Origin: Streptomyces roseirectus
Lineage (GTDB): Bacteria; Actinomycetota; Actinomycetes; Streptomycetales; Streptomycetaceae
Reading direction: 5' to 3'
NCBI RefSeq assembly: GCF_014489635.1
Contig: NZ_CP060828.1
Span: 3,262,001-3,326,000 of the forward strand
DNA length: 64,000 bases
Shown: positions 1 to 64,000 of the stretch, piece after piece
Layout: each line of letters begins with the position of its first letter
Position numbering within the stretch: the first letter of the stretch is position 1
Program-made: the position numbers and the translations under genes
The notes under the pieces: generated by a model
Database searches by the model: none
Seen by the model: the letters and a program-made list of their open reading frames with translations, nothing else
What the model was told of the DNA's origin: nothing

Positions 1-582
1 CCGCCTCCGCCACACGGCAGACGTGGACGTCGGCGCCTGCAACTGCGTCCGCAACGACGTCGACCAGGCGATCACCGCGTCGGAGTCGCAGCAGACGTTG
101 TTCCCGGGCCCGACCTCCAGCACCAACGGCTCCCCGGACGTCATCACGACGACCTGCCCGTTCCCGGACAGTTCGAGGTTGTACGCCCCGGCGGAGGCGA
201 CCTCGACGGCACTGTCGATGGCGACGATCCCGACGTTGAGGGACCCGTCGAAGGCGAGCACGGACGACGAGTCGACGGTGATCCCCCGGCCGACGTCCAT
301 GATGTGCAGGTGCTGCGCGAAGTTCGCGAGGTACACGACCCCGCTCCCCTTGCACCGCATGAGTTCGAGCCGTTCCCCGGTCATCCGCTCGACGTTGCGC
401 CACCCCCGGTCGCGGTACTGGCTGTCGAACTGGACGTCGCCCTCGAAGGCGACCATGGCCCCCTGGCGCGCGAGGATCGCCCCGCGCCCGCGCGAGACGT
501 CCGTCTTGAGAAGCTGCGGGTTCTGGAGGGTGTAGCGCTCGGTGGACTCCACCGGGATGTGCGCGAAGAGTGTGCTGTGCAT
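1..582 (-). CDS. AIM24-family protein, 3' end cut by window edge
   Basis: The first 194 codons are present and there is no stop before the window edge, so the product is C-terminally truncated here. The start is an ATG with GGGGAG seven bases upstream. The protein shows the repeated beta-strand pattern of the AIM24/TIGR00266 family, including an 'ILARQGAMVAFEGDVQF' strand that closely matches 'LYAKAGSMIAYDGYVQF' in the next gene upstream. The start lies 13 bp after the stop of that gene, so the three AIM24 genes form one transcription unit and this is the last visible member. Family function in bacteria is unsettled; AIM24 is a mitochondrial cristae-organising factor in yeast. No signal peptide or membrane segment is visible. 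The call rests on similarity to the two neighbours and is firm at family level only. Confidence 0.85.
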   Translation of the reverse strand, partial: MHSTLFAHIPVESTERYTLQNPQLLKTDVSRGRGAILARQGAMVAFEGDVQFDSQYRDRGWRNVERMTGERLELMRCKGSGVVYLANFAQHLHIMDVGRGITVDSSSVLAFDGSLNVGIVAIDSAVEVASAGAYNLELSGNGQVVVMTSGEPLVLEVGPGNNVCCDSDAVIAWSTSLRTQLQAPTSTSAVWRRR

Positions 583-595
583 GTCGTGGCTCCCC

Positions 596-1273
596 TCAGC
601 CCCGGATCTTGAATCGGTCGCCGGTGTCCTCGCTGGGCTGGACGACGACGAACCCCTGTCCCTTGAAGCCGACCTGGAAGGCTTCCCCGCTGCCCCGCCC
701 GATCAGCGCGCCCGCCTTGATGGTCCGCTTGGCCTTCATGTCGAGCCCGTCGGTCCACGCGATGAGCGCGTCGGGGTCGACGTAGGTCTCACGCTCGGCG
801 CAGTCGAGGGAGATCGGCACGCCCCGGCTGACCAGCGCGACCCATCCGGTGCCCCGCACGACGAGGTTGGTGAGCCCGGACCCGGAGAGCTTGGCGAGCC
901 CCTTGACGGGCTCGATCCTCAGCTCCAGGGAGGCGTCGCAGGCGAGCAGCGTGGGCCCGTTGACGGAGATCGCCTCGTTGTTCAGGTGGACGACGAGGAC
1001 GTCGCCGCCGTAGTCCGCGAGGTACAGGTCGCCGTCGCCCCGGCACAGCATCAGCCGTCCGCCCTCGCCCGTGACCATCTCCTCGGCGTGGCGCCGCAGG
1101 GTGCCCGGTGCCCCGTCGAACTGGACGTAGCCGTCGTAGGCGATCATCGAGCCGGCCTTGGCGTACAGGTCCTGCCCACTGACCATGGTGACCTTGAGCG
1201 TCTTGGAGCTGTGCACGCTCATCCGGACGCCGGTCGCCGTGTGCTGCTGCGCGTTGAGTGTCTGGAGGTCCAT
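596..1273 (-). CDS. AIM24-family protein (225 aa)
   Basis: This is a stand-alone AIM24 domain. The N-terminal part contains 'GQDLYAKAGSMIAYDGY' and the C-terminal part the family's 'DPDALIAWTDGLDMK' and 'GSGEAFQVGFKGQGFVVVQP' strands. I chose the ATG preceded by TGAGG at a 6-nt spacing. A GTG four codons upstream overlaps the previous stop (GTGA) and is the alternative start. It sits between the TerD-AIM24 fusion gene and the truncated AIM24 gene in a tightly packed operon, which suggests the three beta-rich proteins work together or hetero-oligomerise (inference). There is no export signal, so it is likely cytoplasmic or membrane-peripheral. Molecular function is unknown. Confidence 0.88.
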   Translation of the reverse strand: MDLQTLNAQQHTATGVRMSVHSSKTLKVTMVSGQDLYAKAGSMIAYDGYVQFDGAPGTLRRHAEEMVTGEGGRLMLCRGDGDLYLADYGGDVLVVHLNNEAISVNGPTLLACDASLELRIEPVKGLAKLSGSGLTNLVVRGTGWVALVSRGVPISLDCAERETYVDPDALIAWTDGLDMKAKRTIKAGALIGRGSGEAFQVGFKGQGFVVVQPSEDTGDRFKIRG

Positions 1274-1281
1274 GTGCTGCC

Positions 1282-3033
1282 TCACACCTCGAAGGGCTGG
1301 ACGACGACGAAGTTGCCGGGGGCGCCCCGGAACTGGAGGTTGACGGCCTCCGCGCTCTGCCGGGCGTACCCGGAGCGGCGCAGGCGCAGCGAGGTCGTGG
1401 TGACCGCCTGCGCGCCCGCGGACCAGGCGATGACGGCGTTGCCGTCGACGTAGGTGGCGGGGCCGACGGGCAGGACGACGGGGATGCCGCGCGTCTTGAC
1501 GACGATCGCGCCGGTGCCGGAGAACAGCATGCTGAACAGGCCGCCGCCGGGCAGTCCCGCGCCCTCGATGCGGCGGACCTCGGTGTCCAGGGCCTCGTCG
1601 AAGGCGAGCACCCCGCGCGCGGAGGTGTAGAGCTGTTCGCCCTGGAGGCGGATCACGAACAGGCGGCTGGCCTCGTCCGCGAGGAAGACCTCGCCGTCGC
1701 CGGAGCAGCGCATCAGGGACATGCCCTGGCCGGTGAGCTGTCCCGTCAGCTTGCCGAGGAGCCCTGAGCCCTTGTGGGCGAAGTCGATGTCGCCCTGGTA
1801 GGCGACCATGCTGCCCTGCTTGGCGAGGATGTTCGCGCCCTTGCTGAGCGTCGCCCGCACCAGCTCCGGGTTCTGCTCCGTCCAGCGGTCACCGACAGGG
1901 GCCTCGGCGTACTTCGTGAGCACGGCGCGGAGGCCGGCTTCGGGGGGTACGGGCGCGAGGGGGGCGACGGCGCCGAAGGGGGCGCCGGGCGGGGTCATGC
2001 CGGGGGGTGTCATGCCGGGCGGGGTGGTGCCGGGCGGGCCGAAGGGGGCGCCGGGCGGGGGCGTGCCCGGGGTGCCGAAAGGTGCGCCGGGAGGTGTCGT
2101 GCCGGGGGGCATCGTGCCGGGCGGGCCGAAAGGTGCGCCGGGCGGAGTCGTGCCCGGGGTGCCGAAGGGGGCTCCCGGGGGTGTCGTGCCCGGGGGCGTG
2201 TACGGGCCGGTCTGTGGTGCGGGGGCCGGTGGGGGCGGGACCGTGCCGGCGGGCGGGGTGTGGAGGCCGGCGGCGATGGTCGGGGCGGCGTGGGGCGCGA
2301 AGGCCGGGGCGGGGGCGGGAGGGGGTGTGGTGGGGGCGGGGGCGCCGAAGGAGGGCGCGGGGGCGGGCGCGGGCGCCTGGGGCGGGACGGCGGCGGGGGC
2401 CGGGGCCGGGGAGGCTGCCGGGGACGCCGGTGCCGTCGGGGGCGCGAAGGCGGGCGGGGCGAAGCCGGGGGCCTCGGCGGGCGCGGGCGCGGGCGGGGGT
2501 TCCTCCTCCGCGACCTCGCCGCCGAAGTTCTTCAGCAGGGCCTCCAAGCCGCCGTCGAAGCCCTGGCCGACCGCGGCGAACCGCCAGACGTCCTTGAGGT
2601 AGAAGTCGCCGAGCATGACCGCGCGCTCGGTGGTGAACTCCGAGCCGTCGAAGGAGTAGCGGGCGACCTCCTCGCCGCCGGCGACGATCCGCAGGTAGCC
2701 GGGGGCGATCCGCGACATCTGGCCGTCGCCGTCGATCGTCGCGGTGAACGACAGCTTCTGGATCTGCGGCGGGATGCGGTCCAGGGTCACCCGGAACGAC
2801 TCCGTGTCCCCGGCCTGCTCACCGAGGAGCTGGATGGACTCCTCGGGCGACTTCGGCTGGTTGAAGAAGACGAAGTACCGGTCGTCCGAGAGCCGTTCGT
2901 CGGCGTCCAGGCCGAAGCAGCTGATGTCGAAGGCCAGTCCCGGCCCGGAGATCCGCACGCCGACGTACAGATCCGTCCCGGCCGTGAGATCGCCGACCTT
3001 GGCCTTGTGGCCGCGTTGGAATTCCCTGGGCAT
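1282..3033 (-). CDS. TerD domain fused to AIM24 domain (583 aa)
   Basis: Residues 1-175 form a TerD domain beginning 'MPREFQRGHKAKV', with the family's 'GLDADERLSDDRYFVFFNQP' calcium-site region and 'AVMLGDFYLKDVWRF'. Residues 178-365 are a Pro/Ala then Pro/Gly-rich linker with imperfect 'TTPPGAPFG.PG' repeats. Residues 375-583 are an AIM24 domain ('ILAKQGSMVAYQGDIDF', 'GNFVVVQPFEV'). The ATG at 3033 gives the canonical TerD N-terminus; a TTG two codons upstream sits nearer a GGGGGACGG motif and cannot be excluded. It is the first gene of the AIM24 trio. TerD proteins are Ca2+-binding and linked to tellurite and stress resistance, phage inhibition and, in Streptomyces, development. The fusion tethers that module to AIM24 by a flexible spacer. 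The role of the whole protein is not known. Confidence 0.9.
   Translation of the reverse strand: MPREFQRGHKAKVGDLTAGTDLYVGVRISGPGLAFDISCFGLDADERLSDDRYFVFFNQPKSPEESIQLLGEQAGDTESFRVTLDRIPPQIQKLSFTATIDGDGQMSRIAPGYLRIVAGGEEVARYSFDGSEFTTERAVMLGDFYLKDVWRFAAVGQGFDGGLEALLKNFGGEVAEEEPPPAPAPAEAPGFAPPAFAPPTAPASPAASPAPAPAAVPPQAPAPAPAPSFGAPAPTTPPPAPAPAFAPHAAPTIAAGLHTPPAGTVPPPPAPAPQTGPYTPPGTTPPGAPFGTPGTTPPGAPFGPPGTMPPGTTPPGAPFGTPGTPPPGAPFGPPGTTPPGMTPPGMTPPGAPFGAVAPLAPVPPEAGLRAVLTKYAEAPVGDRWTEQNPELVRATLSKGANILAKQGSMVAYQGDIDFAHKGSGLLGKLTGQLTGQGMSLMRCSGDGEVFLADEASRLFVIRLQGEQLYTSARGVLAFDEALDTEVRRIEGAGLPGGGLFSMLFSGTGAIVVKTRGIPVVLPVGPATYVDGNAVIAWSAGAQAVTTTSLRLRRSGYARQSAEAVNLQFRGAPGNFVVVQPFEV
1978..2202 (-). repeat. 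Degenerate in-frame repeat coding for the Pro/Gly linker
   Basis: About 225 bp of the TerD-AIM24 gene is made of imperfect copies of a unit encoding 'TTPPGAPFGTPG' and shorter 'MTPPG' variants. It codes for residues of about 278-352. The copies differ at synonymous and non-synonymous sites. Length variation between strains would be expected. Confidence 0.75.
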
Positions 3034-3144
3034 GTGCAACGACCGTCCCCCACTCCCGACTGCGAGTTCGTTCGCGCCAGGCTAACCGCTGGCTCTGACA
3101 TCCCACGAAGTCGGTACGGACCCGGTACACAACGCGCGCTTCGG

Positions 3145-3738
3145 TCACTCCTCGCGCGCGCCCGGCAGGTGCGGGAGCCGGTCGGCGGAGACGACGCCCT
3201 CCAGGTACCCGCGCGCGCGTTCCGTGCGCGGGTAGGCGTCCAGCAGGCGCCAGAAGTCGGGGCCGTGCCCGGGGACCAGGAGGTGCGCCAGCTCGTGCAG
3301 GAGGACGTAGTCGATGACGTACTCCGGCATGCCCTTCAGCCGGTGCGAAAGCCGGATGCTGCCCTCGGCGGGCGTGCAGGAGCCCCAGCGCGTGTTCTGG
3401 TTGGTCACCCACCGCACCGAACTGGGCCGGGCGCGGCCGTCGAAGTACTGCGCGGACAGCCGCTGCGCGCGGTCGGCCAGCTCGGCGTCGCCGGGGACCC
3501 GTTTGCTCTCCTGGGCGGCCAGCTTGGCGAGCATGACGCTCACCCAGCGCTTCTCCTCGGCCTCGGACATCCGGGCAGGGATGAGCACGACGGTGCGGTC
3601 GCCCTCGCGGTACGCGGAGACGGTCCGGCGGCGCCGGGCGCTCCTGCGGACCTCGATCGCGCTCGCCCCCAGGCCGCTCGGCGGCTGGTTCGTCGTGCTG
3701 CGCGGTGATGTTCCGGCGTGCAGTGGGTCGGCGGACAC
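3145..3738 (-). CDS. YgjP/DUF45-like (M48-type) zinc metallopeptidase
   Basis: This 197-aa protein carries 'NQNTRWGSC' (about residues 113-121), typical of the YgjP-like domain, and a zinc motif HELAH at residues 148-152, with a further His at 158 ('VPGHGPDFW') as likely third ligand. There is no signal peptide, so it is cytoplasmic. The GTG start has no Shine-Dalgarno sequence but has TAACGT six bases upstream, a TANNNT -10 element placed as for a leaderless message. It lies downstream of nothing obviously related and reads toward the TerD-AIM24 operon. Substrate unknown; family members are sometimes called predicted metal-dependent hydrolases. Confidence 0.88.
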   Translation of the reverse strand: MSADPLHAGTSPRSTTNQPPSGLGASAIEVRRSARRRRTVSAYREGDRTVVLIPARMSEAEEKRWVSVMLAKLAAQESKRVPGDAELADRAQRLSAQYFDGRARPSSVRWVTNQNTRWGSCTPAEGSIRLSHRLKGMPEYVIDYVLLHELAHLLVPGHGPDFWRLLDAYPRTERARGYLEGVVSADRLPHLPGAREE

Positions 3739-3840
3739 GCCCCGACGTTACCCGCTGCACACGGCAGAAGTCTTGACTCCGGGACGGTTCGGTGTCGTTC
3801 CCGTGCCGCACGGCTGACTTGTACGACTGATCGCGGCGCC

Positions 3841-3849
3841 TGTGGATAA
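3841..3849 (-). promoter_or_regulatory. Candidate DnaA box TTATCCACA
   Basis: The exact 9-mer TTATCCACA lies on the minus strand in the 212-bp divergent gap between the YgjP-like gene and the E1-like gene. It matches the general bacterial DnaA consensus. Two more near-consensus boxes occur in other intergenic sites of this window. Binding is not shown by sequence alone. Confidence 0.4.
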
Positions 3850-3950
3850 CTTTCGGCACGTCCGTCCCGAGCTGGGCATGCTGAGCGTGACCGGAGGGGG
3901 CGACGCCGCCGCCGGGGCCAGTTCTGTGACGACGACGGGGGTTGGTGGCC

Positions 3951-5177
3951 GTGCATCCGAGGGTGAAACCGGCGCTGCGGCGCGGCTGGCGGGACCTGCG
4001 CACGGTGCAGTTCGGCATGACACCGGCGCACGCACTGACGCTGGGCCCGCTGGACAGCGCGACGGAGGGCTTCCTGGAGCTGCTGGACGGCACGCGCGGC
4101 CTGCCGCTCCTGCGCGAGGAGGCCCGCCGCCGCGACCTGTCGGAGGGTCACGTGGACGGGCTGGTGCGCGGCCTGGCCGGCGCGGGCCTGCTGGACGACG
4201 CGCGCGGGGGCGGCCCGGACGCGGACGCGCTGCGGCACCGGGGCGAGGTGCTGGAGCGGCTGGCGCCCGACCTCGCGGCGCTGTCGCTGCTCACCCCGGA
4301 GCCCGGCGAGGCGATGCGGCTGCTGGCCGCCCGGCGCCGGGCGCGGGTACGCGTGCGGGGCGCGGGCCGGGTCGGCGCGGTGCTCGCGGCGCTGCTGTCG
4401 GGGGCGGGCGTGGGCACGGTCGAGGTGTCCGACGAGGGCCGGGTCGAGCCGGGTGACGTGTCGCCGGGCGGCCTGCCCGCCGCCGCGGTCGGCGAGCCCC
4501 GCCGCGAGGCGGCCCGGCGCGCGGTGCGTGCGGCGTCCCCGGACCGTCCGCCGTCCCGCGAGTCGGGCCCCGACCCGGGGTTCACCCTGGTGATCCTGGC
4601 GCCGCGTGACGACGTCGGCGTGTACGCCCCCGATCCGGCCGTCGCCGAGCCCCTGATCGCCTCGGGCACCCCGCACCTGTACGCCGGTGTGGTGGAGGCC
4701 ACCGGGATCGTCGGCCCGCTGGTCCTCCCCGGCGAGACGGCCTGTGCGGGCTGTCTCCAGCACGCCCGCTCGGACGCCGACCCGGCCTGGCCGCGCCTGC
4801 TCGCGCAGTGGCGTTCGGGGCACCGCCGCCGTGTCCCGCCGTGCGACCTCGCGCTGGCCGCCACGGTCGCGGGCCTGGCCGCCGCCCACGCCCTCGCCTT
4901 CCTCGACGGCCACACCCCGCCCGCGCGCGGCACCCGCTGGGAGGTCTCCGCGCCGGCCCTCCAGTGGCAGGCACGCCCGCTCACCCCGCATCCGGCGTGC
5001 GCGTGCGGGGCGGCGTCTGTGCCGGACGCACTTGCCGAACCTTCTCCGACTGTTGAAGAACACCCCGAGGACAACGCGAGGCCGCACGAGACAATGGCAG
5101 GGCAACGGCATTCGAACGAGTCACGCAGTCCGGCGAACGCGGCGCGGCCGGTGGGTACTTGGAGGGCGCATGTCTGA
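3951..5177 (+). CDS. ThiF/E1-like protein of cyclodehydratase type (408 aa)
   Basis: The opening 'HPRVKPALRRGWRDLRTVQFGM' followed by a winged-helix-like region resembles the leader-peptide-binding part of TOMM/E1-like proteins. A degenerate Rossmann segment follows ('RVRVRGAGRVGAVLAALLSGAG'). A zinc-type pair C265-x2-C268 ('CAGC') and a later C350-x-C352 ('CACG') are the usual structural cysteines of E1-like enzymes. The gene ends in an 8-nt overlap with the downstream ABC1 gene, so translation is coupled. Starts at TTG 3942, GTG 3945 and GTG 3951 are possible; I used 3951, which gives the usual N-terminus. No YcaO protein, precursor peptide or radical enzyme is nearby, so the partner is unknown. 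Its role as an adenylating enzyme is inference, since no intact ATP-binding arginine motif is obvious. Confidence 0.8.
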   Translation: MHPRVKPALRRGWRDLRTVQFGMTPAHALTLGPLDSATEGFLELLDGTRGLPLLREEARRRDLSEGHVDGLVRGLAGAGLLDDARGGGPDADALRHRGEVLERLAPDLAALSLLTPEPGEAMRLLAARRRARVRVRGAGRVGAVLAALLSGAGVGTVEVSDEGRVEPGDVSPGGLPAAAVGEPRREAARRAVRAASPDRPPSRESGPDPGFTLVILAPRDDVGVYAPDPAVAEPLIASGTPHLYAGVVEATGIVGPLVLPGETACAGCLQHARSDADPAWPRLLAQWRSGHRRRVPPCDLALAATVAGLAAAHALAFLDGHTPPARGTRWEVSAPALQWQARPLTPHPACACGAASVPDALAEPSPTVEEHPEDNARPHETMAGQRHSNESRSPANAARPVGTWRAHV

Positions 5178-6516
5178 TCTTCCCCGCAAGGCGGTCACCC
5201 GGACCGCCAAGCTCGCCGCGCTCCCGCTCGGCATCGCCGGCCGGGCCACCTGGGGCCTGGGCAAGCGGATCGTGGGCGAGTCGGCGGAGATCGTCGGCCG
5301 TGAGCTCCAGCAGCGCACCGCCGACCAGCTCTTCAAGGTCCTCGGGGAGCTGAAGGGCGGCGCGATGAAGGTCGGCCAGGCCCTGTCGGTGTTCGAGTCG
5401 GCGCTCCCGGAGGACGTCGCGGGCCCCTACCGCGCGGCGCTGACGAAGCTCCAGGAGGCGGCCCCGCCGATGCCGACGCGCACGGTGCACGCGGTGCTCG
5501 CGGACCGCCTCGGCGAGGACTGGCAGGAGCTGTTCCTGGAGTTCGCGGAGAAACCGGCGGCGGCCGCGTCGATCGGCCAGGTCCACCGCGCGGTGTGGCA
5601 CGACGGCCGCGAGGTCGCCGTCAAGGTCCAGTACCCGGGCGCCGGGGAGGCCCTGCTCTCCGACCTGAACCAGCTCGGCCGCTTCGCCCGCCTCCTCGGC
5701 CCCCTGGTGCCGGGCATGGACGTCAAGCCGCTGATCACCGAGTTGCGCGACCGGGTCTCCGAGGAACTGGACTACGCCCTGGAGGCGGCGGCGCAGCAGG
5801 CGCACGCGCGGGAGTTCGCGGACGATCCGGACGTCCTCGTCCCTGCCGTGGTCCACCAGTCCGAACAGATCCTGGTCACCGAGTGGATCGAGGGCGTCCC
5901 GCTGTCCGAGGTGATCTCCGACGGCACCGAGGAGCAGCGCGACCGGGCCGGCCAGCTCCTCGCCCGTTTCCTCTTCTCCGGCCCGGCGCGCACGGGCCTG
6001 CTGCACGCCGACCCGCACCCCGGCAACTTCCGGCTCGTCGCGGACGGCGACGGCGGCTGGCGGCTGGGCGTCCTGGACTTCGGCACCGTGGACCGCCTGC
6101 CCGGGGGCCTGCCCCGGCCGATCGGCGAGGCGCTGCGCATGACGCTGGCGGGCGAGGCGGGCGCGGTGTACGAGCACCTGCGCGCGGAGGGCTTCGTCAA
6201 GGACACGATCGACCTGGACCCGGACGCGATCCTCGACTACCTGCTCCCGATCATCGAGCCGGTGCGGGCCGGGGAGTTCACCTTCACCCGCTCCTGGATC
6301 CGCACCCAGGCCGCCCGCATAGCCGACCCCCGCTCCCCCGCCCACCAGCTGGGCAAGCAGCTCAACCTGCCGCCGTCCTACCTCCTGATCCACCGCGTCA
6401 CCCTGAGCACCATCGGCGTCCTGTGCCAGCTGAACGCCACGGTCCGGCTGCGCGACGAGCTGGAGGAGTGGCTGCCCGGCTTCACCACCACGCCGAATCC
6501 AGCCGCCCCTCGATAG
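5170..6516 (+). CDS. UbiB/ABC1 (ADCK) atypical kinase family protein (448 aa)
   Basis: The family hallmarks are in order: the KxGQ motif (K67-V-G-Q70), the Ala-rich nucleotide loop 'AAAASIGQVHRA', the 'VAVKVQYPG' lysine strand, the 'HADPHPGNF' catalytic loop starting at H279, and the DFG aspartate at D303. No transmembrane segment is evident. UbiB/ADCK proteins are ATPases tied to quinone and isoprenoid lipid metabolism. The ATG follows GGAGGG by seven bases and overlaps the stop of the E1-like gene (ATGTCTGA). Its place two genes from wblC matches the whiB7-uvrD2-ABC1 neighbourhood I recall in mycobacteria. Substrate unknown. Confidence 0.93.
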   Translation: MSDLPRKAVTRTAKLAALPLGIAGRATWGLGKRIVGESAEIVGRELQQRTADQLFKVLGELKGGAMKVGQALSVFESALPEDVAGPYRAALTKLQEAAPPMPTRTVHAVLADRLGEDWQELFLEFAEKPAAAASIGQVHRAVWHDGREVAVKVQYPGAGEALLSDLNQLGRFARLLGPLVPGMDVKPLITELRDRVSEELDYALEAAAQQAHAREFADDPDVLVPAVVHQSEQILVTEWIEGVPLSEVISDGTEEQRDRAGQLLARFLFSGPARTGLLHADPHPGNFRLVADGDGGWRLGVLDFGTVDRLPGGLPRPIGEALRMTLAGEAGAVYEHLRAEGFVKDTIDLDPDAILDYLLPIIEPVRAGEFTFTRSWIRTQAARIADPRSPAHQLGKQLNLPPSYLLIHRVTLSTIGVLCQLNATVRLRDELEEWLPGFTTTPNPAAPR

Positions 6517-6670
6517 CCCGCAGGTTCTCCCGGGCGCACCCTTCGCAGAAGTACCGCCGCTCCCGGTTCTCCACGGAACAGGTCCAGGTCAGGGGCGGTG
6601 GAGCGGCGGCGGAGACTCCGCAGCGGGCGCAGGTGACGTCGGGTTCCCCGGCGGGGGCGGCGCTGTTCAT
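6482..6670 (-). CDS. Small zinc-ribbon protein (62 aa)
   Basis: Two CxxC knuckles are visible, 'CARC' near residue 14 and 'CEGC' near residue 42, with a short beta-rich spacer: a treble-clef or zinc-ribbon arrangement. The C-terminus 'LRAIEGRLDSAWW' is conserved among Streptomyces as far as I recall. The ATG has no Shine-Dalgarno but has TATCGT six bases upstream, as expected for a leaderless mRNA. Its 3' end overlaps the convergent ABC1 gene by 35 bp. It is probably nucleic-acid or protein binding; function unknown. Confidence 0.82.
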   Translation of the reverse strand: MNSAAPAGEPDVTCARCGVSAAAPPPLTWTCSVENRERRYFCEGCARENLRAIEGRLDSAWW

Positions 6671-6698
6671 CGGCCGACGATAACGGCGCGAAACCCAA

Positions 6699-6727
6699 GG
6701 GGCCGGTCCGAAAACCGGACCGGCCCC
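6699..6727 (-). terminator. Intrinsic terminator of the wblC transcript
   Basis: A perfect 12-bp inverted repeat GGGGCCGGTCCG with a 5-nt loop lies between the Arg-rich small gene and the zinc-ribbon gene. Read on the minus strand it is followed by TTGGGTTT. It separates the wblC operon from the downstream small gene. Confidence 0.8.
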
Positions 6728-6765
6728 GCGAACTACCTCGGTCGGACGACGCGTCGTCGGACGAC

Positions 6766-7089
6766 CTACTGCATGACGGCCATGGCGAGCGCCCGCCGAG
6801 CCCGGCGCGAGGCGCGCTCGGCGCGCCTCTGCATCCGGCGGGCCGCGACCACACGGGCCGCCTGCCGCTCCTGCTCGGCCTCCTGCATGCGCTCGTGCAT
6901 ATGCGCACGGGCCAGGGCTTCTGGGATGAGTTGCATCTCTCGGGTCCTGTTCTGACGCGAGTCGTTCGCGCCGCTGGTGGTGATGTCTGAGATCGCGGAG
7001 CCCACGGGCTCACTGGCGGACGGCTTCATCGGGGCCTGCTTCTGGGGGTCGTACGTGAAGGGACTGTCGATCACTGCGGTGATGTTCAT
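6766..7089 (-). CDS. Small Arg/Ala-rich helical protein coupled to wblC
   Basis: The ORF of 107 codons starts with an ATG that overlaps the wblC stop (ATGA), so it should be translated by coupling. The codons before the internal Met (position 6936) still have high G+C at third positions, which argues for the long form. That internal ATG has AGGA eight bases upstream and would give a 56-aa protein that many annotations would prefer. The C-terminal 55 residues are a predicted amphipathic helix dense in Arg ('AARRMQRRAERASRRARR'), suggesting nucleic-acid or ribosome contact (inference). Co-transcription with wblC places it in the antibiotic-stress response. No family recognised. Confidence 0.7.
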   Translation of the reverse strand: MNITAVIDSPFTYDPQKQAPMKPSASEPVGSAISDITTSGANDSRQNRTREMQLIPEALARAHMHERMQEAEQERQAARVVAARRMQRRAERASRRARRALAMAVMQ

Positions 7090-7454
7090 GCCGAGACCGG
7101 GTTCTTGCGCGGGCGGCCACGCGGCCGCTTGCGGGCGACGACGACGCCCTGCACGAACAGCTCTCCACCCCAGACGCCCCAGGGCTCACGCCGCTCCTTC
7201 GCCCCGGCGAGGCACGCCTCGACGAGGGGGCAGGTGCGGCACAGGGACTTGGCGTACTCCACGTCCGCGGGCGACTCGGCGAAGAAGACCTCCGGATCGT
7301 AGGAGCGGCAGGGGACGGGTACGCCGAGGTTCTCGATGGCGTCGTCGAGCGCGGTGAGCGCGGTGAGGGGGATCAAGGCGGGGTCCTCCGTGAGGCCGGG
7401 CGGGGGGATCGTTTCGGAAGGCGGTACGGACGTTTCGTGCGCTTCGAGTTGCAC
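7086..7454 (-). CDS. wblC: WblC (WhiB7-type) iron-sulfur transcription regulator
   Basis: This 122-aa WhiB-family protein has the four cluster-binding cysteines at C49, C72, C75 and C81, the turn motif 'GVWGGE' at 93-98, and a C-terminal AT-hook ('RPRGRPRK', 110-117), which is diagnostic of the WhiB7/WblC subfamily. The GTG start follows GAGGA; longer in-frame extensions upstream lie in the leader RNA and lack a ribosome site. WblC/WhiB7 binds the primary sigma factor and activates ribosome-protection, efflux and drug-modification genes after translation inhibitors. Here it has an attenuator, an upstream ORF and a promoter with an AT-rich block just before -35, consistent with autoactivation plus attenuation. 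Confidence 0.96.
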   Translation of the reverse strand: MQLEAHETSVPPSETIPPPGLTEDPALIPLTALTALDDAIENLGVPVPCRSYDPEVFFAESPADVEYAKSLCRTCPLVEACLAGAKERREPWGVWGGELFVQGVVVARKRPRGRPRKNPVSA

Positions 7455-7549
7455 GGTTTCGTCTTCCTCGTCTGTCGGACCGGCCCTGTTGGGCCGGTGT
7501 CGGCGTTGTCGTCCCGAGGCTCCTTCTGCTGTCTGCCCCCGGTGCGGGG

Positions 7550-7593
7550 ACAAACAGAAGGGCCGCGGATCCCGGATGGGGTTCCGCGGCCCT
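7550..7593 (-). terminator. Intrinsic terminator in the wblC leader (attenuator)
   Basis: A perfect 11-bp inverted repeat, AGGGCCGCGGA (7559-7569) with its complement (7583-7593), is followed on the minus strand by TCTGTTTGTC. It lies about 96 nt before the wblC GTG and 24 nt after the upstream ORF stop. This is the layout of the known whiB7/wblC attenuators, in which ribosome stalling on the upstream ORF lets an antiterminator form. Confidence 0.82.
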
Positions 7594-7604
7594 GAAGGCG
7601 CCGG

Positions 7605-7621
7605 CCTGATCGTCGATCAGG
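7605..7621 (-). promoter_or_regulatory. Palindrome spanning the upstream-ORF stop codon
   Basis: CCTGATCGTCGATCAGG is an 8-bp perfect palindrome around one central base. The stop codon of the wblC upstream ORF lies inside it. A ribosome finishing the upstream ORF would melt this hairpin, so it is well placed to be part of the antiterminator/terminator switch. Its role is inferred from position. Confidence 0.5.
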
Positions 7622-7934
7622 CTGGATCACTCCAGGGATCTGGCCCACGGAAGGCCCACATCTGGTGGTGCTGCGTCGTCTGCTTCGGGTTTCCGGCACC
7701 GGCTGCCGTAAAGACATAGGTCAGACCCTTTGCCTCTACTGCTTCCAGTGCCTTCATCGGTCGCTCGTCGCGGGCGGGAACGCCTGCGGGGGCGACGGAA
7801 AGGGACTCGGGCCGGCCGGCACGGATGCCGGACAGACCGGTGCCCAGGATCGAGGCGCCGAGCATGCACGTGGAGACGACCGAGGGATCGGTCAGTTTGA
7901 CGGTGCTGATGGAGCGGGTCTTGTTGATGATCAC
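7617..7934 (-). CDS. Upstream ORF in the wblC leader (105 codons)
   Basis: A GTG preceded by GAGAGGAGG at an 8-nt spacing opens a 105-codon frame that ends 24 nt before the attenuator hairpin. Third-position G+C is high in the first half and drops in the second half, where RNA structure may constrain the sequence. The N-terminus begins 'MIINKTRSISTVKLTDP'. No known domain. Regulatory upstream ORFs that sense translation inhibition are established for whiB7 and wblC; this one is unusually long. It may be a pure sensor or may make a stable small protein. Confidence 0.6.
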   Translation of the reverse strand: MIINKTRSISTVKLTDPSVVSTCMLGASILGTGLSGIRAGRPESLSVAPAGVPARDERPMKALEAVEAKGLTYVFTAAGAGNPKQTTQHHQMWAFRGPDPWSDPA

Positions 7935-8048
7935 TGGAATCGCCTCCTCTCGGCGTCTCGTGGACCGGGGGTGAACCCGATCCGGACGGATATGCAAGTA
8001 CAACACGGAACCCGGGCCTCGGAGAAGGCCGCTGTTCTCGTGTCTAAG

Positions 8049-8090
8049 AACCTATGGGGATTGCCGGGGCATGCGCAAACTATTTTTTCG
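8049..8090 (-). promoter_or_regulatory. Candidate wblC promoter with AT-rich WblC-type element
   Basis: On the minus strand the order is an AT-rich block (CGAAAAAATAGT), then -35 TTGCGC (8073-8078), an 18-nt spacer, and -10 TAGGTT (8049-8054). An AT-rich block directly upstream of -35 is the signature of WhiB7/WblC-dependent promoters. The predicted transcription start is near 8040, giving a leader of about 585 nt. It lies just after the uvrD2 stop. Confidence 0.72.
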
Positions 8091-8101
8091 ACGAGTTCGG
8101 A

Positions 8102-10336
8102 TCAGTCCCGCCCTTCCGCCTCCGCAAGGTCCTGACCTGCGCAGATGGCCAGGACATCGGTGCCGTACCGGTTGAGCTTGCGCTGGCCGACGCCGGGGAT
8201 GCGCGCCAGCTCGCCCGGTTCCTCGGGGGCGGTCTCCGCGATGGCCACCAGCGTCCTGTCGGTGAAGACGCAGAAAGCGGGCTGTCCGGCGTGCTTGGCC
8301 TGGACCTCTCGCCAGGCGCGCAGCCGCTCGTACAGGCCCTCGTCCATGTCGGAGGGGCAGTCGTCGCACCGCAGGAGCTTCAGTTCGCCCCCGTCGGTCA
8401 ACGTGCGCCCGCAGATCCGGCAGCGCGCCGGCGTGCGCTGTCTGCGGGCGGCCACGGCGGGGGCGCCCGCCCTGCCCGCCGTGGTGCCGAAGGTGCCGGA
8501 GATGCCTGAGGTGCCGCGTTCCACGCCCCCGGTGGCGCCCTGGCCCGTGGTGCGGCCCGCCGCGCCGCCCGAGCCGGGGCGCAGGCCGTCGAGGAAGCGG
8601 GAGGGGCGGCGGCTGGGCCTGCCGCCGGGCGAGCGGGCCAGCGCCCAGGAGACGTGCAGCCGCTCGCGCGCGCGGGTCACGCCGACGTAGAGCAGCCGCC
8701 GTTCCTCCTCGACCTGCTCGTCGGTGCGGGCGTAGCTGATCGGCATCATGCCCTCGGCGACGCCCACCAGGAAGACGGCGTCCCACTCCAGGCCCTTGGC
8801 GGAGTGCAGGGAGGCGAGGGTGACGCCCTGGACGGTCGGGGCGTGCTGGGCGTTCGTCCGCTCGTCGAGCTCGGCGATCAGGTCGGCGAGGGTGGCGTCC
8901 GGCCGGGCGGCGGTGAAGTCGCGGGCGAGGTGCACCAGCGCGGCCAGGGACTCCCAGCGCTCTCTGACGGCCCCGGAGCCCGCCGGGGGCGCGGAGGTCC
9001 AGCCCTCGCCGGAGAGGACGGCACGCACCTGCGAGGGCAGGTCCACGGCGTCGTCCAGCGCGGAGTCGTTGCCGCCGAAGCGGGCCGCCGCGCGCAGGGA
9101 CGCGATGGCCTTACGGACCTCGGGCCGGTCGAAGAACCGCTCCGCGCCGCGCAGCTGGTAGGGGATGCCGGCGTCGGCGAGGGCCTGCTCGTAGGTCTCG
9201 GACTGGGCGTTGGTGCGGAACAGGACGGCGATCTCGGCCGCCGGGACGCCGGCGGCGAGCAGGTCGCGGATGCGGCGGGCGGCGCCCTCGGCCTCCTCGG
9301 GTTCGTCCGCGTACTCGGTGTAGGCCGGTTCGGGGCCCGGGGCGCGCTGGGAGACGAGTTCGAGGCGGTGGTCGGCGGCACGGCCGCCGGCCTGGGAGAG
9401 GAGGCCGTTGGCGAGGTGGACGACCTGGGGGGTGGAGCGGTAGTCGCGGACCAGCTTGACGACGGTCGCGCCGGGGTGGCGGACGCGGAAGTCGAGGAGG
9501 TGGTCGGGGGTGGCGCCGGTGAAGGAGTAGATGGTCTGGCTGGCGTCGCCGACCACGCACAGGTCGTCCCGCTCGCCGAGCCACAGCTCCAGGAGGCGCT
9601 GCTGAAGGGGGCTGACGTCCTGGTACTCGTCGACCACGAAGTGCTGGTACTGGGCTCGGACCTGGTCGGCGATGTCCCGGCGGTCCTGGAGAACGGCGAC
9701 GGTCAGCAGCAGGACGTCCTCGAAGTCGATGACGCCGCGCTCGCGCTTGGTGTTCTCGTAGGCGGCGTAGATCTGGGCGAGTTCGGCGGGGTCGCGGGGG
9801 GCGTCGCGGGTCGCCTTGGCGACGGCGAGCGCGTAGTCGGCGGGGACGGTCTGGGTGACCTTGCACCATTCGATCTCGGCCGTCGCGTCGCGCAGTTCGC
9901 CCCGGTCCAGGCGCAGGCCGCAGGAGAGCGCGGCGTCGGCGACGAGCTGGAACTTGCGGTCGACGAGGCGGGGCAGGGCGCCGCCGATCGCCTTCGGCCA
10001 GAAGTACTGGAGCTGGCGCAGCGCGGCCGAGTGGAACGTACGCGCCTGGACGCCCTGGGCGCCGAGCTGGCGCAGCCGGCCGCGCATCTCTCCGGCCGCG
10101 CGGTTGGTGAACGTGACGGCGAGCACGCTGGAGGGCTGGAGGATGCCCGCGCGGACCCCGTAGGCGATGCGGTGGGTGATCGCCCTGGTCTTGCCCGTAC
10201 CGGCGCCGGCCAGCACGCACACCGGGCCGCGCAGGGTGGTCGCCACCTCGCGCTGCTCGGGGTCCAGCCCTTCGAGCACCGCGTCGGCCGAGTCAGGTGC
10301 CTGCGGGAAGAGAGGGGAAGGCGTTGCTGCTGTCAC
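8102..10336 (-). CDS. uvrD2: ATP-dependent DNA helicase UvrD2 with HRDC domain
   Basis: This SF1A helicase (744 aa from the GTG) has Walker A 'AGAGTGKT' at residues 43-50, 'TFTNRAAGEMRGRL', motif II 'VVDEYQDVSP', 'GDASQTIYSFTGA', 'SLHSAKGLEWDAVFLVG' and 'YVGVTRARERL'. A four-cysteine linker follows ('CRICG', 'RCDDC') and then a C-terminal HRDC domain ('ELARIPGVGQRKLNRYG'). The tetracysteine plus HRDC layout is that of actinobacterial UvrD2. The in-frame extension back to 10423 lacks coding character and contains a DnaA-box-like site. It reads toward the wblC promoter and is divergent from the mycoredoxin gene. Confidence 0.95.
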   Translation of the reverse strand: MTAATPSPLFPQAPDSADAVLEGLDPEQREVATTLRGPVCVLAGAGTGKTRAITHRIAYGVRAGILQPSSVLAVTFTNRAAGEMRGRLRQLGAQGVQARTFHSAALRQLQYFWPKAIGGALPRLVDRKFQLVADAALSCGLRLDRGELRDATAEIEWCKVTQTVPADYALAVAKATRDAPRDPAELAQIYAAYENTKRERGVIDFEDVLLLTVAVLQDRRDIADQVRAQYQHFVVDEYQDVSPLQQRLLELWLGERDDLCVVGDASQTIYSFTGATPDHLLDFRVRHPGATVVKLVRDYRSTPQVVHLANGLLSQAGGRAADHRLELVSQRAPGPEPAYTEYADEPEEAEGAARRIRDLLAAGVPAAEIAVLFRTNAQSETYEQALADAGIPYQLRGAERFFDRPEVRKAIASLRAAARFGGNDSALDDAVDLPSQVRAVLSGEGWTSAPPAGSGAVRERWESLAALVHLARDFTAARPDATLADLIAELDERTNAQHAPTVQGVTLASLHSAKGLEWDAVFLVGVAEGMMPISYARTDEQVEEERRLLYVGVTRARERLHVSWALARSPGGRPSRRPSRFLDGLRPGSGGAAGRTTGQGATGGVERGTSGISGTFGTTAGRAGAPAVAARRQRTPARCRICGRTLTDGGELKLLRCDDCPSDMDEGLYERLRAWREVQAKHAGQPAFCVFTDRTLVAIAETAPEEPGELARIPGVGQRKLNRYGTDVLAICAGQDLAEAEGRD

Positions 10337-10375
10337 ACCGCCATGCTGCCAGGTCCCCGGAGACGGGCGGGAAAG

Positions 10376-10384
10376 TTGTCCACA
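10376..10384 (+). promoter_or_regulatory. Candidate DnaA box TTGTCCACA
   Basis: TTGTCCACA is the Streptomyces-preferred DnaA 9-mer. It lies in the divergent uvrD2-mycoredoxin intergenic region, about 40 bp upstream of the uvrD2 GTG. It is an exact match to the consensus I recall; function is inference. Confidence 0.4.
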
Positions 10385-10520
10385 GGCGGCGTCCGATTGT
10401 CGTACCGCTGCGGCGGGCGTCACGTCCGGGTGACTCCGGAGTCGGGAATGGTGGCGGATTCAAGTACGTTTCCCCTTCTGCGAGGACGCATCCCCGACCC
10501 GCCGAAGGAGCGCGAGAGAC

Positions 10521-10763
10521 ATGCCGGGCACTGTGACGATGTACAGCACCACGTGGTGCGGCTACTGCCAGCGGCTGAAGAAGCAGCTGGACCGTGAGGG
10601 CATCGGATACACCGAGATCAACATCGAGCACGACCCGGAGTCCGCGGCCTTCGTGGAGAAGGCGAACGGGGGCAACCAGACGGTGCCGACCGTGCTGTTC
10701 CCGGACGGCTCGACGCTGACGAACCCGTCGCTGGCGCAGGTCAAGCAGAAGATCGGCGCGTAG
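10521..10763 (+). CDS. Mycoredoxin (glutaredoxin-like, 80 aa)
   Basis: A thioredoxin-fold small protein with the redox motif C13-G-Y-C16 ('TTWCGYCQRLK') and the cis-proline 'QTVPTVLF'. Mycoredoxins reduce mycothiol mixed disulfides in actinobacteria. The size and position next to uvrD2 and nudC match the mycobacterial Mrx1 locus as I recall it. The start follows GGAGCGCGAGAGAC. A strong terminator lies directly downstream. Confidence 0.93.
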   Translation: MPGTVTMYSTTWCGYCQRLKKQLDREGIGYTEINIEHDPESAAFVEKANGGNQTVPTVLFPDGSTLTNPSLAQVKQKIGA

Positions 10764-10773
10764 GCGCGTACGT

Positions 10774-10810
10774 GAGAGGGGCGGTCCGGTGAGCCGGGGC
10801 CGCCCCTCTC
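10774..10810. terminator. Bidirectional terminator between mycoredoxin and nudC
   Basis: A perfect 11-bp inverted repeat GAGAGGGGCGG / CCGCCCCTCTC with a 15-nt loop lies between two convergent genes. It lacks a long T tract, as is usual in Streptomyces. Confidence 0.8.
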
Positions 10811-10841
10811 GCTGTCGTCCGCGTCGTCGCGTGCCGCGCGC

Positions 10842-11786
10842 TCAGATGAAGCTGCGGGTCGGCAGTGGCTTGCCGTACCAGAGTTCGATGAGGCGGGCCG
10901 CGATGGAGATGCCGAAGGGCGGCAGGACCTCGCCGGAGTCGAAGGCGGCGCCCAGCTCGTCGCGGGAGAACCAGCGGGCCTCGTGGATCTCGTCGCCGTC
11001 GACGTCGATGTCGGTGGACGTGGCGTGCGCGAGGAAGCCGAGCATCAGGCTGGACGGGAAGGGCCAGGGCTGGCTGGCGACGTACTCGACGCGGCCGACG
11101 GTGACGCCGACCTCCTCGAAGACCTCGCGGCGCACGGACTGCTCGATGGCCTCGCCGGGCTCGACGAAGCCGGCGAGCGTCGAGAAGCGCCCCTCGGGCC
11201 AGTGGACCTGGCGGCCCAGCAGGAGGCGGTCCTCGTCGTCCGTGACGGCCATGATGACGGCCGGGTCGGTGCGCGGGTAGTGCTCCGCGCCGCAGGCCGG
11301 GCAGCGGCGGATGTGGCCCGCGGCGGCGATGACGGTGCGTTCGCCGCAGCGGGAGCAGAAACGGTGGGTGCGCTGCCAGTTCTCCAGGCCGACGGCGTGG
11401 ACCATCAGGCCGACGTCGCGCGCGGACAGCAGCAGGCCCGCCTCGCGCAGGCCCGCGGGGCGCGCGGACTGGTCGATGCGGCCGGGCAGGGCGTCCTTCT
11501 GGAGGGCGAAGTAGCTGACGCCGTCCTCGTCGGTGCCCAGGAAGTAGCGGTGCGCCTCGGTGAGGGGCGCTTCGAAGGAGGGCGTCATGACGAGTTCGGT
11601 CCGGCCGTCGGACGTCTCGTCGATGAGGACCTGGCCGCCGGAGACCACGAAGCAGCGCGTGGTGGGGTGGCTCCACGCCGCGGCGAGCCACGCCTCGTCG
11701 AGCCGGTGGTGGGCGGCGCGGTCGATTCCGCTGGGCGCGGTGAGCGACACGGGCCGTTCGGCGTTCGGGTCGGTCCAGGTGGTCAC
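10842..11786 (-). CDS. nudC: NAD(+)/NADH diphosphatase NudC (Nudix hydrolase)
   Basis: The 314-aa protein has a zinc ribbon ('CSRCGERT' and 'CPACGAEHYPR'), a complete Nudix box ('GFVEPGEAIEQSVRREVFEE' followed by VGV), and the NADH-pyrophosphatase signature 'SQPWPFPSSLM'. It cleaves NAD(H) to NMN(H) plus AMP, and in other bacteria removes NAD caps from RNA. I chose the GTG with GGAAG six bases upstream over a TTG four codons earlier. It is convergent with the mycoredoxin gene and lies downstream of the M20 peptidase gene. Confidence 0.95.
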   Translation of the reverse strand: MTTWTDPNAERPVSLTAPSGIDRAAHHRLDEAWLAAAWSHPTTRCFVVSGGQVLIDETSDGRTELVMTPSFEAPLTEAHRYFLGTDEDGVSYFALQKDALPGRIDQSARPAGLREAGLLLSARDVGLMVHAVGLENWQRTHRFCSRCGERTVIAAAGHIRRCPACGAEHYPRTDPAVIMAVTDDEDRLLLGRQVHWPEGRFSTLAGFVEPGEAIEQSVRREVFEEVGVTVGRVEYVASQPWPFPSSLMLGFLAHATSTDIDVDGDEIHEARWFSRDELGAAFDSGEVLPPFGISIAARLIELWYGKPLPTRSFI

Positions 11787-11894
11787 GGGTACTTCCAACT
11801 CCCCCGGTGCGGCGGTTGGTTCGGCGGGACGTACGGCAGGGGCGGGTGCGGTCTGTGTGGCGGGCCCGCGCGGGTGGCGGGCGCCGGGCGGGTG

Positions 11895-13316
11895 TCAGGG
11901 CGCATGGCGCCAGGTCCGGGCGAGGTCGCCCCACAGGTGCGCGGTGGTCTCGACGCCCTTGAGGAGGAGGTCGAGTTCGACCTTCTCGTTGGGCGCGTGC
12001 CAGCCGTCGGAGGGGACGGAGATGCCGAGGAACAGCACCGGGGCGTCCAGGACCTCCTGGAGGTCGGCGGCGGGCCCCGAGCCGCCCTCGCGCGTGAAGC
12101 GGACGGGCACCTCGAAGGCGAGCCCCATCGCGCGGACGACGGACTGCAGGGCCGGGTGGTCGAGCGGGGTCAGGCACGGGCGCGTGGCGGGGCTGAAGTC
12201 GATCTCGCAGCGGATCCCGGCGGGCACCTGTGCGGCCACCCACGCGCGGACGGCCTTCTCGACGGTGTCGGGGTCCTGTCCGGCGACGAGCCTAAACGAC
12301 AGCTTCACGAAGGCGGAGGCGGGGACGATGGTCTTGCTGCCGGCGCCCTGGTAGCCGCCGCCGATGCCGTTGACCTCGGCGGTGGGCCGCGCCCAGACGC
12401 GCTCCAGGGTGCTGTAGTCGGCCTCGCCCCGGGCGGCGTGCGAGTGCGCGGTGCGCAGCCAGCGGTCCTCGTCGAAGGGCAGCTCGGCGAAGAGTTCGCG
12501 TTCGCGGTCGGTGAGTTCGACGACGCCGTCGTAGAAGCCGGGGATCGCCACGCGCGCGTGGTCGTCGTGCAAGGCGGCGACCAGGCGGGCGACCTCGGTG
12601 GCCGGATTGGGCACGGCGCCGCCGAAGGAGCCGGAGTGGATGTCCTGGTCGGGGCCGTGCAGGCGGATCTCGCAGTCGGTGAGGCCGCGCATACCGGTGC
12701 AGACCGTGGGAGTGTCCTCGGCCCACATGCCGGTGTCGGAGACGATCACGGCGTCGGCGGCGAGCCGGCCGGCGTTGGCCTCCACCAGGGCGCGGAAGTT
12801 CGGGGAGCTGGACTCCTCCTCGCCCTCGATCAGCAGCTTGAGGTGGACGGCGGGGGTGGTGCGGCCGGTGACGGCGAGGTGGGCGCGTACGCCGAGGGTG
12901 TGGAAGAAGACCTGGCCCTTGTCGTCGGCCGCCCCGCGCGCGTAGAGGCGGTTGCCGCGCACGACGGGGTCGAAGGGGTCGGTGTCCCAGCCGTCCTCGC
13001 GGGCGGCGGGCTGTACGTCGTGGTGGCCGTAGACGAGGACCGTGGGGGCGTCGGGGTCGGCGGAGGGCCACTCCGCGTAGACGGCCGGGGCGCCGGGCGT
13101 GGGCCAGACCTCGACGACCGGGAAGCCGGTGTCGGTGAGTTTCGCGGCGAGCCAGTCGGCGCTGCGGGAGACGTCGGCCGCGTGCTCGGGCTGGGCCGAC
13201 ACGGAGGGGATGCGCAGCCACTCGGCGAGGTCAGCGAGGAAGGCGGTCCGGTGTTCCCCGATGTACGCGCGGACGGCGCTGACGTCACTGACGACGCTGT
13301 CAATGGGCTGGCTCAT
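11895..13316 (-). CDS. M20-family zinc dipeptidase (473 aa)
   Basis: Metal-ligand segments of the M20 family are present in order: 'VLVYGHHDVQPA', 'YARGAADDKGQ', 'LIEGEEESSSPNF', 'VSDTG' and the C-terminal His in 'GISVPSDGWHAPNEKV'. A dimerisation lid insertion is present. It should hydrolyse short peptides in the cytoplasm. The ATG is preceded by TAGGCT seven bases upstream, overlapping the stop of the helicase-nuclease gene 10 bp away; this may be a leaderless promoter inside the operon. It is not functionally tied to the repair genes by sequence. Confidence 0.93.
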   Translation of the reverse strand: MSQPIDSVVSDVSAVRAYIGEHRTAFLADLAEWLRIPSVSAQPEHAADVSRSADWLAAKLTDTGFPVVEVWPTPGAPAVYAEWPSADPDAPTVLVYGHHDVQPAAREDGWDTDPFDPVVRGNRLYARGAADDKGQVFFHTLGVRAHLAVTGRTTPAVHLKLLIEGEEESSSPNFRALVEANAGRLAADAVIVSDTGMWAEDTPTVCTGMRGLTDCEIRLHGPDQDIHSGSFGGAVPNPATEVARLVAALHDDHARVAIPGFYDGVVELTDRERELFAELPFDEDRWLRTAHSHAARGEADYSTLERVWARPTAEVNGIGGGYQGAGSKTIVPASAFVKLSFRLVAGQDPDTVEKAVRAWVAAQVPAGIRCEIDFSPATRPCLTPLDHPALQSVVRAMGLAFEVPVRFTREGGSGPAADLQEVLDAPVLFLGISVPSDGWHAPNEKVELDLLLKGVETTAHLWGDLARTWRHAP

Positions 13317-13326
13317 GCTCTTGAGC

Positions 13327-16300
13327 CTATCCGCCCGCACCGACATCGTCGCCGGGCGCCCGTACCGGTCCGGGCCGCTCCTCCAGGGCTTCCTCGCCCC
13401 GCAGAATCCGCTCCAGTGCGGCTCTTCCGGGCAGTTCCGGGGGCCGGACGACGTCTCCGGTCCTCACGTAGAGGAACGCCGCTGTGACGGATTCCACGGG
13501 CACGCCCTCCTGCTCGGCCCACGCCAGCCGGTACAGCGCGAGCTGGAGAGGGTCGGCGGTCGGGCCCCTGTGGGTCTTCCAGTCGACGATCTCGTACGTC
13601 GCCGTCGCTCCGTCGCCCTCCTTGTAGACGGCGTCGATACGGCCCCGTACGACGCGGCCGGCGAGGGTGATCTGGAAGGGGGCCTCCGCGCGGTAGGGCG
13701 TGCGGCGGGCGTACTCGGTGCGCTCGAACGCCTCCTTCAGGGCCGCCAGGTCGGCTTCGTCGTCGATCTCCGCGTCCTCGGTGCCCGGCAGGTCCTCCGG
13801 CTCCAGGAGGGGCAGCGTAAGTGCCTCCCAGCGGGCCTCCACCCAGGCGTGGAACCGGGTTCCCCGGCGCGCGGCCGGTTTCGGCGGCTGGGGCATGGGG
13901 CGGGCGAGTTCCTGCGCGAGGCCGTCCGGGTCGTCGGCGAGGCGCATGACCTGCGTGGCGGTGAGGACCGGCGGCAGGGGGACGTCGGTGACGGTCCGGC
14001 GCGCGCGCAGCAGTTCGCCGGTGAGGGCGTCGAGGTCGCGGTCCCAGGAGGCGATGGTGCGGATCTCCTCGGGGGTGAGGGGGTCGGCCTGGTGCGGGAC
14101 GGTCGGGTTGCCGCGGTGCGCGGGGGCGCGTGGGGGGTCGTCGTACGGGTCCGGTACGTCGTACGGAGGTGTTTCGTCGTACGGGTCCGTCTCGTCGTAC
14201 CGGGGGTCGTACGGGTCGTCGTCGTCCGGTGGCGGGGGCCAGTCGGGGTCCTCGTGCGCGTGGGGGGTGTGGACGGCTGTGGGGTTGGTGAGGTGGGCGA
14301 GGACCGTGTCGGCGGCGGCGCGGCGGCGGCGCAGGGCGGTGTCGTCGAGGGGGAGCGGCCAGGCGTGGTCGGCGGTGGTGTCCTGGAGGGTGGGGTTCTC
14401 CTCGCCCTCCTCTGGTTCGTCGGCCCACGCCTCGATCTCGCCGTGTCCGGCGGCGCAGTGCTCGTAGAGGGCCGTCAGGAAGCCGGAGGGGCCGCGGGGC
14501 TTCTTCTGGGTGGGGCCCCACCAGTGGCCGGAGCCGAGCAGGAGGCCGCGGGGGCGGGTGAAGGTGACGTAGCCGAGGCGTAGTTCCTCGGTGTGCTGAT
14601 GGTCCTTCATGTCCTCGTGGAACGCCTTCATGCCCTTGGCGTCCCAGTCGGTGACGTCCGGAAGGGTGTCGGCGTCGCCGCGCAGGGCGTGCGGGAGGAC
14701 CTTGGCCTGCGCGGTCCACTTCTCGCGCCCCTTGGCGCTGGGGAAGGTGCCGTCGACGAGCCCGGGGACGGCGACGACGTCCCACTCCAGGCCCTTGGAC
14801 TTGTGGGCGGTGAGCACCTTGACGGTGTTCTCGCCGCCCGGGAGGGCGTTGTCGAGGCCCTTCTCGTACTGGGCGGCGGTGCGCAGGTAGGCGAGGAAGG
14901 CGAGGAGGGTGGCCTGGCCGTCGTGCGCGGTGAACGCGGCGGCGACGTCGAGGAAGTTCGACAGGGTCTCGCGGCGGCGGGCGGCCAGCGCGTGCGGGGA
15001 CGCCGAGAGTTCGACCTCCAGGCCGGTGACGGCGAGGACGCGGTGCAGAACGTCCATGAGCGGGTCGGACAGGGAGCGGCGCAGGTCGCGCAGTTCGGTG
15101 GCGAGGTAGGCGAACCGCACGCGCGCGTCCGACGAGAACGGCAGCCCGTCGTCGTCCCCGGTGCCGTCCAGGAACGTGTCCAGGGCGTCCGCGAGCGATA
15201 TCACCTCGGCCGGGTCGGTGCCCTCGACGGCGGCGGCGAGGCGCCGGTCGGGGTCATTGTCGTCGTCCACGCGCGCGTACGTCACGAGGAGGCGGGCGCG
15301 GCGGCCCAGGAGGGCGAGGTCGCGGGCGCCGATGCGCCAGCGCGGGCCGGTGAGGAGACGGACCAGGGAGGCGTTGGCGCCGGGGTCCTGGAGCACTTCG
15401 CAGACGGCGACGAGGTCGGCGACCTCGGGGAGGTGCAGCAGCCCGGACAGGCCGACGACCTCCACGGGCACGTCGCGTGCGACGAGGGCGCCCTGGATCT
15501 CGGCGAAGTCGGTGGCGGTGCGGCACAGGACGGCGATCTCGCCGGGGGCCGTGCCGGTGTTCACCAGGTGGGCGATGGAGTCGGCGATCCAGTCGATCTC
15601 CTCGGCGTGGGTGCGCAGGAGGGCGCAGCGGACCGTGCCGTCGCGTTCGGCGCCGGGGGCCGGGCGCAGGGCCTCCACGCCCGCGTGCATGGCGCGCAGG
15701 GGTTCGGCGAGGCCGTTGGCGAGGTCGAGGAGGCGTCCGCCGCTGCGGCGGTTCTCGCTGAGCGCCTGGCGGGTGGCGGGGCGGCCGTCGGCGTGTGCGA
15801 AGTGCTCGGGGAAGTCGTCCAGGTTGGCGACGGAGGCGCCGCGCCAGCCGTAGATGGCCTGGCAGGGGTCGCCGACGGCGGTGACGGGGTGGCCGGTGCC
15901 GCCGCCGAAGAGGCCCGCGAGGAGGATGCGCTGGGCGACGGAGGTGTCCTGGTACTCGTCCAGGAGGACGACCTTGAACTCCTCGCGCAGGATCCGGCCG
16001 ACGTCGGGGATGCCGGCGAGCCGCGCGGAGAGGGCGATCTGGTCGCCGAAGTCGAGGAGGTCGCGGTCGCGTTTGGCGGTGCGGTAGCGGCGTACCAGGC
16101 TCGTGAGTTCGCGGCGGGCGGCGGCCGTCTCGGGGACCTTGCGCAGGTCGGCGTTGGTGAGCTTCGCGCCCTCCAGGAGGGTCAGCAGGTCGGCGTCCCA
16201 CGCGCGCAGGTCGTCGGGGTCCACCAGGTGTTCGGCGAGTTCGGCGTCGAGCGCGAGGAGGTCGGCGGTGAGGTCGGCGAAGGAGCGGGTGAGCGCCGGG

Positions 16301-16767
16301 TAGGAGCCGGGAGCCTCGCGCAGTACGCGCGCGGCGAGCTGGTAGCGGGTGGCGTCGGCGAGGAGCCTGGACGTCGGTTCCAGGCCGAGGCGCAGGCCGT
16401 GGTCGGTCAGGAGGCGGCCCGCGAAGGAGTGGTAGGTCGAGATGACCGGTTCGCCCGGGGGGTTGTCCGGGTCGGCGGGGTCGGGGTCGGTGACGCCCGC
16501 CTTGACGAGGGCTTTGCGGACGCGTTCGGCGAGTTCTCCGGCCGCCTTGTTGGTGAACGTCAGGCCGAGGACCTGTTCGGGGGCGACCTGGCCGGTGCCG
16601 ACCAGCCAGACCACGCGCGCGGCCATCACGGTCGTCTTGCCCGAGCCCGCTCCGGCCACGATCACCTGCGGGGCGGGCGGCGCGGTGATGCAGGCCGTCT
16701 GCTCCGGGGTGAAGGGGATACCCAGGAGCTCTTTGAGCTGCTCGGGGTCGGTGATGCGGGAGGACAT
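13327..16767 (-). CDS. AdnAB-type helicase-nuclease subunit (no Fe-S cysteines)
   Basis: The 1146-aa protein has an N-terminal UvrD/PcrA motor with Walker A 'VAGAGSGKTT', 'TFTNKAAGELAERV', motif II 'VLLDEYQDTSV', 'GDPCQAIYGWRGAS' and 'TAHKSKGLEWDVV'. A C-terminal RecB-like nuclease follows ('RGTRFHAWVEARW', 'GRIDAVY', 'YEIVDWKTH'). Motor plus nuclease in one chain, beside a second such gene, is the architecture of mycobacterial AdnAB, which resects double-strand breaks. An Asp/Tyr/Pro-rich insert with 'DPYD' repeats lies near residues 860-910. The ATG is preceded by TAGCCT seven bases upstream (possible leaderless start). Which of AdnA or AdnB it corresponds to is left open. Confidence 0.93.
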   Translation of the reverse strand: MSSRITDPEQLKELLGIPFTPEQTACITAPPAPQVIVAGAGSGKTTVMAARVVWLVGTGQVAPEQVLGLTFTNKAAGELAERVRKALVKAGVTDPDPADPDNPPGEPVISTYHSFAGRLLTDHGLRLGLEPTSRLLADATRYQLAARVLREAPGSYPALTRSFADLTADLLALDAELAEHLVDPDDLRAWDADLLTLLEGAKLTNADLRKVPETAAARRELTSLVRRYRTAKRDRDLLDFGDQIALSARLAGIPDVGRILREEFKVVLLDEYQDTSVAQRILLAGLFGGGTGHPVTAVGDPCQAIYGWRGASVANLDDFPEHFAHADGRPATRQALSENRRSGGRLLDLANGLAEPLRAMHAGVEALRPAPGAERDGTVRCALLRTHAEEIDWIADSIAHLVNTGTAPGEIAVLCRTATDFAEIQGALVARDVPVEVVGLSGLLHLPEVADLVAVCEVLQDPGANASLVRLLTGPRWRIGARDLALLGRRARLLVTYARVDDDNDPDRRLAAAVEGTDPAEVISLADALDTFLDGTGDDDGLPFSSDARVRFAYLATELRDLRRSLSDPLMDVLHRVLAVTGLEVELSASPHALAARRRETLSNFLDVAAAFTAHDGQATLLAFLAYLRTAAQYEKGLDNALPGGENTVKVLTAHKSKGLEWDVVAVPGLVDGTFPSAKGREKWTAQAKVLPHALRGDADTLPDVTDWDAKGMKAFHEDMKDHQHTEELRLGYVTFTRPRGLLLGSGHWWGPTQKKPRGPSGFLTALYEHCAAGHGEIEAWADEPEEGEENPTLQDTTADHAWPLPLDDTALRRRRAAADTVLAHLTNPTAVHTPHAHEDPDWPPPPDDDDPYDPRYDETDPYDETPPYDVPDPYDDPPRAPAHRGNPTVPHQADPLTPEEIRTIASWDRDLDALTGELLRARRTVTDVPLPPVLTATQVMRLADDPDGLAQELARPMPQPPKPAARRGTRFHAWVEARWEALTLPLLEPEDLPGTEDAEIDDEADLAALKEAFERTEYARRTPYRAEAPFQITLAGRVVRGRIDAVYKEGDGATATYEIVDWKTHRGPTADPLQLALYRLAWAEQEGVPVESVTAAFLYVRTGDVVRPPELPGRAALERILRGEEALEERPGPVRAPGDDVGAGG

Positions 16768-16898
16768 GCGGGAGAGGCTAGTGGGCGGCACTGACAACGG
16801 AGGACAAATCGGCGGGTGGTGCGGGAGATACGCAGGTGGGAGGGGTGGTGGGGTCTGTCACACGGGTTCTGGGAGGCGGCGGTGGGCACGGCCGCGCC

Positions 16899-19800
16899 TC
16901 ACTCCACGACGTGCCGTCCCTCCGGCCGCGCGCTGCACGACGCGCGGAAGGCGCAGTGGGCGCAGTGCTGGCCGGCGTCGGGGGTGAAGCGTTCGTCGAG
17001 GACCTTGCCGGCGGCCGTGGCGAGCAGGTCGCCGACCCACTCGCCGGACAGCGGCTCCTGGGCCTGCACCTTGGGGAGGGTGTCGCCGCCGTCGCGCTTG
17101 GCCGCGCCCTGGCGGAGCTGGACGAGTTCCGCGCCGCCCGCCTCGGGCCGCACACCGCCGAACGCCTCGTCGACGGCGCCCTCGCGCACGGCGAGCTGGT
17201 AGACGGCGAGCTGGGGGTGGCGGGCGACCTCGGCGGACGTGGGCGCCTGTTTGCCGGTCTTGAAGTCGACGACGTAGGCGCGGCCGTCGGTGTCGGTCTC
17301 GACGCGGTCCATCTGGCCGCGGATGCGCACCTCGTAGTCGCCCGCTTCGAGGGTGACGTCGAAGTCGTGCTCGCTCGCCAGCGGCGTGCGGCCCGCGCGG
17401 TCGAGCACGTGCCACTTCAGGAAGCGTTCGAGGGCCACGCGCGCGTTGTGCTTCTCCTGCTCGGACTTCCAGGGCGCGTCGAAGGCGAGCGCGTTCCACA
17501 CGGAGTCCAGGCGCTCCATGAGGACGTCGAGGTCGGCCGGGGTCTGCCCGGAGGCGACCTCGTCGGCGAGGACGTGGACGACGTTGCCGAAGCCCTGGGC
17601 GGCGGTCGCGGGCGCGTCGGCCTTCACCTCGCGGCCCAGGAACCACTGGAGGGCGCAGGTGTTGGCGAGCTGGTCGAGGGCGCTGCCGGACAGCACGACG
17701 GGCTGGTCGCGGTCGCGCAGGGGGACCTTGCTCTCGGTGCGGTCCCACATGCCCCACCAGCGGTAGGGGTGGGCGGCGGGCACCAGTGGGCGGCCGTCCT
17801 CGTCGGCGAGCGCGGCCAGGCGGGCGAGGCGGCGCGCAGCGGCTTCCCTGAGGGCGTCGGAGGCGCGCGGGTCGACGGTCGTGGCGCGTAGTTCGGCGAC
17901 GAGCGCCGGGACCGACAGGGGGCGGCGGGGGCGGCCGGTGACGTCCTTGGGTTCGACGCCGAGTTCGGTGAGGAAGCGGGACGGCTGGTCGCCGTCGTCG
18001 GCGGGCGCCTTCACGGCGGTGACGACAAGGCGCTCGCGCGCACGCGTGGCGGCGACGTAGAACAGGCGGCGCTCCTCGGCGAGCAGCGCGCCCGGGGTGA
18101 GCGGTTCGGCGAGTCCGTCGCGGCCGATGCGGTCGGCCTCCAGGAGGGAGCCGCGCCGGCGCAGGTCGGGCCACAGCCCTTCCTGGACCTCGGCGACGAC
18201 CACCAGGCGCCACTGGAGGCCCTTGGAGCGGTGCGCGGTCATCAGGCGCACCGCGTCCGGCCGTACGGCCCGGCGTGCGAGGGTGTCGGCCGCGATGTCC
18301 TCGGCCTCCAGTTCCTCCAGGAAGTTCAGGGCGCCCCGGCCGCCGGTGCGGGCCTCCGCGCGGGCGGCCGTCGCGAACAGCGCGCACACGGCGTCGAGGT
18401 CCCGGTCGGCGTTGCGGCCTGCCGCGCCGCCGCGCAGGGCCGTCTTGGCGAGCCGTCCGGGCCAGGGGGTGCGGGCCCACAGTTCCCACAGCGCCTCTTC
18501 TGCGGTGCCGCCGCCGGCGAGGCACGCGCGTGCCGTGGCGAGGAGTATCCCGAGCCGCTGCGCGCCCTGCGCGTACGCGGGGTCGTGCGCGGCCAGCCGC
18601 TGCGGTTCGGCGACCGCGCGCGCGAGGAGTTCGTCCGAGGGCGGCGGCAGGGGGTTGCCGCCGGCGCGTTCCTCGTCGCGCAGGGCGCGGCCCAGGCGGC
18701 GGACGTCGGCGGCGTCCACGGCGGCGAGGGGGGAGGCGAGGAGGGTGAGGGCGGTCTCGGTGTCGAGCCAGACGGGGGGCGCCTGGTCCGGGGCGTCCGC
18801 GTCGTCCGTGGCGTCCGGGGGGGCCGTGCGGCTCGTCGCCTCCGCCGTGGCGACCGCGCGCAGGGCCGTCAGCAGGGGGGCCACCGCCGGTTCGTGGCGC
18901 AGGGGCACGTCGGCGCCGTCGGTGTGCAGGGGCACGCCCGCGGTGGTGAGGGCGCGGCGCAGGGCGGGCACGGAGCGGGAGCCCGCGCGGACGAGGACGG
19001 CCATGTCGCGCCAGGGGACGCCGTCCTCGAGGTGGGCGCGGCGCAGGATGTCGGCGATGTTGTCCAGCTCGGTGCCGGACGTCGGGTACGTGTAGACCTC
19101 GACGCTGCCGCCGTCGCGCGCGGGTGCAAGGGCGCGGTGGGCGCGGACCTTGTCGGCCGGGAGGCGGGTGAGGGGCATCCGCTGGGCGAGGAGGCGGGTG
19201 GCGGTCAGCAGGTTCGCGGCGGAGCGGCGCGAGGTGCGCAGGACCTCGACGGGGGCCGGGGTGCCGTCCGCGCGCGGGAAGGCGTCGGGGAAGTCGAGGA
19301 TGCCGTTCACGTCGGCGCCCCGGAAGGCGTAGATCGACTGGTCGGGGTCGCCGAGGGCGACCAGGGTGCGGCCGTCGCCGGCGAGCGCGCGCAGCAGCCG
19401 CACCTGGGCCGGGTCGGTGTCCTGGTACTCGTCGACGTAGACGGCGTCGTACCGCGCGGCGAGTCGTCCGGCCGCCTCGGGGCGCTGGGCGAGGAGCACC
19501 GCGCGGTGGACGAGTTCGGCGTAGTCGAGGACGCCTTGGAGGTCCAGGACGTCGAGGTATTCGGCGAGGAAGACGGCGGCGGCGCGCCAGTCGGGGCGGC
19601 CGATGCGGTCGGCGAAGGCGTGCAGGGCCTCGGGGCCGAGACCGAGTTCGCGGCTGCGGGCGAGGACCGCGCGGACCTCGTCGGCGAACCCGCGTGTGGT
19701 GAGGCAGGCGCGCAGTTCGTCGGGCCAGCGCACGTGCGCGAGGCCGAGGCGCTGGAGGTCGAGCTGGCCGGCGAGCAGTTCGCGGACGGTGACGTCCTGC

Positions 19801-20231
19801 TCGGGGCCCGAGAGCAGCCGCAGGGGTTCCACGAACAGGTCGCTGTCCTGGTGGGCGCGGACCAGGGCGTAGCAGAACGAGTGGAACGTGGTCGCCTGGG
19901 GGGCGCGGGAGGCGCCCATGCGCAGGGCCATGCGGTCGCGCAGGTCGACGGCGGCCTTGCGGCTGAACGTCAGCACGAGGATCCGCGCGGGGTCGCCGCC
20001 TCGGGCGACGCGGGCGGCGACGGACTCGACGAGGGTGGTGGTCTTGCCGGTGCCGGGGCCCGCGAGAACCAGCAGGGGGCCGGTGGTGTGGTCAACCACG
20101 GCGCGCTGCGCGGCGTCCAGACGAGGGGGGACCTCGCGGGCCGGAGGGGTACGCACCAGCCGGTAGGCGCCACGGGTCCCCTGCCGTACCTGGGGGTGCG
20201 GCAGGCGCCCGGTGGAGGAAGAGGAGCTCAC
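16899..20231 (-). CDS. AdnAB-type helicase-nuclease subunit with Fe-S nuclease domain
   Basis: The 1110-aa protein has an SF1A motor with Walker A 'VLAGPGTGKTTTL', 'TFSRKAAVDLRDRM', 'VYVDEYQDTDPAQ', 'GDPDQSIYAFRGAD' and 'TAHRSKGLQWRLVVV'. A C-terminal PD-(D/E)xK nuclease follows ('VRIRGQMDRVE', 'YVVDFKTGK'), flanked by cysteines in 'NTCALQW' and 'CAHCAFRASC', the four-cysteine Fe-S staple of AddB/AdnA-type nucleases. The GTG start has AGGA twelve bases upstream. It lies 131 bp upstream of its partner gene and is presumably co-expressed. Together they should process DNA ends for recombination. Confidence 0.94.
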   Translation of the reverse strand: MSSSSSTGRLPHPQVRQGTRGAYRLVRTPPAREVPPRLDAAQRAVVDHTTGPLLVLAGPGTGKTTTLVESVAARVARGGDPARILVLTFSRKAAVDLRDRMALRMGASRAPQATTFHSFCYALVRAHQDSDLFVEPLRLLSGPEQDVTVRELLAGQLDLQRLGLAHVRWPDELRACLTTRGFADEVRAVLARSRELGLGPEALHAFADRIGRPDWRAAAVFLAEYLDVLDLQGVLDYAELVHRAVLLAQRPEAAGRLAARYDAVYVDEYQDTDPAQVRLLRALAGDGRTLVALGDPDQSIYAFRGADVNGILDFPDAFPRADGTPAPVEVLRTSRRSAANLLTATRLLAQRMPLTRLPADKVRAHRALAPARDGGSVEVYTYPTSGTELDNIADILRRAHLEDGVPWRDMAVLVRAGSRSVPALRRALTTAGVPLHTDGADVPLRHEPAVAPLLTALRAVATAEATSRTAPPDATDDADAPDQAPPVWLDTETALTLLASPLAAVDAADVRRLGRALRDEERAGGNPLPPPSDELLARAVAEPQRLAAHDPAYAQGAQRLGILLATARACLAGGGTAEEALWELWARTPWPGRLAKTALRGGAAGRNADRDLDAVCALFATAARAEARTGGRGALNFLEELEAEDIAADTLARRAVRPDAVRLMTAHRSKGLQWRLVVVAEVQEGLWPDLRRRGSLLEADRIGRDGLAEPLTPGALLAEERRLFYVAATRARERLVVTAVKAPADDGDQPSRFLTELGVEPKDVTGRPRRPLSVPALVAELRATTVDPRASDALREAAARRLARLAALADEDGRPLVPAAHPYRWWGMWDRTESKVPLRDRDQPVVLSGSALDQLANTCALQWFLGREVKADAPATAAQGFGNVVHVLADEVASGQTPADLDVLMERLDSVWNALAFDAPWKSEQEKHNARVALERFLKWHVLDRAGRTPLASEHDFDVTLEAGDYEVRIRGQMDRVETDTDGRAYVVDFKTGKQAPTSAEVARHPQLAVYQLAVREGAVDEAFGGVRPEAGGAELVQLRQGAAKRDGGDTLPKVQAQEPLSGEWVGDLLATAAGKVLDERFTPDAGQHCAHCAFRASCSARPEGRHVVE

Positions 20232-20488
20232 GTGGTTCGCCGGTCCTGGTGGGTGTGCTGGTTCGTCGTCGGCCGTCCGTGCCGGGCGGTGGTCTCGGGA
20301 TGAGGGGGCCGTGTGGGGCCGACGCTACGCCGGGAGCCGGTCCGGAGGCGGGCCTTCCGGTCGGTCCCGTGCGCCTCGTCCGCCTCGCACGTCCCTTGCC
20401 CCTCGAACGTACGTCATGTCCCGGGTGTGCCCCGGTTCACCCGAACGGCGCACGGGTCCTCCGTGGGTCCGCGCGATGGCGGAAGCTG

Positions 20489-20869
20489 TCAGGTGTGACC
20501 CTCCGCGCCGCCGTCCCAGCGCGCCCGCTTCATGTCGAGGCGCGGCAGATGCCCCTGGGCGGCGGCGCTCGCGCCCTTGAGGGGCGTGCCCTCCGCGCGG
20601 TAGTGCTCCAGGGCCCGCAGCTCGTGTCCGGGCAGCAGCGCGCCGTCCGCGCGCACGACGCGCCACCAGGGGACGGCGCCCCCGTAGAGCGCCATGACCC
20701 GTCCCACCTGCCGGGGGCCGCCCTCCTGGAGCCATTCGGCGACGTCGCCGTAGGTCATGACCCGGCCCGGCGGGATCAGCTCGGCGACGTCGAGGACCCG
20801 CTCGGCGTACGCGGGCAGCTCGTCGGTGTACTCCGCGCGGGCGTCGTCGGGAAGGCTCTGCTCGCTCAT
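20489..20869 (-). CDS. Alkyltransferase-like (ATL) MGMT-fold protein, catalytic Cys replaced
   Basis: The 126-aa protein has the MGMT DNA-binding fold ('IPPGRVMTYGDVAEWL', 'PRQVGRVMALY') and the active-site loop reads 'VPWWRVV' where Ogt/MGMT enzymes have PCHRVV. The nucleophilic Cys is Trp and the following His is also Trp. ATL proteins bind O6-alkylguanine without removing it and recruit nucleotide excision repair. The C-terminus ends 'LPRLDMKRARWDGG'. The start at MSEQ was chosen. It lies just upstream of the helicase-nuclease pair, which strengthens a DNA-repair role. Confidence 0.92.
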   Translation of the reverse strand: MSEQSLPDDARAEYTDELPAYAERVLDVAELIPPGRVMTYGDVAEWLQEGGPRQVGRVMALYGGAVPWWRVVRADGALLPGHELRALEHYRAEGTPLKGASAAAQGHLPRLDMKRARWDGGAEGHT

Positions 20870-21054
20870 CCGCCCCATCCTGCCGCACCGCACCGACAAT
20901 GCGACGGGCCCGTGGCGCTGTGTGACCCTCGCTCCCGGAGGACGCTTCAGGCAGACTGTGCGCCCCGCGTTCGCACCCTGACATCACCGGATGTCGGTCG
21001 GGCATGCCACCATCGTGCGGGCGGTGACCGGTGATACGAGATCAAGAAGAGACG

Positions 21055-23763
21055 ATGAAGCAGCAGGGTGTGCATTCCGACGACGCGGAGGGCACCTCTG
21101 ACGGCGCGTCGCGCCCGGACCCGGCCGAACCGCCCGCGCGCGACGGCTCGGCGGCGTACGAGGAGTACGCGCACGTGGACGAGGTGGAGGGCGACGAACC
21201 GCTGCTCCCCGCGCGCGTGCACCGCCCCTCCGACCTCATGCGGCTCCTGGTGGGCGTGCTCGCGGTCGTGGTGCTCCTGGCGATCGCCGCGTTCGCGCAC
21301 GGCACCACCTCGGGCCTGGAACAGGACATCAACAAGGGCACCGGGCAGGCGCCCGACCTGCTCATCAAGATCGCGGGGCTGGCGTCCAGCATCGCGATCC
21401 TCCTGGTGCCGGTCGCGTTCGCGATCGAGCGGCTGATCAAGCGCGACGGGCTGCGCATCGCCGACGGCGTCCTGGCGGCCGTCCTCGCGCACGGCGTGAC
21501 GCTCGCCACGGACCTGTGGGTCGCCAAGGCGGCCCCGGACTCCATCCGGGAGGCGCTGACCCAGCCCTCCCCCGGTGACATCCACGCCCTCACCGACCCG
21601 GTGCACGGCTACCTCGCGCCCGTGATCGCGTACATGTCGGCCGTCGGGATGTCCCGGCGTCCGCGCTGGCGCGCGGTGCTGTGGATCGTGCTGCTGCTCG
21701 ACGCGCTGTCGATGCTGGTCACCGGCTACACGACGCCCTTCTCGATCATCCTGACGGTGCTGATCGGCTGGAGCGTCGCCTACGGCACGCTGTACGCGGT
21801 CGGCTCCCCGAACGTCCGGCCCACCGGGCGCACGCTGATGGCGGGCCTGCGGACGGTCGGTTTCCGCCCGGTGAGTGCGGCGCGCGTGGAGGCGTCGGAG
21901 TCCGGCTACAGCGACCGGGGGCGGCGCTACTTCGTCACCCTGGAGGACGGCGCGCCGCTGGACGTCACCGTGGTCGACCGGGAGCAGCAGGCGCAGGGGT
22001 TCTTCTACCGCGCGTGGCGCAACCTCGCGCTGCGCGGCTTCGCGACCCGCTCCAGCCTCCAGTCGCTGCGGCAGGCGCTGGAGCAGGAGGCGCTGCTGGC
22101 GTACGCGGCGATCGCGGCCGGCGCCAACGCGCCCAAGCTGATCGCGACGTCCGAGCTGGGTCCGGACGCCGTGATGCTCGTCTACGAGCACACCGGCGGA
22201 CGCACGCTGGACTCACTGGCGGACGCGGACATCACCGACGAGGTCCTGCACAACGCCTGGCACCAGGTGCGCGCGCTCCAGTCGCGGCGGATCGCGCACC
22301 GCAGGCTGGCGGGAGACGCGATCCTGGTGGATCGTTCCGGCACGGTGATCCTCACCGACCTGCGGGGCGGCGAGATCGCGGCGAGTTCCCTGCTGCTGCT
22401 CATGGACGTCGCCCAGTTGGTGACGACCCTGGGGCTGCGCGTGGGCGCCGAGCGGGCGGTCGCCTCGGCGGTGAGCGTGCTCGGTCCGGACGCGGTCGCC
22501 GACTGTCTGCCGATGCTCCAGCCGATCGCGCTGACGCGCTCCACGCGCGCGACGCTGCGCAGGCTCGCCCGGGAACGGGCGCAGCGCGAGCGGGACGCGG
22601 TGCTGGAGGCGTCCAGGCAGGCCAAGCAGGCCCGTCCGGAGGCCGCGGAGGAGCCGGAGGCGGTCTCGTCCGGGAAGGCCGCCAAAAAGACGCTCAAGGC
22701 CGAGGCACGGGCCGAGAAGCGGGCGATCGACGAGGCGCTGGACGAGGCCCGCGAGGACGACCTGCTCACCCAGATCCGGCACGAGGTGCTGCTCATCCGC
22801 CCGCAGGCGCCGGTCGAACCGGCCCGCCTGGAACGCGTGCGCCCGCGCACGTTGCTGAGTTTCATGGCCGGCGCCCTGGGCGCCTACTTCCTGCTGACGC
22901 AGCTCACCCACATCGAGTTCGGCCCGCTGATCTCCAACGCGGAGTGGGGCTGGGTGGCCGCCGCGGTGGCGTTCTCGGCGCTCAGCTACGTCGCGGCGGC
23001 CATGAGCCTGCTGGGGTTCGTGCCGGAGCGCGTGCCGTTCCCGCGGACCGTCGCGGCGCAGGTCGCCGGGTCCTTCGTGAAGATCGTCGCGCCGGCCGCG
23101 GTCGGCGGGGTCGCCCTCAACACGCGGTTCCTGCAGCGCCAGGGGGTGCGGCCGGGGCTCGCGGTGGCCAGCGTGGGCGCCTCGCAGCTCTTCGGGCTCG
23201 GCTGCCACATCGTGATGCTGCTGTCCTTCGGCTACCTCACCGGCATCGAGAAGACGCCGTCCCTGACACCGTCCCGGACAGTCATCGCCGGGCTCCTCAC
23301 GGTCGCCGTGCTCGTCCTGGTGGTCACGTCGGTGCCGTTCCTGCGGAAGTTCGTCGCCACGCGCGTGCGGTCGCTGTTCGCCGGGGTCGTGCCGCGCATG
23401 CTGGACATCCTCCAGCGGCCCCAGAAGCTCGTCACCGGCATCGGCGGCATGCTGCTGCTCACCGCCTGCTTCGTGATGTGCCTGGACGCCTCCATCCGCG
23501 CGTTCGGCGACGAGACGACCTCCATCAGCCTCGCCAGCGTCGCCGTCGTCTTCCTGGCGGGCAACGCGCTGGGCTCCGCCGCGCCCACGCCGGGCGGTGT
23601 CGGCGCCGTGGAGGCCACCCTGACCGTCGGCCTCATCGCCGTCGGCCTCCCCAAGGAGGTCGCCGCCCCGGCCGTCCTCCTCTTCCGCCTCCTCACCCTC
23701 TGGCTCCCCGTTCTCCCGGGCTGGCTGGCCTTCAACCACCTGAGCCGGAAGGGCGCGCTCTAG
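21055..23763 (+). CDS. YbhN/LPG-synthase-TM family membrane protein with pseudokinase-like middle (902 aa)
   Basis: Three parts are visible. An acidic N-terminal tail is followed by about five membrane segments (roughly residues 60-230). A soluble region of about residues 260-590 has kinase-like features ('DAVMLVYEHTGGRTL', 'HRRLAGDAILVDRSG', 'VILTDLRGGEIA'), then a charged Lys/Glu/Ala coiled region. A C-terminal UPF0104/PF03706 membrane domain starts near 595 ('RTLLSFMAGALGAYFLL', 'AAPTPGGVGAVEATLTVGL'). PF03706 proteins include lysyl-phosphatidylglycerol flippase domains. The kinase-like part has HRRLAGD in place of HxDxxxxN, so activity is doubtful. The ATG follows AAGAAGAG. Likely role in envelope lipid handling (inference). 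Confidence 0.9.
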   Translation: MKQQGVHSDDAEGTSDGASRPDPAEPPARDGSAAYEEYAHVDEVEGDEPLLPARVHRPSDLMRLLVGVLAVVVLLAIAAFAHGTTSGLEQDINKGTGQAPDLLIKIAGLASSIAILLVPVAFAIERLIKRDGLRIADGVLAAVLAHGVTLATDLWVAKAAPDSIREALTQPSPGDIHALTDPVHGYLAPVIAYMSAVGMSRRPRWRAVLWIVLLLDALSMLVTGYTTPFSIILTVLIGWSVAYGTLYAVGSPNVRPTGRTLMAGLRTVGFRPVSAARVEASESGYSDRGRRYFVTLEDGAPLDVTVVDREQQAQGFFYRAWRNLALRGFATRSSLQSLRQALEQEALLAYAAIAAGANAPKLIATSELGPDAVMLVYEHTGGRTLDSLADADITDEVLHNAWHQVRALQSRRIAHRRLAGDAILVDRSGTVILTDLRGGEIAASSLLLLMDVAQLVTTLGLRVGAERAVASAVSVLGPDAVADCLPMLQPIALTRSTRATLRRLARERAQRERDAVLEASRQAKQARPEAAEEPEAVSSGKAAKKTLKAEARAEKRAIDEALDEAREDDLLTQIRHEVLLIRPQAPVEPARLERVRPRTLLSFMAGALGAYFLLTQLTHIEFGPLISNAEWGWVAAAVAFSALSYVAAAMSLLGFVPERVPFPRTVAAQVAGSFVKIVAPAAVGGVALNTRFLQRQGVRPGLAVASVGASQLFGLGCHIVMLLSFGYLTGIEKTPSLTPSRTVIAGLLTVAVLVLVVTSVPFLRKFVATRVRSLFAGVVPRMLDILQRPQKLVTGIGGMLLLTACFVMCLDASIRAFGDETTSISLASVAVVFLAGNALGSAAPTPGGVGAVEATLTVGLIAVGLPKEVAAPAVLLFRLLTLWLPVLPGWLAFNHLSRKGAL

Positions 23764-23934
23764 GAGCGAGGGCGGAGACGACGGGGCTCCGAGCCGGCGG
23801 TACGGCCTGACGCGTCATGGCGCACGCGCCCGCGGGGGCATCGCCCAGACCGCTACGCGTGCGCGCCGGTCGGTGCTCCCTCGTACGGCTCGCGCCACGC
23901 GCGCGTAAGGGTGGGCGGCTTCAGGATGGGGCGT

Positions 23935-25476
23935 ATGGCGAAACGTTCCGTCGTGATGGTCTCCGTCTCCGCTGCCGTGCTGCTGTCGTCGCTGGCGACG
24001 GGATGCGGGGGCGGTTCCGGGGAGGAGGAGCCGGCGGGGCAGAAGCTGGGGTGGAAGGAGTGTCCGGCGCCGTCGGAGGCGGAGGGCGGCGGGAGCGCGC
24101 CGTCGCCGTTGCCGAACGACGGGACATGGCAGTGCGCGACGATGAAGGCGCCCCTGGACTGGTCGAAGCCCGACGGGGACACGATCGGCATCGCGTTGAT
24201 CCGCGCGCGGGCGAGCGGTGACGAGGGGAAGCGGATCGGGTCCCTGGTGTTCAACTTCGGCGGCCCCGGCGGCTCGGGCGTCACCGCCCTGCCGTCGTTC
24301 GGCGCGGACTACGAGAAGCTGCGCACCCGGTACGACCTGGTCAGCTTCGACCCGCGCGGGGTGGGCCGCAGCGCCGGGGTGAGGTGCGAGAACGACCAGC
24401 AACTGGACGCGTACTTCCAGCAGGACACGACCCCGGACGACGCGACGGAGCGCGCGGCGCTGCTGGCGAACACCAGGGAGTTCAACGCGGCCTGCGCGAA
24501 GAACTCCGGGAAGACGCTGCCGTACGTGCGCACCACCGACGCGGCCCGGGACATGGACCTGATGCGGCAGGTCCTGGGCGACGACAAGCTGTACTACTTC
24601 GGCATCTCCTACAGCACCGAACTGGGCGGCGTGTACGCGCACCTGTTCCCGAAGAACGTGGGCCGCGCTGTCTTCGACGCGGTCGTCGACCCGACGCAGA
24701 CGTCCGAACAGGGCTCCCTGGGCCAGGCGAAGGGCTTCCAGCTCGCCCTGGACAACTACGCCGACAACTGCGTCTCCCAGACGGAGGACTGCCCCGTCGG
24801 AGACAGCGCGCGGGACGTGAAGGACCGGATCACAAAGCTCCTGAAGGACCTGGACGCGAAGCCGCTGCCGGGCAGTTTCCCGCGCGTGCTGACGCAGACC
24901 GCCGCGACCAACGGCATCGCGCAGGCGCTGTACTCGAAGGACTTCTGGGAGTACCTGACGGAGGGCCTGGAGCAGGCGTACGACGGCGACGGCAGGACAC
25001 TGATGCTGCTGTCCGACCTGATGAACGGCCGCAGCGCGAACGGCGAGTACAGCAACATGGCCGCCGCCAACACGGCCGTCAACTGCGCCGACGACAAGCC
25101 CCGCTACACCCCGGCCGACGTCGAGCGCAGGCTCCCGGAGTTCCGCGCCGCCTCTCCCGTCTTCGGGGACTTCCTCGCCTGGGGCATGGTCAGCTGCACC
25201 GGCTGGGCCGTCCCCGGCGCCGCCGACCACCCCGACGTGCGCGCGCCCGATGCGGCCCCGATCCTCGTCGTCGGCAACACCGGCGACCCGGCGACGCCGT
25301 ACGAGGGAGCCCACAGGATGGCGGAGGCGCTGGGCGAGGGCGTCGGGGTCGAGCTGACGTACAAGGGCCAGGGCCACGGCGCCTACGACAGCAAGGACAA
25401 GTGCGTGCAGGAAGCGGTGAACGGCTACCTGCTGGACGGGAAGGCGCCGGCGACCAAAACCGTCTGCCCCCGCTGA
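23935..25476 (+). CDS. S33 alpha/beta-hydrolase lipoprotein, TAP/SlpE type, with GxSxS elbow
   Basis: A signal peptide ends in the lipobox 'LATGC', so the 513-aa product is an exported lipoprotein. Family motifs: 'VFNFGGPGGSG', 'DLVSFDPRGVGRS', nucleophile elbow 'YFGISYSTELGG' (S225), acid 'VVGNTGDPATPYEGA', His 'QGHGAY'. Tripeptidyl aminopeptidase-like enzymes remove short peptides from exported proteins. The elbow is unusual: residue 227 is Ser instead of the Gly that completes GxSxG, which its tandem neighbour retains. The ATG after AGGATGGGGCG was preferred. It is the first of two tandem paralogues. Confidence 0.92.
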   Translation: MAKRSVVMVSVSAAVLLSSLATGCGGGSGEEEPAGQKLGWKECPAPSEAEGGGSAPSPLPNDGTWQCATMKAPLDWSKPDGDTIGIALIRARASGDEGKRIGSLVFNFGGPGGSGVTALPSFGADYEKLRTRYDLVSFDPRGVGRSAGVRCENDQQLDAYFQQDTTPDDATERAALLANTREFNAACAKNSGKTLPYVRTTDAARDMDLMRQVLGDDKLYYFGISYSTELGGVYAHLFPKNVGRAVFDAVVDPTQTSEQGSLGQAKGFQLALDNYADNCVSQTEDCPVGDSARDVKDRITKLLKDLDAKPLPGSFPRVLTQTAATNGIAQALYSKDFWEYLTEGLEQAYDGDGRTLMLLSDLMNGRSANGEYSNMAAANTAVNCADDKPRYTPADVERRLPEFRAASPVFGDFLAWGMVSCTGWAVPGAADHPDVRAPDAAPILVVGNTGDPATPYEGAHRMAEALGEGVGVELTYKGQGHGAYDSKDKCVQEAVNGYLLDGKAPATKTVCPR

Positions 25477-25493
25477 AACCGCTGGTCACAGGG

Positions 25494-25502
25494 TTATCCA
25501 CA
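25494..25502 (+). promoter_or_regulatory. Candidate DnaA box TTATCCACA
   Basis: An exact TTATCCACA lies in the 113-bp gap between the two tandem S33 peptidase genes, about 88 bp upstream of the second. It is the third DnaA-box-like intergenic site in the window. Confidence 0.35.
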
Positions 25503-25589
25503 GGCCCTCACGGGGTTCTTCCCCGCCACCTACCATGGCCTGACAGCCGTTCGACGCACGGTGCGGACGGCAGGGACGGGGGGTGCGCG

Positions 25590-27092
25590 ATGGCGCGATT
25601 CGTACGGTGGGCCGCGTGGGGAGCGGTCGTGGCGCTGGTGGTGGCGGGGTGCTCTTCGGGGTCGTCGAAGGGCGGTTCGGACGGCGGCGGGAAGGCCGCC
25701 GGGCAGTCGCTGACGGACCAGAAGCTCGACTGGAAGCGCTGCGCGGGAGGTTCGGCGCCGGGGGCCGTGTGGCAGTGCGCGACGATGAAGGCGCCGCTGG
25801 ACTGGTCGAAGCCCGAGGGGCGGACGATCGATGTGGGGCTCGTGCGCGCCAGATCGAGCGGGGCGGCGAGCGAGCGGATCGGGTCGCTGCTGTTCAACTT
25901 CGGCGGTCCGGGCGCCTCCGGCGTCGACACCTTGCCGTCGTTCGGCTCCACGATGGCCTCGCTGCGCGAGCGCTACGACCTGGTGAGTTTCGATCCGCGC
26001 GGGGTCGGCCGCAGCGAAGGCGTGCGCTGCCGGAGCGACCGGGAGATCGCCGCCGCCGAGACCGTGGACTCCACTCCGGACACCCCTCAGGAGGAGCGGG
26101 CGTACTTCCAGGACGCCGCCGGTTTCGGCCGGGGCTGCGCGAAAGCGGCCGGTGACCTGTTGTCCCACGTGTCGACGACCGACACGGCCCGCGACATGGA
26201 CCTGATGCGCCAGGTGCTGGGCGACACGAAGACGCACTACTTCGGCATCTCGTACGGCACCGAACTGGGCGGCGTCTACGCCCACCTGTTCCCGGGGAAC
26301 GTGGGGCGGCTGGTCCTGGACGCGGTGGTGGACCCGACCGCCGACGCGGTGGGCCACGCCCGCAACCAGGCGCGGGGCTTCCAACTGGCGCTCGACAACT
26401 ACCTGAGGTCGACCGGCCAGGACCCGGAGGCGGGCACCCGGAGGATCGCGGACCTGCTGGCGCGCCTGGACGCGGACGCGCTGCCGGCGTCGTCCGGCCG
26501 CAGGCTCACGCAGACGCTCGCGGTCACCGGCATCGTCACGCCGCTCTACAGCGAGTCGAGCTGGCCGAGCCTCACCCGCGCCCTGGAGGAGGCCGAGGGC
26601 GGCGACGGCTCGGGGCTGCTGGCGCTGGCCGACGCCTACAACGAGCGTGACTCCTCGGGGCGTTACGGCACGACGACGCACTCCCAGCGGGTCATATCGT
26701 GCCTGGACGACAAGCAGCGCCCGACGGCGGACGAGATCCGCGAGACGCTTCCGGAGTTCGAGCGGATCTCCCCGGTCTTCGGCCCCTACCTCGCCTGGGA
26801 CACGGCCGGCTGGTGCCACGACTGGCCCGTGTCCGGCCAGCACGACACTCCGGAGGTGAGCGCCCCGGGGGCGGCCCCGATCCTGCTGGTCGGCAACACG
26901 GGCGACCCGGCGACGCCGTACGAGGGCGCGCGCAGGATGGCCGACGAGCTGGGCAAGGGCGTCGGGGTGCTCCTCACGTGGCGGGGCGAGGGCCATGGCG
27001 CGTACGGCAGCGGCAGCGACTGCGTCGACTCGGTGGTGGACGCCTACCTGCTGGACGGCACGGTCCCGGACGACGGAAAGGTCTGCTCATGA
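25590..27092 (+). CDS. S33 alpha/beta-hydrolase lipoprotein, TAP/SlpE type (500 aa)
   Basis: This is a paralogue of the preceding gene. The signal peptide ends in the lipobox 'LVVAGC', followed by a Ser/Gly-rich tether. It has 'LFNFGGPGASG', 'DLVSFDPRGVGRS', the canonical elbow 'YFGISYGTELGG' (S221, G223), 'LVGNTGDPATPYEGA' and 'RGEGHGAYG'. Paired Cys near the C-terminus ('GSDCVDSV', 'KVCS') suggest disulfides outside the cell. It is expected to act at the cell surface in peptide or propeptide trimming. It ends at a very strong bidirectional terminator shared with moeZ. Confidence 0.94.
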   Translation: MARFVRWAAWGAVVALVVAGCSSGSSKGGSDGGGKAAGQSLTDQKLDWKRCAGGSAPGAVWQCATMKAPLDWSKPEGRTIDVGLVRARSSGAASERIGSLLFNFGGPGASGVDTLPSFGSTMASLRERYDLVSFDPRGVGRSEGVRCRSDREIAAAETVDSTPDTPQEERAYFQDAAGFGRGCAKAAGDLLSHVSTTDTARDMDLMRQVLGDTKTHYFGISYGTELGGVYAHLFPGNVGRLVLDAVVDPTADAVGHARNQARGFQLALDNYLRSTGQDPEAGTRRIADLLARLDADALPASSGRRLTQTLAVTGIVTPLYSESSWPSLTRALEEAEGGDGSGLLALADAYNERDSSGRYGTTTHSQRVISCLDDKQRPTADEIRETLPEFERISPVFGPYLAWDTAGWCHDWPVSGQHDTPEVSAPGAAPILLVGNTGDPATPYEGARRMADELGKGVGVLLTWRGEGHGAYGSGSDCVDSVVDAYLLDGTVPDDGKVCS

Positions 27093-27095
27093 CGG

Positions 27096-27138
27096 CGGCG
27101 GGGGCCCCGCCCACGCGTGGTGGTCGGGGCCCCCGCCG
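27096..27138. terminator. Bidirectional terminator between S33 peptidase and moeZ
   Basis: A perfect 14-bp inverted repeat CGGCGGGGGCCCCG with a 15-nt loop lies between convergent genes whose stops are 60 bp apart. Confidence 0.85.
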
Positions 27139-27151
27139 TCCGGGAGCGGTC

Positions 27152-28330
27152 TCAGTAGACCGGCTTGTCCGGTTCGATCTGGTTGACCCAGCCGATGACG
27201 CCGCCGCCGACGTGGACGGCGTCGGAGAAGCCCGCGGACTTCAGGACGGCGAGGACTTCCGCACTGCGGACACCCGTCTTGCAATGCAGGACGATCTTCT
27301 TGTCCTGGGGCAGGGACTCCAGGGCGGTGCCGAGCAGGAACTCGTTCTTCGGGATCAGCTTGGCGCCCGGGATGGAGACGATCTCGTACTCGTTCTGCTC
27401 GCGGACGTCGATGATCTCGATGTTCTCGCCGTCGTCGATCCACTCCTTGAGCTGCTTCGCGGTGATCGTCGAGCCGAGGGCGGCCTCCTGGGCCTCCTCG
27501 GAGACGACACCGCAGAACGCCTCGTAGTCGATGAGCTCGGTGACCGTCGGGTTCTCGCCGCACACCGCGCAGTTCGGGTCCTTGCGGACCTTGACCTGGC
27601 GGTACTGCATCTCCAGGGCGTCGTAGATCATCAGGCGGCCGACCAGGGGCTCACCGGTGCCGGTGAGGACCTTGATGGCCTCGGTGACCTGGATGGAGCC
27701 GATGGACGCGCACAGCACGCCCAGGACGCCGCCCTCGGCGCAGGAGGGGACCATGCCGGGGGGCGGGGGCTCCGGGTAGAGGCAGCGGTAGCAGGGGCCG
27801 TGCTCGGACCAGAAGACCGACGCCTGGCCGTCGAAGCGGTAGATGGAGCCCCACACGTACGGCTTGTTGAGCAGCACGCACGCGTCGTTGACCAGGTAGC
27901 GGGTCGCGAAGTTGTCGGTGCCGTCGACGATCAGGTCGTACTGGCTGAAGATGTCCATCACGTTCTCGGCTTCGAGCCGTTCCTCGTGCAGGATCACGTT
28001 CACGTACGGGTTGATGCCGAGGACGGAGTCGCGCGCGGACTCGGCCTTGGAGCGGCCGATGTCGGCCTGGCTGTGGATGATCTGCCGCTGGAGGTTGGAC
28101 TCGTCGACCTCGTCGAACTCCACGATGCCCAGGGTACCGACGCCGGCCGCGGCCAGGTACATCAGCGCCGGCGAGCCCAGGCCGCCGGCGCCGACACAGA
28201 GCACCTTCGCGTTCTTCAGCCGCTTCTGCCCGGCCATGCCCACGTCGGGGATGATCAGGTGGCGGGAGTACCTGCGGACCTCGTCTACGGTGAGCTCGGC
28301 AGCCGGCTCGACCAGGGGTGGCAGCGACAC
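27152..28330 (-). CDS. moeZ: Adenylyltransferase/sulfurtransferase MoeZ
   Basis: The 392-aa protein has an E1-like adenylation domain ('VGAGGLGSPALMYLAAAGVG', 'DEVDESNLQRQIIH', 'DGTDNFATRYLVND', zinc cysteines 'CYRC' and 'CAVCG') followed by a rhodanese domain whose catalytic loop is 'HCKTGVRS'. MoeZ activates C-terminal Gly-Gly sulfur carrier proteins and turns them into thiocarboxylates for molybdopterin, cysteine and thio-containing natural products. The GTG start follows GGAG by five bases. It stands at the junction between core genes and the exopolysaccharide-type operon. Confidence 0.96.
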   Translation of the reverse strand: MSLPPLVEPAAELTVDEVRRYSRHLIIPDVGMAGQKRLKNAKVLCVGAGGLGSPALMYLAAAGVGTLGIVEFDEVDESNLQRQIIHSQADIGRSKAESARDSVLGINPYVNVILHEERLEAENVMDIFSQYDLIVDGTDNFATRYLVNDACVLLNKPYVWGSIYRFDGQASVFWSEHGPCYRCLYPEPPPPGMVPSCAEGGVLGVLCASIGSIQVTEAIKVLTGTGEPLVGRLMIYDALEMQYRQVKVRKDPNCAVCGENPTVTELIDYEAFCGVVSEEAQEAALGSTITAKQLKEWIDDGENIEIIDVREQNEYEIVSIPGAKLIPKNEFLLGTALESLPQDKKIVLHCKTGVRSAEVLAVLKSAGFSDAVHVGGGVIGWVNQIEPDKPVY

Positions 28331-28393
28331 GGGGACTCCGTTGGTCGGTCAATCACTACAGTTGTTCTCCCTGTAACACTGCCACGCACTTCT

Positions 28394-29128
28394 TCATTCC
28401 GAGACACCCGTTCCGATCCGCGAGACGATCTCGTCCCAGTAGCCGGGCAGGGTCGCCCAGGGGTCGTCCAGGCCCCCGCGCGCGGAACGGTCGGTGAACC
28501 AGATGGTCGCCGCGCCCTGCCAGCGGGCGATGCGCAGGGCCTCCTCCAGGTGCGTGCGGGGCACTCCGTGCACGAAGTGGCAGAAGCGCTCCGCGGGATG
28601 CTCCGCCGTCCACTCCGCCACCTGCGACCAGCGGTAGTCGCTCCAGGAGCCGCGGAAGGTCACCAACTGGTCGCCGTGTTCGGCGTATCCGGGGTGCGGG
28701 TGGGTGCCGTGGCCGAGGACCAGGTGGGCGTCGTCGGCGAACTCCCGCAGGGCGTCGGCCGTGCGCCCCGTGGCGGCGAGTCCGGCGCGTTCGGCGGGGC
28801 AGCGGTCCAGGAGGAAGCCGTCGACCCGGTACCAGCTCGCGTAGCGGCCCGCGTCGTCCAGGAGTTCGCCCCGCGCGCGTGCGCCGTGCGCGGCGTCGAG
28901 CCGGCCCAGGACGCGTACGCCCGCGTTGCGCAGCCGTCCGGCGGCCTCCAGACAGTGCGGGTCGGGGCGGACACCGGGGCCGTCGGAGACGTCCAGGACG
29001 GCCCAGTGCAACGGCGTGCCCGGGCGGGCGAGTTCGCCCCACTCGCCCGGGGCCAGCAGCGGGTGCGCGAACCCGGGGACGCCGAAGCCGGTGCGTACCC
29101 CGGTGCTCGCCCCGGTCACATGCGGCAC
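28394..29128 (-). CDS. Spherulin-4-type putative glycoside hydrolase (244 aa)
   Basis: The sequence 'GFGVPGFAHPLLAPGEWGEL', 'LHWAVLDVSDGPGVRPDPH', 'LGRLDAAHGARARGELLDD' and 'YRVDGFLLDRCP' is that of the spherulation-specific family 4 fold, a TIM-barrel related to galactosaminidase domains such as the hydrolase part of PelA. There is no signal peptide, so in this form it is intracellular, which is unusual for such enzymes. The GTG start follows GGAGG and overlaps the epimerase stop by 13 bp, making it the last gene of a fully overlapping operon. An exopolysaccharide-trimming or quality-control role is inferred. Confidence 0.82.
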   Translation of the reverse strand: MPHVTGASTGVRTGFGVPGFAHPLLAPGEWGELARPGTPLHWAVLDVSDGPGVRPDPHCLEAAGRLRNAGVRVLGRLDAAHGARARGELLDDAGRYASWYRVDGFLLDRCPAERAGLAATGRTADALREFADDAHLVLGHGTHPHPGYAEHGDQLVTFRGSWSDYRWSQVAEWTAEHPAERFCHFVHGVPRTHLEEALRIARWQGAATIWFTDRSARGGLDDPWATLPGYWDEIVSRIGTGVSE

Positions 29129-30075
29129 GCCGCCTCCATCCAGATGTCCGCCAGGGACTCCTCCAGGTTGATCCGGGGCCGCCAGCCGAGCCGGTCGCGC
29201 GCGGTGCGCACGTCGGCCTGCTGCCAGCTCCCGCAGCCGTCCGGGTACGGGTACGCGACGGGCGCCGCGTGGTCGTGCTCGTGCCGGGGGTGGCCGATGG
29301 CCGCCCGCATCGGCCCCGGGGGGACGTCGAGTTCGTGCAGCGCGCCCGCGTACCCGGCCACGCGCGCGAGGGTCGCGGCGGCGTCCCGCAGGCGCACCGC
29401 GCGGCCCGAGCCGATGTTGATGACGCCCTGGGCGGCCGACAGCGCGGCGGCGTGCACCGCGCGGGCGACGTCCCGGACGTCGACGAAGTCGCGCTGCGCG
29501 CCGAGCCCCGCGAGCTTCAGCTCGCCGTCGCCGGCCTGCATCGCGCGGCGCATGGCCTCCGCGAGGCGGCCCAGCGGGCTGCCCGCCGGGGTGCCGGGGC
29601 CGGCCGGGGAGAACACCCGCAGCACGACCGCGTCCAGGCCGGAGCCGAGGACGAGTTCCGTCGCGGCGAGCTTGCTGACGCCGTACGGGCCGCCGGGGCG
29701 CGGGACGGCGTCCTCGGCCGTCGAGGAGCCCGGCTGGCTCGGGCCGTACTCGGCGCCGCAGCCGATCTGCACCAGGCGCGCGCCGCAGCCGCTGCGCCGC
29801 AGCGCCTCGCAGACCGTGGCGACGGCGACCGTGTTGTGCCGGATCAGGTCCTTCGCGCCGCCGCGCGTGGCGCCGGCGCAGTTGATGACGACCTGCGGGT
29901 GGACCGCGTCCAGGAAGCGCGTCAGCGCCCCCGGGCTGCCGGTCGCGAGGTCGAACCGGACGTCGGCGTCGTCGCCCCGCCCGAGCGCGGTGAGCTGGGC
30001 CGCCGGGTCGGCGAGCAGGCGGTCGGCGACGAACCGGCCGAGGTATCCGTTGGCTCCGATCAGCAGAACCCTCAT
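29116..30075 (-). CDS. NAD(P)-dependent sugar epimerase/dehydratase (extended SDR)
   Basis: The 319-aa protein has a Rossmann motif 'LLIGANGYLGRF' and the catalytic Y-x3-K in 'GGPYGVSKLAATE', with the usual 'VVINCAGATRGG' strand. It should interconvert or modify a nucleotide sugar. The ATG start overlaps the stop of an upstream 20-codon ORF (ATGA) and is preceded by a GGGGGGCGGCG run. Longer in-frame extension to 30357 has no family similarity and crosses two other small ORFs. In the operon it would feed the GT4 glycosyltransferase. Exact substrate cannot be read from sequence. Confidence 0.9.
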   Translation of the reverse strand: MRVLLIGANGYLGRFVADRLLADPAAQLTALGRGDDADVRFDLATGSPGALTRFLDAVHPQVVINCAGATRGGAKDLIRHNTVAVATVCEALRRSGCGARLVQIGCGAEYGPSQPGSSTAEDAVPRPGGPYGVSKLAATELVLGSGLDAVVLRVFSPAGPGTPAGSPLGRLAEAMRRAMQAGDGELKLAGLGAQRDFVDVRDVARAVHAAALSAAQGVINIGSGRAVRLRDAAATLARVAGYAGALHELDVPPGPMRAAIGHPRHEHDHAAPVAYPYPDGCGSWQQADVRTARDRLGWRPRINLEESLADIWMEAACRM

Positions 30076-30134
30076 CGCGCCGCCCCCCGCATGTGAAGGG
30101 CGCCGCGGGTCGCTCCGGGTCGAGGCGTGGTCAT
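30072..30134 (-). CDS. 20-codon mini-ORF coupled to the epimerase gene
   Basis: An ATG with a strong AAGGAG seven bases upstream opens a 20-codon frame starting 'MTTPRPGATRGALHM'. Its ATG overlaps the stop of the preceding 128-codon ORF (ATGA) and its own TGA overlaps the ATG of the epimerase (ATGA). It is too short for a domain. The likeliest role is as a translational coupler or leader for the epimerase, though a bioactive peptide cannot be excluded. Confidence 0.5.
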   Translation of the reverse strand: MTTPRPGATRGALHMRGAAR

Positions 30135-30517
30135 CTGGTCTCTCCTTCAGGGGTGGTGCGGTTGCCCGCGACGGGGTGCTGCGACGCGCTCGCCGCGCGC
30201 GTGGGGGACGGCCGGCGGGGGCCGTACGCGAGGGCGGCGCGCCGCCCGGCCGCCAGGACACGGCCGACACCGGCGCGGCCGTACGAGGGGCTGGGGTGCC
30301 CGTGCGGAGGGCGGGGAAGTGTCTTCCGCCCGGTGGCGCGGACGGGGCCGTGCGCAACGCCGGGGCGGGGTGCGGCCGGCAGCGCGGGGCGCGCGTACGG
30401 CCGACGGGTCGGTGCGGGTGCGCGGTCCGCGCGGGCGGGTGCCGGGGCTCCGCCGGGGATCGCCGCGCGGCACGCGTGCGTGCGGGTGGCCGGTGTGTTC
30501 GGGCGGGCGCTCAGCAC
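30131..30517 (-). CDS. Arg/Pro/His/Ala-rich hypothetical protein (128 aa)
   Basis: A GTG with AGAGGA six bases upstream overlaps the stop of the membrane-protein gene (GTGCTGA). The frame runs 128 codons and ends overlapping the next ATG. Third-position G+C is about 90%, but positions 1 and 2 are also very GC-rich, so codon bias does not prove coding. Composition is extreme: Arg, Pro, Ala and His dominate, with almost no acidic residues and no predicted fold. The evidence for translation is the good ribosome site and the overlap at both ends. It may be a basic disordered protein or a decayed gene kept for coupling. Confidence 0.5.
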   Translation of the reverse strand: MLSARPNTPATRTHACRAAIPGGAPAPARADRAPAPTRRPYARPALPAAPRPGVAHGPVRATGRKTLPRPPHGHPSPSYGRAGVGRVLAAGRRAALAYGPRRPSPTRAASASQHPVAGNRTTPEGETR

Positions 30518-31791
30518 CGGTGGTCCTCTCGCGCGTGGGCCGACGCTTTGGTGAGGGTCCGGGCCGCGTGGGCGAGGAGGGTGAGGGCGGCGGCGCCCGC
30601 GGCGAGGGCGGGGAGCGCGGCGGGGCCCCAGGCGCTCACCAGGGCGTCGGCCGGGGCGGACAGGGCACCGCAGCCGGGGAGGCGGCCCGCGAGGACGGTG
30701 GCCGGGGCGAGGGCTTCGACGGCGGCTGCGGCGGACAGGACGACCGCGGGGGCGTGGGTGAAGCCGTGGACGGTGAGGAGGCGGGCGAGGAACAGCAGCA
30801 GGCCGAGAGGGAGCACGCGTGCGTACGCGGCGGGTTCGCCCAGGACCACGCCGCACAGCGCCGTCAGGCCCGCGAGCGCGGCGGTGAACAGCGCGACCGT
30901 GCCCAGGAGGAGTGGCCGGACGGCCCGGGCGAACTCCGCCAGCCCCCGGCTGACGTGCAGCCTGCGGCCCGCGTGGACGGCGAGGAGGTGCGCGCAGACC
31001 GCGGCGGGCGCGCAGGCGAGGGCCAGGGTCAGCAAGGGCGCGGCGGTGAGCGGCCAGGGGGCGTCCGGCGTGAGGCCGGGCGGTCTGTCGGGGCCTCCGG
31101 CGACGGCGCCCGCGAGGAGTCCGTCGCCGACGGCGGCGTACAGCAGGAGCCAGCAGGTCGCCGAGACGGCGCGGTGCGGGACCGGGCGGGGCCGGCGCAG
31201 CGGGCTCAGCGGGCCGTGGCGCAGGACGGCGCGCACCGCGACGGCGACGGCGAGGACGCCCGCGCCGAGGACGGCCTGCCGTCCGGTGCCGTGGGTGAGG
31301 CGCAGCCCGGCGACCGTCGCGGCGCACAGGGCGCCGGGGAGGAGGCTCAGCAGCACCCACGCCGGGCGGACGGAGGAGGCCGGGCGCTCGGCAGGCGCCT
31401 GCCCCGGCGTCGCCTCCTGCCTCGGTACACGCGCGTACATCTCCTCAGCGAGCGAGAAGACGTCCCGGTGGCGGTACTGCGCGGCGGCCCGGTCGGTGAG
31501 CCCGTGGGCCTCCAGACCGGCCGCGATCTCCAGGGGGTCCACGGCCCGTTCGCACAGTTCGCGGTGGCGGTGCATCAGGGCCTTCACCGGGTCGACGCCA
31601 CCGCGCCGGGGCCCTGTGACGGCGTCCTGGGACTCCGCACGCTCCGTACGGGCCGCACGATCCGTGCCGTCGGCGTGTTCCGTGCCGTCGGTGTGCTCCG
31701 CCGCGGCCGTACCCGGCCGTGTGATCCACTCAGGCGGCACCCACTCCCCCGCCGGCGCACCGGGTCGGTCGAGCCCTTCCAGCCCGCTCAC
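30511..31791 (-). CDS. Polytopic membrane protein of the glycosyltransferase operon (426 aa)
   Basis: Residues 1-140 are cytosolic, with an Asp/Thr/Glu-rich stretch ('HTDGTEHADGTDRAA') and a helical part ('HRELCERAVDPLEIAAGLEA', 'HRDVFSLAEEMYARV'). About eight hydrophobic helices follow (near 143-163, 172-190, 209-231, 247-270, 293-319, 326-342, 345-370, 386-410). GTG start overlaps the glycosyltransferase stop as GTGA. It is not recognisably PelG, but it sits where a transporter or polymer-export partner would be expected. I propose export or assembly of the glycan; family unknown to me. Confidence 0.8.
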   Translation of the reverse strand: MSGLEGLDRPGAPAGEWVPPEWITRPGTAAAEHTDGTEHADGTDRAARTERAESQDAVTGPRRGGVDPVKALMHRHRELCERAVDPLEIAAGLEAHGLTDRAAAQYRHRDVFSLAEEMYARVPRQEATPGQAPAERPASSVRPAWVLLSLLPGALCAATVAGLRLTHGTGRQAVLGAGVLAVAVAVRAVLRHGPLSPLRRPRPVPHRAVSATCWLLLYAAVGDGLLAGAVAGGPDRPPGLTPDAPWPLTAAPLLTLALACAPAAVCAHLLAVHAGRRLHVSRGLAEFARAVRPLLLGTVALFTAALAGLTALCGVVLGEPAAYARVLPLGLLLFLARLLTVHGFTHAPAVVLSAAAAVEALAPATVLAGRLPGCGALSAPADALVSAWGPAALPALAAGAAALTLLAHAARTLTKASAHAREDHRC

Positions 31792-33563
31792 CGGGCCACC
31801 TCCGCCACCGGAACCGAAGGCGCGCCCGCGCCTACCCCGACGGGCACCGAGTCGGCAGCCCATCCCGGCACCCGGCGCCCCGTCCACCGCCCCGCCAGAT
31901 GCGCCTCGGCGGGCATCCCGAACGGCAGCGGCTCGCCCTCCTCGTCGACCAGGACGCGCCGGACGGGACACCGCGAGACGACGTCCAGGTAGATCGCGTC
32001 GAAGGAGGCGATGTTCTGTTCGGCCGTGAACAGTTCCAGCGCACGGGCGCGCGCCGCCGCTCCGAGGCGTGCACGGCGCTCGGGGTCGCGCAGGAGCGCG
32101 ACGCACGCCTCGGCGAGCGCCCTCGGGTTGCGCGGCGGCACGACGAGCCCGGTGCCGCCTATCGCCTCGACGACGGCGCCGACGTCGGTGGAGACGGTGG
32201 CGCGTCCGCAGAGCATGGCCTCGACGAGCCCGTCGGGAAACCCTTCGACGACGCTGGACAGGACGACGACCGCGCCTGCCGCGTACGCGTCGGCGGCGCC
32301 CGGGAGTTCGGGTCCGCCCAGTTCCTCGAAGGAGACCGGGTTGTCGCCGACGGCATAGGAGCCGGGGGCCTCGTCGGGGAAGAGCTGGGCGGCGAGCGCG
32401 CGGCAGTGGCCGAGGTAGGCCGCGCCCTCGGCGTCGGCGGGCGCGCCGACGACGCGCAGCCGGGTGCCGGGCTCCTGCCGGCGGACCTCGGCGAAGGCGT
32501 GCAGGAGGGCGACGAGGTCCTTGGCGGGCTCGATCCGGCCGACCCAGACGAGCGTGCGCGGATCGGCGCGGTCGGGGCCCTCGCCGACCTCGGCGAAGGG
32601 GGCGGCGTCCAGGCCGGGGTGGACGGTGCGCAGCTTGGCCGGCGCGGCGCCGCACCGCTCCTGCCAGCGGCGCGCGTGCGCGTTGCCGGGCGTGATCCGG
32701 GCGGCCCGCCGGTACACCTCGGTGGCCAGCCGCCCGTGGAAGGCCGCCAGGAGGGCGCGTACGGGCGTCGCGGCCCCACCCCCGCCGGCCCCACCCCCGC
32801 CAGGCACAGCCCCGCCCGGCACGCCGGCCTCGCTGTCCCCGGCGCCCTGACCGGCGCTCCCGGCCCCGCCCGCGCTCCCCGAGCTTTCGAGGTAGTGCGT
32901 ACGCAGCCGCACCCCGTACTCGGTGACCACGAGCGGCACCCCGAAGAAGTGCCGCGCGAGGAGCCCTGGAAGGGCCGCAGGGCCCCCGGAGGTGGCGTGG
33001 CACAGGTCCACCGCGCCGAGCGCGTGCTCCTCGTACCAGGGCAGCGACAGGGGGCGCAGGGCGCGCTCCAGGTGGTCCGCGACGGCGAGCAGTTCGGGGA
33101 CGCGCGCCTCGCGCGCCTCCGGCCGGGCTCCCGGCGCGCGACAGGCGCGTTCCAGGGCGCGCACGGCCCGCTCCGAGCGGAGCGCGCCGGCCAGTCCGCC
33201 GTCGTCGCGGGCGAGTTCGGCGAGGGAGTACAGCGCGTTGCCGAAACGGTCCGCCTCAGTGGTGGAGGGGGTCGCCGCGCAGAGGGTGGCGACCAGGTCG
33301 CCGTACGCCTGCGTGAAGCGCCCGCGGGCGCGGCGGCCGTGGACGACGCCGTCGTCCCGCGCGGGCTCCAGGGGGGCCGTACGGACGCCCACGACCTGCG
33401 GGGGGAGCGCGGCCCAGCCGGTGTCGTGCGGGCGGCCGGAGCGGCGCAGCGCGTAGACGTCGAACTCGTGCTGCCCGAGCCCGCGCACGAGCCGGTCGCA
33501 CCAGAGTCCGGCGTCACCGCTCACGTACGGATAGCCACCCTCCGTCAGCAGTCCGATGCGCAC
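31788..33563 (-). CDS. GT4 glycosyltransferase with DUF3492, PelF-like (591 aa)
   Basis: The N-terminus 'MRIGLLTEGGYPYVSGDAGL' is characteristic of the DUF3492 region of PelF-type GT4 enzymes (E-G-x-Y-P-[YF]-V). The C-terminal half is a GT-B donor domain with 'TLVWVGRIEPAKDLVALLHA' and the E-x7-E motif at E440/E448 ('EGFPDGLVE'), then 'VVPPRNPRALAEAC'. A Gly/Ala/Ser-rich insert interrupts the middle. PelF polymerises the Pel polysaccharide from a UDP-sugar. The GTG start has GGGGG seven bases upstream; it heads the six-ORF overlapping operon. Sugar donor and product are inference. Confidence 0.9.
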   Translation of the reverse strand: MRIGLLTEGGYPYVSGDAGLWCDRLVRGLGQHEFDVYALRRSGRPHDTGWAALPPQVVGVRTAPLEPARDDGVVHGRRARGRFTQAYGDLVATLCAATPSTTEADRFGNALYSLAELARDDGGLAGALRSERAVRALERACRAPGARPEAREARVPELLAVADHLERALRPLSLPWYEEHALGAVDLCHATSGGPAALPGLLARHFFGVPLVVTEYGVRLRTHYLESSGSAGGAGSAGQGAGDSEAGVPGGAVPGGGGAGGGGAATPVRALLAAFHGRLATEVYRRAARITPGNAHARRWQERCGAAPAKLRTVHPGLDAAPFAEVGEGPDRADPRTLVWVGRIEPAKDLVALLHAFAEVRRQEPGTRLRVVGAPADAEGAAYLGHCRALAAQLFPDEAPGSYAVGDNPVSFEELGGPELPGAADAYAAGAVVVLSSVVEGFPDGLVEAMLCGRATVSTDVGAVVEAIGGTGLVVPPRNPRALAEACVALLRDPERRARLGAAARARALELFTAEQNIASFDAIYLDVVSRCPVRRVLVDEEGEPLPFGMPAEAHLAGRWTGRRVPGWAADSVPVGVGAGAPSVPVAEVAR

Positions 33564-33643
33564 GAGCGCACCCCCGATCTCCCGTTCAGGGAGCCGTCGT
33601 TGACCCGACGGCTCGCAGCGGGAAGAACGTATGCGGACAAGGC

Positions 33644-33677
33644 GGTGGTGCGGCGGACGGTTGTCCGTCGCACCACC
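33644..33677. promoter_or_regulatory. Long inverted repeat upstream of the glycosyltransferase operon
   Basis: GGTGGTGCGGCGGAC pairs with the segment 33663-33677 across a 4-nt loop (15 bp with one G-T pair). It lies about 80-115 bp upstream of the GT4 start codon. There is no T tract on the operon strand, so an operator or leader hairpin is more likely than a terminator. Confidence 0.45.
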
Positions 33678-33774
33678 AAAAGGGGTGAACGGTCGTAACT
33701 TTCCCGTGCGGGTCGCGTTCTGTCGCGCTAAGGGATCACACGGTCACCGGACGACGGGCCGAAAATCACACAAA

Positions 33775-33813
33775 AGCGCCCTGGGGCGTGCGCGTGGCAC
33801 ACCCCAGGGCGCT
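33775..33813 (-). terminator. Rho-independent terminator of the oligopeptide ABC operon
   Basis: A perfect 12-bp inverted repeat AGCGCCCTGGGG with a 15-nt loop is followed on the minus strand by TTTGTGTGATTTT. It lies 8 bp after the stop of the double-ATPase gene. Confidence 0.92.
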
Positions 33814-33820
33814 GGCCGGC

Positions 33821-35413
33821 TCACGCGGCGGCGAGTTCCCTCCGCTCGGCGCGCCTGCGGGCGGCGACGCCCGGATCGAGCGCCGGGACGGCCGCCAGGA
33901 GCTGCTTGGTGTAGTCCTCGCGCGGGGAGTCGTACACCTCGTCGGCGGGCCCCTCCTCGACGATCCGGCCGCCCCGCATGACGGCGACCCGGTCGCTGAC
34001 CTGGCGGACGACGGCGAGGTCGTGGGCGACGAACACGAGGGCCAGGCCGAGTTCGCGCTGGAGCTCGCCCAGGAGGGCGACGACCTGCGCCTGGGTGGTG
34101 ACGTCGAGCGCCGACACGGGTTCGTCGCAGACGATCACGCGCGGGTCCGCCGCGAGCGCGCGGGCGATGCCGACGCGCTGGCGCTGGCCGCCGCTGAACT
34201 CGTGCGGGTAGCGGTCGTAGTGGGCCGCCTCCAGGCCGACGCGTTCCAGGAGTTCCCGCACGCGCGCGTGGATGCGCTTCTCGTCCTTCTCGCCTCGCGC
34301 GCGCAGCGGGTCGGCGATCGACTCGCCCACGCTGCGGCGGGGGTTGAGGGAGGAGACGGGGTCCTGGAAGACCATCTGGACGGCGGGGTTCACACGCGTG
34401 TGCGCGCGCCCGTCGTAGCGGATCTCGCCCGCCGTGGGCTTCAGGAGGCCCACCAGCATCCGCCCCAGGGTCGTCTTGCCGCTGCCGCTCTCGCCGACGA
34501 CGCCCAGGGTCTCGCCCCGGCGGACGGTCAGGGAGACCCCGTCGACGGCCGCGAACGCCCGCTTGCCGCGCCCGAACTCGCGCCGCAGACCGGTCGCTTC
34601 GAGGACGACGTCGTCGGTCGCCTCGGAGGCCGTGCGGCGCACCTCCACACGCGGGACCGCGCCGAGCAGTTCGCGCGTGTAGGCGTCCTTGGGGGCGCCC
34701 AGGACGTCCGCGACGGGGCCGTGCTCGACGAGCCTGCCGTGCCGCATGACGAGGACGTCGTCGACGCTCTCGGCGGCCACGCCGACGTCGTGGGTGACCA
34801 GCAGCAGGCCCATGCCGGTCTCCTCGCGCAGGGTGTGCAGGAGGTCGAGGATCTGGGCCTGGACGGTGACGTCGAGGGCCGTGGTGGGCTCGTCGGCGAT
34901 CAGGAGGTCCGGCGCGCACGCGAGGGCCATCGCGATGAGCGCGCGCTGGCGCATGCCGCCGCTGAACTCGTGCGGACGCGAGCGCGCGCGGCGGGCCGCG
35001 TCCGGGATGCCGACCCGGTCGAGCACGTCGACGGCACGCGCGCGTGCGGCACGGCGCGTCGCGCGCGTGTGCACGCGGTACACCTCGGCGATCTGGTCGC
35101 CGATCGCGTAGTACGGGTCGAGGGAGGACAGCGGGTCCTGGAAGACCATCGCCGCCGTCCCGCCGCGCAGGCGCCGCAGTTCGTCGTCCGAGGCGTCCTG
35201 GACGGCCGTCCCGGCGACGGTGACCGTGCCGCCCACGCGCGCGCCCGTGCCCCGGTGCAGGCCCAGGAGGGCCGAGGCGACGGTGGACTTGCCGGAGCCG
35301 GACTCGCCGACCAGGGCGAGCGCGCCGCCCTCCCGGAGGGTGAAGGAGAGGCCGTCGACGGCCTTCAGAGCGCCGAACTCGACCGTCAGGCCGCTGACTT
35401 CCACGAGGCTCAC
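33821..35413 (-). CDS. Oligopeptide ABC transporter, fused double ATP-binding protein
   Basis: Two complete ABC cassettes lie in one 530-aa chain (DppD-DppF fusion). The first has Walker A 'GESGSGKST' at 36-44, signature '[19 protein letters not shown]' and Walker B '[14 protein letters not shown]'. The second has 'GESGSGKTT', '[17 protein letters not shown]' and '[12 protein letters not shown]'. It energises import of peptides by the permeases upstream. The GTG start overlaps the permease stop as GTGA. In-frame sequence further upstream belongs to the permease region and is not translated in this frame. It is the last gene of the operon. Confidence 0.95.
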
Positions 35414-36408
35414 GCGAGCACCACCCGTCGGTCTGCCACCGCGTACAGGACGTCCGCGAGGGCGTTGGCGAGGACCACGAAGAAACCGATCACCAGGACC
35501 ATGCCGACGACGACCGGGAGGTCGACGACGCTGACCGCGTGGACCAGCTCCTGGCCGATGCCGGGCAGTCCGAACAGCGTCTCGACGAGGACCGCGCCGC
35601 CCATCATGGCGCCGAAGTCGTTGGCGTTGAGGGCGATGACCGGCGCGAGCGCGCCGCGCAGGGCGTGCCGTCCGATGATCGCCCGCTCGCCCACGCCGTA
35701 CGCGCGGAAGGTGCGGATGTGGTCCTCGGCGAGCGTCTCCAGCATCGACGTGCGCGTGAGCCGGGCGAAGTACGCCGCTTCGGCCAGGGCGATCGTCAGC
35801 CAGGGCAGCACGAGGTTCCACGCCCACTGTTCGGGGTCGTCGGAGAAGGCGACGTACTGCGGGAACGGCAGCAGTTCGAGCTGCCCGCAGACGACGATCA
35901 TCAGGACGAGGCCGATGACGAAGACCGGCATGGCGATCCCGGCGAGCGTGACGCCGGTCAGCAGGCGCTCGGAGAGCCGTCCGCGCCGCCAGACCGACAG
36001 GACGCCGGTGCCGACGCCCAGGATCAGCCACAGGACCATCCCGCCGAGCACCAGGGACAGGCTGACCGGGAGCTTGGTCAGGATCATGTCGGTGACCTGC
36101 TGGTCGCTCTGGTACGACAGCCCGAGGCAGGGCGCCGAGCAGTGCTCGACGGAGGTGCCGGTCGAGTAGTCGTGGCCGACGACGATGCCCTGGAGGAAGT
36201 CCCAGTAGCGCAGGTAGAGCGGGTCGTCGAGCCTGAGCTGTTCGGCGACCTGGCGGACCTGTTCCGGCGAGCAGCGCGGGCCGCAGGTGATCTGGGCGAC
36301 GTTGCCCGGAGTGGCGTAGAAGACCACGTAGATGATCACCGAGAGGGCGAGCAGCGTGAGGACGACGCCGACCGCGCGGCGCAGGAGGAACCCGGTGAAG
36401 CCGTTCAC
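35410..36408 (-). CDS. Oligopeptide ABC transporter permease (DppB type)
   Basis: A 332-aa permease with six membrane segments: 'FLLRRAVGVVLTLLALSVII' at the N-terminus and the EAA loop near 'TFRAYGVGERAIIGRHALRG'. A periplasmic-side loop between helices 1 and 2 holds four Cys ('CGPRC', 'EHCSAPC'), possibly two disulfides, which is uncommon in this family. Start and stop overlap both neighbours by 4 nt (GTGA), so stoichiometric translation is expected. Confidence 0.94.
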   Translation of the reverse strand: MNGFTGFLLRRAVGVVLTLLALSVIIYVVFYATPGNVAQITCGPRCSPEQVRQVAEQLRLDDPLYLRYWDFLQGIVVGHDYSTGTSVEHCSAPCLGLSYQSDQQVTDMILTKLPVSLSLVLGGMVLWLILGVGTGVLSVWRRGRLSERLLTGVTLAGIAMPVFVIGLVLMIVVCGQLELLPFPQYVAFSDDPEQWAWNLVLPWLTIALAEAAYFARLTRTSMLETLAEDHIRTFRAYGVGERAIIGRHALRGALAPVIALNANDFGAMMGGAVLVETLFGLPGIGQELVHAVSVVDLPVVVGMVLVIGFFVVLANALADVLYAVADRRVVLA

Positions 36409-37415
36409 GCGGCGCCCTCCTCGTCGTTCTTCGTCTCCTGCTTGCGGCCCGTCCCCACGCGCAGGCGCGAGGCCGCGCGCGGGTCGAGGGCGGTGCGCAC
36501 GCCGTCGGCGAGGACGGTGAGGGCGAGCACGGTGACGAACAGGGCGCCCGCGGGCAGCAGGAGGTACTGCGGGGCCGTCTGGTACCAGACGTTCGCCGAG
36601 GTCAGCATCTGTCCCCAGGAGGGCGTGGGCGGCTTGACGCCGACACCGAGGAACGACAGGGACGCCTCGATGGCGATGTTGGTGGGCGCCATGAGCGCGG
36701 CGTACGTGATGACCGGCGCGGCGAGCCCGGGGAGGAGTTCGCGGTGCGCGATGCGCCAGGTGCTCCAGCCGCTCAGGCGCGCGGCGGACACGTAGTCGCG
36801 CTCCTTGAGGGTGAGCGTCTGCGCGCGGGCGATCTTCCCGATCGTGCCCCAGGCGACGAACCCGATGACGAACGCGACGAGCACCGGGCGCGGGAAGCTG
36901 TCCGGGACGACGGCCAGCAGCGCGAGCGCCATGATGATCAGCGGCATCGCGACGATGATGTCCGTGATCCGGCTCAACAGTTGATCAACCCATCGGTTGC
37001 CGAGCGCGGCCGTGACGCCGACGACGACACCGAGGACGACCTGCACGACGGTCGCCGCCAGCGCGACGCCCAGGGAGACGCGGGCGCCGTAGGCGAGCCG
37101 TGCGAACAGGTCGCGTCCGGTCTGCGGTTCGACGCCGAGCCAGTGGTCGCCGCTGATGCCGCCGAAGGAGCCGACGGGTACGCCGCCGCGCGCCGAGTCG
37201 ACCAGGTCGGGGTGGTAGGTGGTGGGGTCCTGGCCCTCCAGGGCGGTGAGGAGGGGCGCGGCGAGCGCGACCAGGACGAGGAGGGCGACGACGGCCGCCG
37301 CGACCATGGTGGCGCGCTGCGCACGCAGCCGCCGCCAGAACTGACGGGCACCCGAAACCCCCGGGACGGCGGTGTCCGTCCCGGGGGCCTGGGTGGCGTG
37401 GAGTGCCTGACTCAT
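36405..37415 (-). CDS. Oligopeptide ABC transporter permease (DppC type)
   Basis: The 336-aa protein has the DppC N-terminal helix ('RATMVAAAVVALLVLVALAAP'-like), the extracytoplasmic 'HWLGVEPQTGRDLFARLAYG' segment, and the EAA loop 'YVSAARLSGWSTWRIAHREL'. C-terminal helix and 'SWGQMLTSANVWYQ' match the family. It pairs with the DppB-type subunit encoded immediately downstream. The gap to the substrate-binding gene upstream is 36 bp. Confidence 0.94.
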   Translation of the reverse strand: MSQALHATQAPGTDTAVPGVSGARQFWRRLRAQRATMVAAAVVALLVLVALAAPLLTALEGQDPTTYHPDLVDSARGGVPVGSFGGISGDHWLGVEPQTGRDLFARLAYGARVSLGVALAATVVQVVLGVVVGVTAALGNRWVDQLLSRITDIIVAMPLIIMALALLAVVPDSFPRPVLVAFVIGFVAWGTIGKIARAQTLTLKERDYVSAARLSGWSTWRIAHRELLPGLAAPVITYAALMAPTNIAIEASLSFLGVGVKPPTPSWGQMLTSANVWYQTAPQYLLLPAGALFVTVLALTVLADGVRTALDPRAASRLRVGTGRKQETKNDEEGAA

Positions 37416-37451
37416 GTTGATTGCTTGATCGTCATTGAGTGTGTGTATCGA

Positions 37452-39170
37452 CTACTTGACCGCGACCTGCGAGATGTCCAGGACACCCGTCCAGTCGCTG
37501 ATCACGACGTTGCGGATGTCCTTGCCGACCAGCCGCTTGTAGACGGGGTGGAACAGCGGGACGGTCAGCGCCTGCTCGCCGATCTTCTTGTCGAGGGCGC
37601 CCCAGCGCTTGGCGGCGGCGTCCAGGTCGGTCAGCTTGTTGATCGCGTCGATCTCGTCGTTGACGGACTTGTCGTTCAGCTGGGCCGAGTTGAAGTTCGC
37701 GCCGTCCTGGACGATCTGGCGGCCGTCGAAGATCGGGGCGAGGAAGGGGCCGCCGGAGGGCCAGTCGGCACCCCAGTGGGCGAGGAAGAAGCCCGGCTCG
37801 GTCTTCACGCTCTGGACCGTGTCGGAGTAGTCGTTGTCCTCCAGGCCCTGGAGCTTGACGGTGATGCCGGCCTTCTTGAGCGCGTCCTGGAGCGCGGTCG
37901 CGATCTCGGGGCCGGTCTCGAAGTTCTTGTCGTTGGAATGCGTCAGCGTGACGGTCAGCCCGTTCGGGTGGCCCGCCTCCTTCAGCAGCTCCTTGGCCTT
38001 GGCCGCGTCACCCGTCGCGCCGGCCGGGAAGTGGTCGTAGGGCGTGTAGCCGAAGGACTTCTGGTTCGGCAGGTAGGTGGTGGCGGGCTCGGCGAGCGCG
38101 GAGCCGCCGGCCGCGTTGACCACGGAGGAGCGGTCGACGGCGTAGGAGATCGCCTGGCGCACCTTCGGGTTGTCGAACGGCTTCACCTTCGGGTTGAAGG
38201 CGATGTAGTTCGTGTAGCCGAAGTGACCGGTGCCGACGCGCGCGGCGAGGCTCTTGTCGCCGGTCACCTTGGCGAGTTCGGCCGGGCCGAGGTTGGTGTC
38301 CGTGGTGACCGCGGCGGCGTCCGCGCCCTGGGACGCCGACAGCCGCTGGTTGATCACGGCGGAGTCGAGGCCGGAGCGGACGTCGATCTTGTCCGGGTAC
38401 GCCTTGCGCTCGGTGTCCGTGGCGGCCGACCAGTTGGGGTTGCGGTCCAGGACGACGTGCTCGCCGTTGTTCTGGTTCGTGACGACCTTGTAGGGGCCGG
38501 ACGAGACGGGGTGCTCGACGTACTTGGTGCCGGTGTCCTTGGCCTTCGGGACGGGCGCGAACTGCGTCTGCGTGGCCAGGAAGGGGAACTCGCCCTCGGG
38601 CTTGTTCAGGTGGAAGACGATGGTCCGCGCGTCCGGCGTCTCGATCGCGGCGAGGCCCTTGGGGTCCTTGTAGGGGCCCTGGTAGGCGGCGGCGCCGACC
38701 AGCCAGTCCCGCAGGTAGGGGGCGCCGCCGGACAGCTCGGGCGCGAAGGAGCGCTCGATGCCGTACTTGATGTCGGCGGTCGTGATCGGCGTGCCGTCCT
38801 CGTACTTGAGCCCTTCCTTGAGGGTGTACGTCCACACGGTCGCGTCCTTGTTGGGGCGGCCGGTGTCGGTGGCGAGGTCGGGGACGACCTTCGCGCCCTC
38901 GGCGCCGTTCTCGCGGTTGCGGGTGGTGAGCGTGCGGAAGAGGAGGGACGGCACGTTGCCGCCGCCGGAGGTGTAGAGCCGGGCCGGGTCGAGGTTTTTC
39001 TGCGGGTTGGAGTTCAACACCGACAGGGTGCCGCCCTTGTGGGGCGTGGAGTCGCCGCCGGAGTCCTTGGCGCCGTTGTCCTCCGGCCCGCAGGCGGCGA
39101 CACCCGCTGCCACGACCAGGCTGACGGACGCCGCGGCCACGCGGCGGGCTATGACGGACGGTTGACGCAT
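37452..39170 (-). CDS. Oligopeptide ABC transporter substrate-binding lipoprotein (SBP_bac_5)
   Basis: A 572-aa lipoprotein with signal peptide and lipobox 'GVAACG'. Family 5 features include 'GGTLSVLNSNPQKNLDPARL', 'YTLKEGLKYEDGTPITTADI', 'YGIERSFAPELSGGAPY' and 'KVRQAISYAVDRSSVV'. It captures peptides or another oligomeric ligand outside the membrane and delivers it to the permeases. It is the first gene of the operon, behind a leader of about 350 nt with a promoter, a palindrome and short TTGA repeats. The ligand cannot be deduced. Confidence 0.95.
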   Translation of the reverse strand: MRQPSVIARRVAAASVSLVVAAGVAACGPEDNGAKDSGGDSTPHKGGTLSVLNSNPQKNLDPARLYTSGGGNVPSLLFRTLTTRNRENGAEGAKVVPDLATDTGRPNKDATVWTYTLKEGLKYEDGTPITTADIKYGIERSFAPELSGGAPYLRDWLVGAAAYQGPYKDPKGLAAIETPDARTIVFHLNKPEGEFPFLATQTQFAPVPKAKDTGTKYVEHPVSSGPYKVVTNQNNGEHVVLDRNPNWSAATDTERKAYPDKIDVRSGLDSAVINQRLSASQGADAAAVTTDTNLGPAELAKVTGDKSLAARVGTGHFGYTNYIAFNPKVKPFDNPKVRQAISYAVDRSSVVNAAGGSALAEPATTYLPNQKSFGYTPYDHFPAGATGDAAKAKELLKEAGHPNGLTVTLTHSNDKNFETGPEIATALQDALKKAGITVKLQGLEDNDYSDTVQSVKTEPGFFLAHWGADWPSGGPFLAPIFDGRQIVQDGANFNSAQLNDKSVNDEIDAINKLTDLDAAAKRWGALDKKIGEQALTVPLFHPVYKRLVGKDIRNVVISDWTGVLDISQVAVK

Positions 39171-39187
39171 CGGTGGGGGCCTCTCGA

Positions 39188-39257
39188 TTGACCTGACCGG
39201 TTGGGTTGACCGGGCTGATTGCCTTGACTATGGGGTTGATTCACTTGACCGACTTGA
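39188..39257 (-). repeat. TTGA(C/T) short repeats in the ABC-operon leader
   Basis: Six TTGA motifs begin at 39188, 39206, 39224, 39236, 39245 and 39254, with spacings of 18, 18, 12, 9 and 9 bp. They lie in the untranslated leader 18-90 bp upstream of the substrate-binding gene. Read on the minus strand they are (G/A)TCAA units. A minus-strand ORF crosses them but has low third-position G+C here, so I treat the region as non-coding. Confidence 0.55.
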
Positions 39258-39363
39258 TCCGATCGCCGCACATCTCGACGCTTGTCCCGGCATTCGAGAC
39301 GGGTTGACGAGGAATGAGACGATCGCGGACAGACGTCTGCCCCGGCGGCGGACAGTCGAAAAC

Positions 39364-39381
39364 CCGTGACCCTGGTCACGG
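39364..39381. promoter_or_regulatory. Operator-like palindrome CCGTGACC-CT-GGTCACGG
   Basis: A perfect 8-bp inverted repeat with a 2-bp centre lies about 140 bp downstream of the predicted transcription start and 190 bp upstream of the substrate-binding gene. Size and symmetry fit a dimeric repressor or activator site. The cognate regulator is not in the operon. Confidence 0.5.
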
Positions 39382-39525
39382 CCTGAGGCGGGTGATCCGA
39401 CGCTCGCACGCATGGGGCGATGGCGTCAGCAACAGTGGATGTCGGCTACACAGAGCGCGGTCACGCCAATGAGGGCGAGCTTGATGGCTGCGCCGGCGAC
39501 GACATGACTAGACCACATGGGCAGA

Positions 39526-39555
39526 AATATGAACGAAAATCGGTGCGCATGTCAA
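39526..39555 (-). promoter_or_regulatory. Sigma-70-type promoter of the oligopeptide ABC operon
   Basis: On the minus strand TTGACA (39550-39555) is separated by 18 nt from CATATT (39526-39531), in an AT-rich patch unlike the surroundings. The predicted start is near 39519, giving a leader of about 350 nt. The region 39171-39575 otherwise holds only the repeats and palindrome listed separately. Confidence 0.7.
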
Positions 39556-39575
39556 CGTGACTTACGAGTCGTTTG

Positions 39576-41039
39576 TCAACTCGCCGGGTAAGCCCACGGG
39601 TTGGGACGGCACCGGATCCCGCCGTGGTCCAGGAACTTCGTCTGCTGCTGCATGACGGGCGCGAGTTCGCCGTCCTTGTCACATGTCACATGCCCGTAGC
39701 CGAGCCGGTGCCCGACCTCGTGGTTGATGAGCATCTGCCGGTAGGCGTGCATCTGGTCGCCGTAGGTCGACGAACCCTGCGCCCAGCGGTAGGCGTTGAT
39801 CATCACGCGCTGGGTGGCCGTGGAGTTGCAGGAGACGTTGTCCTGGGTGGTGTCGAGGCCGGATTTCGCGCACCAGAAGGCGGTGGTGCCGGGGCTCGCG
39901 AGCGTGATGACGAAATCCGGTGTGCCGCTGAAGATCCGCTCGAAGGTCCGGCCGCCGTTGTGGGCCCAGCTGCGGTCGTCGTTGAGGGTCTTCTGCACGG
40001 CCTGCGCGAACAGCCCGGCGTCCAGGCCGATCCCCTGCTCGACGTCCACCCGGTAGGTGTACTTCCGGCCCTTCCCGGGCGCCTTGTCGATGCCCGGGAC
40101 CGCGTCGAACTTCCCCGAGCCCTTGAGGTCGGCGGCCAGCGGGTACTTCGCGGCCATCCGCTCGTCGTACGACAGCGGCTTCACGTCCGCCGGGGCGGAC
40201 GGGCTCGGCACGACGCCGGCCGCCGCGCCACCCTGCGGTGCCCGCTCGCTCTGCGGCCGGGTGCGCGCGGTGTCCTCGCCACGGCCGTCGGTGACCTGTC
40301 CGGCGACGACGACGGCAAGGACGGTGGTGACGGCCGCGGCGGCGATGCCGGTGAAGGTGCGGCCCTTGGCGCTCTTCGACGGGGCCGGGTTGTCGCCGGC
40401 GTCTTGATCACCTCGATCGTGTTGATCGCCTTGATCACCGGGGTTGACCGAGTTGACGGAGTGCGCCGGGTTGATCCGTGTCGACGGATGGTCGATGCCA
40501 CGATCAACATCGTCGCGTCGGTCAAGACGGTCAATGAGATCGACGTCCATGTGGACGGCCGTGTTCACAAGGACGCCCCTGTCCATATGAACGTCCACGT
40601 GAGCAACCTGATCGCCGAACGCGTCCAGATACTCCTGCCGAGGTCCGCCCCCCACCCGGGGCCTCGGCACGACGGACGGCCGCGCCCCGGACTCACCGCC
40701 CAGCGTGCCCCAGCCGCCCCCGGCCTCCCGCTGCTCGGGATGTCCCCCGCGCACCGGCGGGAAGCCGTGCGCGGGCGTGCCGCCGAGCGGAGGGAAACCG
40801 TGCGGAGGCGTCGCCCCCTGGGGGATCCCGCCGCGCGGCGCCCCGTTGCCCCGGTAGGGCCCGGTGACGGGCGCCCCGCTCTCGTGCCAGGTCGCCTCGG
40901 TGTTGCGCGTGGGCAGCGGAGGCCGCTCACCGGAGACCGGCGCACCCCCGGTACCGCCCTGCGGGGCCGCCCCCTGCGGAGGAACCGCGCCCTTCTTCGC
41001 CGGTTTCGGCGCCGGCCCGCGTCGACTGTGCCGTCCCAC
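39576..41039 (-). CDS. DUF3152 metzincin-like membrane-anchored metalloprotease (487 aa)
   Basis: The N-terminal half is low complexity: basic ('GRHSRRGPAPKPAKK'), then Pro/Gly/His-rich with 'HGFPP' repeats, then a part with 'GDQ' repeats. A single membrane helix ('FTGIAAAAVTTVLAVVVAG') leads to an extracytoplasmic DUF3152 domain carrying the zinc motif HEVGHRLGYGH (H440, E441, H444, G447, H450), plus paired cysteines. The HExxHxxGxxH pattern fits metzincin peptidases. The GTG start five bases after the hydrolase stop gives this N-terminus; in-frame sequence upstream belongs to the hydrolase region. Substrate unknown; DUF3152 beside moeZ is also recalled in mycobacteria. Confidence 0.9.
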   Translation of the reverse strand: MGRHSRRGPAPKPAKKGAVPPQGAAPQGGTGGAPVSGERPPLPTRNTEATWHESGAPVTGPYRGNGAPRGGIPQGATPPHGFPPLGGTPAHGFPPVRGGHPEQREAGGGWGTLGGESGARPSVVPRPRVGGGPRQEYLDAFGDQVAHVDVHMDRGVLVNTAVHMDVDLIDRLDRRDDVDRGIDHPSTRINPAHSVNSVNPGDQGDQHDRGDQDAGDNPAPSKSAKGRTFTGIAAAAVTTVLAVVVAGQVTDGRGEDTARTRPQSERAPQGGAAAGVVPSPSAPADVKPLSYDERMAAKYPLAADLKGSGKFDAVPGIDKAPGKGRKYTYRVDVEQGIGLDAGLFAQAVQKTLNDDRSWAHNGGRTFERIFSGTPDFVITLASPGTTAFWCAKSGLDTTQDNVSCNSTATQRVMINAYRWAQGSSTYGDQMHAYRQMLINHEVGHRLGYGHVTCDKDGELAPVMQQQTKFLDHGGIRCRPNPWAYPAS

Positions 41040-41044
41040 GCGCC

Positions 41045-42016
41045 TCAGCTCCCCGCGTCGGCGGTGACCGTCGAGGCGAGGAGGTCGCGGAAGGCCGCGG
41101 CGACGGCCTCCGGGTACTCCATCATCGCGACGTGACCGGCGTCGGGGAGGGTGATCAGGCGGGAGTCGCGGAAGGTGCGCTCCGCCTTGCGGGCCATGCG
41201 GTGGCCGACGAGCTGGTCGCGGGCGCCGTAGACCAGGAGGGTCGGGGCGAGGACGCGGGCGGCCTGGCGCCACATGTTGTGCTGGCCGCCGAGGGTGTAC
41301 GAGTTGACGAGCCCGCGCGCGGAGCGCGTCATCGCGTCCCAGAAGTACGGGAGCCGCAGCCGCCGCTCCATCTCCTCGACGGCGGCCTGGAAGCCCTCCG
41401 GGGTGACCCGCGCGGGGTCGCCGTAGCAGAGCCCCATGACGCCGCGCACGCGGTCTTCCGGGGTCCAGTCGCGGCTGATGCGGGTGAACAGCGCGGTCAC
41501 GCCGGGGACGGCGAGCAGGCCCGTCGGGACGGCGGTGCGCTGGACGCGGATCTCGGGCAGGGCCGGCGAGACCAGGGTGAGCGTGCGGACCAGGTCGGGG
41601 CGGACGGCCGCGACGCGCGTGGACACCGCGCCGCCCAGGGAGTTGCCGAACAGGTGGACCGGGCCGCGCCCCGAGGAGTCGAGGAGGTGGATCACCGCGC
41701 GCGCGTGCGCGGAGACCGAGTAGTTGCCGTCGTCCGGGGGCGGGGAGTCGCCGAAGCCCGGGAGGTCGACCGCCTCTCCGTCGACGTCGTCCTCCAGGCG
41801 CAGCATCAGTTCCGACCAGTTCTGCGAGGAACCGCCCAGGCCGTGCACGAACAGGGCCGGAGGCAGCCCCTCGCGCGCGGGCGGGCGGGAACGGACCGAG
41901 AGCGTCGCCCCGGACAGCCGCACCGACCTCAGCCGCTCGCCCTCCGCGACCCGGACGGGCAACACCTTCGGAAAGACGTTGGCGGTCGGCGGAGTTGGCA
42001 CCTCGGTCGAAGACAT
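41045..42016 (-). CDS. Alpha/beta hydrolase (323 aa)
   Basis: Canonical fold: oxyanion-hole 'FVHGLGGSSQNW', 'DLPGFGDSPPPDDGNYS', nucleophile elbow 'LFGNSLGGAVS', acid 'LVYGARDQLVG' and His 'LPDAGHVAMMEYPEAV'. No signal peptide. The ATG lacks a Shine-Dalgarno and has TAACAT six bases upstream, so a leaderless transcript is likely. The stop is five bases before the DUF3152 gene, indicating an operon. Possible lipase or esterase; substrate unknown. Confidence 0.92.
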   Translation of the reverse strand: MSSTEVPTPPTANVFPKVLPVRVAEGERLRSVRLSGATLSVRSRPPAREGLPPALFVHGLGGSSQNWSELMLRLEDDVDGEAVDLPGFGDSPPPDDGNYSVSAHARAVIHLLDSSGRGPVHLFGNSLGGAVSTRVAAVRPDLVRTLTLVSPALPEIRVQRTAVPTGLLAVPGVTALFTRISRDWTPEDRVRGVMGLCYGDPARVTPEGFQAAVEEMERRLRLPYFWDAMTRSARGLVNSYTLGGQHNMWRQAARVLAPTLLVYGARDQLVGHRMARKAERTFRDSRLITLPDAGHVAMMEYPEAVAAAFRDLLASTVTADAGS

Positions 42017-42223
42017 GCGGCAATGTTACGAGACGATCACACACGCGTTCACGCGATCGGCATCACAGAAGGCGTGACAGAACGCACAACGGGGAATCGG
42101 AACCGACCAGGCGTGGACACGACCGGTCGGCGGACGTCACGCGCACCCGCGCGACATGGCATCCCCGAAGGTCGTCTCCTAGGCTCGGTAGACGACTCGG
42201 ACCCCAGTGGAAGGAGCCCTGTC

Positions 42224-42442
42224 ATGGCCATCGATCCCACCGATCCCGACAGCTTCGAGCACGGCGGGCAGGTCGACGTCGAGGCGCCCGAGAACGACAC
42301 GGCCGAGCAGCGCGCGGACCTCTCGCCGGACGGCGACGACCCTCTGGAGGACGTCGACCCGGCGCGCGCGGACGAGGCGGCCGAGGCCGATCTGCTGGAG
42401 CAGTCGCGGGTGGTCTCGCTGGACGAGGACGACTACCGCTGA
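42224..42442 (+). CDS. Small acidic conserved protein (72 aa)
   Basis: The ATG has AAGGAG seven bases upstream. The product is about one-third Asp plus Glu ('DPTDPDSFEHGGQVDVEAPE', 'SLDEDDYR') with no Cys or hydrophobic core, so it is predicted to be disordered. It is divergent from the alpha/beta hydrolase and upstream of the TetR gene by 190 bp. No family recognised; annotated elsewhere as hypothetical in Streptomyces to my memory. Confidence 0.75.
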   Translation: MAIDPTDPDSFEHGGQVDVEAPENDTAEQRADLSPDGDDPLEDVDPARADEAAEADLLEQSRVVSLDEDDYR

Positions 42443-42632
42443 CGACGAGGAAGCGCCTCGTATGCCCGGAACGTGCCGGGCCGAAACCACTCACGTCACT
42501 TCTGTGCGGCTTTTCCCGCCGGGCCGGTCCGTGAAATTCTGCGCTCGCACCGCGCACACCACGGTTACCGAAAAGTACGATGGCCGCGCGGCCAGCACGG
42601 CACACCGCATGTGGACGACCTTTGGAGGCGGC

Positions 42633-43304
42633 GTGAGCGCCATCGAGCAGACTGAGGCTACGCGCCCGCGAGGCACGCGCCTGCCGCGCCGTGCCCGACG
42701 GAACCAGCTGCTGGGCGCCGCCCAGGAAGTGTTCGTGGCGCAGGGCTACCACTCGGCCGCGATGGACGACATCGCCGAGCGCGCGGGCGTCAGCAAGCCG
42801 GTGCTCTACCAGCACTTCCCGGGCAAGCTCGACCTCTACCTCGCGCTCCTCGACCAGCACTGCGAGGCGCTGATCCAGGCCGTCCGCACGGCGCTGGCGT
42901 CGACGACCGACAACAAGCAGCGCGTGCGCGCGACGATCGACGCCTACTTCGCGTACGTCCAGGACGAGGGCGGCGCGTTCCGCCTGGTCTTCGAGTCGGA
43001 CCTGACGAACGAGCCGGCCGTGCGCGAGCGCGTCGACAAGGTCACCAACGAGTGCGCCGAGGCGATCTGCGACGTCATCGCCGAGGACACGGGCCTCCCG
43101 CGCGCGGAGTCGATGCTGCTGGCCTCCGGGCTCGGCGGGCTCGCCCAGGTCGTCGCCCGCTCCTGGCTGCACAGCGACCGCAGCGTCCCGCGCGACCAGG
43201 CCGTCCAGTTGCTGACGTCGCTCGCCTGGCGCGGCATCGCCGGGTTCCCGCTGCACGGCGCCGACCCGCAGGCGGCCGAGCAGCACGGCACGGAAGCGCG
43301 CTGA
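42633..43304 (+). CDS. TetR-family transcriptional regulator (223 aa)
   Basis: The N-terminal helix-turn-helix reads 'MDDIAERAGVSKPVLYQHF' after 'RRNQLLGAAQEVFVAQGYHS'. The C-terminal ligand-binding domain is helical ('AFRLVFESDLTNEPAVRERV'). GTG start follows GGAGG. The gene lies between the small acidic protein and DUF3107, an order that matches the Rv3208-Rv3208A pair I recall from M. tuberculosis. It may regulate itself or neighbours; no clear operator was identified. Confidence 0.94.
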   Translation: MSAIEQTEATRPRGTRLPRRARRNQLLGAAQEVFVAQGYHSAAMDDIAERAGVSKPVLYQHFPGKLDLYLALLDQHCEALIQAVRTALASTTDNKQRVRATIDAYFAYVQDEGGAFRLVFESDLTNEPAVRERVDKVTNECAEAICDVIAEDTGLPRAESMLLASGLGGLAQVVARSWLHSDRSVPRDQAVQLLTSLAWRGIAGFPLHGADPQAAEQHGTEAR

Positions 43305-43447
43305 CGCCACAGCTCGCGTTTTTGTTCCCGGACGGTGTTCGCTCCTGGCGTGGGTGCCCGCGCCGTGTCCATCGCCTCACCGGGCTAATGTGTGCAGCGT
43401 ACGGCGCGGACGCCCGCGCACCTCGTGACCGTCGGAGGGACATAGCC

Positions 43448-43672
43448 GTGGAGGTCAAGATCGGCGTGCAGCACGCGCCCCGCGAGATCGTTCTGGAGAG
43501 CGGTCAGAGTGCCGAGGAGGTCGAGCGGGCGGTGGCCGAGGCACTGGCGGGCCAGTCGTCGCTGCTCAGCCTCGTGGACGACCACGGGCGCAAGGTCCTG
43601 GTCCCGGCGGACCGGCTGGCTTACGTGGAGCTCGGCGAGCCGGCCCCGCGCAAGGTGGGCTTCGGCGCGTAA
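43448..43672 (+). CDS. DUF3107 protein (74 aa)
   Basis: A compact protein starting 'MEVKIGVQHAPREIVLES', with 'SAEEVERAVAEAL' and 'DDHGRKVLVPADRLAYVELG', the full length of the DUF3107 family (mycobacterial TB9.4-like). GTG start with GGAGGG eight bases upstream. Followed by a strong terminator. Function unknown; its fixed place beside tetR and a DEAD-box helicase suggests a housekeeping role. Confidence 0.92.
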   Translation: MEVKIGVQHAPREIVLESGQSAEEVERAVAEALAGQSSLLSLVDDHGRKVLVPADRLAYVELGEPAPRKVGFGA

Positions 43673-43683
43673 GGCACACGACG

Positions 43684-43714
43684 AGGGCCCGGCGACTTCA
43701 CGTCGCCGGGCCCT
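43684..43714 (+). terminator. Rho-independent terminator after DUF3107
   Basis: Perfect 13-bp inverted repeat AGGGCCCGGCGAC with a 5-nt loop, followed by TTGATCGTTTCTT on the plus strand. Confidence 0.93.
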
Positions 43715-43833
43715 TGATCGTTTCTTCACGGACGGAGCACATCCCACGCACAGGGGAGGATTGCATTCCGCAGGTCACGGGTAGGACGGCTGTAACCCTG
43801 GTGCACGGGACGGCCGTACGGGAGGGACCCACA

Positions 43834-44103
43834 ATGATCTTCGAAGCGCTCGCCTCCGCGGTGCTCGGCCTCGCGCTCGCGTGGGCGGCTCTCCGCCGCC
43901 TCCCGCACCGCCTTCCCGCCCCCACGCTGGTCCTGCCGACCGGCGTCGCCGGTGCCCTCTTCGGCGACTTCCTGACCCACACGGCCCTCGCCTCCGGCCT
44001 CCTGCTCAGCCTGCTGGGCGCGGCCGTCATGAGCACGGCCTCGCTCTCCCTGCTGCTGCGCCCGTCGGCGGGAAGACTCCGGGAGCGATCGATCCCGGCG
44101 TGA
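43834..44103 (+). CDS. Small integral membrane protein (89 aa)
   Basis: The ATG has GGAGGG eight bases upstream. The chain has three hydrophobic segments ('IFEALASAVLGLALAWAAL', 'APTLVLPTGVAGALFG', 'LASGLLLSLLGAAVMSTASL') and ends in a short basic tail. No conserved family recognised. It lies between the DUF3107 terminator and the convergent ferritin-like gene. Confidence 0.75.
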   Translation: MIFEALASAVLGLALAWAALRRLPHRLPAPTLVLPTGVAGALFGDFLTHTALASGLLLSLLGAAVMSTASLSLLLRPSAGRLRERSIPA

Positions 44104-44201
44104 GCCGCCGGGCGTGAGCGCGAACGCCCCCACGCCGACGAGCCCCATGCCGACGAGCCGTACGCCGGCGCCCCCGTACGCCGACGAACCCCGTACCGCC
44201 C

Positions 44202-44945
44202 TTACGCCGCCAGCCCCAGCGCGGCCATCCGCTTCGTGTGCGCCTCGGTGATCCGCGAGAACATCCGCCCCACCTCCGCGAGGTCGAACCCGTCGGCCAC
44301 GCCGCCGACCAGCATGGTCGACAGGGCGTCGCGCTCGGCCACCACGCGCTGGGACTGCGACAGGGCCTCCCCCATCAGCCGCCGCGCCCACAGGGCGAGC
44401 CGCCCGCCCACGCGCGGGTCGGCCTCGATGGCGGCCCGCACCCGCTCGACGGCGAACCCGGCGTGCCCGGTGTCGTCGAGGACGGCGAGGACCAGCGCGC
44501 GCGTGTCGGAGTCCAGGCGGGCCGCGACCTCCCGGTAGAAGTCGCTGGCGATCGAGTCGCCCACGTACGCCTTGACCAGGCCCTCCAGCCAGTCGGAGGG
44601 CGCGGTCTGCCGGTGGAAGCCGTCGAGCGCGGCGACGAAGGGGTCCATCGCCTCGGTCGGCTCCGCGCCGATCTCGGTGAGCCGGTCCCGCAGCCGCTCG
44701 AAGTGGTGGAACTCGGCCGACGCCATCTTCGCCAGCTCCGCCTTGTCGGCCAGCGTCGGCGCGAGCTTCGCGTCCTCCGCGAGTCGTTCGAACGCCGCGA
44801 GTTCGCCGTAGGCCAGCGCTCCGAGGAGGTCCACGACGGCGGCCCGGTACTGCGGTTCACCGACCGCCTGGTCCCAGTTCTGGGCGGCGATGCCGGTGTG
44901 CTCGGGGGTTTCGGCGGACTCGTTGGCGTGGTCAGACGTCGTCAT
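44202..44945 (-). CDS. Ferritin-like protein, MiaE_2 type (247 aa)
   Basis: Four-helix-bundle sequence with metal-ligand pairs in 'YGELAAFERLAEDA', 'SAEFHHFERLRDRL' and 'DDTGHAGFAVERVRA', as in the tRNA hydroxylase-like (MiaE_2) branch of ferritin-like proteins. It may bind a di-iron centre; enzymatic role is unproven. The ATG has no Shine-Dalgarno; TATTGT seven bases upstream suggests a leaderless start. It is divergent from the DEAD-box helicase, as recalled for Rv3210c-Rv3211. Confidence 0.9.
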   Translation of the reverse strand: MTTSDHANESAETPEHTGIAAQNWDQAVGEPQYRAAVVDLLGALAYGELAAFERLAEDAKLAPTLADKAELAKMASAEFHHFERLRDRLTEIGAEPTEAMDPFVAALDGFHRQTAPSDWLEGLVKAYVGDSIASDFYREVAARLDSDTRALVLAVLDDTGHAGFAVERVRAAIEADPRVGGRLALWARRLMGEALSQSQRVVAERDALSTMLVGGVADGFDLAEVGRMFSRITEAHTKRMAALGLAA

Positions 44946-45375
44946 GAAACGCACAATAGTCCGCCGACCGGACGCCGTGATCCCCGACGGTTCTCGGGGT
45001 CGTGGCCCTTACAGGAACCGGCGGTTGTCGGGGTCGTTCCCCAGGAGAACCATGACGTGACCGAATCGGCCATCACATGTGCACGATTCCGGGGTATGGT
45101 GGTAATGCGCCTGCTGGTACCTCCCCGTACCTCGCAGGCCCATGTATGAGGATGCCCGGTCGCTGGCCCGATCGGCTCCGACCCGACAGCCCTCCTGTTC
45201 CGTGCGGCACATCGCGTACGGACCGTCCGGAGGGACCCTCAGCGGTACGAGCGCTAGAGCGTCGGCAGAGGTCCCGTGCCCTACGGCTGGTCCGTAAGGC
45301 AGCCGACGTCCCCGGCACGGTCCGTCAAAGACCCCCGCGCTCGCCTCGCACCGCGTACACAGAAGAGGCAGCACC
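44946..45375 (+). other. 430-bp divergent intergenic region with long helicase leader
   Basis: The ferritin-like gene side holds the TATTGT element. On the helicase side TATGGT near 45095 is a possible -10, implying a 5' leader of roughly 270 nt before the helicase. A minus-strand 14-codon ORF ending at 45009 has no ribosome site. I see no strong terminator hairpin or known riboswitch. Confidence 0.4.
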
Positions 45376-48300
45376 CTGACTACGACGTTCAGAGATCTCG
45401 GAATCCTTTCCGAGACCGCCGAGGCCCTGGAAGCCGTCGGCATCACCAACCCCTTCCCCATCCAGGAGATGACCCTCCCCGTCGCCCTCAGCGGCACGGA
45501 CATCATCGGCCAGGCCAAGACGGGCACCGGCAAGACGCTGGGCTTCGGTCTGCCGCTCCTGGAGCGCGTCACCGTCCCCGTCGACGTCGAGGCCGGCCGC
45601 GCCGCCCCCGAGGCGCTGACGGACGCTCCGCAGGCCCTCGTCGTCGTCCCCACGCGCGAGCTGTGCACGCAGGTGACGAACGACCTGCTGACGGCCGGCA
45701 AGGTGCGTAACGTGCGCGTGACCGCGATCTACGGCGGGCGCGCGTACGAACCGCAGGTCGAGGCCCTGAAGAAGGGCGTCGACGTCGTCGTCGGCACCCC
45801 CGGGCGGCTGCTGGACCTCGCGGGGCAGAAGAAGCTCGACCTCAAGCACGTCAAGTGCCTGGTCCTCGACGAGGCCGACGAGATGCTCGACCTGGGCTTC
45901 CTGCCCGACGTCGAGAAGATCATCGGCATGCTGCCGGCGCGGCGTCAGACGATGCTGTTCTCGGCGACCATGCCGGGCGCGGTCATCGGCCTCGCGCGCC
46001 GGTACATGTCGCAGCCCACGCACATCCGCGCGACCGCGCCGGACGACGAGGGCGCGACCGTCGCGAACATCGCGCAGCACGTCTACCGCGCGCACTCGAT
46101 GGACAAGCCCGAGATGGTCGCCCGCATCCTCCAGGCCGAGGGCCGGGCGCTGGCGATGATCTTCTGCCGCACGAAGCGGACGGCCGCCGACATCGCCGAG
46201 CAGCTGGAGCGGCGCGGGTTCGCCTCCGGCGCGGTCCACGGCGACCTCGGCCAGGGGGCACGTGAGCAGGCGCTGCGCGCGTTCCGCAACGGCAAGGTCG
46301 ACGTCCTCGTCTGCACCGACGTCGCCGCGCGCGGCATCGACGTCGAGAACGTGACCCACGTCATCAACTACCAGTCCCCCGAGGACGAGAAGACGTACCT
46401 GCACCGCATCGGCCGCACCGGTCGCGCGGGCGCCTCGGGTACGGCGATCACGCTCGTCGACTGGGACGACATCCCGCGCTGGCAGCTCATCAACAAGGCG
46501 CTGGAGCTGGGCTTCAACGACCCGCCGGAGACGTACTCCACGTCCCCGCACCTCTTCGAGGACCTGAACATCCCGGCCGGCACGAAGGGTGTCCTGCCGC
46601 GTTCCGAGCGCACGCGCGCGGGCCTCGACGCCGAGGAGCTTGAGGACCTGGGCGAGCCGGGCGGCCGCAGCCGTGGCCGGGGCGGCCGCGGGGACCGGGA
46701 CCGCCGTGGCGGCGACCGGGACCGTGGCGGTGACCGGGACCGTCGTGGCGGGCGGGGCGAGTCCGCGCCCGCCGAGGCCGGTGCCGAGCGTCCGTCGCGC
46801 ACGCCGCGCCGCCGTCGCCGTACGCGGGGCGGGTCGCCGCTGGAGCAGGGTGCCGCCGCGCCCGCGCAGCAGCAGCAGCCGAGTGTCGCCGAGGAGGCGG
46901 CGCCTGGTGCGCGTACGCCGCGCCGTCGCCGTCGCACGCGGGGCGGGTCGGGTCAGGACGCGGTCGTGACGGCGCCGTCGACGCCGTCCGTCTCCGTCGA
47001 GCCGGTGGCGCCTGCCGCCGAGGCCGCCGTCGCGACCGCCGAGGGCACGGCTCCGGCCGGTTCCCGCCGCCGTACACGGACGCGCCGGGGTGCCGAGCAG
47101 GCGCAGGCCGTGCCGGAGACGACGGTCGTGGAGACCGCGCCGGTGGCCGAGCCCGCGCCGGTCGTCGAGACCGCGCCCGAGGTGACGGCGCCCGCGCCGC
47201 GCCGGACCCGCAAGACGGCTGCCGCCAAGGCCGCCGAAGCGGTGGACGCCGTCGAGGCCGCGCCCGTCGCGGAGGCACCGGCCGAGGTTGAGGCCAAGCC
47301 GCGTCGGACCCGCAAGACCGCCGCCGCCCCGGCGGAGGCTGTCGCGGACGCCGTCGAGGCGGTCGAGACGAAGCCGCGTCGCACGCGCAAGACAGCCGCC
47401 GCCAAGGCTGCCGAAGCCGTGGACGCCGTCGAGGCCGCGCCGGTCGCAGAGGCACCGGCCGAGGCCGAGGCCAAGCCCCGGCGGACGCGGAAGACCGCTG
47501 CCGCCAAGGCCACGGAAGCCGTCGACACGGCCGAGGGCACCGAGGAGGCCCCCAAGCCGCGCCGCACGCGCAAGACGGCCGCCACCAAGGCCGCCGAGAC
47601 CGCGCCCGCCGCCGAAGCCCCGGCCGAAGCTGAGGCCGAGGCCAAGCCGCGCCGGACCCGCAAGACCGCCGCCCCGGCGGAGGCTGCCGAGGCCGTCGCG
47701 GACGTAGTCGAGGCGAAGCCCCGGCGCACGCGCAAGACAGCCGCCGCGAAGACGGCGGAGGCGGCGCCCGTCGCCGAAGCCGCGCCGGTCGCCGAGGCCG
47801 AGGCCGAGGCCAAGCCGCGTCGCACGCGGAAGACCGCCGCCACCAAGGCCGCCGAAGCCGTCGCCGAGACGGTCGAGGCCACGGAGGCGAAGCCCCGACG
47901 GACGCGGAAGACCGCTGCCGCCAAGGCCGCCGAAGCGGTCGTCGACACGGCCGAGGGCACCGAAGAGGCCCCCAAGCCGCGCCGCACGCGCAAGACAGCC
48001 GCCACCAAGACGGCCGAAACCGCGCCCGCCGCCGAGGCACCGGCCGAAGCTGAGGCCGAGGTCAAGCCGCGCCGCACCCGCAAGACCGCCGCCGCCAAGA
48101 CCACTGCCGCCAAGGCGACGGAAGCCGTCGACACGGCCGAGGGCACCGAAGAGGCCCCCAAGCCGCGCCGCACGCGCAAGACAGCCGCCACCAAGGCCGC
48201 CGAAACCGCGCCCGCAGCGGAAGCCATGGCCGATGCCCCGGTCGAGGCCGTGACGCCCGCGCCCCGCCGCCGCACGACCCGGAAAGCCGCCGCCACGGCG

Positions 48301-48387
48301 GAGATCCCGGCGCAGGCGACGGAGGAGCCGGTGGTGAAGCCGCGTCGGACGCGGAAGACGGCCGCCGTGGAGCCCACGGACGGCTGA
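45376..48387 (+). CDS. DEAD-box RNA helicase with long basic repeat tail; likely CTG start
   Basis: The frame begins at CTG, read as 'MTTTFRDLGILSETAEALEA', preceded by AGAAGAGG at a 7-nt spacing. No ATG, GTG or TTG occurs between this point and an in-frame stop at 45295, and a start at the next ATG (45469) would delete the Q motif 'GITNPFPIQE'. The core has motif I 'AKTGTGKT' (47-54), DEAD at 165-168, 'LFSATMPG', 'VLVCTDVAARGID' and 'HRIGRTGRAG'. From about residue 400 the tail is RGG/RDR-rich, then 'PRRRRRTRGG' twice, then thirteen PRRTRKTAA repeats (608-1000) separated by Ala/Glu-rich spacers. It probably unwinds structured RNA, with the tail anchoring it to nucleic acid. Total 1003 aa. 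Confidence 0.92.
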   Translation: MTTTFRDLGILSETAEALEAVGITNPFPIQEMTLPVALSGTDIIGQAKTGTGKTLGFGLPLLERVTVPVDVEAGRAAPEALTDAPQALVVVPTRELCTQVTNDLLTAGKVRNVRVTAIYGGRAYEPQVEALKKGVDVVVGTPGRLLDLAGQKKLDLKHVKCLVLDEADEMLDLGFLPDVEKIIGMLPARRQTMLFSATMPGAVIGLARRYMSQPTHIRATAPDDEGATVANIAQHVYRAHSMDKPEMVARILQAEGRALAMIFCRTKRTAADIAEQLERRGFASGAVHGDLGQGAREQALRAFRNGKVDVLVCTDVAARGIDVENVTHVINYQSPEDEKTYLHRIGRTGRAGASGTAITLVDWDDIPRWQLINKALELGFNDPPETYSTSPHLFEDLNIPAGTKGVLPRSERTRAGLDAEELEDLGEPGGRSRGRGGRGDRDRRGGDRDRGGDRDRRGGRGESAPAEAGAERPSRTPRRRRRTRGGSPLEQGAAAPAQQQQPSVAEEAAPGARTPRRRRRTRGGSGQDAVVTAPSTPSVSVEPVAPAAEAAVATAEGTAPAGSRRRTRTRRGAEQAQAVPETTVVETAPVAEPAPVVETAPEVTAPAPRRTRKTAAAKAAEAVDAVEAAPVAEAPAEVEAKPRRTRKTAAAPAEAVADAVEAVETKPRRTRKTAAAKAAEAVDAVEAAPVAEAPAEAEAKPRRTRKTAAAKATEAVDTAEGTEEAPKPRRTRKTAATKAAETAPAAEAPAEAEAEAKPRRTRKTAAPAEAAEAVADVVEAKPRRTRKTAAAKTAEAAPVAEAAPVAEAEAEAKPRRTRKTAATKAAEAVAETVEATEAKPRRTRKTAAAKAAEAVVDTAEGTEEAPKPRRTRKTAATKTAETAPAAEAPAEAEAEVKPRRTRKTAAAKTTAAKATEAVDTAEGTEEAPKPRRTRKTAATKAAETAPAAEAMADAPVEAVTPAPRRRTTRKAAATAEIPAQATEEPVVKPRRTRKTAAVEPTDG
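47197..48360 (+). repeat. Degenerate tandem repeats coding PRRTRKTAA modules
   Basis: Thirteen copies of a segment coding PRRTRKTAA, plus one variant PRRRTTRKAA, are spaced 24-34 codons apart. Some spacers are near-identical at DNA level (the 'EAVDTAEGTEEAP' spacer occurs three times), indicating recent duplication. Repeat number is likely to vary between strains. Confidence 0.9.
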
Positions 48388-48411
48388 GCGCCAGCAGCAA
48401 CGCAGTACCGC

Positions 48412-48451
48412 CGACGGCCCGGCCCCCGCGCAACAGGGGGCCGGGCCGTCG
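48412..48451 (+). terminator. Strong terminator hairpin after the DEAD-box gene
   Basis: A perfect 16-bp inverted repeat beginning CGACGGCCCGGCCCCC with an 8-nt loop lies 24 bp after the helicase stop. There is no T tract. Confidence 0.82.
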
Positions 48452-48600
48452 GCGTACGCCGGGCCGTCGGCATACGCAGGGCCGTCGCCATACGCGAGAC
48501 AGCCGAACCATCGGCGTACGCGGAGCCGCCAGACCATCGGCGTACGCGAGGCCGCCGGGCCCATCGGCGTGCGCGAGGCCGCCAGGCCATCGCCGTACCC
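48452..48600. repeat. Intergenic tandem repeats, about 26-bp unit
   Basis: About six imperfect units of the type CCATCGGCGTACGCGAGG plus GCCGCCAGG follow the terminator. The last four are closest to each other. They extend to about 50 bp before the next gene. No ORF with a ribosome site is present. Function unknown. Confidence 0.7.
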
Positions 48601-48646
48601 AGGCCCCTGCTCGCCCCCTCCCGAACCCCCTGGATACGCTCCCCTC

Positions 48647-49534
48647 GTGAGCTTCCCCCTTCCTCGCACGGCCCGAGCCGTCACCCTTCACACGCAGCGC
48701 GGCGACTTCGCGGCGGTCGACACGCCGGCCGGGGAGTCCGTGCCGTTCCGAGGGGTGGCCCTGTTGTTGCCCGGGTTCACCGGCAGCAAGGAGGACTTCC
48801 ACTTCCTGCAAGGCCCGTTGGCGGCGCGGGGGTACCGGACGATCGCCGTGGACGGCCGGGGACAGTACGAGTCGGACGGCCCCGAGGCGGACGAATCCCC
48901 TTACGCGCAGGGCGAGTTGGCCAAGGACGTACTCGCGCAGGCCCAGTTGGCGGGCGGGCCGGTGCATCTGCTCGGGCACTCCATGGGCGGGCAGGTCGCG
49001 CGGGCGGCGGTGCTGCTGGACCACACCCCGTTCCGCAGCCTGACGTTGATGTCGTCGGGCCCGGCGGAGATCTCGGACTCGCAGAAGGAGCGCGTCGGCC
49101 TGCTGCACGCGGCGCTCGCCGCCGGGATGACCATGGCGCAGGTGTGGGAGGTGATCGTCGCGATGGGGCCGCCGGAGGACGTCGGCGGACCCGCGAAGGG
49201 GTTCGGGACACCGGAGTTGATGCGCGAACGCTGGACGAGTCACAAGCCGGCGCAACTACTCGTCACGGGACGTCAGTTGTGCGCCGAACCGGACCGCGTC
49301 GCCGAACTTGCCGCACTGGGGCTGCCGTTGCACGTCCTGTCGGGGTCCAGCGACGACACCTGGCCGGTGCCCCTGCTGGACGAGATGGCCGCACGCCTGT
49401 CCGCCCGGCGCACGGTCGTCGAGGGCGCCGAACACTCACCGAACCAGGACCAACCACTCGCCACGGCCGAGGCGTTGGCGGATTTCTGGGACGCACAGGA
49501 CACACAGGACACACAGGACACACAGGAAGGGTAG
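48647..49534 (+). CDS. Alpha/beta hydrolase (295 aa)
   Basis: Fold motifs: 'LLLPGFTGSKEDFHFL', 'AVDGRGQYESDG', elbow 'LLGHSMGGQVARA', acid region 'LSGSSDDTWPV' and His 'VEGAEHSPNQDQP'. The GTG has no Shine-Dalgarno but TACGCT six bases upstream (leaderless type). The C-terminus ends in a small tandem repeat coding 'DTQDTQDTQ', produced by a 9-bp DNA repeat. Cytoplasmic; substrate unknown. Confidence 0.9.
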   Translation: MSFPLPRTARAVTLHTQRGDFAAVDTPAGESVPFRGVALLLPGFTGSKEDFHFLQGPLAARGYRTIAVDGRGQYESDGPEADESPYAQGELAKDVLAQAQLAGGPVHLLGHSMGGQVARAAVLLDHTPFRSLTLMSSGPAEISDSQKERVGLLHAALAAGMTMAQVWEVIVAMGPPEDVGGPAKGFGTPELMRERWTSHKPAQLLVTGRQLCAEPDRVAELAALGLPLHVLSGSSDDTWPVPLLDEMAARLSARRTVVEGAEHSPNQDQPLATAEALADFWDAQDTQDTQDTQEG

Positions 49535-49668
49535 GCGCACCGCAGACCGCCGAGGGCCAGCCTCATAGCCGGAGGAGCATGCCAGGAGCCCTCACCCGCG
49601 AGCCGTCGGCCTCCGCGCGCCAACAACCCTCGCAGCCACCCAAACGCATCCCCGCCGAATCAACCCCG

Positions 49669-50565
49669 TCAATACTGCGTCCGCACATGGTCCCAGAACC
49701 CGTCCCGCAGAGCCCGCCTCAGATCCGCCTGCCCCCGCAGCGAGTACTGAAGAATCCCCTCGGCCTCGACGAGAAGGTCCTGGTCGACGGAGCCGGGCAG
49801 ATAGGGATGGCCCGGCAGGAGATCGGCGACGCTCGCACGCCCCCGTTCGACCAGCCACTTCGCCGCGATCTGGGCACCGGCGAAGCGGACGTCCTCCCGG
49901 GTGGGCCGAGCCGCGCCCTGCGCCTCGTGGGGGATGGCGGTCCGGCGGGCGACATACGGCTTGAAGAATTCGAGGTCGAGGGTGCGCTGGCTGTCGACCT
50001 CCCACAGCAGCGGCTCGGCCTGGTTGCGGCCGTCCGGCGCCTCGATGCCCCACAGGTGGACGCGCGCCCCGTACCCCTGGGCGGCCTCGACCGCCGAGAC
50101 CAGGTCCTCGTCGCCGCCGAGGAGGACCGCGTCGCTGATCGCGCGGTGGCGGGCGAGGGATTCGAGGTCCGTGCGGATCAGGGAGTCGACGCCCTTCTGC
50201 TGGTTGTTGGCGTTGAGGTTGCCCAAGCGAACCTTGACGTCGGGAAGCTCCGCGATCGACTGCTGTTCGGCGGTGTGGATGCGGCGCCGCGCGCCGTCGT
50301 ACCAGTAGACCCGGAGGAGCCTGCTGTCCGCGAAGACCGTGCGAGCTCGGTCGATCAGCGCCTCCAGTAGCCCCTCGGCGTCGAGCTCGAAGGCTCTTCG
50401 GTCCTCGGTCCCGGCGACCAGGCGGCCGGCGGCGGCGTAGAGGTAGCCCGCGTCGACGAAGATCGCGTGCGTCGAGGGCGTCTTCGCCACCTCGGCGAGT
50501 ACCCGTCTGAGCAGGTCGTTCGTCCGGTCGATGCGGGCTGCGAGGGCCCCGAGGTCGTCACTCAT
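49669..50565 (-). CDS. NYN-domain (PIN-like) protein, putative ribonuclease (298 aa)
   Basis: The N-terminal region has the acidic sites of NYN nucleases: 'HAIFVDAGYLYAAAGR', 'QQKGVDSLIRTDLESLA' and 'DAVLLGGDEDLVSAVEAAQ'. The C-terminal part ('FAGAQIAAKWLVERG', 'LPGHPYLPGSVDQDLL') is an additional domain I do not recognise. The ATG at MSDD was chosen over ATGs 3 and 8 codons upstream. It probably cuts structured RNA, but the target is unknown. Confidence 0.88.
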   Translation of the reverse strand: MSDDLGALAARIDRTNDLLRRVLAEVAKTPSTHAIFVDAGYLYAAAGRLVAGTEDRRAFELDAEGLLEALIDRARTVFADSRLLRVYWYDGARRRIHTAEQQSIAELPDVKVRLGNLNANNQQKGVDSLIRTDLESLARHRAISDAVLLGGDEDLVSAVEAAQGYGARVHLWGIEAPDGRNQAEPLLWEVDSQRTLDLEFFKPYVARRTAIPHEAQGAARPTREDVRFAGAQIAAKWLVERGRASVADLLPGHPYLPGSVDQDLLVEAEGILQYSLRGQADLRRALRDGFWDHVRTQY

Positions 50566-50761
50566 CCCGCCCATTGTCCCGTCGGTCACGCAGCGAACAC
50601 AACCGATCCCGTTCAGTCTCCCCCACTCCTTTCCCTACTCCTTAGTAGTTAGTTGTTCGAAAAATTTCCTTAGCGTAGGGAATGTTCGTAACACGAGCCA
50701 CGTTGACTCCTCGTGTAACAGCGATTCTCCTCAGGAGGATGACCAGACGAAGGGAGAAGCC

Positions 50762-50914
50762 GTGCGCTTCGAAATCCTGCGACTCGACGACATCGACGGC
50801 ACGCCCGTGGATAGCACTGTCGTGGACGCCGCCTCCGTCAACCGGATCGTTCAGGACGCCGCCGCGATCGGACAGCGCCTGTGGATCCGCCCGGCAGACA
50901 GCCCCGCTTCGTGA
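50762..50914 (+). CDS. Small conserved protein (50 aa)
   Basis: GTG with AGGGAG six bases upstream opens a 50-codon frame with strong third-position bias. Sequence starts 'MRFEILRLDDIDGTPVDSTV' and ends 'LWIRPADSPAS', suggesting a small beta-alpha fold. A preceding AT-rich stretch (50640-50690) probably holds its promoter. A perfect terminator follows. Function unknown. Confidence 0.75.
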   Translation: MRFEILRLDDIDGTPVDSTVVDAASVNRIVQDAAAIGQRLWIRPADSPAS

Positions 50915-50945
50915 CGTCGTAGCGTCTCGCGGGCGTACACACTTC

Positions 50946-50983
50946 AGAGCCCCCGCGCGGTCCTCGTACCGCGCGGGGGCTCT
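50946..50983. terminator. Bidirectional terminator before marC
   Basis: Perfect 16-bp inverted repeat AGAGCCCCCGCGCGGT with a 6-nt loop between the 50-aa gene and the convergent MarC gene. Confidence 0.88.
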
Positions 50984-51000
50984 GTGCGTGCCCGGGCGCC

Positions 51001-51606
51001 TCAGGACGCGCGGATCACCTGGGTCACGCCGTTGATGATCTGCTGGACCGCGATCGCCGAGAGCATCATGCCCGCGAGCCTGGTCACCAGGACGACGCCG
51101 CCGTCCTTGATCAGCCTGATGATGAGCAGCGAGTACCGCATCACCAGCCACAGGACCAGGTGGATCGCGAGGATCGCCAGCCACACCGACGTCTGGGTCG
51201 CCACACCGTCCGCCTTCTGGACCGCGAGGATCACGGAGACGATCGCCCCGGGGCCGGCCAGCAGGGGCATGCCCAGCGGGACCAGGGCCACGTTGACGTC
51301 CTTGGTCTGCTTCGGTTCGTCGCTCTTGCCCGTCAGCAGGTCCAGGGCGATGAGCAGGAGCAGCAGTCCGCCCGCGATCATCAGCGCCGGGACCGAGACG
51401 TGCAGGTAGTTCAGGATCTGGTGGCCCAGCAGCCCGAACACCGTGATCACACCGCCGGCCACGCAGACCGCCTGGAACGCCATGCGCTTCTGGATCTTGG
51501 CGGGGCGGCCGGAGGTGAGGGCCAGGAAGATCGGGGTGATTCCCGGGGGATCCATGATGACGAAGAGGGTGAGGAAGAGGGAGCCGAAGACGGCGGGGTC
51601 GAACAT
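51001..51606 (-). CDS. MarC/UPF0056 family integral membrane protein (201 aa)
   Basis: Six hydrophobic helices, starting 'FGSLFLTLFVIMDPPGITPI' and with 'PLGMPLLAGPGAIVSVIL', the diagnostic MarC segment. MarC proteins resemble transporters but have no settled substrate. ATG chosen as first residue 'MFDPAVFG'; the longer frame upstream has no membrane or family character. Confidence 0.93.
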   Translation of the reverse strand: MFDPAVFGSLFLTLFVIMDPPGITPIFLALTSGRPAKIQKRMAFQAVCVAGGVITVFGLLGHQILNYLHVSVPALMIAGGLLLLLIALDLLTGKSDEPKQTKDVNVALVPLGMPLLAGPGAIVSVILAVQKADGVATQTSVWLAILAIHLVLWLVMRYSLLIIRLIKDGGVVLVTRLAGMMLSAIAVQQIINGVTQVIRAS

Positions 51607-51685
51607 GGGGGTGCCTTGGGGTGTGGTGCGGGTGAGTGGATGGGGGCGCGGACGATCGTCGAAGCCGCGGGAAAACCGGGGGCCG

Positions 51686-51728
51686 GCCGCAGTGAAGCCG
51701 CGGGCCCGCCGTAGTGAAGCCGAGGCCC
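51686..51728. repeat. Two-copy direct repeat of about 21-22 bp
   Basis: GCCGCAGTGAAGCCG... and GCCGTAGTGAAGCCG... occur back to back in the intergenic region upstream of the MarC gene. The 185-bp gap otherwise shows nothing clear. Confidence 0.4.
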
Positions 51729-51791
51729 GCCGCAGAATCCGCCGCACGCCCCGGCCGAGCACACGGGGCCGTCAGCGGCCCCGCGTCATGA

Positions 51792-52649
51792 TCAGGCTCC
51801 GCCCGCCCCGGGGATCGGGAACGCGCCCCACGCCCGGCGCGTGATCTCGCCGTACACCTCGGGATCGGTCGTGTACTCGCCGAGCACGCAGGTCTTGCGG
51901 CTGCCGTGGTAGTCGCTGGACCCCGTCACCAGCAGCCCCAGCTCCCGGGCCAGCCCCCGCAGCCGCGCACGCGTCTCCGGCGTGTGGTCCATGTGGTCGA
52001 CCTCGATGCCGTCGAGACCGGCGGAGGCCAGTTCCGCGATGGTGGCGTCGGGGACGGTGAGGCCGCGTTTGGCGGCGCCGGGGTGGGCGAAGACGGTGAC
52101 GCCGCCGGCCGCCTTGACCAGCCGGACCGCTTCGAAGGGGTCCGTCTCGTGCTTGGCGACGTGCGCGCGTCCGCCGTCGGCCAGCCACTCCTCCGTGAAG
52201 GCGTCACCCACCGTCGCCACCACCCCGGCCTCGACGAGGGCCGCCGCGACATGGGGACGGCCGACCGAGCCGTCACCGGCGATGCGGGCGACCTGGTCCC
52301 AGGTGACGTCGACGCCGAGTCCCTGAAGCCGGGCGACCATCGCCTGGGCGCGCGGGACGCGGTCGTCGCGGACGAGTTCGCGTTCGGCGAGGAGGGCCGG
52401 CTCGTCGGGGTCGAAGAGGTAGGCCAGCATGTGCAGGGAGACGCCGTCGACGCGGCAGGACAGCTCGGCGCCGGTGACCAGGGTCAGCCCCTCGGGCAGC
52501 GCGGCGACGGCCTCGGCGTACCCGCGGGTCGTGTCGTGGTCGGTGAGGGCGACGACGTCGAGCCCCGCGGCAGCGGCGTTGCGGACCAGCTCGGCGGGGG
52601 TGTCCGTGCCGTCGGACGCGGTGGAGTGGCTGTGCAGGTCGATGCGCAC
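51792..52649 (-). CDS. PHP-domain phosphoesterase (285 aa)
   Basis: Metal-binding motifs of the PHP family: 'RIDLHSHSTASDGTDTP', 'VALTDHDTTRGYAEA', 'VTGAELSC', 'VTVFAHPGAAKRG' and 'VTGSSDYHGSRK'. The size and sequence resemble 3',5'-nucleoside bisphosphate phosphatases/RNase AM (YciV/TrpH) rather than histidinol phosphatase. GTG start follows GGAG by eight bases. Cytoplasmic. Confidence 0.92.
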   Translation of the reverse strand: MRIDLHSHSTASDGTDTPAELVRNAAAAGLDVVALTDHDTTRGYAEAVAALPEGLTLVTGAELSCRVDGVSLHMLAYLFDPDEPALLAERELVRDDRVPRAQAMVARLQGLGVDVTWDQVARIAGDGSVGRPHVAAALVEAGVVATVGDAFTEEWLADGGRAHVAKHETDPFEAVRLVKAAGGVTVFAHPGAAKRGLTVPDATIAELASAGLDGIEVDHMDHTPETRARLRGLARELGLLVTGSSDYHGSRKTCVLGEYTTDPEVYGEITRRAWGAFPIPGAGGA

Positions 52650-52758
52650 GATGCGTACTCCAGACGGGTGACGGACGGGACGGGGGTGACCTAAGAATAA
52701 CCGTCCCGGCGCATACGATTGTCACACCCCACCCTCCAGGTCACCCCTTACCGCAAAC

Positions 52759-53400
52759 TCACGGCCCCAGCAGCCGCGGCGACAACGCCCCGCACGGCAC
52801 CATCTCCACCTCCGCCCCCGCGTCCCGCAGATCCGTCAGCACCAGCTCGTCGTACATCAGCAACCCCGACTGCTCGGGCCACACCACGGCCCACAGCCAC
52901 ATCCCCAGCGCCTCCCCCGCGAACACGGCCCGGTCGTCCGGCGCCTTGGCGACGTGCCACAGCGGGGTCGGCCGCCCGGCGGCGAGCACCTTGACCTGCG
53001 GGGGTTTCTCGACGTCGAGGTGCGGCCCGGGGTCGGGCCCGTCGATGCCGGCGTAGCGGGCGCCGAGGCCGACCCCCAGCTCCTCGGCGACGAGGATCAG
53101 CTCGCCCATGCCGCCGAGCGGACCGGGACCGGTGCAGGCGACGGCCGTCGCGCGCCCGCCGGTGCGGTCGTCACCGGCGCACGCGACGCCGGTGAACAGC
53201 CACCCCACGGGCAGCGGCCACGGCATCCACACGGGTACCTGGGTGCGGTGCACCACCACGCCTAGGCCCTCGACGCTGGGCGGGATCACGGGCTGGACCG
53301 GGTGCACCGTGCCATGGGCAGCGCACTGCCAGGTATCGGCGAAGAGACCGGGAGCCCTGACCCGGCCACCACACTTCGGGCAACTGGGTTCGCCCCTCAT
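52759..53400 (-). CDS. DUF6758 family protein with N-terminal zinc ribbon (213 aa)
   Basis: The N-terminus 'MRGEPSCPKCGGRVRAPGLF' has CxxC plus a later Cys ('WQCAAHG'), a zinc-ribbon-like start. The remainder is a conserved globular domain of Streptomyces ('GVACAGDDRTGGRATAVAC', 'GPLGGMGELILVAEELGVGL'). No enzymatic motif recognised. Divergent from the MFS exporter. Confidence 0.85.
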   Translation of the reverse strand: MRGEPSCPKCGGRVRAPGLFADTWQCAAHGTVHPVQPVIPPSVEGLGVVVHRTQVPVWMPWPLPVGWLFTGVACAGDDRTGGRATAVACTGPGPLGGMGELILVAEELGVGLGARYAGIDGPDPGPHLDVEKPPQVKVLAAGRPTPLWHVAKAPDDRAVFAGEALGMWLWAVVWPEQSGLLMYDELVLTDLRDAGAEVEMVPCGALSPRLLGP

Positions 53401-53486
53401 AGAGCCCCACGGTCCTACCCTCCCTGGCCCGCGTCAAGCGGAGATCACCCATCCGAAGCCCCACCCCGGACGAAAGTAGATGCAGC

Positions 53487-53516
53487 TTGCATTAATTAGC
53501 AGAGCTAACATAGTAT
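53487..53516 (+). promoter_or_regulatory. MFS gene promoter with operator palindrome in the spacer
   Basis: TTGCAT (53487-53492), 18-nt spacer, TAGTAT (53511-53516). The spacer contains TTAGC-AGA-GCTAA (53496-53508), a perfect inverted repeat in an AT-rich island. Binding there would block RNA polymerase, the usual arrangement for drug-exporter repressors. No regulator gene adjoins the exporter. Confidence 0.68.
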
Positions 53517-53558
53517 ATGTAAACACCAACCTTCTCGTCCGACGGAGGGACACCCGAG

Positions 53559-54806
53559 ATGAAGGACGACAGCAAGGACCCGTTCGACGAGGGAGACGAC
53601 GGACCGGGGAGCCTGCTGAGGCAGCCGAAGGCCGTGTGGGCGACGGCCGGCGCCTCGGTCGTCGCGTTCATGGGCATCGGCCTGGTCGACCCGATCCTCC
53701 CGTCGATCGCCAAGGGCCTGGAGGCGACGCCCAGTCAGGTCTCCCTGCTGTTCACGTCGTACTTCCTGATCACCGCGTTCGCGATGCTGATCACCGGCTT
53801 CGTCTCCAGCCGCATCGGCGGCAGGAAGACCCTGCTGGCCGGCCTCGCCCTCGTCGTCCTGTTCGCGGCGCTCGCCGGCACCTCCGGCTCGGTCGCCGAA
53901 CTCGTCGGCTTCCGCGCGGGCTGGGGCCTCGGCAACGCCCTGTTCGTCTCGACGGCCCTCGCGGTCATCGTCGGCGCGGCGGCGGGCGGCAGCGCGGCGG
54001 CGATCCTGCTGTACGAGTCGGCGCTCGGCCTCGGCATGGCCTGCGGCCCGCTGCTCGGCGCGCTCCTGGGCGACGCGAGCTGGCGCTACCCGTTCTTCGG
54101 GACGGCGTTCCTGATGGCCGTCGGCTTCCTGTGCATCGCGGTGTTCCTGAAGGAGCAGCCGAAGCCGGCGAGGAAGACCTCGGTCCTGGACCCGCTGAAG
54201 GCGCTCGGCCACGGCGGGCTCGCCTCGGCCGCGGTCTCGGCGTTCTTCTACAACTACACGTTCTTCACAGTGCTGGCCTTCACCCCGTTCGTCCTCGACA
54301 TGACGCCCTACAAATCGGGCGCCGTCTTCTTCGCCTGGGGTCTGCTGCTCGCCCTGTTCTCCGTCGTCGTCGCCCCGCGCCTGCAGGCCCGGTTCGGTTC
54401 GCTGAAGGTGCTCGGCGGCTCCCTGGTCCTGCTCGCGGCCGACGTCCTGGTCCTCGGGTACGGCGACCACGTGACGGCGGTCGTCTGCACCGTCCTGTCC
54501 GGCGCGTTCATCGGCGTCAACAACACCGTCTACACCGAGTTGGCGCTCGGCGTCTCCGACGCGCCGCGCCCGGTGGCGAGCGCGGGCTACAACTTCGTCC
54601 GCTGGTTCGCGGCAGCGGCGGCGCCGTACTTCGCGCCGAAGATCGAGGAGTGGTCCGACCTCCACATGCCGTTCGTGGTGGCGGCGGTGACGGCGGTCAT
54701 CGGCGCGGCCGTGGTCGTCGTCCGCCGCAAGGCGCTCACTCACGAGGCCGAGGACCACCGCACCGAGCACGCGACGCGGGATTCGGTCACCGTCTTCGCG
54801 AACTGA
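53559..54806 (+). CDS. MFS transporter (415 aa)
   Basis: Twelve predicted membrane helices, with the loop-2 signature form 'GFVSSRIGGRKTLLAGLALV' and the motif-C-like 'ALGLGMACGPLLGALLG', which is typical of drug/H+ antiporters. Cytosolic acidic N-terminus of about 25 residues. ATG with GGAGGG nine bases upstream. A repressor-type operator in the promoter suggests inducible efflux; substrate unknown. Confidence 0.93.
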   Translation: MKDDSKDPFDEGDDGPGSLLRQPKAVWATAGASVVAFMGIGLVDPILPSIAKGLEATPSQVSLLFTSYFLITAFAMLITGFVSSRIGGRKTLLAGLALVVLFAALAGTSGSVAELVGFRAGWGLGNALFVSTALAVIVGAAAGGSAAAILLYESALGLGMACGPLLGALLGDASWRYPFFGTAFLMAVGFLCIAVFLKEQPKPARKTSVLDPLKALGHGGLASAAVSAFFYNYTFFTVLAFTPFVLDMTPYKSGAVFFAWGLLLALFSVVVAPRLQARFGSLKVLGGSLVLLAADVLVLGYGDHVTAVVCTVLSGAFIGVNNTVYTELALGVSDAPRPVASAGYNFVRWFAAAAAPYFAPKIEEWSDLHMPFVVAAVTAVIGAAVVVVRRKALTHEAEDHRTEHATRDSVTVFAN

Positions 54807-54829
54807 CGGTGAGTTCGATCACCTGACGG

Positions 54830-55414
54830 TCACGTCAGCGGGACGGACGTCCGGGCCGGGTCCCGGAGGTCCGTCCCGTTCGTCAGCCAGCGCTCCTGGA
54901 GCGCCTGCGCGCCGTGGACGCGTTTCCAGGCGGCCTCGTTGGGGGTCATCGGCAGCAGGGGGAGGAAGTGGACGGGGTCGAGGGGGGCGTCGAGTTCCAG
55001 GTCCTCGACGAGACCGCCGGGCTCGGCGACGAGGACGGAGGTGAAGGGGGCGCCCGGCCACAGGGGCTCGCCGACGTCCAGCGAGGCGCCGGGGGCGACG
55101 ACGACGCCCTCGACCTGCGGGGACGCGGCGAGGACCGCGAGGGGGCGCAGGACCTTGTCCGTGTCGGCGACTCCCGCGCGCACCGACAGGACCAGCTCGG
55201 CGCGCGGCCCCTTGACGGGGTCGGCGGCAAAGGAGTTGGGGTCGTTCATGGGGCTCGCGGACATGCCGAGAGTGGCGTAGCGGACGACGCCGTCCCGCTG
55301 GAAACGGAGGACCTCGACGCGGTCGGTGCCGAGGAAGGTGACCGCCGCGCGGGCGTCCGGTTCGCCCAGCGCCGTGAGCAACCGGGCCTCGACCAGGGGA
55401 AGAACTTCTGCCAT
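54830..55414 (-). CDS. Suppressor-of-fused (SUFU) domain protein (194 aa)
   Basis: Sequence such as 'ELVLSVRAGVADTDKVLRPL', 'DVGEPLWPGAPFTSVLVAEP' and 'VHFLPLLPMTPNEAAWKRVH' matches bacterial SUFU-domain proteins. In bacteria these often serve as immunity or accessory proteins. No toxin gene is adjacent. The ATG has TATGCT six bases upstream and no Shine-Dalgarno (leaderless type). Convergent with the MFS gene, 23 bp apart. Confidence 0.85.
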   Translation of the reverse strand: MAEVLPLVEARLLTALGEPDARAAVTFLGTDRVEVLRFQRDGVVRYATLGMSASPMNDPNSFAADPVKGPRAELVLSVRAGVADTDKVLRPLAVLAASPQVEGVVVAPGASLDVGEPLWPGAPFTSVLVAEPGGLVEDLELDAPLDPVHFLPLLPMTPNEAAWKRVHGAQALQERWLTNGTDLRDPARTSVPLT

Positions 55415-55577
55415 GCCGCGAGCATAGAACTCGTCAGTACGGGGCAAAGCAGCACCTTGACACTTCTGTCTGCTGATACTCTTGCCGAGTCGTTCTGGGC
55501 CGCCGTGTTCACGCGTATCAGGCCCGTACGACCAGGATCTCCCTTACGAGGGACCGGCCGGAGGAGGTGGGGCTGTC

Positions 55578-55625
55578 ATGGATCGAAGTCACCCGTGCAG
55601 TACCACTCGCTCTTCCCGCCACTGA
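55578..55625 (+). CDS. 15-codon leader-type ORF upstream of corA
   Basis: An ATG with GGAGGAGG ten bases upstream opens MDRSHPCSTTRSSRH and stops. It lies 245 bp before corA in a 456-bp intergenic region otherwise lacking coding signals. The region also has a repeated CTCGCTGAAG (two copies near 55696 and 55711) and a possible TTGACA at 55457. A regulatory leader peptide is possible; evidence is only the ribosome site. Confidence 0.35.
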   Translation: MDRSHPCSTTRSSRH

Positions 55626-55870
55626 CGCGACCGCGTCCTTCTCTTCACTTTCCCTCTGTGGAAATCCCCTCTGCGGAAGAGCACTTCGTTTCAACTCGCT
55701 GAAGTTCGACTCGCTGAAGCCTGAAGCAAGCCGCCGCGACGGTGCGGTGCTCCCCGCTTTGTGGACGTGCCAAACATCCTCACGCTCAGGACGTCCTCAT
55801 TCCGGGCAGTTCCACCCGTCGGCGTGGCCATTCGTCACCGGATGCGCCACCGATGCGAAGGAGCCCTGCC

Positions 55871-56989
55871 ATGTCCATGATCCACAGCCTGCGGGCCGCG
55901 ACCTCCCTGCGCAAGGACCGCAAGGCCGACCCCCAGAGCGGCACGTACGACACGACCCGCGACCCCGCGACGCCGTCGGCCGTCGTCGACTGTGCGATCT
56001 ACCGGGACGGCGCGCGCGTCCCGCACGACGGGACGCTCACCCCGCACGAGGCGATGCGTCAGGTGCGCCGCTCCAACGGGTTCGTGTGGATCGGGCTGCA
56101 CGAGCCGACCGAGGCCGAATTCGCCGGTATCGCCAGCGAGTTCGGGCTGCACCCGCTCGCCGTCGAGGACGCCGTGCAGGCGCACCAGCGGCCGAAGCTG
56201 GAGCGGTACGACGACTCCCTGTTCACGGTGTTCAAGACCATCCACTACGTCGAGCACGCGCAGCTCGACGCGAACAGCGAGGTCGTGGAGACCGGTGAGG
56301 TCATGTGCTTCACCGGCAAGGACTTCGTCATCACCGTGCGGCACGGCGGGCAGGGCTCGCTGCGGGCCCTGCGCCACCGGCTCCAGGACGACCCCGAGCT
56401 GCTCGCGAAGGGCCCCTCGGCCGTGCTGCACGCCATCGCCGACCACGTCGTCGACGGGTACATCGCCGTCGCGGACGCCGTCCAGGACGACATCGACGAG
56501 GTGGAGACGGAGGTGTTCTCGCCGGGGCGCAACGGGTCGCCGCGCGGGACCGACCCCAGCCGGATCTACCAACTCAAGCGTGAGGTGCTGGAGTTCAAGC
56601 GGGCGGTGTCGCCGCTGCTGCGTCCGATGCAGTTGCTGAGCGAGCGGCCGATGCGGCTCGTCGACCCCGACATCCAGAAGTACTTCCGGGACGTCGCCGA
56701 CCACCTCGCGCGCGTCCAGGAGCAGGTGCTCGGGTTCGACGAACTCCTCAACTCCATCCTCCAGGCCAACCTCGCGCAGGCGTCCGTCGCGCAGAACGAG
56801 GACATGCGCAAGATCACGTCGTGGGCCGCGATCATCGCCGTCCCGACGATGGTCTGCGGGGTCTACGGCATGAACTTCGACCACATGCCCGAGCTGCGCT
56901 GGAAGTACGGCTACCCGATGGTCATGGCCGTCATCGTGACCATGTGCTTCGGCATCCACCGCACTCTCAAGCGCAACGGCTGGCTCTAG
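55871..56989 (+). CDS. corA: CorA-family magnesium/cobalt channel (372 aa)
   Basis: Large cytosolic N-terminal domain followed by two C-terminal membrane helices with the invariant YGMNF after 'IIAVPTMVCGV'. Cytosolic helix contains 'FDELLNSILQANLAQASVAQ' and 'MRKITSWAAI', typical of the CorA stalk. ATG after AAGGAGCCCTGCC. It should conduct Mg2+ into the cell as a pentamer. Confidence 0.95.
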   Translation: MSMIHSLRAATSLRKDRKADPQSGTYDTTRDPATPSAVVDCAIYRDGARVPHDGTLTPHEAMRQVRRSNGFVWIGLHEPTEAEFAGIASEFGLHPLAVEDAVQAHQRPKLERYDDSLFTVFKTIHYVEHAQLDANSEVVETGEVMCFTGKDFVITVRHGGQGSLRALRHRLQDDPELLAKGPSAVLHAIADHVVDGYIAVADAVQDDIDEVETEVFSPGRNGSPRGTDPSRIYQLKREVLEFKRAVSPLLRPMQLLSERPMRLVDPDIQKYFRDVADHLARVQEQVLGFDELLNSILQANLAQASVAQNEDMRKITSWAAIIAVPTMVCGVYGMNFDHMPELRWKYGYPMVMAVIVTMCFGIHRTLKRNGWL

Positions 56990-56998
56990 GCTGACGCC

Positions 56999-57502
56999 AT
57001 GACGTCCCCCCTGAACCGGGCCCTCGTCGAAGAGGCCACGAAGAAGTCCGGCCTCGTCTGGGTCAAGGGCTCCGACGCCCCCGCCCGCCCGCTGTGGCAC
57101 GCCTGGCACGAGGGCGCGGCCCACGTCCTGGGCGACGGCCCCGGCGAACAGCCTCTGACCGGGCTCTCGGAGGGGGGCACGGCGGAGGTGACGGTCCGCA
57201 GCAAGGACAAGGGGGGCCGCCTGGTGACGTGGACGGCCCAGGTCGCGCGCGTCGAGCCGGGCACCCCCGAATGGGACGCGGCCGTAGCGGAGTTGAAGAC
57301 CAAGCGCCTCAACGCCCCCGACGGCGAGGCGATGGTGGGGAGATGGGCGAGGGAGTGCCGGCTGCTGCGCCTGGAGCCGACGGGCGAGACCCTGCCCGCG
57401 CCGGAAGGGGACTTGGCGGCGCGGCCGGTGCCCACCCCGGCGACGACCAGGGAACCGATCCCGGCGGCGGTCCCCCGCCTGCTGTTCAAGAAACGCCGGT
57501 GA
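56999..57502 (+). CDS. Conserved hypothetical protein (167 aa)
   Basis: Starts 'MTSPLNRALVEEATKKSGLV' and contains 'PLWHAWHEGAAHVLGDGPGE' and 'TWTAQVARVEPGTPEWDAAV', suggesting a small beta-barrel such as a flavin split-barrel-like fold (tentative). The ATG lies 9 bp after corA; TAGGCT, overlapping the corA stop, is six bases upstream, so it may have its own leaderless transcript. Function unknown. Confidence 0.8.
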   Translation: MTSPLNRALVEEATKKSGLVWVKGSDAPARPLWHAWHEGAAHVLGDGPGEQPLTGLSEGGTAEVTVRSKDKGGRLVTWTAQVARVEPGTPEWDAAVAELKTKRLNAPDGEAMVGRWARECRLLRLEPTGETLPAPEGDLAARPVPTPATTREPIPAAVPRLLFKKRR

Positions 57503-57550
57503 CGTCCCTGAACCCCCCTCGATCCCTGCCCCCCGATCCCTGAATCCCCT

Positions 57551-58273
57551 TCAGGACGCCGGTAGTTGCTTCCCGTAGTCGACGGTCTCGTCCTTCGGCG
57601 GTTCGGTGAGCGTGAAGTCCTGCCCCCACGACGAGAACGCCAACGAGCCCGCGCTGCCCGCGCGTTGGAGGAGCAGGGGGTACGGCTCCCCCTTCAGGGA
57701 GACGTCCAGCGTGCCGCCGGCGCCCTTGTCACCCGTAATTCTGATCGTGCGGGTACCCGCCTGTTCGTGATGACCGTCTTTGGAGAGGGACCCGTGAAGG
57801 GCCAGGAGCGCGTCGAGGAGGAGGTCCTTGTCCGTGAAGCCGCTGAACTTCGTGTACGAGGGATCGCCGGAGGGGATCTTGACGTACTTGCCGTCGAGCT
57901 TGCCGGCGGCGGCGGTCGCGTCGCCGTCCTGCTTCCAGAACTCGGCGTCGGCCTTGAGGTACAGCTCCTCGCCGACGCGCAGGAGCTGGAAGGTCGTGCC
58001 CTGGGAGGAGACGGTCCCGGTGCCGCCGTCCTCCTTGAGCCGCATGTCGAGACGGTACGTCCGCCCGCTGGTCAGGACGGTCCCGGACAGCCGCACGGCG
58101 CCGGCCGAGGAGGCCGCCGTCCGCGCCCGCTCGTGGATCTTGTCCGCCCCGAGCTTGCCGACCCCGTTGGTGCCCGCGTCGGGATCCTCGCCGCAGCCGC
58201 TGACCCCGAGGGCGAGCGCGCACACCGCCCCCAGCAGCGCGGTGCGGGTACGGGCCGGGGCGGAAACGGTCAC
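57551..58273 (-). CDS. Lipoprotein of LppX/LprAFG-like type (240 aa)
   Basis: Signal peptide with lipobox 'GVSGCG', then a beta-rich domain ('VRLSGTVLTSGRTYRLDMRL', 'FQLLRVGEELYLKADAEFW', 'KYVKIPSGDPSYTKF') with the layout of LppX/LprG lipid-carrier lipoproteins. It may bind a lipid or surface glycolipid; substrate unknown. Convergent with the preceding gene and divergent from the MgtE-like gene. Confidence 0.82.
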   Translation of the reverse strand: MTVSAPARTRTALLGAVCALALGVSGCGEDPDAGTNGVGKLGADKIHERARTAASSAGAVRLSGTVLTSGRTYRLDMRLKEDGGTGTVSSQGTTFQLLRVGEELYLKADAEFWKQDGDATAAAGKLDGKYVKIPSGDPSYTKFSGFTDKDLLLDALLALHGSLSKDGHHEQAGTRTIRITGDKGAGGTLDVSLKGEPYPLLLQRAGSAGSLAFSSWGQDFTLTEPPKDETVDYGKQLPAS

Positions 58274-58460
58274 GGAGGACGCTCACTTTCAGCGCGGTCT
58301 GAGCAGAAGCGGGGGGCGGCGTACGGCAGCGTACCGGGGTCGCGAAGACCCGGCGGACGCGGTCCTTCCACCCCACTCACCAGCGCGTATCCGATCGGGA
58401 CGGGCTAGCCTTAAGCCCTCCCGAGCCGACATTCCGGACCATTGCAAAGGAACCCCAGTC

Positions 58461-59744
58461 ATGGCAGCCGGCGCCCCCCGGATCTTCGTCTCGCACCTCT
58501 CCGGCATCGCCGTCTTCGATCCGAACGGCGACCAGGTCGGCCGCGTCCGCGACCTGGTCGTCATGCTGCGTCCCGCCCGCAGAGCGCCCCGGCTGCTCGG
58601 CCTGGTCGTCGAGCTGTCCACCCGCCGCCGGATCTTCCTGCCGATGACGCGGGTGACCGGCGTGCAGTCGGGCCAGGTCCTGACGACCGGCGTCCTGAAC
58701 GTCCGCCGCTTCGAGCAGCGTCCGACCGAGCGCCTGGTCTTCGGTGAACTCCTCGACCGCCGCGTCACCCTCGCGGAGTCCGGCGAGGAGGCGACCGTCC
58801 TCGACCTGTCGGTGCAGCAGCTGCCGTCCCGCAGGGAGTGGGAGGTGGACCGCGTCTTCCTGCGCAAGGGACGCAGGGCGAGCGCGTTCCGCAGGGCGAA
58901 GGGCGAGGCGGTGACCGTGGAGTGGGCCGCCGTCGACGGCATCTCCTTGGAGGAGGAGGGGCAGGGCGCCGAGAACCTGCTCGCGACGTTCGAGCAACTG
59001 CGCCCGGCGGACCTGGCGAACGTCCTGCACCACCTCTCCGCCAAGCGGCGCGGCGAGGTCGCGGCGGCCCTCGACGACGACCGCCTCGCCGACGTCCTCG
59101 AAGAGCTCCCGGAGGACGACCAGATCGAGATCCTGGGCAAGCTGAAGGAGGAGCGCGCGGCGGACGTCCTGGAGGCGATGGACCCGGACGACGCGGCCGA
59201 CCTGCTCGCCGAGCTGCCCGAGGCCGACCAGGAGCGGCTGCTGTCGCTGATGGAGCCGGACGACGCGGCGGACATGCGGCGCCTGCTGACCTACGAGGAG
59301 CACACGGCGGGCGGTCTGATGACGACCGAGCCGATCATCCTGCGCCCGGACGCGACCGTCGCCGACGCGCTCGCCCGCATCCGCGAACCCGACCTCTCCC
59401 CCGCGCTGGCCGCGCAGATCTACGTCTGCCGCCCGCCCGACGAGACGCCGACCGGCAAGTACCTCGGCACGGTCCACTTCCAGCGCCTGCTGCGCGACCC
59501 CCCGTACACGCTGGTCGGCTCGATCATCGACGACGACCTGCGGCCCCTCGACCCGGACGCCGCGCTGCCCGAGGTCGCCGGGTTCTTCGCGACGTACGAC
59601 ATGGTCGCGGCGCCGGTCGTCGACGAGTCGGGGTCGCTGCTGGGCGCGGTGACGGTGGACGACGTGCTGGACCACATGCTGCCGCAGGACTGGCGCGAGA
59701 CGGAGTTCCACTTCGGGGAGGAGACGGTGACCGATGGCGTCTGA
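58461..59744 (+). CDS. Soluble MgtE-N/CBS protein lacking a channel domain (427 aa)
   Basis: Residues 5-60 resemble a PRC-barrel ('VFDPNGDQVGRVRDLVVML'), residues of about 170-280 are MgtE_N helical repeats ('DLANVLHHLSAKRRGEVAAA', 'DDAADLLAELPEADQERLL'), and 290-420 hold two CBS motifs. The C-terminal membrane channel of true MgtE is absent and there is no hydrophobic helix anywhere. It is therefore a sensor or regulatory module. It overlaps the next gene (DUF1003) by 11 bp, suggesting that membrane protein as its partner. ATG with AAAGGAA upstream. Confidence 0.9.
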   Translation: MAAGAPRIFVSHLSGIAVFDPNGDQVGRVRDLVVMLRPARRAPRLLGLVVELSTRRRIFLPMTRVTGVQSGQVLTTGVLNVRRFEQRPTERLVFGELLDRRVTLAESGEEATVLDLSVQQLPSRREWEVDRVFLRKGRRASAFRRAKGEAVTVEWAAVDGISLEEEGQGAENLLATFEQLRPADLANVLHHLSAKRRGEVAAALDDDRLADVLEELPEDDQIEILGKLKEERAADVLEAMDPDDAADLLAELPEADQERLLSLMEPDDAADMRRLLTYEEHTAGGLMTTEPIILRPDATVADALARIREPDLSPALAAQIYVCRPPDETPTGKYLGTVHFQRLLRDPPYTLVGSIIDDDLRPLDPDAALPEVAGFFATYDMVAAPVVDESGSLLGAVTVDDVLDHMLPQDWRETEFHFGEETVTDGV

Positions 59745-60315
59745 CACCACGGGACGGAAGCGGGCCGGGGCGACGCCGGAGGCCAAGAACCGGGTGCGGG
59801 TGAGGCTCGACCAGCCGAAATCGCCCCGGCGGCGGCTGGTGCCCGAGTGGGACCCGGAGGCGTTCGGGCGGCTGTCGGAGCGGATCGCGCGGTTCCTGGG
59901 GACGGGGCGGTTCATCGTCTGGATGACCGTCGTCATCGTCGCCTGGGTGCTGTGGAACATCTTCGCGCCGGCGGGCCTGCGGTTCGACAACTACCCGTTC
60001 ATCTTCCTCACGCTGATGCTCTCCCTCCAGGCGTCCTACGCCGCCCCGCTGATCCTGCTCGCGCAGAACCGGCAGGACGACCGGGACCGGGTCAACCTCG
60101 AACAGGACCGCAAGCAGAACGAGCGGTCGATCGCGGACACCGAGTACCTGACGCGGGAGATCGCCGCGCTGCGGATCGGGCTCGGGGAGGTGGCGACCCG
60201 GGACTGGATCAGGTCCGAGCTGCAGGACCTCGTCAAGGAGCTGGAGGAGCGCAGGGACGGGCACGTCGTATTCCCGGCGGAACGGTCATCTCTGCGTGAC
60301 GTAGACGACCGCTGA
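59734..60315 (+). CDS. DUF1003 membrane protein (193 aa)
   Basis: Two membrane helices ('FIVWMTVVIVAWVLWNIF' and 'FIFLTLMLSLQASYAAPLIL') separated by 'DNYPF', then 'AQNRQDDRDRVNLEQDRKQN', the DUF1003 signature, and a C-terminal coiled segment. The start lies inside the end of the MgtE-like gene, so translation is coupled. A joint role in ion sensing or transport is inferred. Confidence 0.92.
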   Translation: MASDTTGRKRAGATPEAKNRVRVRLDQPKSPRRRLVPEWDPEAFGRLSERIARFLGTGRFIVWMTVVIVAWVLWNIFAPAGLRFDNYPFIFLTLMLSLQASYAAPLILLAQNRQDDRDRVNLEQDRKQNERSIADTEYLTREIAALRIGLGEVATRDWIRSELQDLVKELEERRDGHVVFPAERSSLRDVDDR

Positions 60316-60358
60316 GGGGCGTGTGGGGGACCACCGCGGCCGCCGTACCATCGTCTGT

Positions 60359-61492
60359 ATGGCTAGCGAAGACGCGGTGCGCGAGGCACTGGCGACGGTG
60401 AACGACCCCGAGATCAACCGGCCCATCACCGAGCTGGGGATGGTCAAATCGGTGGAGATCGGCGCGGACGGCGTGGTCGCGGTGGCGGTGTATCTGACCG
60501 TCTCCGGCTGCCCGATGCGCGACACGATCACGCAGCGCGTGACGGACGCGGTCGCCGCGCTGGACGGCGTCAGCCGGGTCGACGTCACGCTCGACGTGAT
60601 GAGCGACGAGCAGCGCAAGGAGCTGGCGAACGCGCTGCGCGGCGGCCAGGCCGAGCGCGAGGTGCCCTTCGCGAAGCCGGGCTCCCTCACCCGCGTCTAC
60701 GCGGTCGCCTCCGGCAAGGGGGGCGTCGGCAAGTCGTCCGTGACGGTCAACCTCGCCGCCGCGATGGCCGCCGACGGCCTCAAGGTAGGTGTCGTCGACG
60801 CCGACATCTACGGCCACTCGGTGCCCCGGATGCTTGGCGCGGACGGTCTGCCGACCCAGGTCGAGAACATGATCATGCCGCCGTCCGCGAACGGCGTGAA
60901 GGTCATCTCCATCGGGATGTTCACGCCGGGCAACACGCCCGTCGTCTGGCGTGGGCCGATGCTCCACCGGGCGCTCCAGCAGTTCCTCTCGGACGTCTAC
61001 TGGGGCGACCTGGACGTCCTGCTGCTGGACCTCCCGCCCGGCACCGGTGACATCGCGATCTCCGTCGCGCAGTTGGTCCCCAACGCCGAGATCCTGGTGG
61101 TGACGACGCCTCAGCAGGCCGCCGCCGAGGTCGCCGAGCGCGCCGGGTCCATCGCCGTCCAGACCCACCAGAAGATCGTCGGCGTCGTCGAGAACATGTC
61201 CGGCCTGCCCTGCCCGCACTGCGGCGAGATGCTGGACGTCTTCGGCACGGGCGGCGGCCAGTTGGTCGCGGACGGCCTGACCCGCACGACCGGCGCCACG
61301 GTCCCGGTCCTCGGCTCGATCCCGATCGACGTCCGTCTCCGCGAGGGCGGCGACGACGGCAGGCCGGTCGTCCTGACGGACCCGGAGAGCCCGGCGGGCG
61401 CCGCGCTGCGGGGCATCGCGGGGAAGCTGGGCGGCAGGCAGCGGGGGCTTTCGGGGCTGTCCTTGGGGATCACGCCGAAGAACAAGTTCTGA
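60359..61492 (+). CDS. mrp: Mrp/ApbC-type iron-sulfur carrier ATPase (377 aa)
   Basis: N-terminal MIP18/DUF59 domain ('LATVNDPEINRPITELGMV', 'VSGCPMRDTI') followed by a P-loop ATPase with deviant Walker A 'GKGGVGKS' (119-126), 'VVDADIYGHSVPRMLG', and the Fe-S CxxC in 'LPCPHCGE'. It transfers Fe-S clusters to target proteins. The ATG has TACCAT seven bases upstream and no Shine-Dalgarno (leaderless type). Followed by a terminator. Confidence 0.95.
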   Translation: MASEDAVREALATVNDPEINRPITELGMVKSVEIGADGVVAVAVYLTVSGCPMRDTITQRVTDAVAALDGVSRVDVTLDVMSDEQRKELANALRGGQAEREVPFAKPGSLTRVYAVASGKGGVGKSSVTVNLAAAMAADGLKVGVVDADIYGHSVPRMLGADGLPTQVENMIMPPSANGVKVISIGMFTPGNTPVVWRGPMLHRALQQFLSDVYWGDLDVLLLDLPPGTGDIAISVAQLVPNAEILVVTTPQQAAAEVAERAGSIAVQTHQKIVGVVENMSGLPCPHCGEMLDVFGTGGGQLVADGLTRTTGATVPVLGSIPIDVRLREGGDDGRPVVLTDPESPAGAALRGIAGKLGGRQRGLSGLSLGITPKNKF

Positions 61493-61510
61493 AAGAGCCT
61501 TTGGCTTTCA

Positions 61511-61548
61511 GGGGCGCGGGGCTGTACCGATGTGCGGCTCCGCGCCCC
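61511..61548. terminator. Terminator hairpin after mrp
   Basis: GGGGCGCGG (61511-61519) pairs with CCGCGCCCC (61540-61548) across a 20-nt loop between the convergent mrp gene and the next gene. Confidence 0.75.
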
Positions 61549-61560
61549 GGCGAGCAGGCG

Positions 61561-62280
61561 CTACGCGTACTCGCCGATGTCCTTGATGGTCGAGAACCCC
61601 AGCCCGTACGCGCTCATCCCGCGCCCGTAGGCCCCGAGGTGCACCCCTTGCTGGGTGGACCCGGCGAGCACCCAGCCGAACTCGGACTCCCGGTAGTGGA
61701 ACGGGGTGGGCACCCCGTCGACCGGGAGGGTCAGGGTCGACCAGTCCTCCCCGTCGAGGTCGTCCGCGAGGACCCAGGCCGTCTCGGTCTGCTGGTCCAG
61801 CCAGTCGTCGCGCAGGCTGTGGTCCATCTGGCCGGGCCAGGTGAACGACAGCAGCCCGACCCCGGCGAGCCACGCGGCGGACGACACGGACGTCGCCTCC
61901 AGCAGGCCCGTGCCGTCGGCGCTGCGGCGGGACGGATTCGCCGCGACGGTCACGACGACCGCGAACTTGCCCCGGTCCTCACCGGCGGTCTCGTGCCGGA
62001 CGGACGGCTCGTCGCCGTGTCCGACGGACCCGTGCTCGACGGCGCCGTCAGCCGCCGTGCCGACCTGCATCAGCCAGCGGCGCCCCGTGAACGCCTCGTC
62101 GAGGCCGTACCAGGGGAAGGGCGCCTCCAGGAAGCCGTCGACGGTGCGCCGGGCGGAGGGGACGGGTTGTCCGCCCTCCGTGACCGGCGCCTGCGCGACC
62201 GCTCGACTCGTCGTCTCCATCTGCCCGGACGCCTCCTCGCTCTCGGCGGACCCGTCCGGCCCGCCCCCCTTCGGGCGCAC
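61561..62280 (-). CDS. Conserved hypothetical protein (239 aa)
   Basis: Coding bias is good and sequence such as 'PFPWYGLDEAFTGRRWLMQV', 'VGLLSFTWPGQMDHSLRDDW' and 'HYRESEFGWVLAGSTQQGVH' looks globular. No domain recognised and no signal peptide. Starts possible at GTG 62280 or ATG 62220. Lies between mrp and tatB, convergent with mrp. Confidence 0.75.
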   Translation of the reverse strand: MRPKGGGPDGSAESEEASGQMETTSRAVAQAPVTEGGQPVPSARRTVDGFLEAPFPWYGLDEAFTGRRWLMQVGTAADGAVEHGSVGHGDEPSVRHETAGEDRGKFAVVVTVAANPSRRSADGTGLLEATSVSSAAWLAGVGLLSFTWPGQMDHSLRDDWLDQQTETAWVLADDLDGEDWSTLTLPVDGVPTPFHYRESEFGWVLAGSTQQGVHLGAYGRGMSAYGLGFSTIKDIGEYA

Positions 62281-62343
62281 GCGTCAGGTCCGCACAACAA
62301 CTCGGCAGCATATCCACCCGGGTGAGCGCCCCGGGCGCACGGC

Positions 62344-62805
62344 TCAGGTGGCGTCGTAGTCGAAGGGGGGCCGGCCGTCGTCGGTCGGCTTCTTCGTGAG
62401 GTCGGTCCTGGGGGCGTCCGGGGTGGTGTCGGGCTTGGTCATGTCGACCTTGCCGGGGGGAAGGGGCGTGGCGGCGGACTCGGCGGTCGTGTGGACCGCG
62501 TCGGCGACCTCCGCCATCTCCTTCTTCAGGTCGAACCCGTTGCGGATCTCCTTGAGCCCCAGGTCGTCGTTCTCCAGCTGCTTGCGGATGAACGTCTTGG
62601 GGTTCAGGTCCTCGAACTCGAAGTCCTTGAACTCGGGGCCCAGCTCGGTCCGGATGTCCTGCTTGGCGCTCTCCGAGAACTCGCGGATCTTACGGATCGT
62701 CCGCGACACGTCCTGGATGACCTTGGGGAGCTTGTCCGGACCGAAGATGAGCACGGCCAGGACAGCGAGGGTCACCAGCTCAAGCGGTCCTATGTCATTG
62801 AACAC
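62344..62805 (-). CDS. tatB: Twin-arginine translocase subunit TatB
   Basis: 153 aa with the TatA/B N-terminus 'MFNDIGPLELVTLAVLAVLI' then 'FGPDKLPKV' hinge, an amphipathic helix, and a long charged C-terminal tail, longer than in TatA and so assigned TatB. GTG start with AAGGAG six bases upstream. It forms the Tat receptor complex with TatC, whose gene is not in this window. Confidence 0.94.
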   Translation of the reverse strand: MFNDIGPLELVTLAVLAVLIFGPDKLPKVIQDVSRTIRKIREFSESAKQDIRTELGPEFKDFEFEDLNPKTFIRKQLENDDLGLKEIRNGFDLKKEMAEVADAVHTTAESAATPLPPGKVDMTKPDTTPDAPRTDLTKKPTDDGRPPFDYDAT

Positions 62806-63030
62806 CTGAAGCTCCTTGCGATGTCCGCGGTCCTCGGCCCTCCGCGGTGCCGGCGGGTTCTTCCGTGGTCCGGGCCGCGTCCACGGTACCTGTCACACCT
62901 GTCGGACCGGTACCGCCCGGACCCTTCCAAACCGTCCCGGACGGGGGGTTTTCCTGGATGTTTGCCCAGGGCGAAGGGCCTGTGCGGGCCCTCTGTGAGG
63001 TTTCCGTCAGTTCCCACGCCCACCGTTTTC

Positions 63031-64000
63031 TCACCCGCCCGCCGTCCCCAGCACCAGCGACAACGTCATCGGCTTCCCCTTGCGGACGACGGTCAGCTCC
63101 AGCTTGTCGCCCGGCCGGTGCGCCCTGACCTTGACGATGAGTTCGTCGCTGGAGGCGACCGGCTTGCCGTCCACCTCGGTGATGACGTCCCCCGGCTCGA
63201 TCCCCGCGAGGTCGCCGGGCCCGCCGACGCTCACCGGCGGACCGGCCTCCCCGCTGTCCGTCCGCACCCGCGCGCCCTCGCCCTCGTACGCGAGGTCCAG
63301 GGTGATCCCGATCACCGGATGCGTGGCCTTGCCGTTGGCGATCAGCTCCTCGGCGATGCGTTTTCCCTGGTTGACGGGGATGGCGAAACCGAGTCCGACG
63401 GATCCCGCCTGGCCGGTCCCCTCGTCGGTGCCGCCCGCCGAGCGGATCGCGGAGTTGATGCCGATGACCTGGCCGCGGGCGTCCAGGAGGGGGCCGCCGG
63501 AGTTTCCCGGGTTTATCGGCGCGTCCGTCTGGAGCGCGTCCACGTACGACACGTCGCTGCCGTCGCCGCCCGCGGTGATCGGACGTTCCTTCGCGCTGAT
63601 GATGCCGGAGGTGACGGTGCCGGAGAGGTCGAAGGGGGCGCCGATCGCGACGACCGGGTCACCCACCTGCACGCCGTCGGAGTTGCCGAGGGGAAGGGGG
63701 GTGAGGTTCCGCACGCCCCTCACCTTGACGACCGCGAGGTCGTAGCCGGCGTCCCGGCCGACGATCTCGCCCTCGACCGCCTGTCCGCCGTTGAAGACGA
63801 CCGTTATCTCGCCGCCGCTGCCCGCCGGCTTCACGACGTGGTTGTTGGTCAGGATGTAGCCCCGGTCGTCGAGCACGAAGCCCGTGCCGGTGCCCGACTC
63901 GCCGCCGCCCTTCACATGCAGCGTCACGACGCTCGGCAGCGCCCTCGCCGCGATCCCGGCGACGCTGTCGGCGTCCCGTCCGCTCGGCGCGGGCGGTGCC
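63031..64000 (-). CDS. HtrA/DegP-type S1C serine protease, 5' end missing
   Basis: The visible 323 codons hold a trypsin-like domain with His in 'LTNNHVV', Asp in 'GYDLAVVKV' and Ser in 'GNSGGPLLD', then a PDZ domain ('GDLAGIEPGDVITEVDGKPV'). The frame is open to the window edge upstream of GTG 63927 ('RDADSVAGIAARALPSVV'), so the true start and any signal or membrane anchor lie outside. It should degrade or refold envelope proteins. Adjacent to tatB, consistent with an envelope-quality role. Confidence 0.93.
   Translation of the reverse strand, partial: APPAPSGRDADSVAGIAARALPSVVTLHVKGGGESGTGTGFVLDDRGYILTNNHVVKPAGSGGEITVVFNGGQAVEGEIVGRDAGYDLAVVKVRGVRNLTPLPLGNSDGVQVGDPVVAIGAPFDLSGTVTSGIISAKERPITAGGDGSDVSYVDALQTDAPINPGNSGGPLLDARGQVIGINSAIRSAGGTDEGTGQAGSVGLGFAIPVNQGKRIAEELIANGKATHPVIGITLDLAYEGEGARVRTDSGEAGPPVSVGGPGDLAGIEPGDVITEVDGKPVASSDELIVKVRAHRPGDKLELTVVRKGKPMTLSLVLGTAGG

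Follow-up and report, generated by a model that had tools for sequence, protein, structure and literature searches.

A moeZ-linked gene cluster of Streptomyces appears to share descent with GAG-type exopolysaccharide operons and may have been eroded and repurposed

Introduction

The window analysed here (64,000 nucleotides of Streptomyces roseirectus, contig NZ_CP060828.1) carries, next to moeZ, a glycosyltransferase gene followed by genes for a membrane protein, a sugar epimerase and a spherulin-4 protein. The initial annotation read this locus as six linked ORFs and a candidate reduced, Pel-like exopolysaccharide system. Does the locus still make and export such a polymer, or has a polysaccharide cluster been put to another use? 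We favour the second answer: the cluster would derive from a complete exopolysaccharide cluster of galactosaminogalactan (GAG) type near moeZ that was eroded there and repurposed, a reading to which we assign a probability of roughly 0.57. GAG is an adhesive galactosamine polymer made by fungi and certain bacteria. Eroded moeZ-linked clusters like that of the window are termed type A below; type B/C denotes GAG-type (agd3) Streptomyces loci.

Results

Four genes, two couplings and one spacer

All features lie on the minus strand, and the coordinates and overlaps originally given for the six ORFs were exact on recheck. GT4 (31788–33563, 591 aa; DUF3492 and Glycos_transf_1) is joined by GTGA to MEM (30511–31791, 426 aa), the membrane-protein gene, MEM by GTGCTGA to a 128-codon ORF (30131–30517), this by ATGA to a 20-codon ORF (30072–30134), and the latter by a further ATGA to EPI (29116–30075, 319 aa). 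EPI encodes an extended short-chain dehydrogenase (NDP-sugar 4-epimerase or 4-ketoreductase; NAD epimerase profile, 129.5 bits) and overlaps SPH (28394–29128, 244 aa) by 13 nt (29116–29128) that contain the SPH start codon. SPH matches Spherulin4 (PF12138, 68.7 bits, cut-off 30.2) and is of GH135 type. Downstream of SPH comes the fixed neighbour moeZ (27152–28330), a flank outside the glycan module; in 38 of 83 loci the two are 63 nt apart.

Only four of the six linked ORFs (GT4, MEM, EPI and SPH) are supported as genes. The 128-codon ORF has a codon score of −0.068 per codon, compared with +0.20 to +0.50 for neighbouring genes, its GC content by codon position is flat (0.80/0.78/0.86), and a search of 241 fetched loci gave no match to it at E 1e-3 beyond its own genome. 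The MEM-to-EPI gap that holds it varies from 46 to 729 nt among 33 orthologous loci. On the other side, two of the 68 loci with both genes called (L147 and L230) do have a small ORF called there, of 99 or 92 codons; the two resemble neither the 128-codon ORF of the window nor each other. Since the 20-codon ORF sits within the same unconserved gap, its status as a gene is likewise unsupported, and the locus is best described as four genes in two coupled pairs, GT4/MEM and EPI/SPH, with a spacer between the pairs.

The four genes belong together beyond chance, because MEM was matched and SPH orthologues were present in 35 of 37 same-genus genomes each and the order GT4-MEM-EPI-SPH-moeZ is preserved among relatives. 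The initial annotation had staked its proposal on the neighbourhood of GT4, MEM and SPH in related genomes, and these do stand side by side genus-wide.

Relatives of the cluster

The window GT4 is 40–42 percent identical to nine same-genus paralogues (BLAST), and the paralogous loci carry an Agd3-like deacetylase, GT4, MEM, [dehydratase, nucleotidyltransferase, EPI], SPH and GH114. Complete clusters of the form AGD3-GT4-MEM-(GALE-NTP-EPI)-SPH-GH114 were found in named Streptomyces, in Kitasatospora and in others. Among type A loci, 50 have both GT4 and moeZ called, and none of these contains AGD3, GALE, NTP or GH114. The genes called in the window cluster include no Agd3-like deacetylase, and the single GH114 of its genome lies ∼ 3.5 Mb away.

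One genome (L203/L233) has a complete cluster near moeZ, with SPH intact and the GH114 end 2.5 kb from moeZ. Its GT4 is sister to all moeZ-linked (type A) GT4s in the GT4 tree (SH-aLRT 99). These relationships indicate that the type A cluster shares descent with bacterial GAG-type operons, a conclusion anchored in this one complete moeZ-near genome. Between SPH and moeZ of L203 lie GH114 and two genes on the opposite strand, so that 'same place' is to be taken as approximate and as seen in a single genome.

GT4 and the case for a live exopolysaccharide system

GT4 had been called PelF-like, a description that we keep. DUF3492 scores 99.4 bits, and the match to the NCBIfam PelF model is borderline, right at its cut-off (100 bits, cut-off 100); for three type B/C/other relatives the same model gives 166–173 bits. 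The active-site residues R343, K348, E440 and E448 are retained in 29, 29, 30 and 33 of 33 type A sequences (the Arg is missing from four) and in 89/89 of type B/C. In 41 of 50 loci the GT4 stop reads ATGA or GTGA, either of which could contain an overlapping start for MEM. Together with the genus-wide conservation of the cluster and purifying selection on all four genes, these features would suit a live, reduced GAG/Pel-like system in which GT4 polymerises GalNAc-type sugars, an eight-helix MEM exports the product, and deacetylation and trimming are dispensable. We nevertheless consider such a system unlikely, as the deacetylase and GH114 are missing from the cluster in 50/50 loci and as MEM and SPH, described below, have lost features that it calls for.

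MEM is a shortened MOP-type protein

MEM had no family match in the profile scan. The full-length MEM of a relative was modelled with a pLDDT of 87.3 and adopts a MATE/WzxE/MurJ-like (MOP) fold. In the model of the window protein the helical N-domain (residues 68–121; 31429–31590), which is kept across types, mostly exceeds pLDDT 90, and its five helices align with the full-length form at 42 of 43 positions. The C-lobe (residues 250–415; 30547–31044) corresponds to TM8–TM12 of the full-length form. The six helices of the N-lobe, on the other hand, align at 59 of 144 positions, with TM4 and TM6 unaligned throughout. By model and alignment, then, the window MEM is a shortened form of a MOP-type protein without TM4 and TM6, and it does not have the complete two-lobe 12-TM fold of a MOP-superfamily exporter. 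The absence of these helices and of much of the N-lobe argues against export by the live system considered above, although MEM could still act in transport, e.g. as an oligomer.

PelG is a MOP-type protein. The initial annotation had reported no recognisable PelG, a statement that the MOP fold of the full-length relative shows to be incomplete. Sequence kinship to PelG did not emerge from a weak test, an hhalign comparison with a PelG profile built from two sequences (probability 0.4 percent), and the PelG family PF16933 was not found in the window's genome.

SPH has lost its catalytic glutamate

The SPH product had been taken for a hydrolase, a role that its sequence makes doubtful. Of the GH135 catalytic pair, the Asp equivalent to D166 of Sph3 is present (codon 105, counting the ATG at 29119 as 1; 28805–28807), but Arg (codon 156; 28652–28654) occupies the position of the Glu (E222 of A. 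clavatus Sph3). The loss is characteristic of the type: the Glu is gone from 35/35 same-genus type A sequences versus 0/85 of type B/C, and from 76/78 versus 0/101 when distinct sequences from the fetched loci are counted. It is therefore doubtful that the locus encodes an exopolysaccharide system that is active and has a functional hydrolase. As a lone query the window SPH matched no PDB chain; a profile built from type B/C spherulins and others matched 5c5g with 104 bits.

Might type A SPH be a glycosidase that acts on a different sugar with another acid? It is under purifying selection, the nucleophile Asp equivalent is retained in 28/35 sequences (one is masked), and the missing acid might conceivably be supplied by D210, an Asp whose conservation is confined to type A SPH. 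However, the nucleophile too has been lost in 6/35 (three Ala, three Gly), and the former Glu site holds Ser, Ala, Arg, Cys, Leu, Asp, Thr, Gln, Asn or His, a variety expected of an unconstrained position; we regard this explanation as very improbable.

Selection and coupling

The median dN/dS of EPI is 0.057 in type A versus 0.319 in type B, values which indicate that type A EPI is under strong purifying selection. YGVSK is present in 34/34 type A EPI, and the window EPI is 42–49 percent identical to type B EPI (seven rows). GT4 (0.271) and MEM (0.429) are less constrained in type A. Two loci (L202 and L210) have lost GT4 and MEM, L210 retaining only a GT4 scrap, while EPI-SPH persist; joint action of the four genes is thus not needed everywhere, a further point against a live exopolysaccharide system. 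The same observations, with an internal deletion of SPH in one genome (L048) and a long branch (0.79) at the type A base of the GT4 tree, could be taken to mean that the cluster is a relic in decay, with EPI the one gene of continued importance and GT4, MEM and SPH being lost.

The behaviour of SPH makes such decay quite improbable. Its dN/dS in type A (0.230) equals that of type B/C homologues which keep the Glu (0.222), and 57 type A columns are conserved in at least 95 percent, 17 of them common to B/C and 40 not. Moreover, an SPH start codon occurs at the place of the 13-nt overlap in 78/78 distinct type A EPI sequences versus 0/51 type B EPI records. Conservation of SPH despite loss of its catalytic residue suggests instead that the set has been turned to another job.

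Discussion

We propose that the cluster was eroded and repurposed. The gene losses, MEM shortening, loss of the SPH Glu, purifying selection and type A-specific SPH positions are established by sequence comparison; the product and the repurposing we infer. Erosion would have happened in place near moeZ, with the deacetylase, dehydratase, nucleotidyltransferase and GH114 lost from the ancestral cluster. GT4, which the N-domain and C-lobe of MEM would hold at the membrane, may still transfer hexosamine-type units, with EPI supplying or interconverting the nucleotide sugars from which they come. SPH would be a pseudo-GH135, a subunit that has no catalytic activity and binds glycan or a partner, and its synthesis would be tied to that of EPI by the 13-nt overlap. 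The product would then be a small glycoconjugate or an envelope glycan bound to the cell, as opposed to a GAG or Pel polymer that is deacetylated, trimmed by a hydrolase and freely exported.

More tentatively, we speculate that in Streptomyces and related genera a polysaccharide-secretion cluster was turned into an intracellular regulatory or biosynthetic unit, with the pseudo-GH135 as a translationally coupled, dedicated partner of EPI and the pair able to outlast polymerase and exporter.

The loci form a stepwise series, from a complete cluster near moeZ through a reduced one that keeps the Glu and one that has lost it to EPI-SPH alone. Such a series would record the dismantling of an exopolysaccharide operon and its retention for other use in a major antibiotic-producing genus, and it presents SPH as a pseudo-glycosidase that has been conserved and for which EPI is the obvious candidate partner. 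'Spherulin-4 hydrolase' and 'PelF' annotations at the moeZ-linked locus give no ground for inferring GAG or Pel production. Type B and C clusters, whose SPH catalytic residues are kept, are testable sources of galactosamine polymers in Streptomyces.

Comparison with known systems

Pel gene sets are described as pelABCDEFG and, in Gram-positives, pelDEADAFG (PMC7112168). A PelF-like GT4, in the window one with the borderline PelF score given above, is common to both systems, and a MOP-fold partner is present in the full-length MEM relative; PelD, PelE and PelA are not among the five scanned ORFs of the window cluster. With the fungal GAG cluster (uge3, gtb3, sph3, ega3, agd3) the window shares counterparts of the glycosyltransferase, the epimerase-type enzyme and Sph3, and two of the five functions, Agd3 and Ega3, are missing. 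Fungal Sph3 is described in PMC12054363 as membrane-bound and as remodelling extracellular polymer; in bacterial SPH, by contrast, a signal peptide is not evident, and the window protein lacks the catalytic Glu. Galactosamine-containing wall material and endogalactosaminidase activity were noted long ago in Streptomyces, in work cited in PMC7229062.

Bacterial agd3-type (GAG-like) operons have been reported (Bamford et al., 2020; PMC7229062). The window cluster has the cytoplasmic glycosyltransferase and multi-spanning membrane protein of an agd3 operon, and shares with these operons GT4, this membrane protein and spherulin-4 in equal order, and with type B operons EPI as well. Unlike them it lacks the Agd3-like deacetylase, GH114, dehydratase and nucleotidyltransferase, its SPH has lost the Glu, its MEM is shortened and its EPI is far more constrained. 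The proposed reduced Pel-like variant is thus borne out as a reduced relative of a galactosamine-polymer system, but the operons to which it is directly related are of GAG type and carry Agd3-like, SPH and GH114 genes; judged by gene content, the closest system is the GAG toolkit rather than Pel.

Locus layout and distribution

The cluster, from a 64-kb window of a 9.95-Mb, single-contig genome, is a genus-wide, eroded form of the galactosaminogalactan (GAG)-type cluster with a conserved pseudo-GH135. Its genes, all on the minus strand, encode a PelF-like glycosyltransferase (GT4, 33563-31788), a shortened MOP-type membrane protein (MEM, 31791-30511), an epimerase/reductase (EPI, 30075-29116) and a GH135-type spherulin-4 protein (SPH, 29128-28394), flanked on one side by an oligopeptide-type ABC transporter operon (read from translations) and on the other by moeZ. 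The initial annotation had proposed a Pel-like system of six linked ORFs. The overlaps it listed are exact, but only four of the six ORFs are supported as genes: when a codon model was fitted to the loci, it called these four and moeZ as coding and neither small ORF. The 128-codon ORF scored -0.068 per codon (+0.20 to +0.50 in neighbouring genes), had no codon-position GC pattern and gave no match at E 1e-3 beyond its own genome in the 241 fetched loci; the MEM-EPI spacer that houses it ranges from 46 to 729 nt across 33 orthologous loci. The gene caller put a small ORF into this gap in 2/68 loci, both moeZ-linked and reduced like the window's (type A; L147:4321-4620 and L230:6061-6339); these ORFs are related neither to one another nor to the 128-codon ORF. 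Facing the cluster, at 23935-27092, are two tandem, related, secreted alpha/beta-hydrolase genes (peptidase-like, by eye), with at least one homologue in 17/18 type A loci.

The order GT4-MEM-EPI-SPH-moeZ was found repeatedly across loci. Within the genus, 35/37 genomes have a MEM match and 35/37 an SPH orthologue; SPH is missing from G001, a 79 percent complete genome, and from G028, in which EPI and moeZ are still there and SPH is internally deleted. Of SPH, G028 retains only the start codon that lies within the EPI overlap, plus a fragment of the C-terminus (L048:7828-8085). GT4 (E 1e-25) and MEM (E 1e-4) had no matches in the 15 genomes tried from the same order.

GAG-type relatives

Many of these same genomes hold second loci with GT4, MEM and SPH homologues. 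The named comparison set, the best 80 loci of a longer list, was found via MEM, which is thus present by construction, and comprises 32 type B loci (defined by the dehydratase GALE plus EPI), 45 type C loci (leucine aminopeptidase or cobS neighbour) and 3 others. Among these best 80 listed, type B carries an Agd3-like deacetylase in 31 of 32, GT4 in 31, GALE, a nucleotidyltransferase and EPI in 32 each, SPH in 29 and Ega3-like GH114 in 28; the counts for type C (n = 45) are deacetylase 44, GT4 45, SPH 43, GH114 37, aminopeptidase 44 and cobS 34. GH114 is assigned unambiguously (270.8-276.3 bits, three members). Pfam Agd3_CE gave 18 and 20 bits with the deacetylases of two same-genus members, under the 27.6 cut-off, and 82.9 bits, over it, with that of L041; at E 0.01 the sole PDB match of the family profile was Agd3 (6nwz, E 1.6e-12), over the N-terminal part of 6nwz. 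Judged by sequence, the deacetylase of type B and C loci is Agd3-like. Solved Sph3 (5c5g) was matched at 104 bits by a profile built from bacterial spherulins, those of types B and C included; the window's SPH is over the Pfam cut-off and, as a lone query, matched no PDB chain.

The type B trio of LegB-like 4,6-dehydratase, sugar-1-phosphate nucleotidyltransferase and EPI-type reductase (L034:10200-12886 and other type B loci) hints that the polymer made there is GAG-like but contains a modified sugar, such as a 6-deoxy one. At L040:1267-4172 a GT4-epimerase pair adjoins a GlmS-like gene (SIS plus glutamine amidotransferase), consistent with an amino-sugar polymer. A Frankiaceae MAG (L039:6704-7528) and L066 have an additional spherulin-4 directly upstream of a GAG-type cluster; its N-terminus is of secretion type and its Glu is intact.

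In its own genome, the window's SPH is the only copy above cut-off. The single GH114 (L242:6834-7652, on G000:C1), a lipoprotein-like orphan ∼ 3.5 Mb from the window, has aminopeptidase-like and CobS-like neighbours (named by eye), that is, a type C site, where other Streptomyces have a full type C cluster. A type C cluster may therefore have been lost from this genome, the GH114 excepted.

Loss of the catalytic glutamate

A review passage gives the active site of A. clavatus Sph3 as Asp166, Glu167 and Glu222 (PMC10485009), and a passage of another paper prints the catalytic pair as Asp196/Glu222 (PMC12054363); the 56-residue spacing in chain 5c5g agrees with the 166/222 numbering. Type B/C proteins keep both Asp and Glu (85/85). 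In the same-genus moeZ-linked SPH, Glu is lost in 35/35, replaced by Ser (22), Ala (7), Arg (3, the window among them), Cys, Thr or Gln (1 each), and Asp is retained in 28/35. Counted as distinct sequences over the fetched loci, Glu is missing from 76/78 type A versus 0/101 type B/C proteins; only L203 and L194 (also fetched as L190) among type A still have it.

L203/L233 (G074, another genus of the family) has the order deacetylase-GT4-MEM-GALE-nucleotidyltransferase-EPI-SPH-GH114 with Glu intact, and GH114 is 2.5 kb from moeZ with two opposite-strand genes in between. A 59-row GT4 tree puts L203 as the sister of the whole moeZ-linked group (SH-aLRT 99); L194, a reduced cluster with Glu kept, branches second (95), followed by the Glu-less remainder. 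A single change of Glu state suffices in a 30-row tree. The EPI tree places L202, which has Asp at the site, between L203 and L194, so at least two changes are needed if this placement holds. L202 and L210 have EPI-SPH-moeZ and lack GT4 and MEM; L210 retains a GT4 scrap.

Constraint and proposed function

Median dN/dS (14 close pairs per gene) was 0.082 for moeZ, 0.271 for GT4, 0.429 for MEM, 0.057 for EPI (versus 0.319 for type B EPI) and 0.230 for SPH (versus 0.222 for type B/C). In 79 type A SPH records 57 columns are at least 95 percent conserved, 17 of them common to the more diverse type B/C set (105 records). A possible SPH start codon lies at the same 13-nt overlap in 78/78 distinct type A EPI records, those of L203, L202, L210 and SPH-deleted L048 included, versus 0/51 for type B. 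Of 33 type A sequences, 29, 29, 30 and 33 retain the respective active-site residues of GT4 enzymes. These data suggest that both the dead hydrolase and the epimerase have been kept and refined, and are not just decaying.

The best solved-structure match of EPI is GDP-6-deoxy-lyxo-hexulose 4-reductase (139 bits), followed by other reductases and UDP-sugar 4-epimerases, and its type B homologue adjoins the LegB-like dehydratase (448 bits, slightly below the 475 cut-off) and a nucleotidyltransferase; together these point to handling of a nucleotide sugar. We suggest that GT4, held at the membrane, would still build a hexosamine-type glycan, and that SPH, linked to EPI, would bind without cutting. 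A hydropathy test found no strongly hydrophobic N-terminus in 82/82 type A and 100/105 type B/C SPH records, so SPH, judged by hydropathy alone, probably acts inside the cell. Type B/C spherulin-4 proteins mostly start without an evident signal peptide (e.g. L034:12883-13545, L036:10337-10996); the few Agd3-like and GH114 proteins examined (L034, L036, L039, L242) seem by eye to have one. The apparently intracellular GH135 of a polymer-export cluster contrasts with these two. The role of the retained EPI-SPH unit is the most interesting point of the cluster.

Comparison with known clusters

The fungal GAG cluster, as described in passages of PMC4817252 and PMC7229062, comprises the same kinds of enzyme as the type B and C loci (Agd3, GH114 and spherulin-4), and the latter paper also describes bacterial operons with a glycosyltransferase, a multi-spanning membrane protein and GH114, joined in some Actinobacteria by spherulin-4. 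Since bacterial operons of such make-up have been reported, the GAG-type kind of cluster is already known; what differs, and is new, is the moeZ-linked variant.
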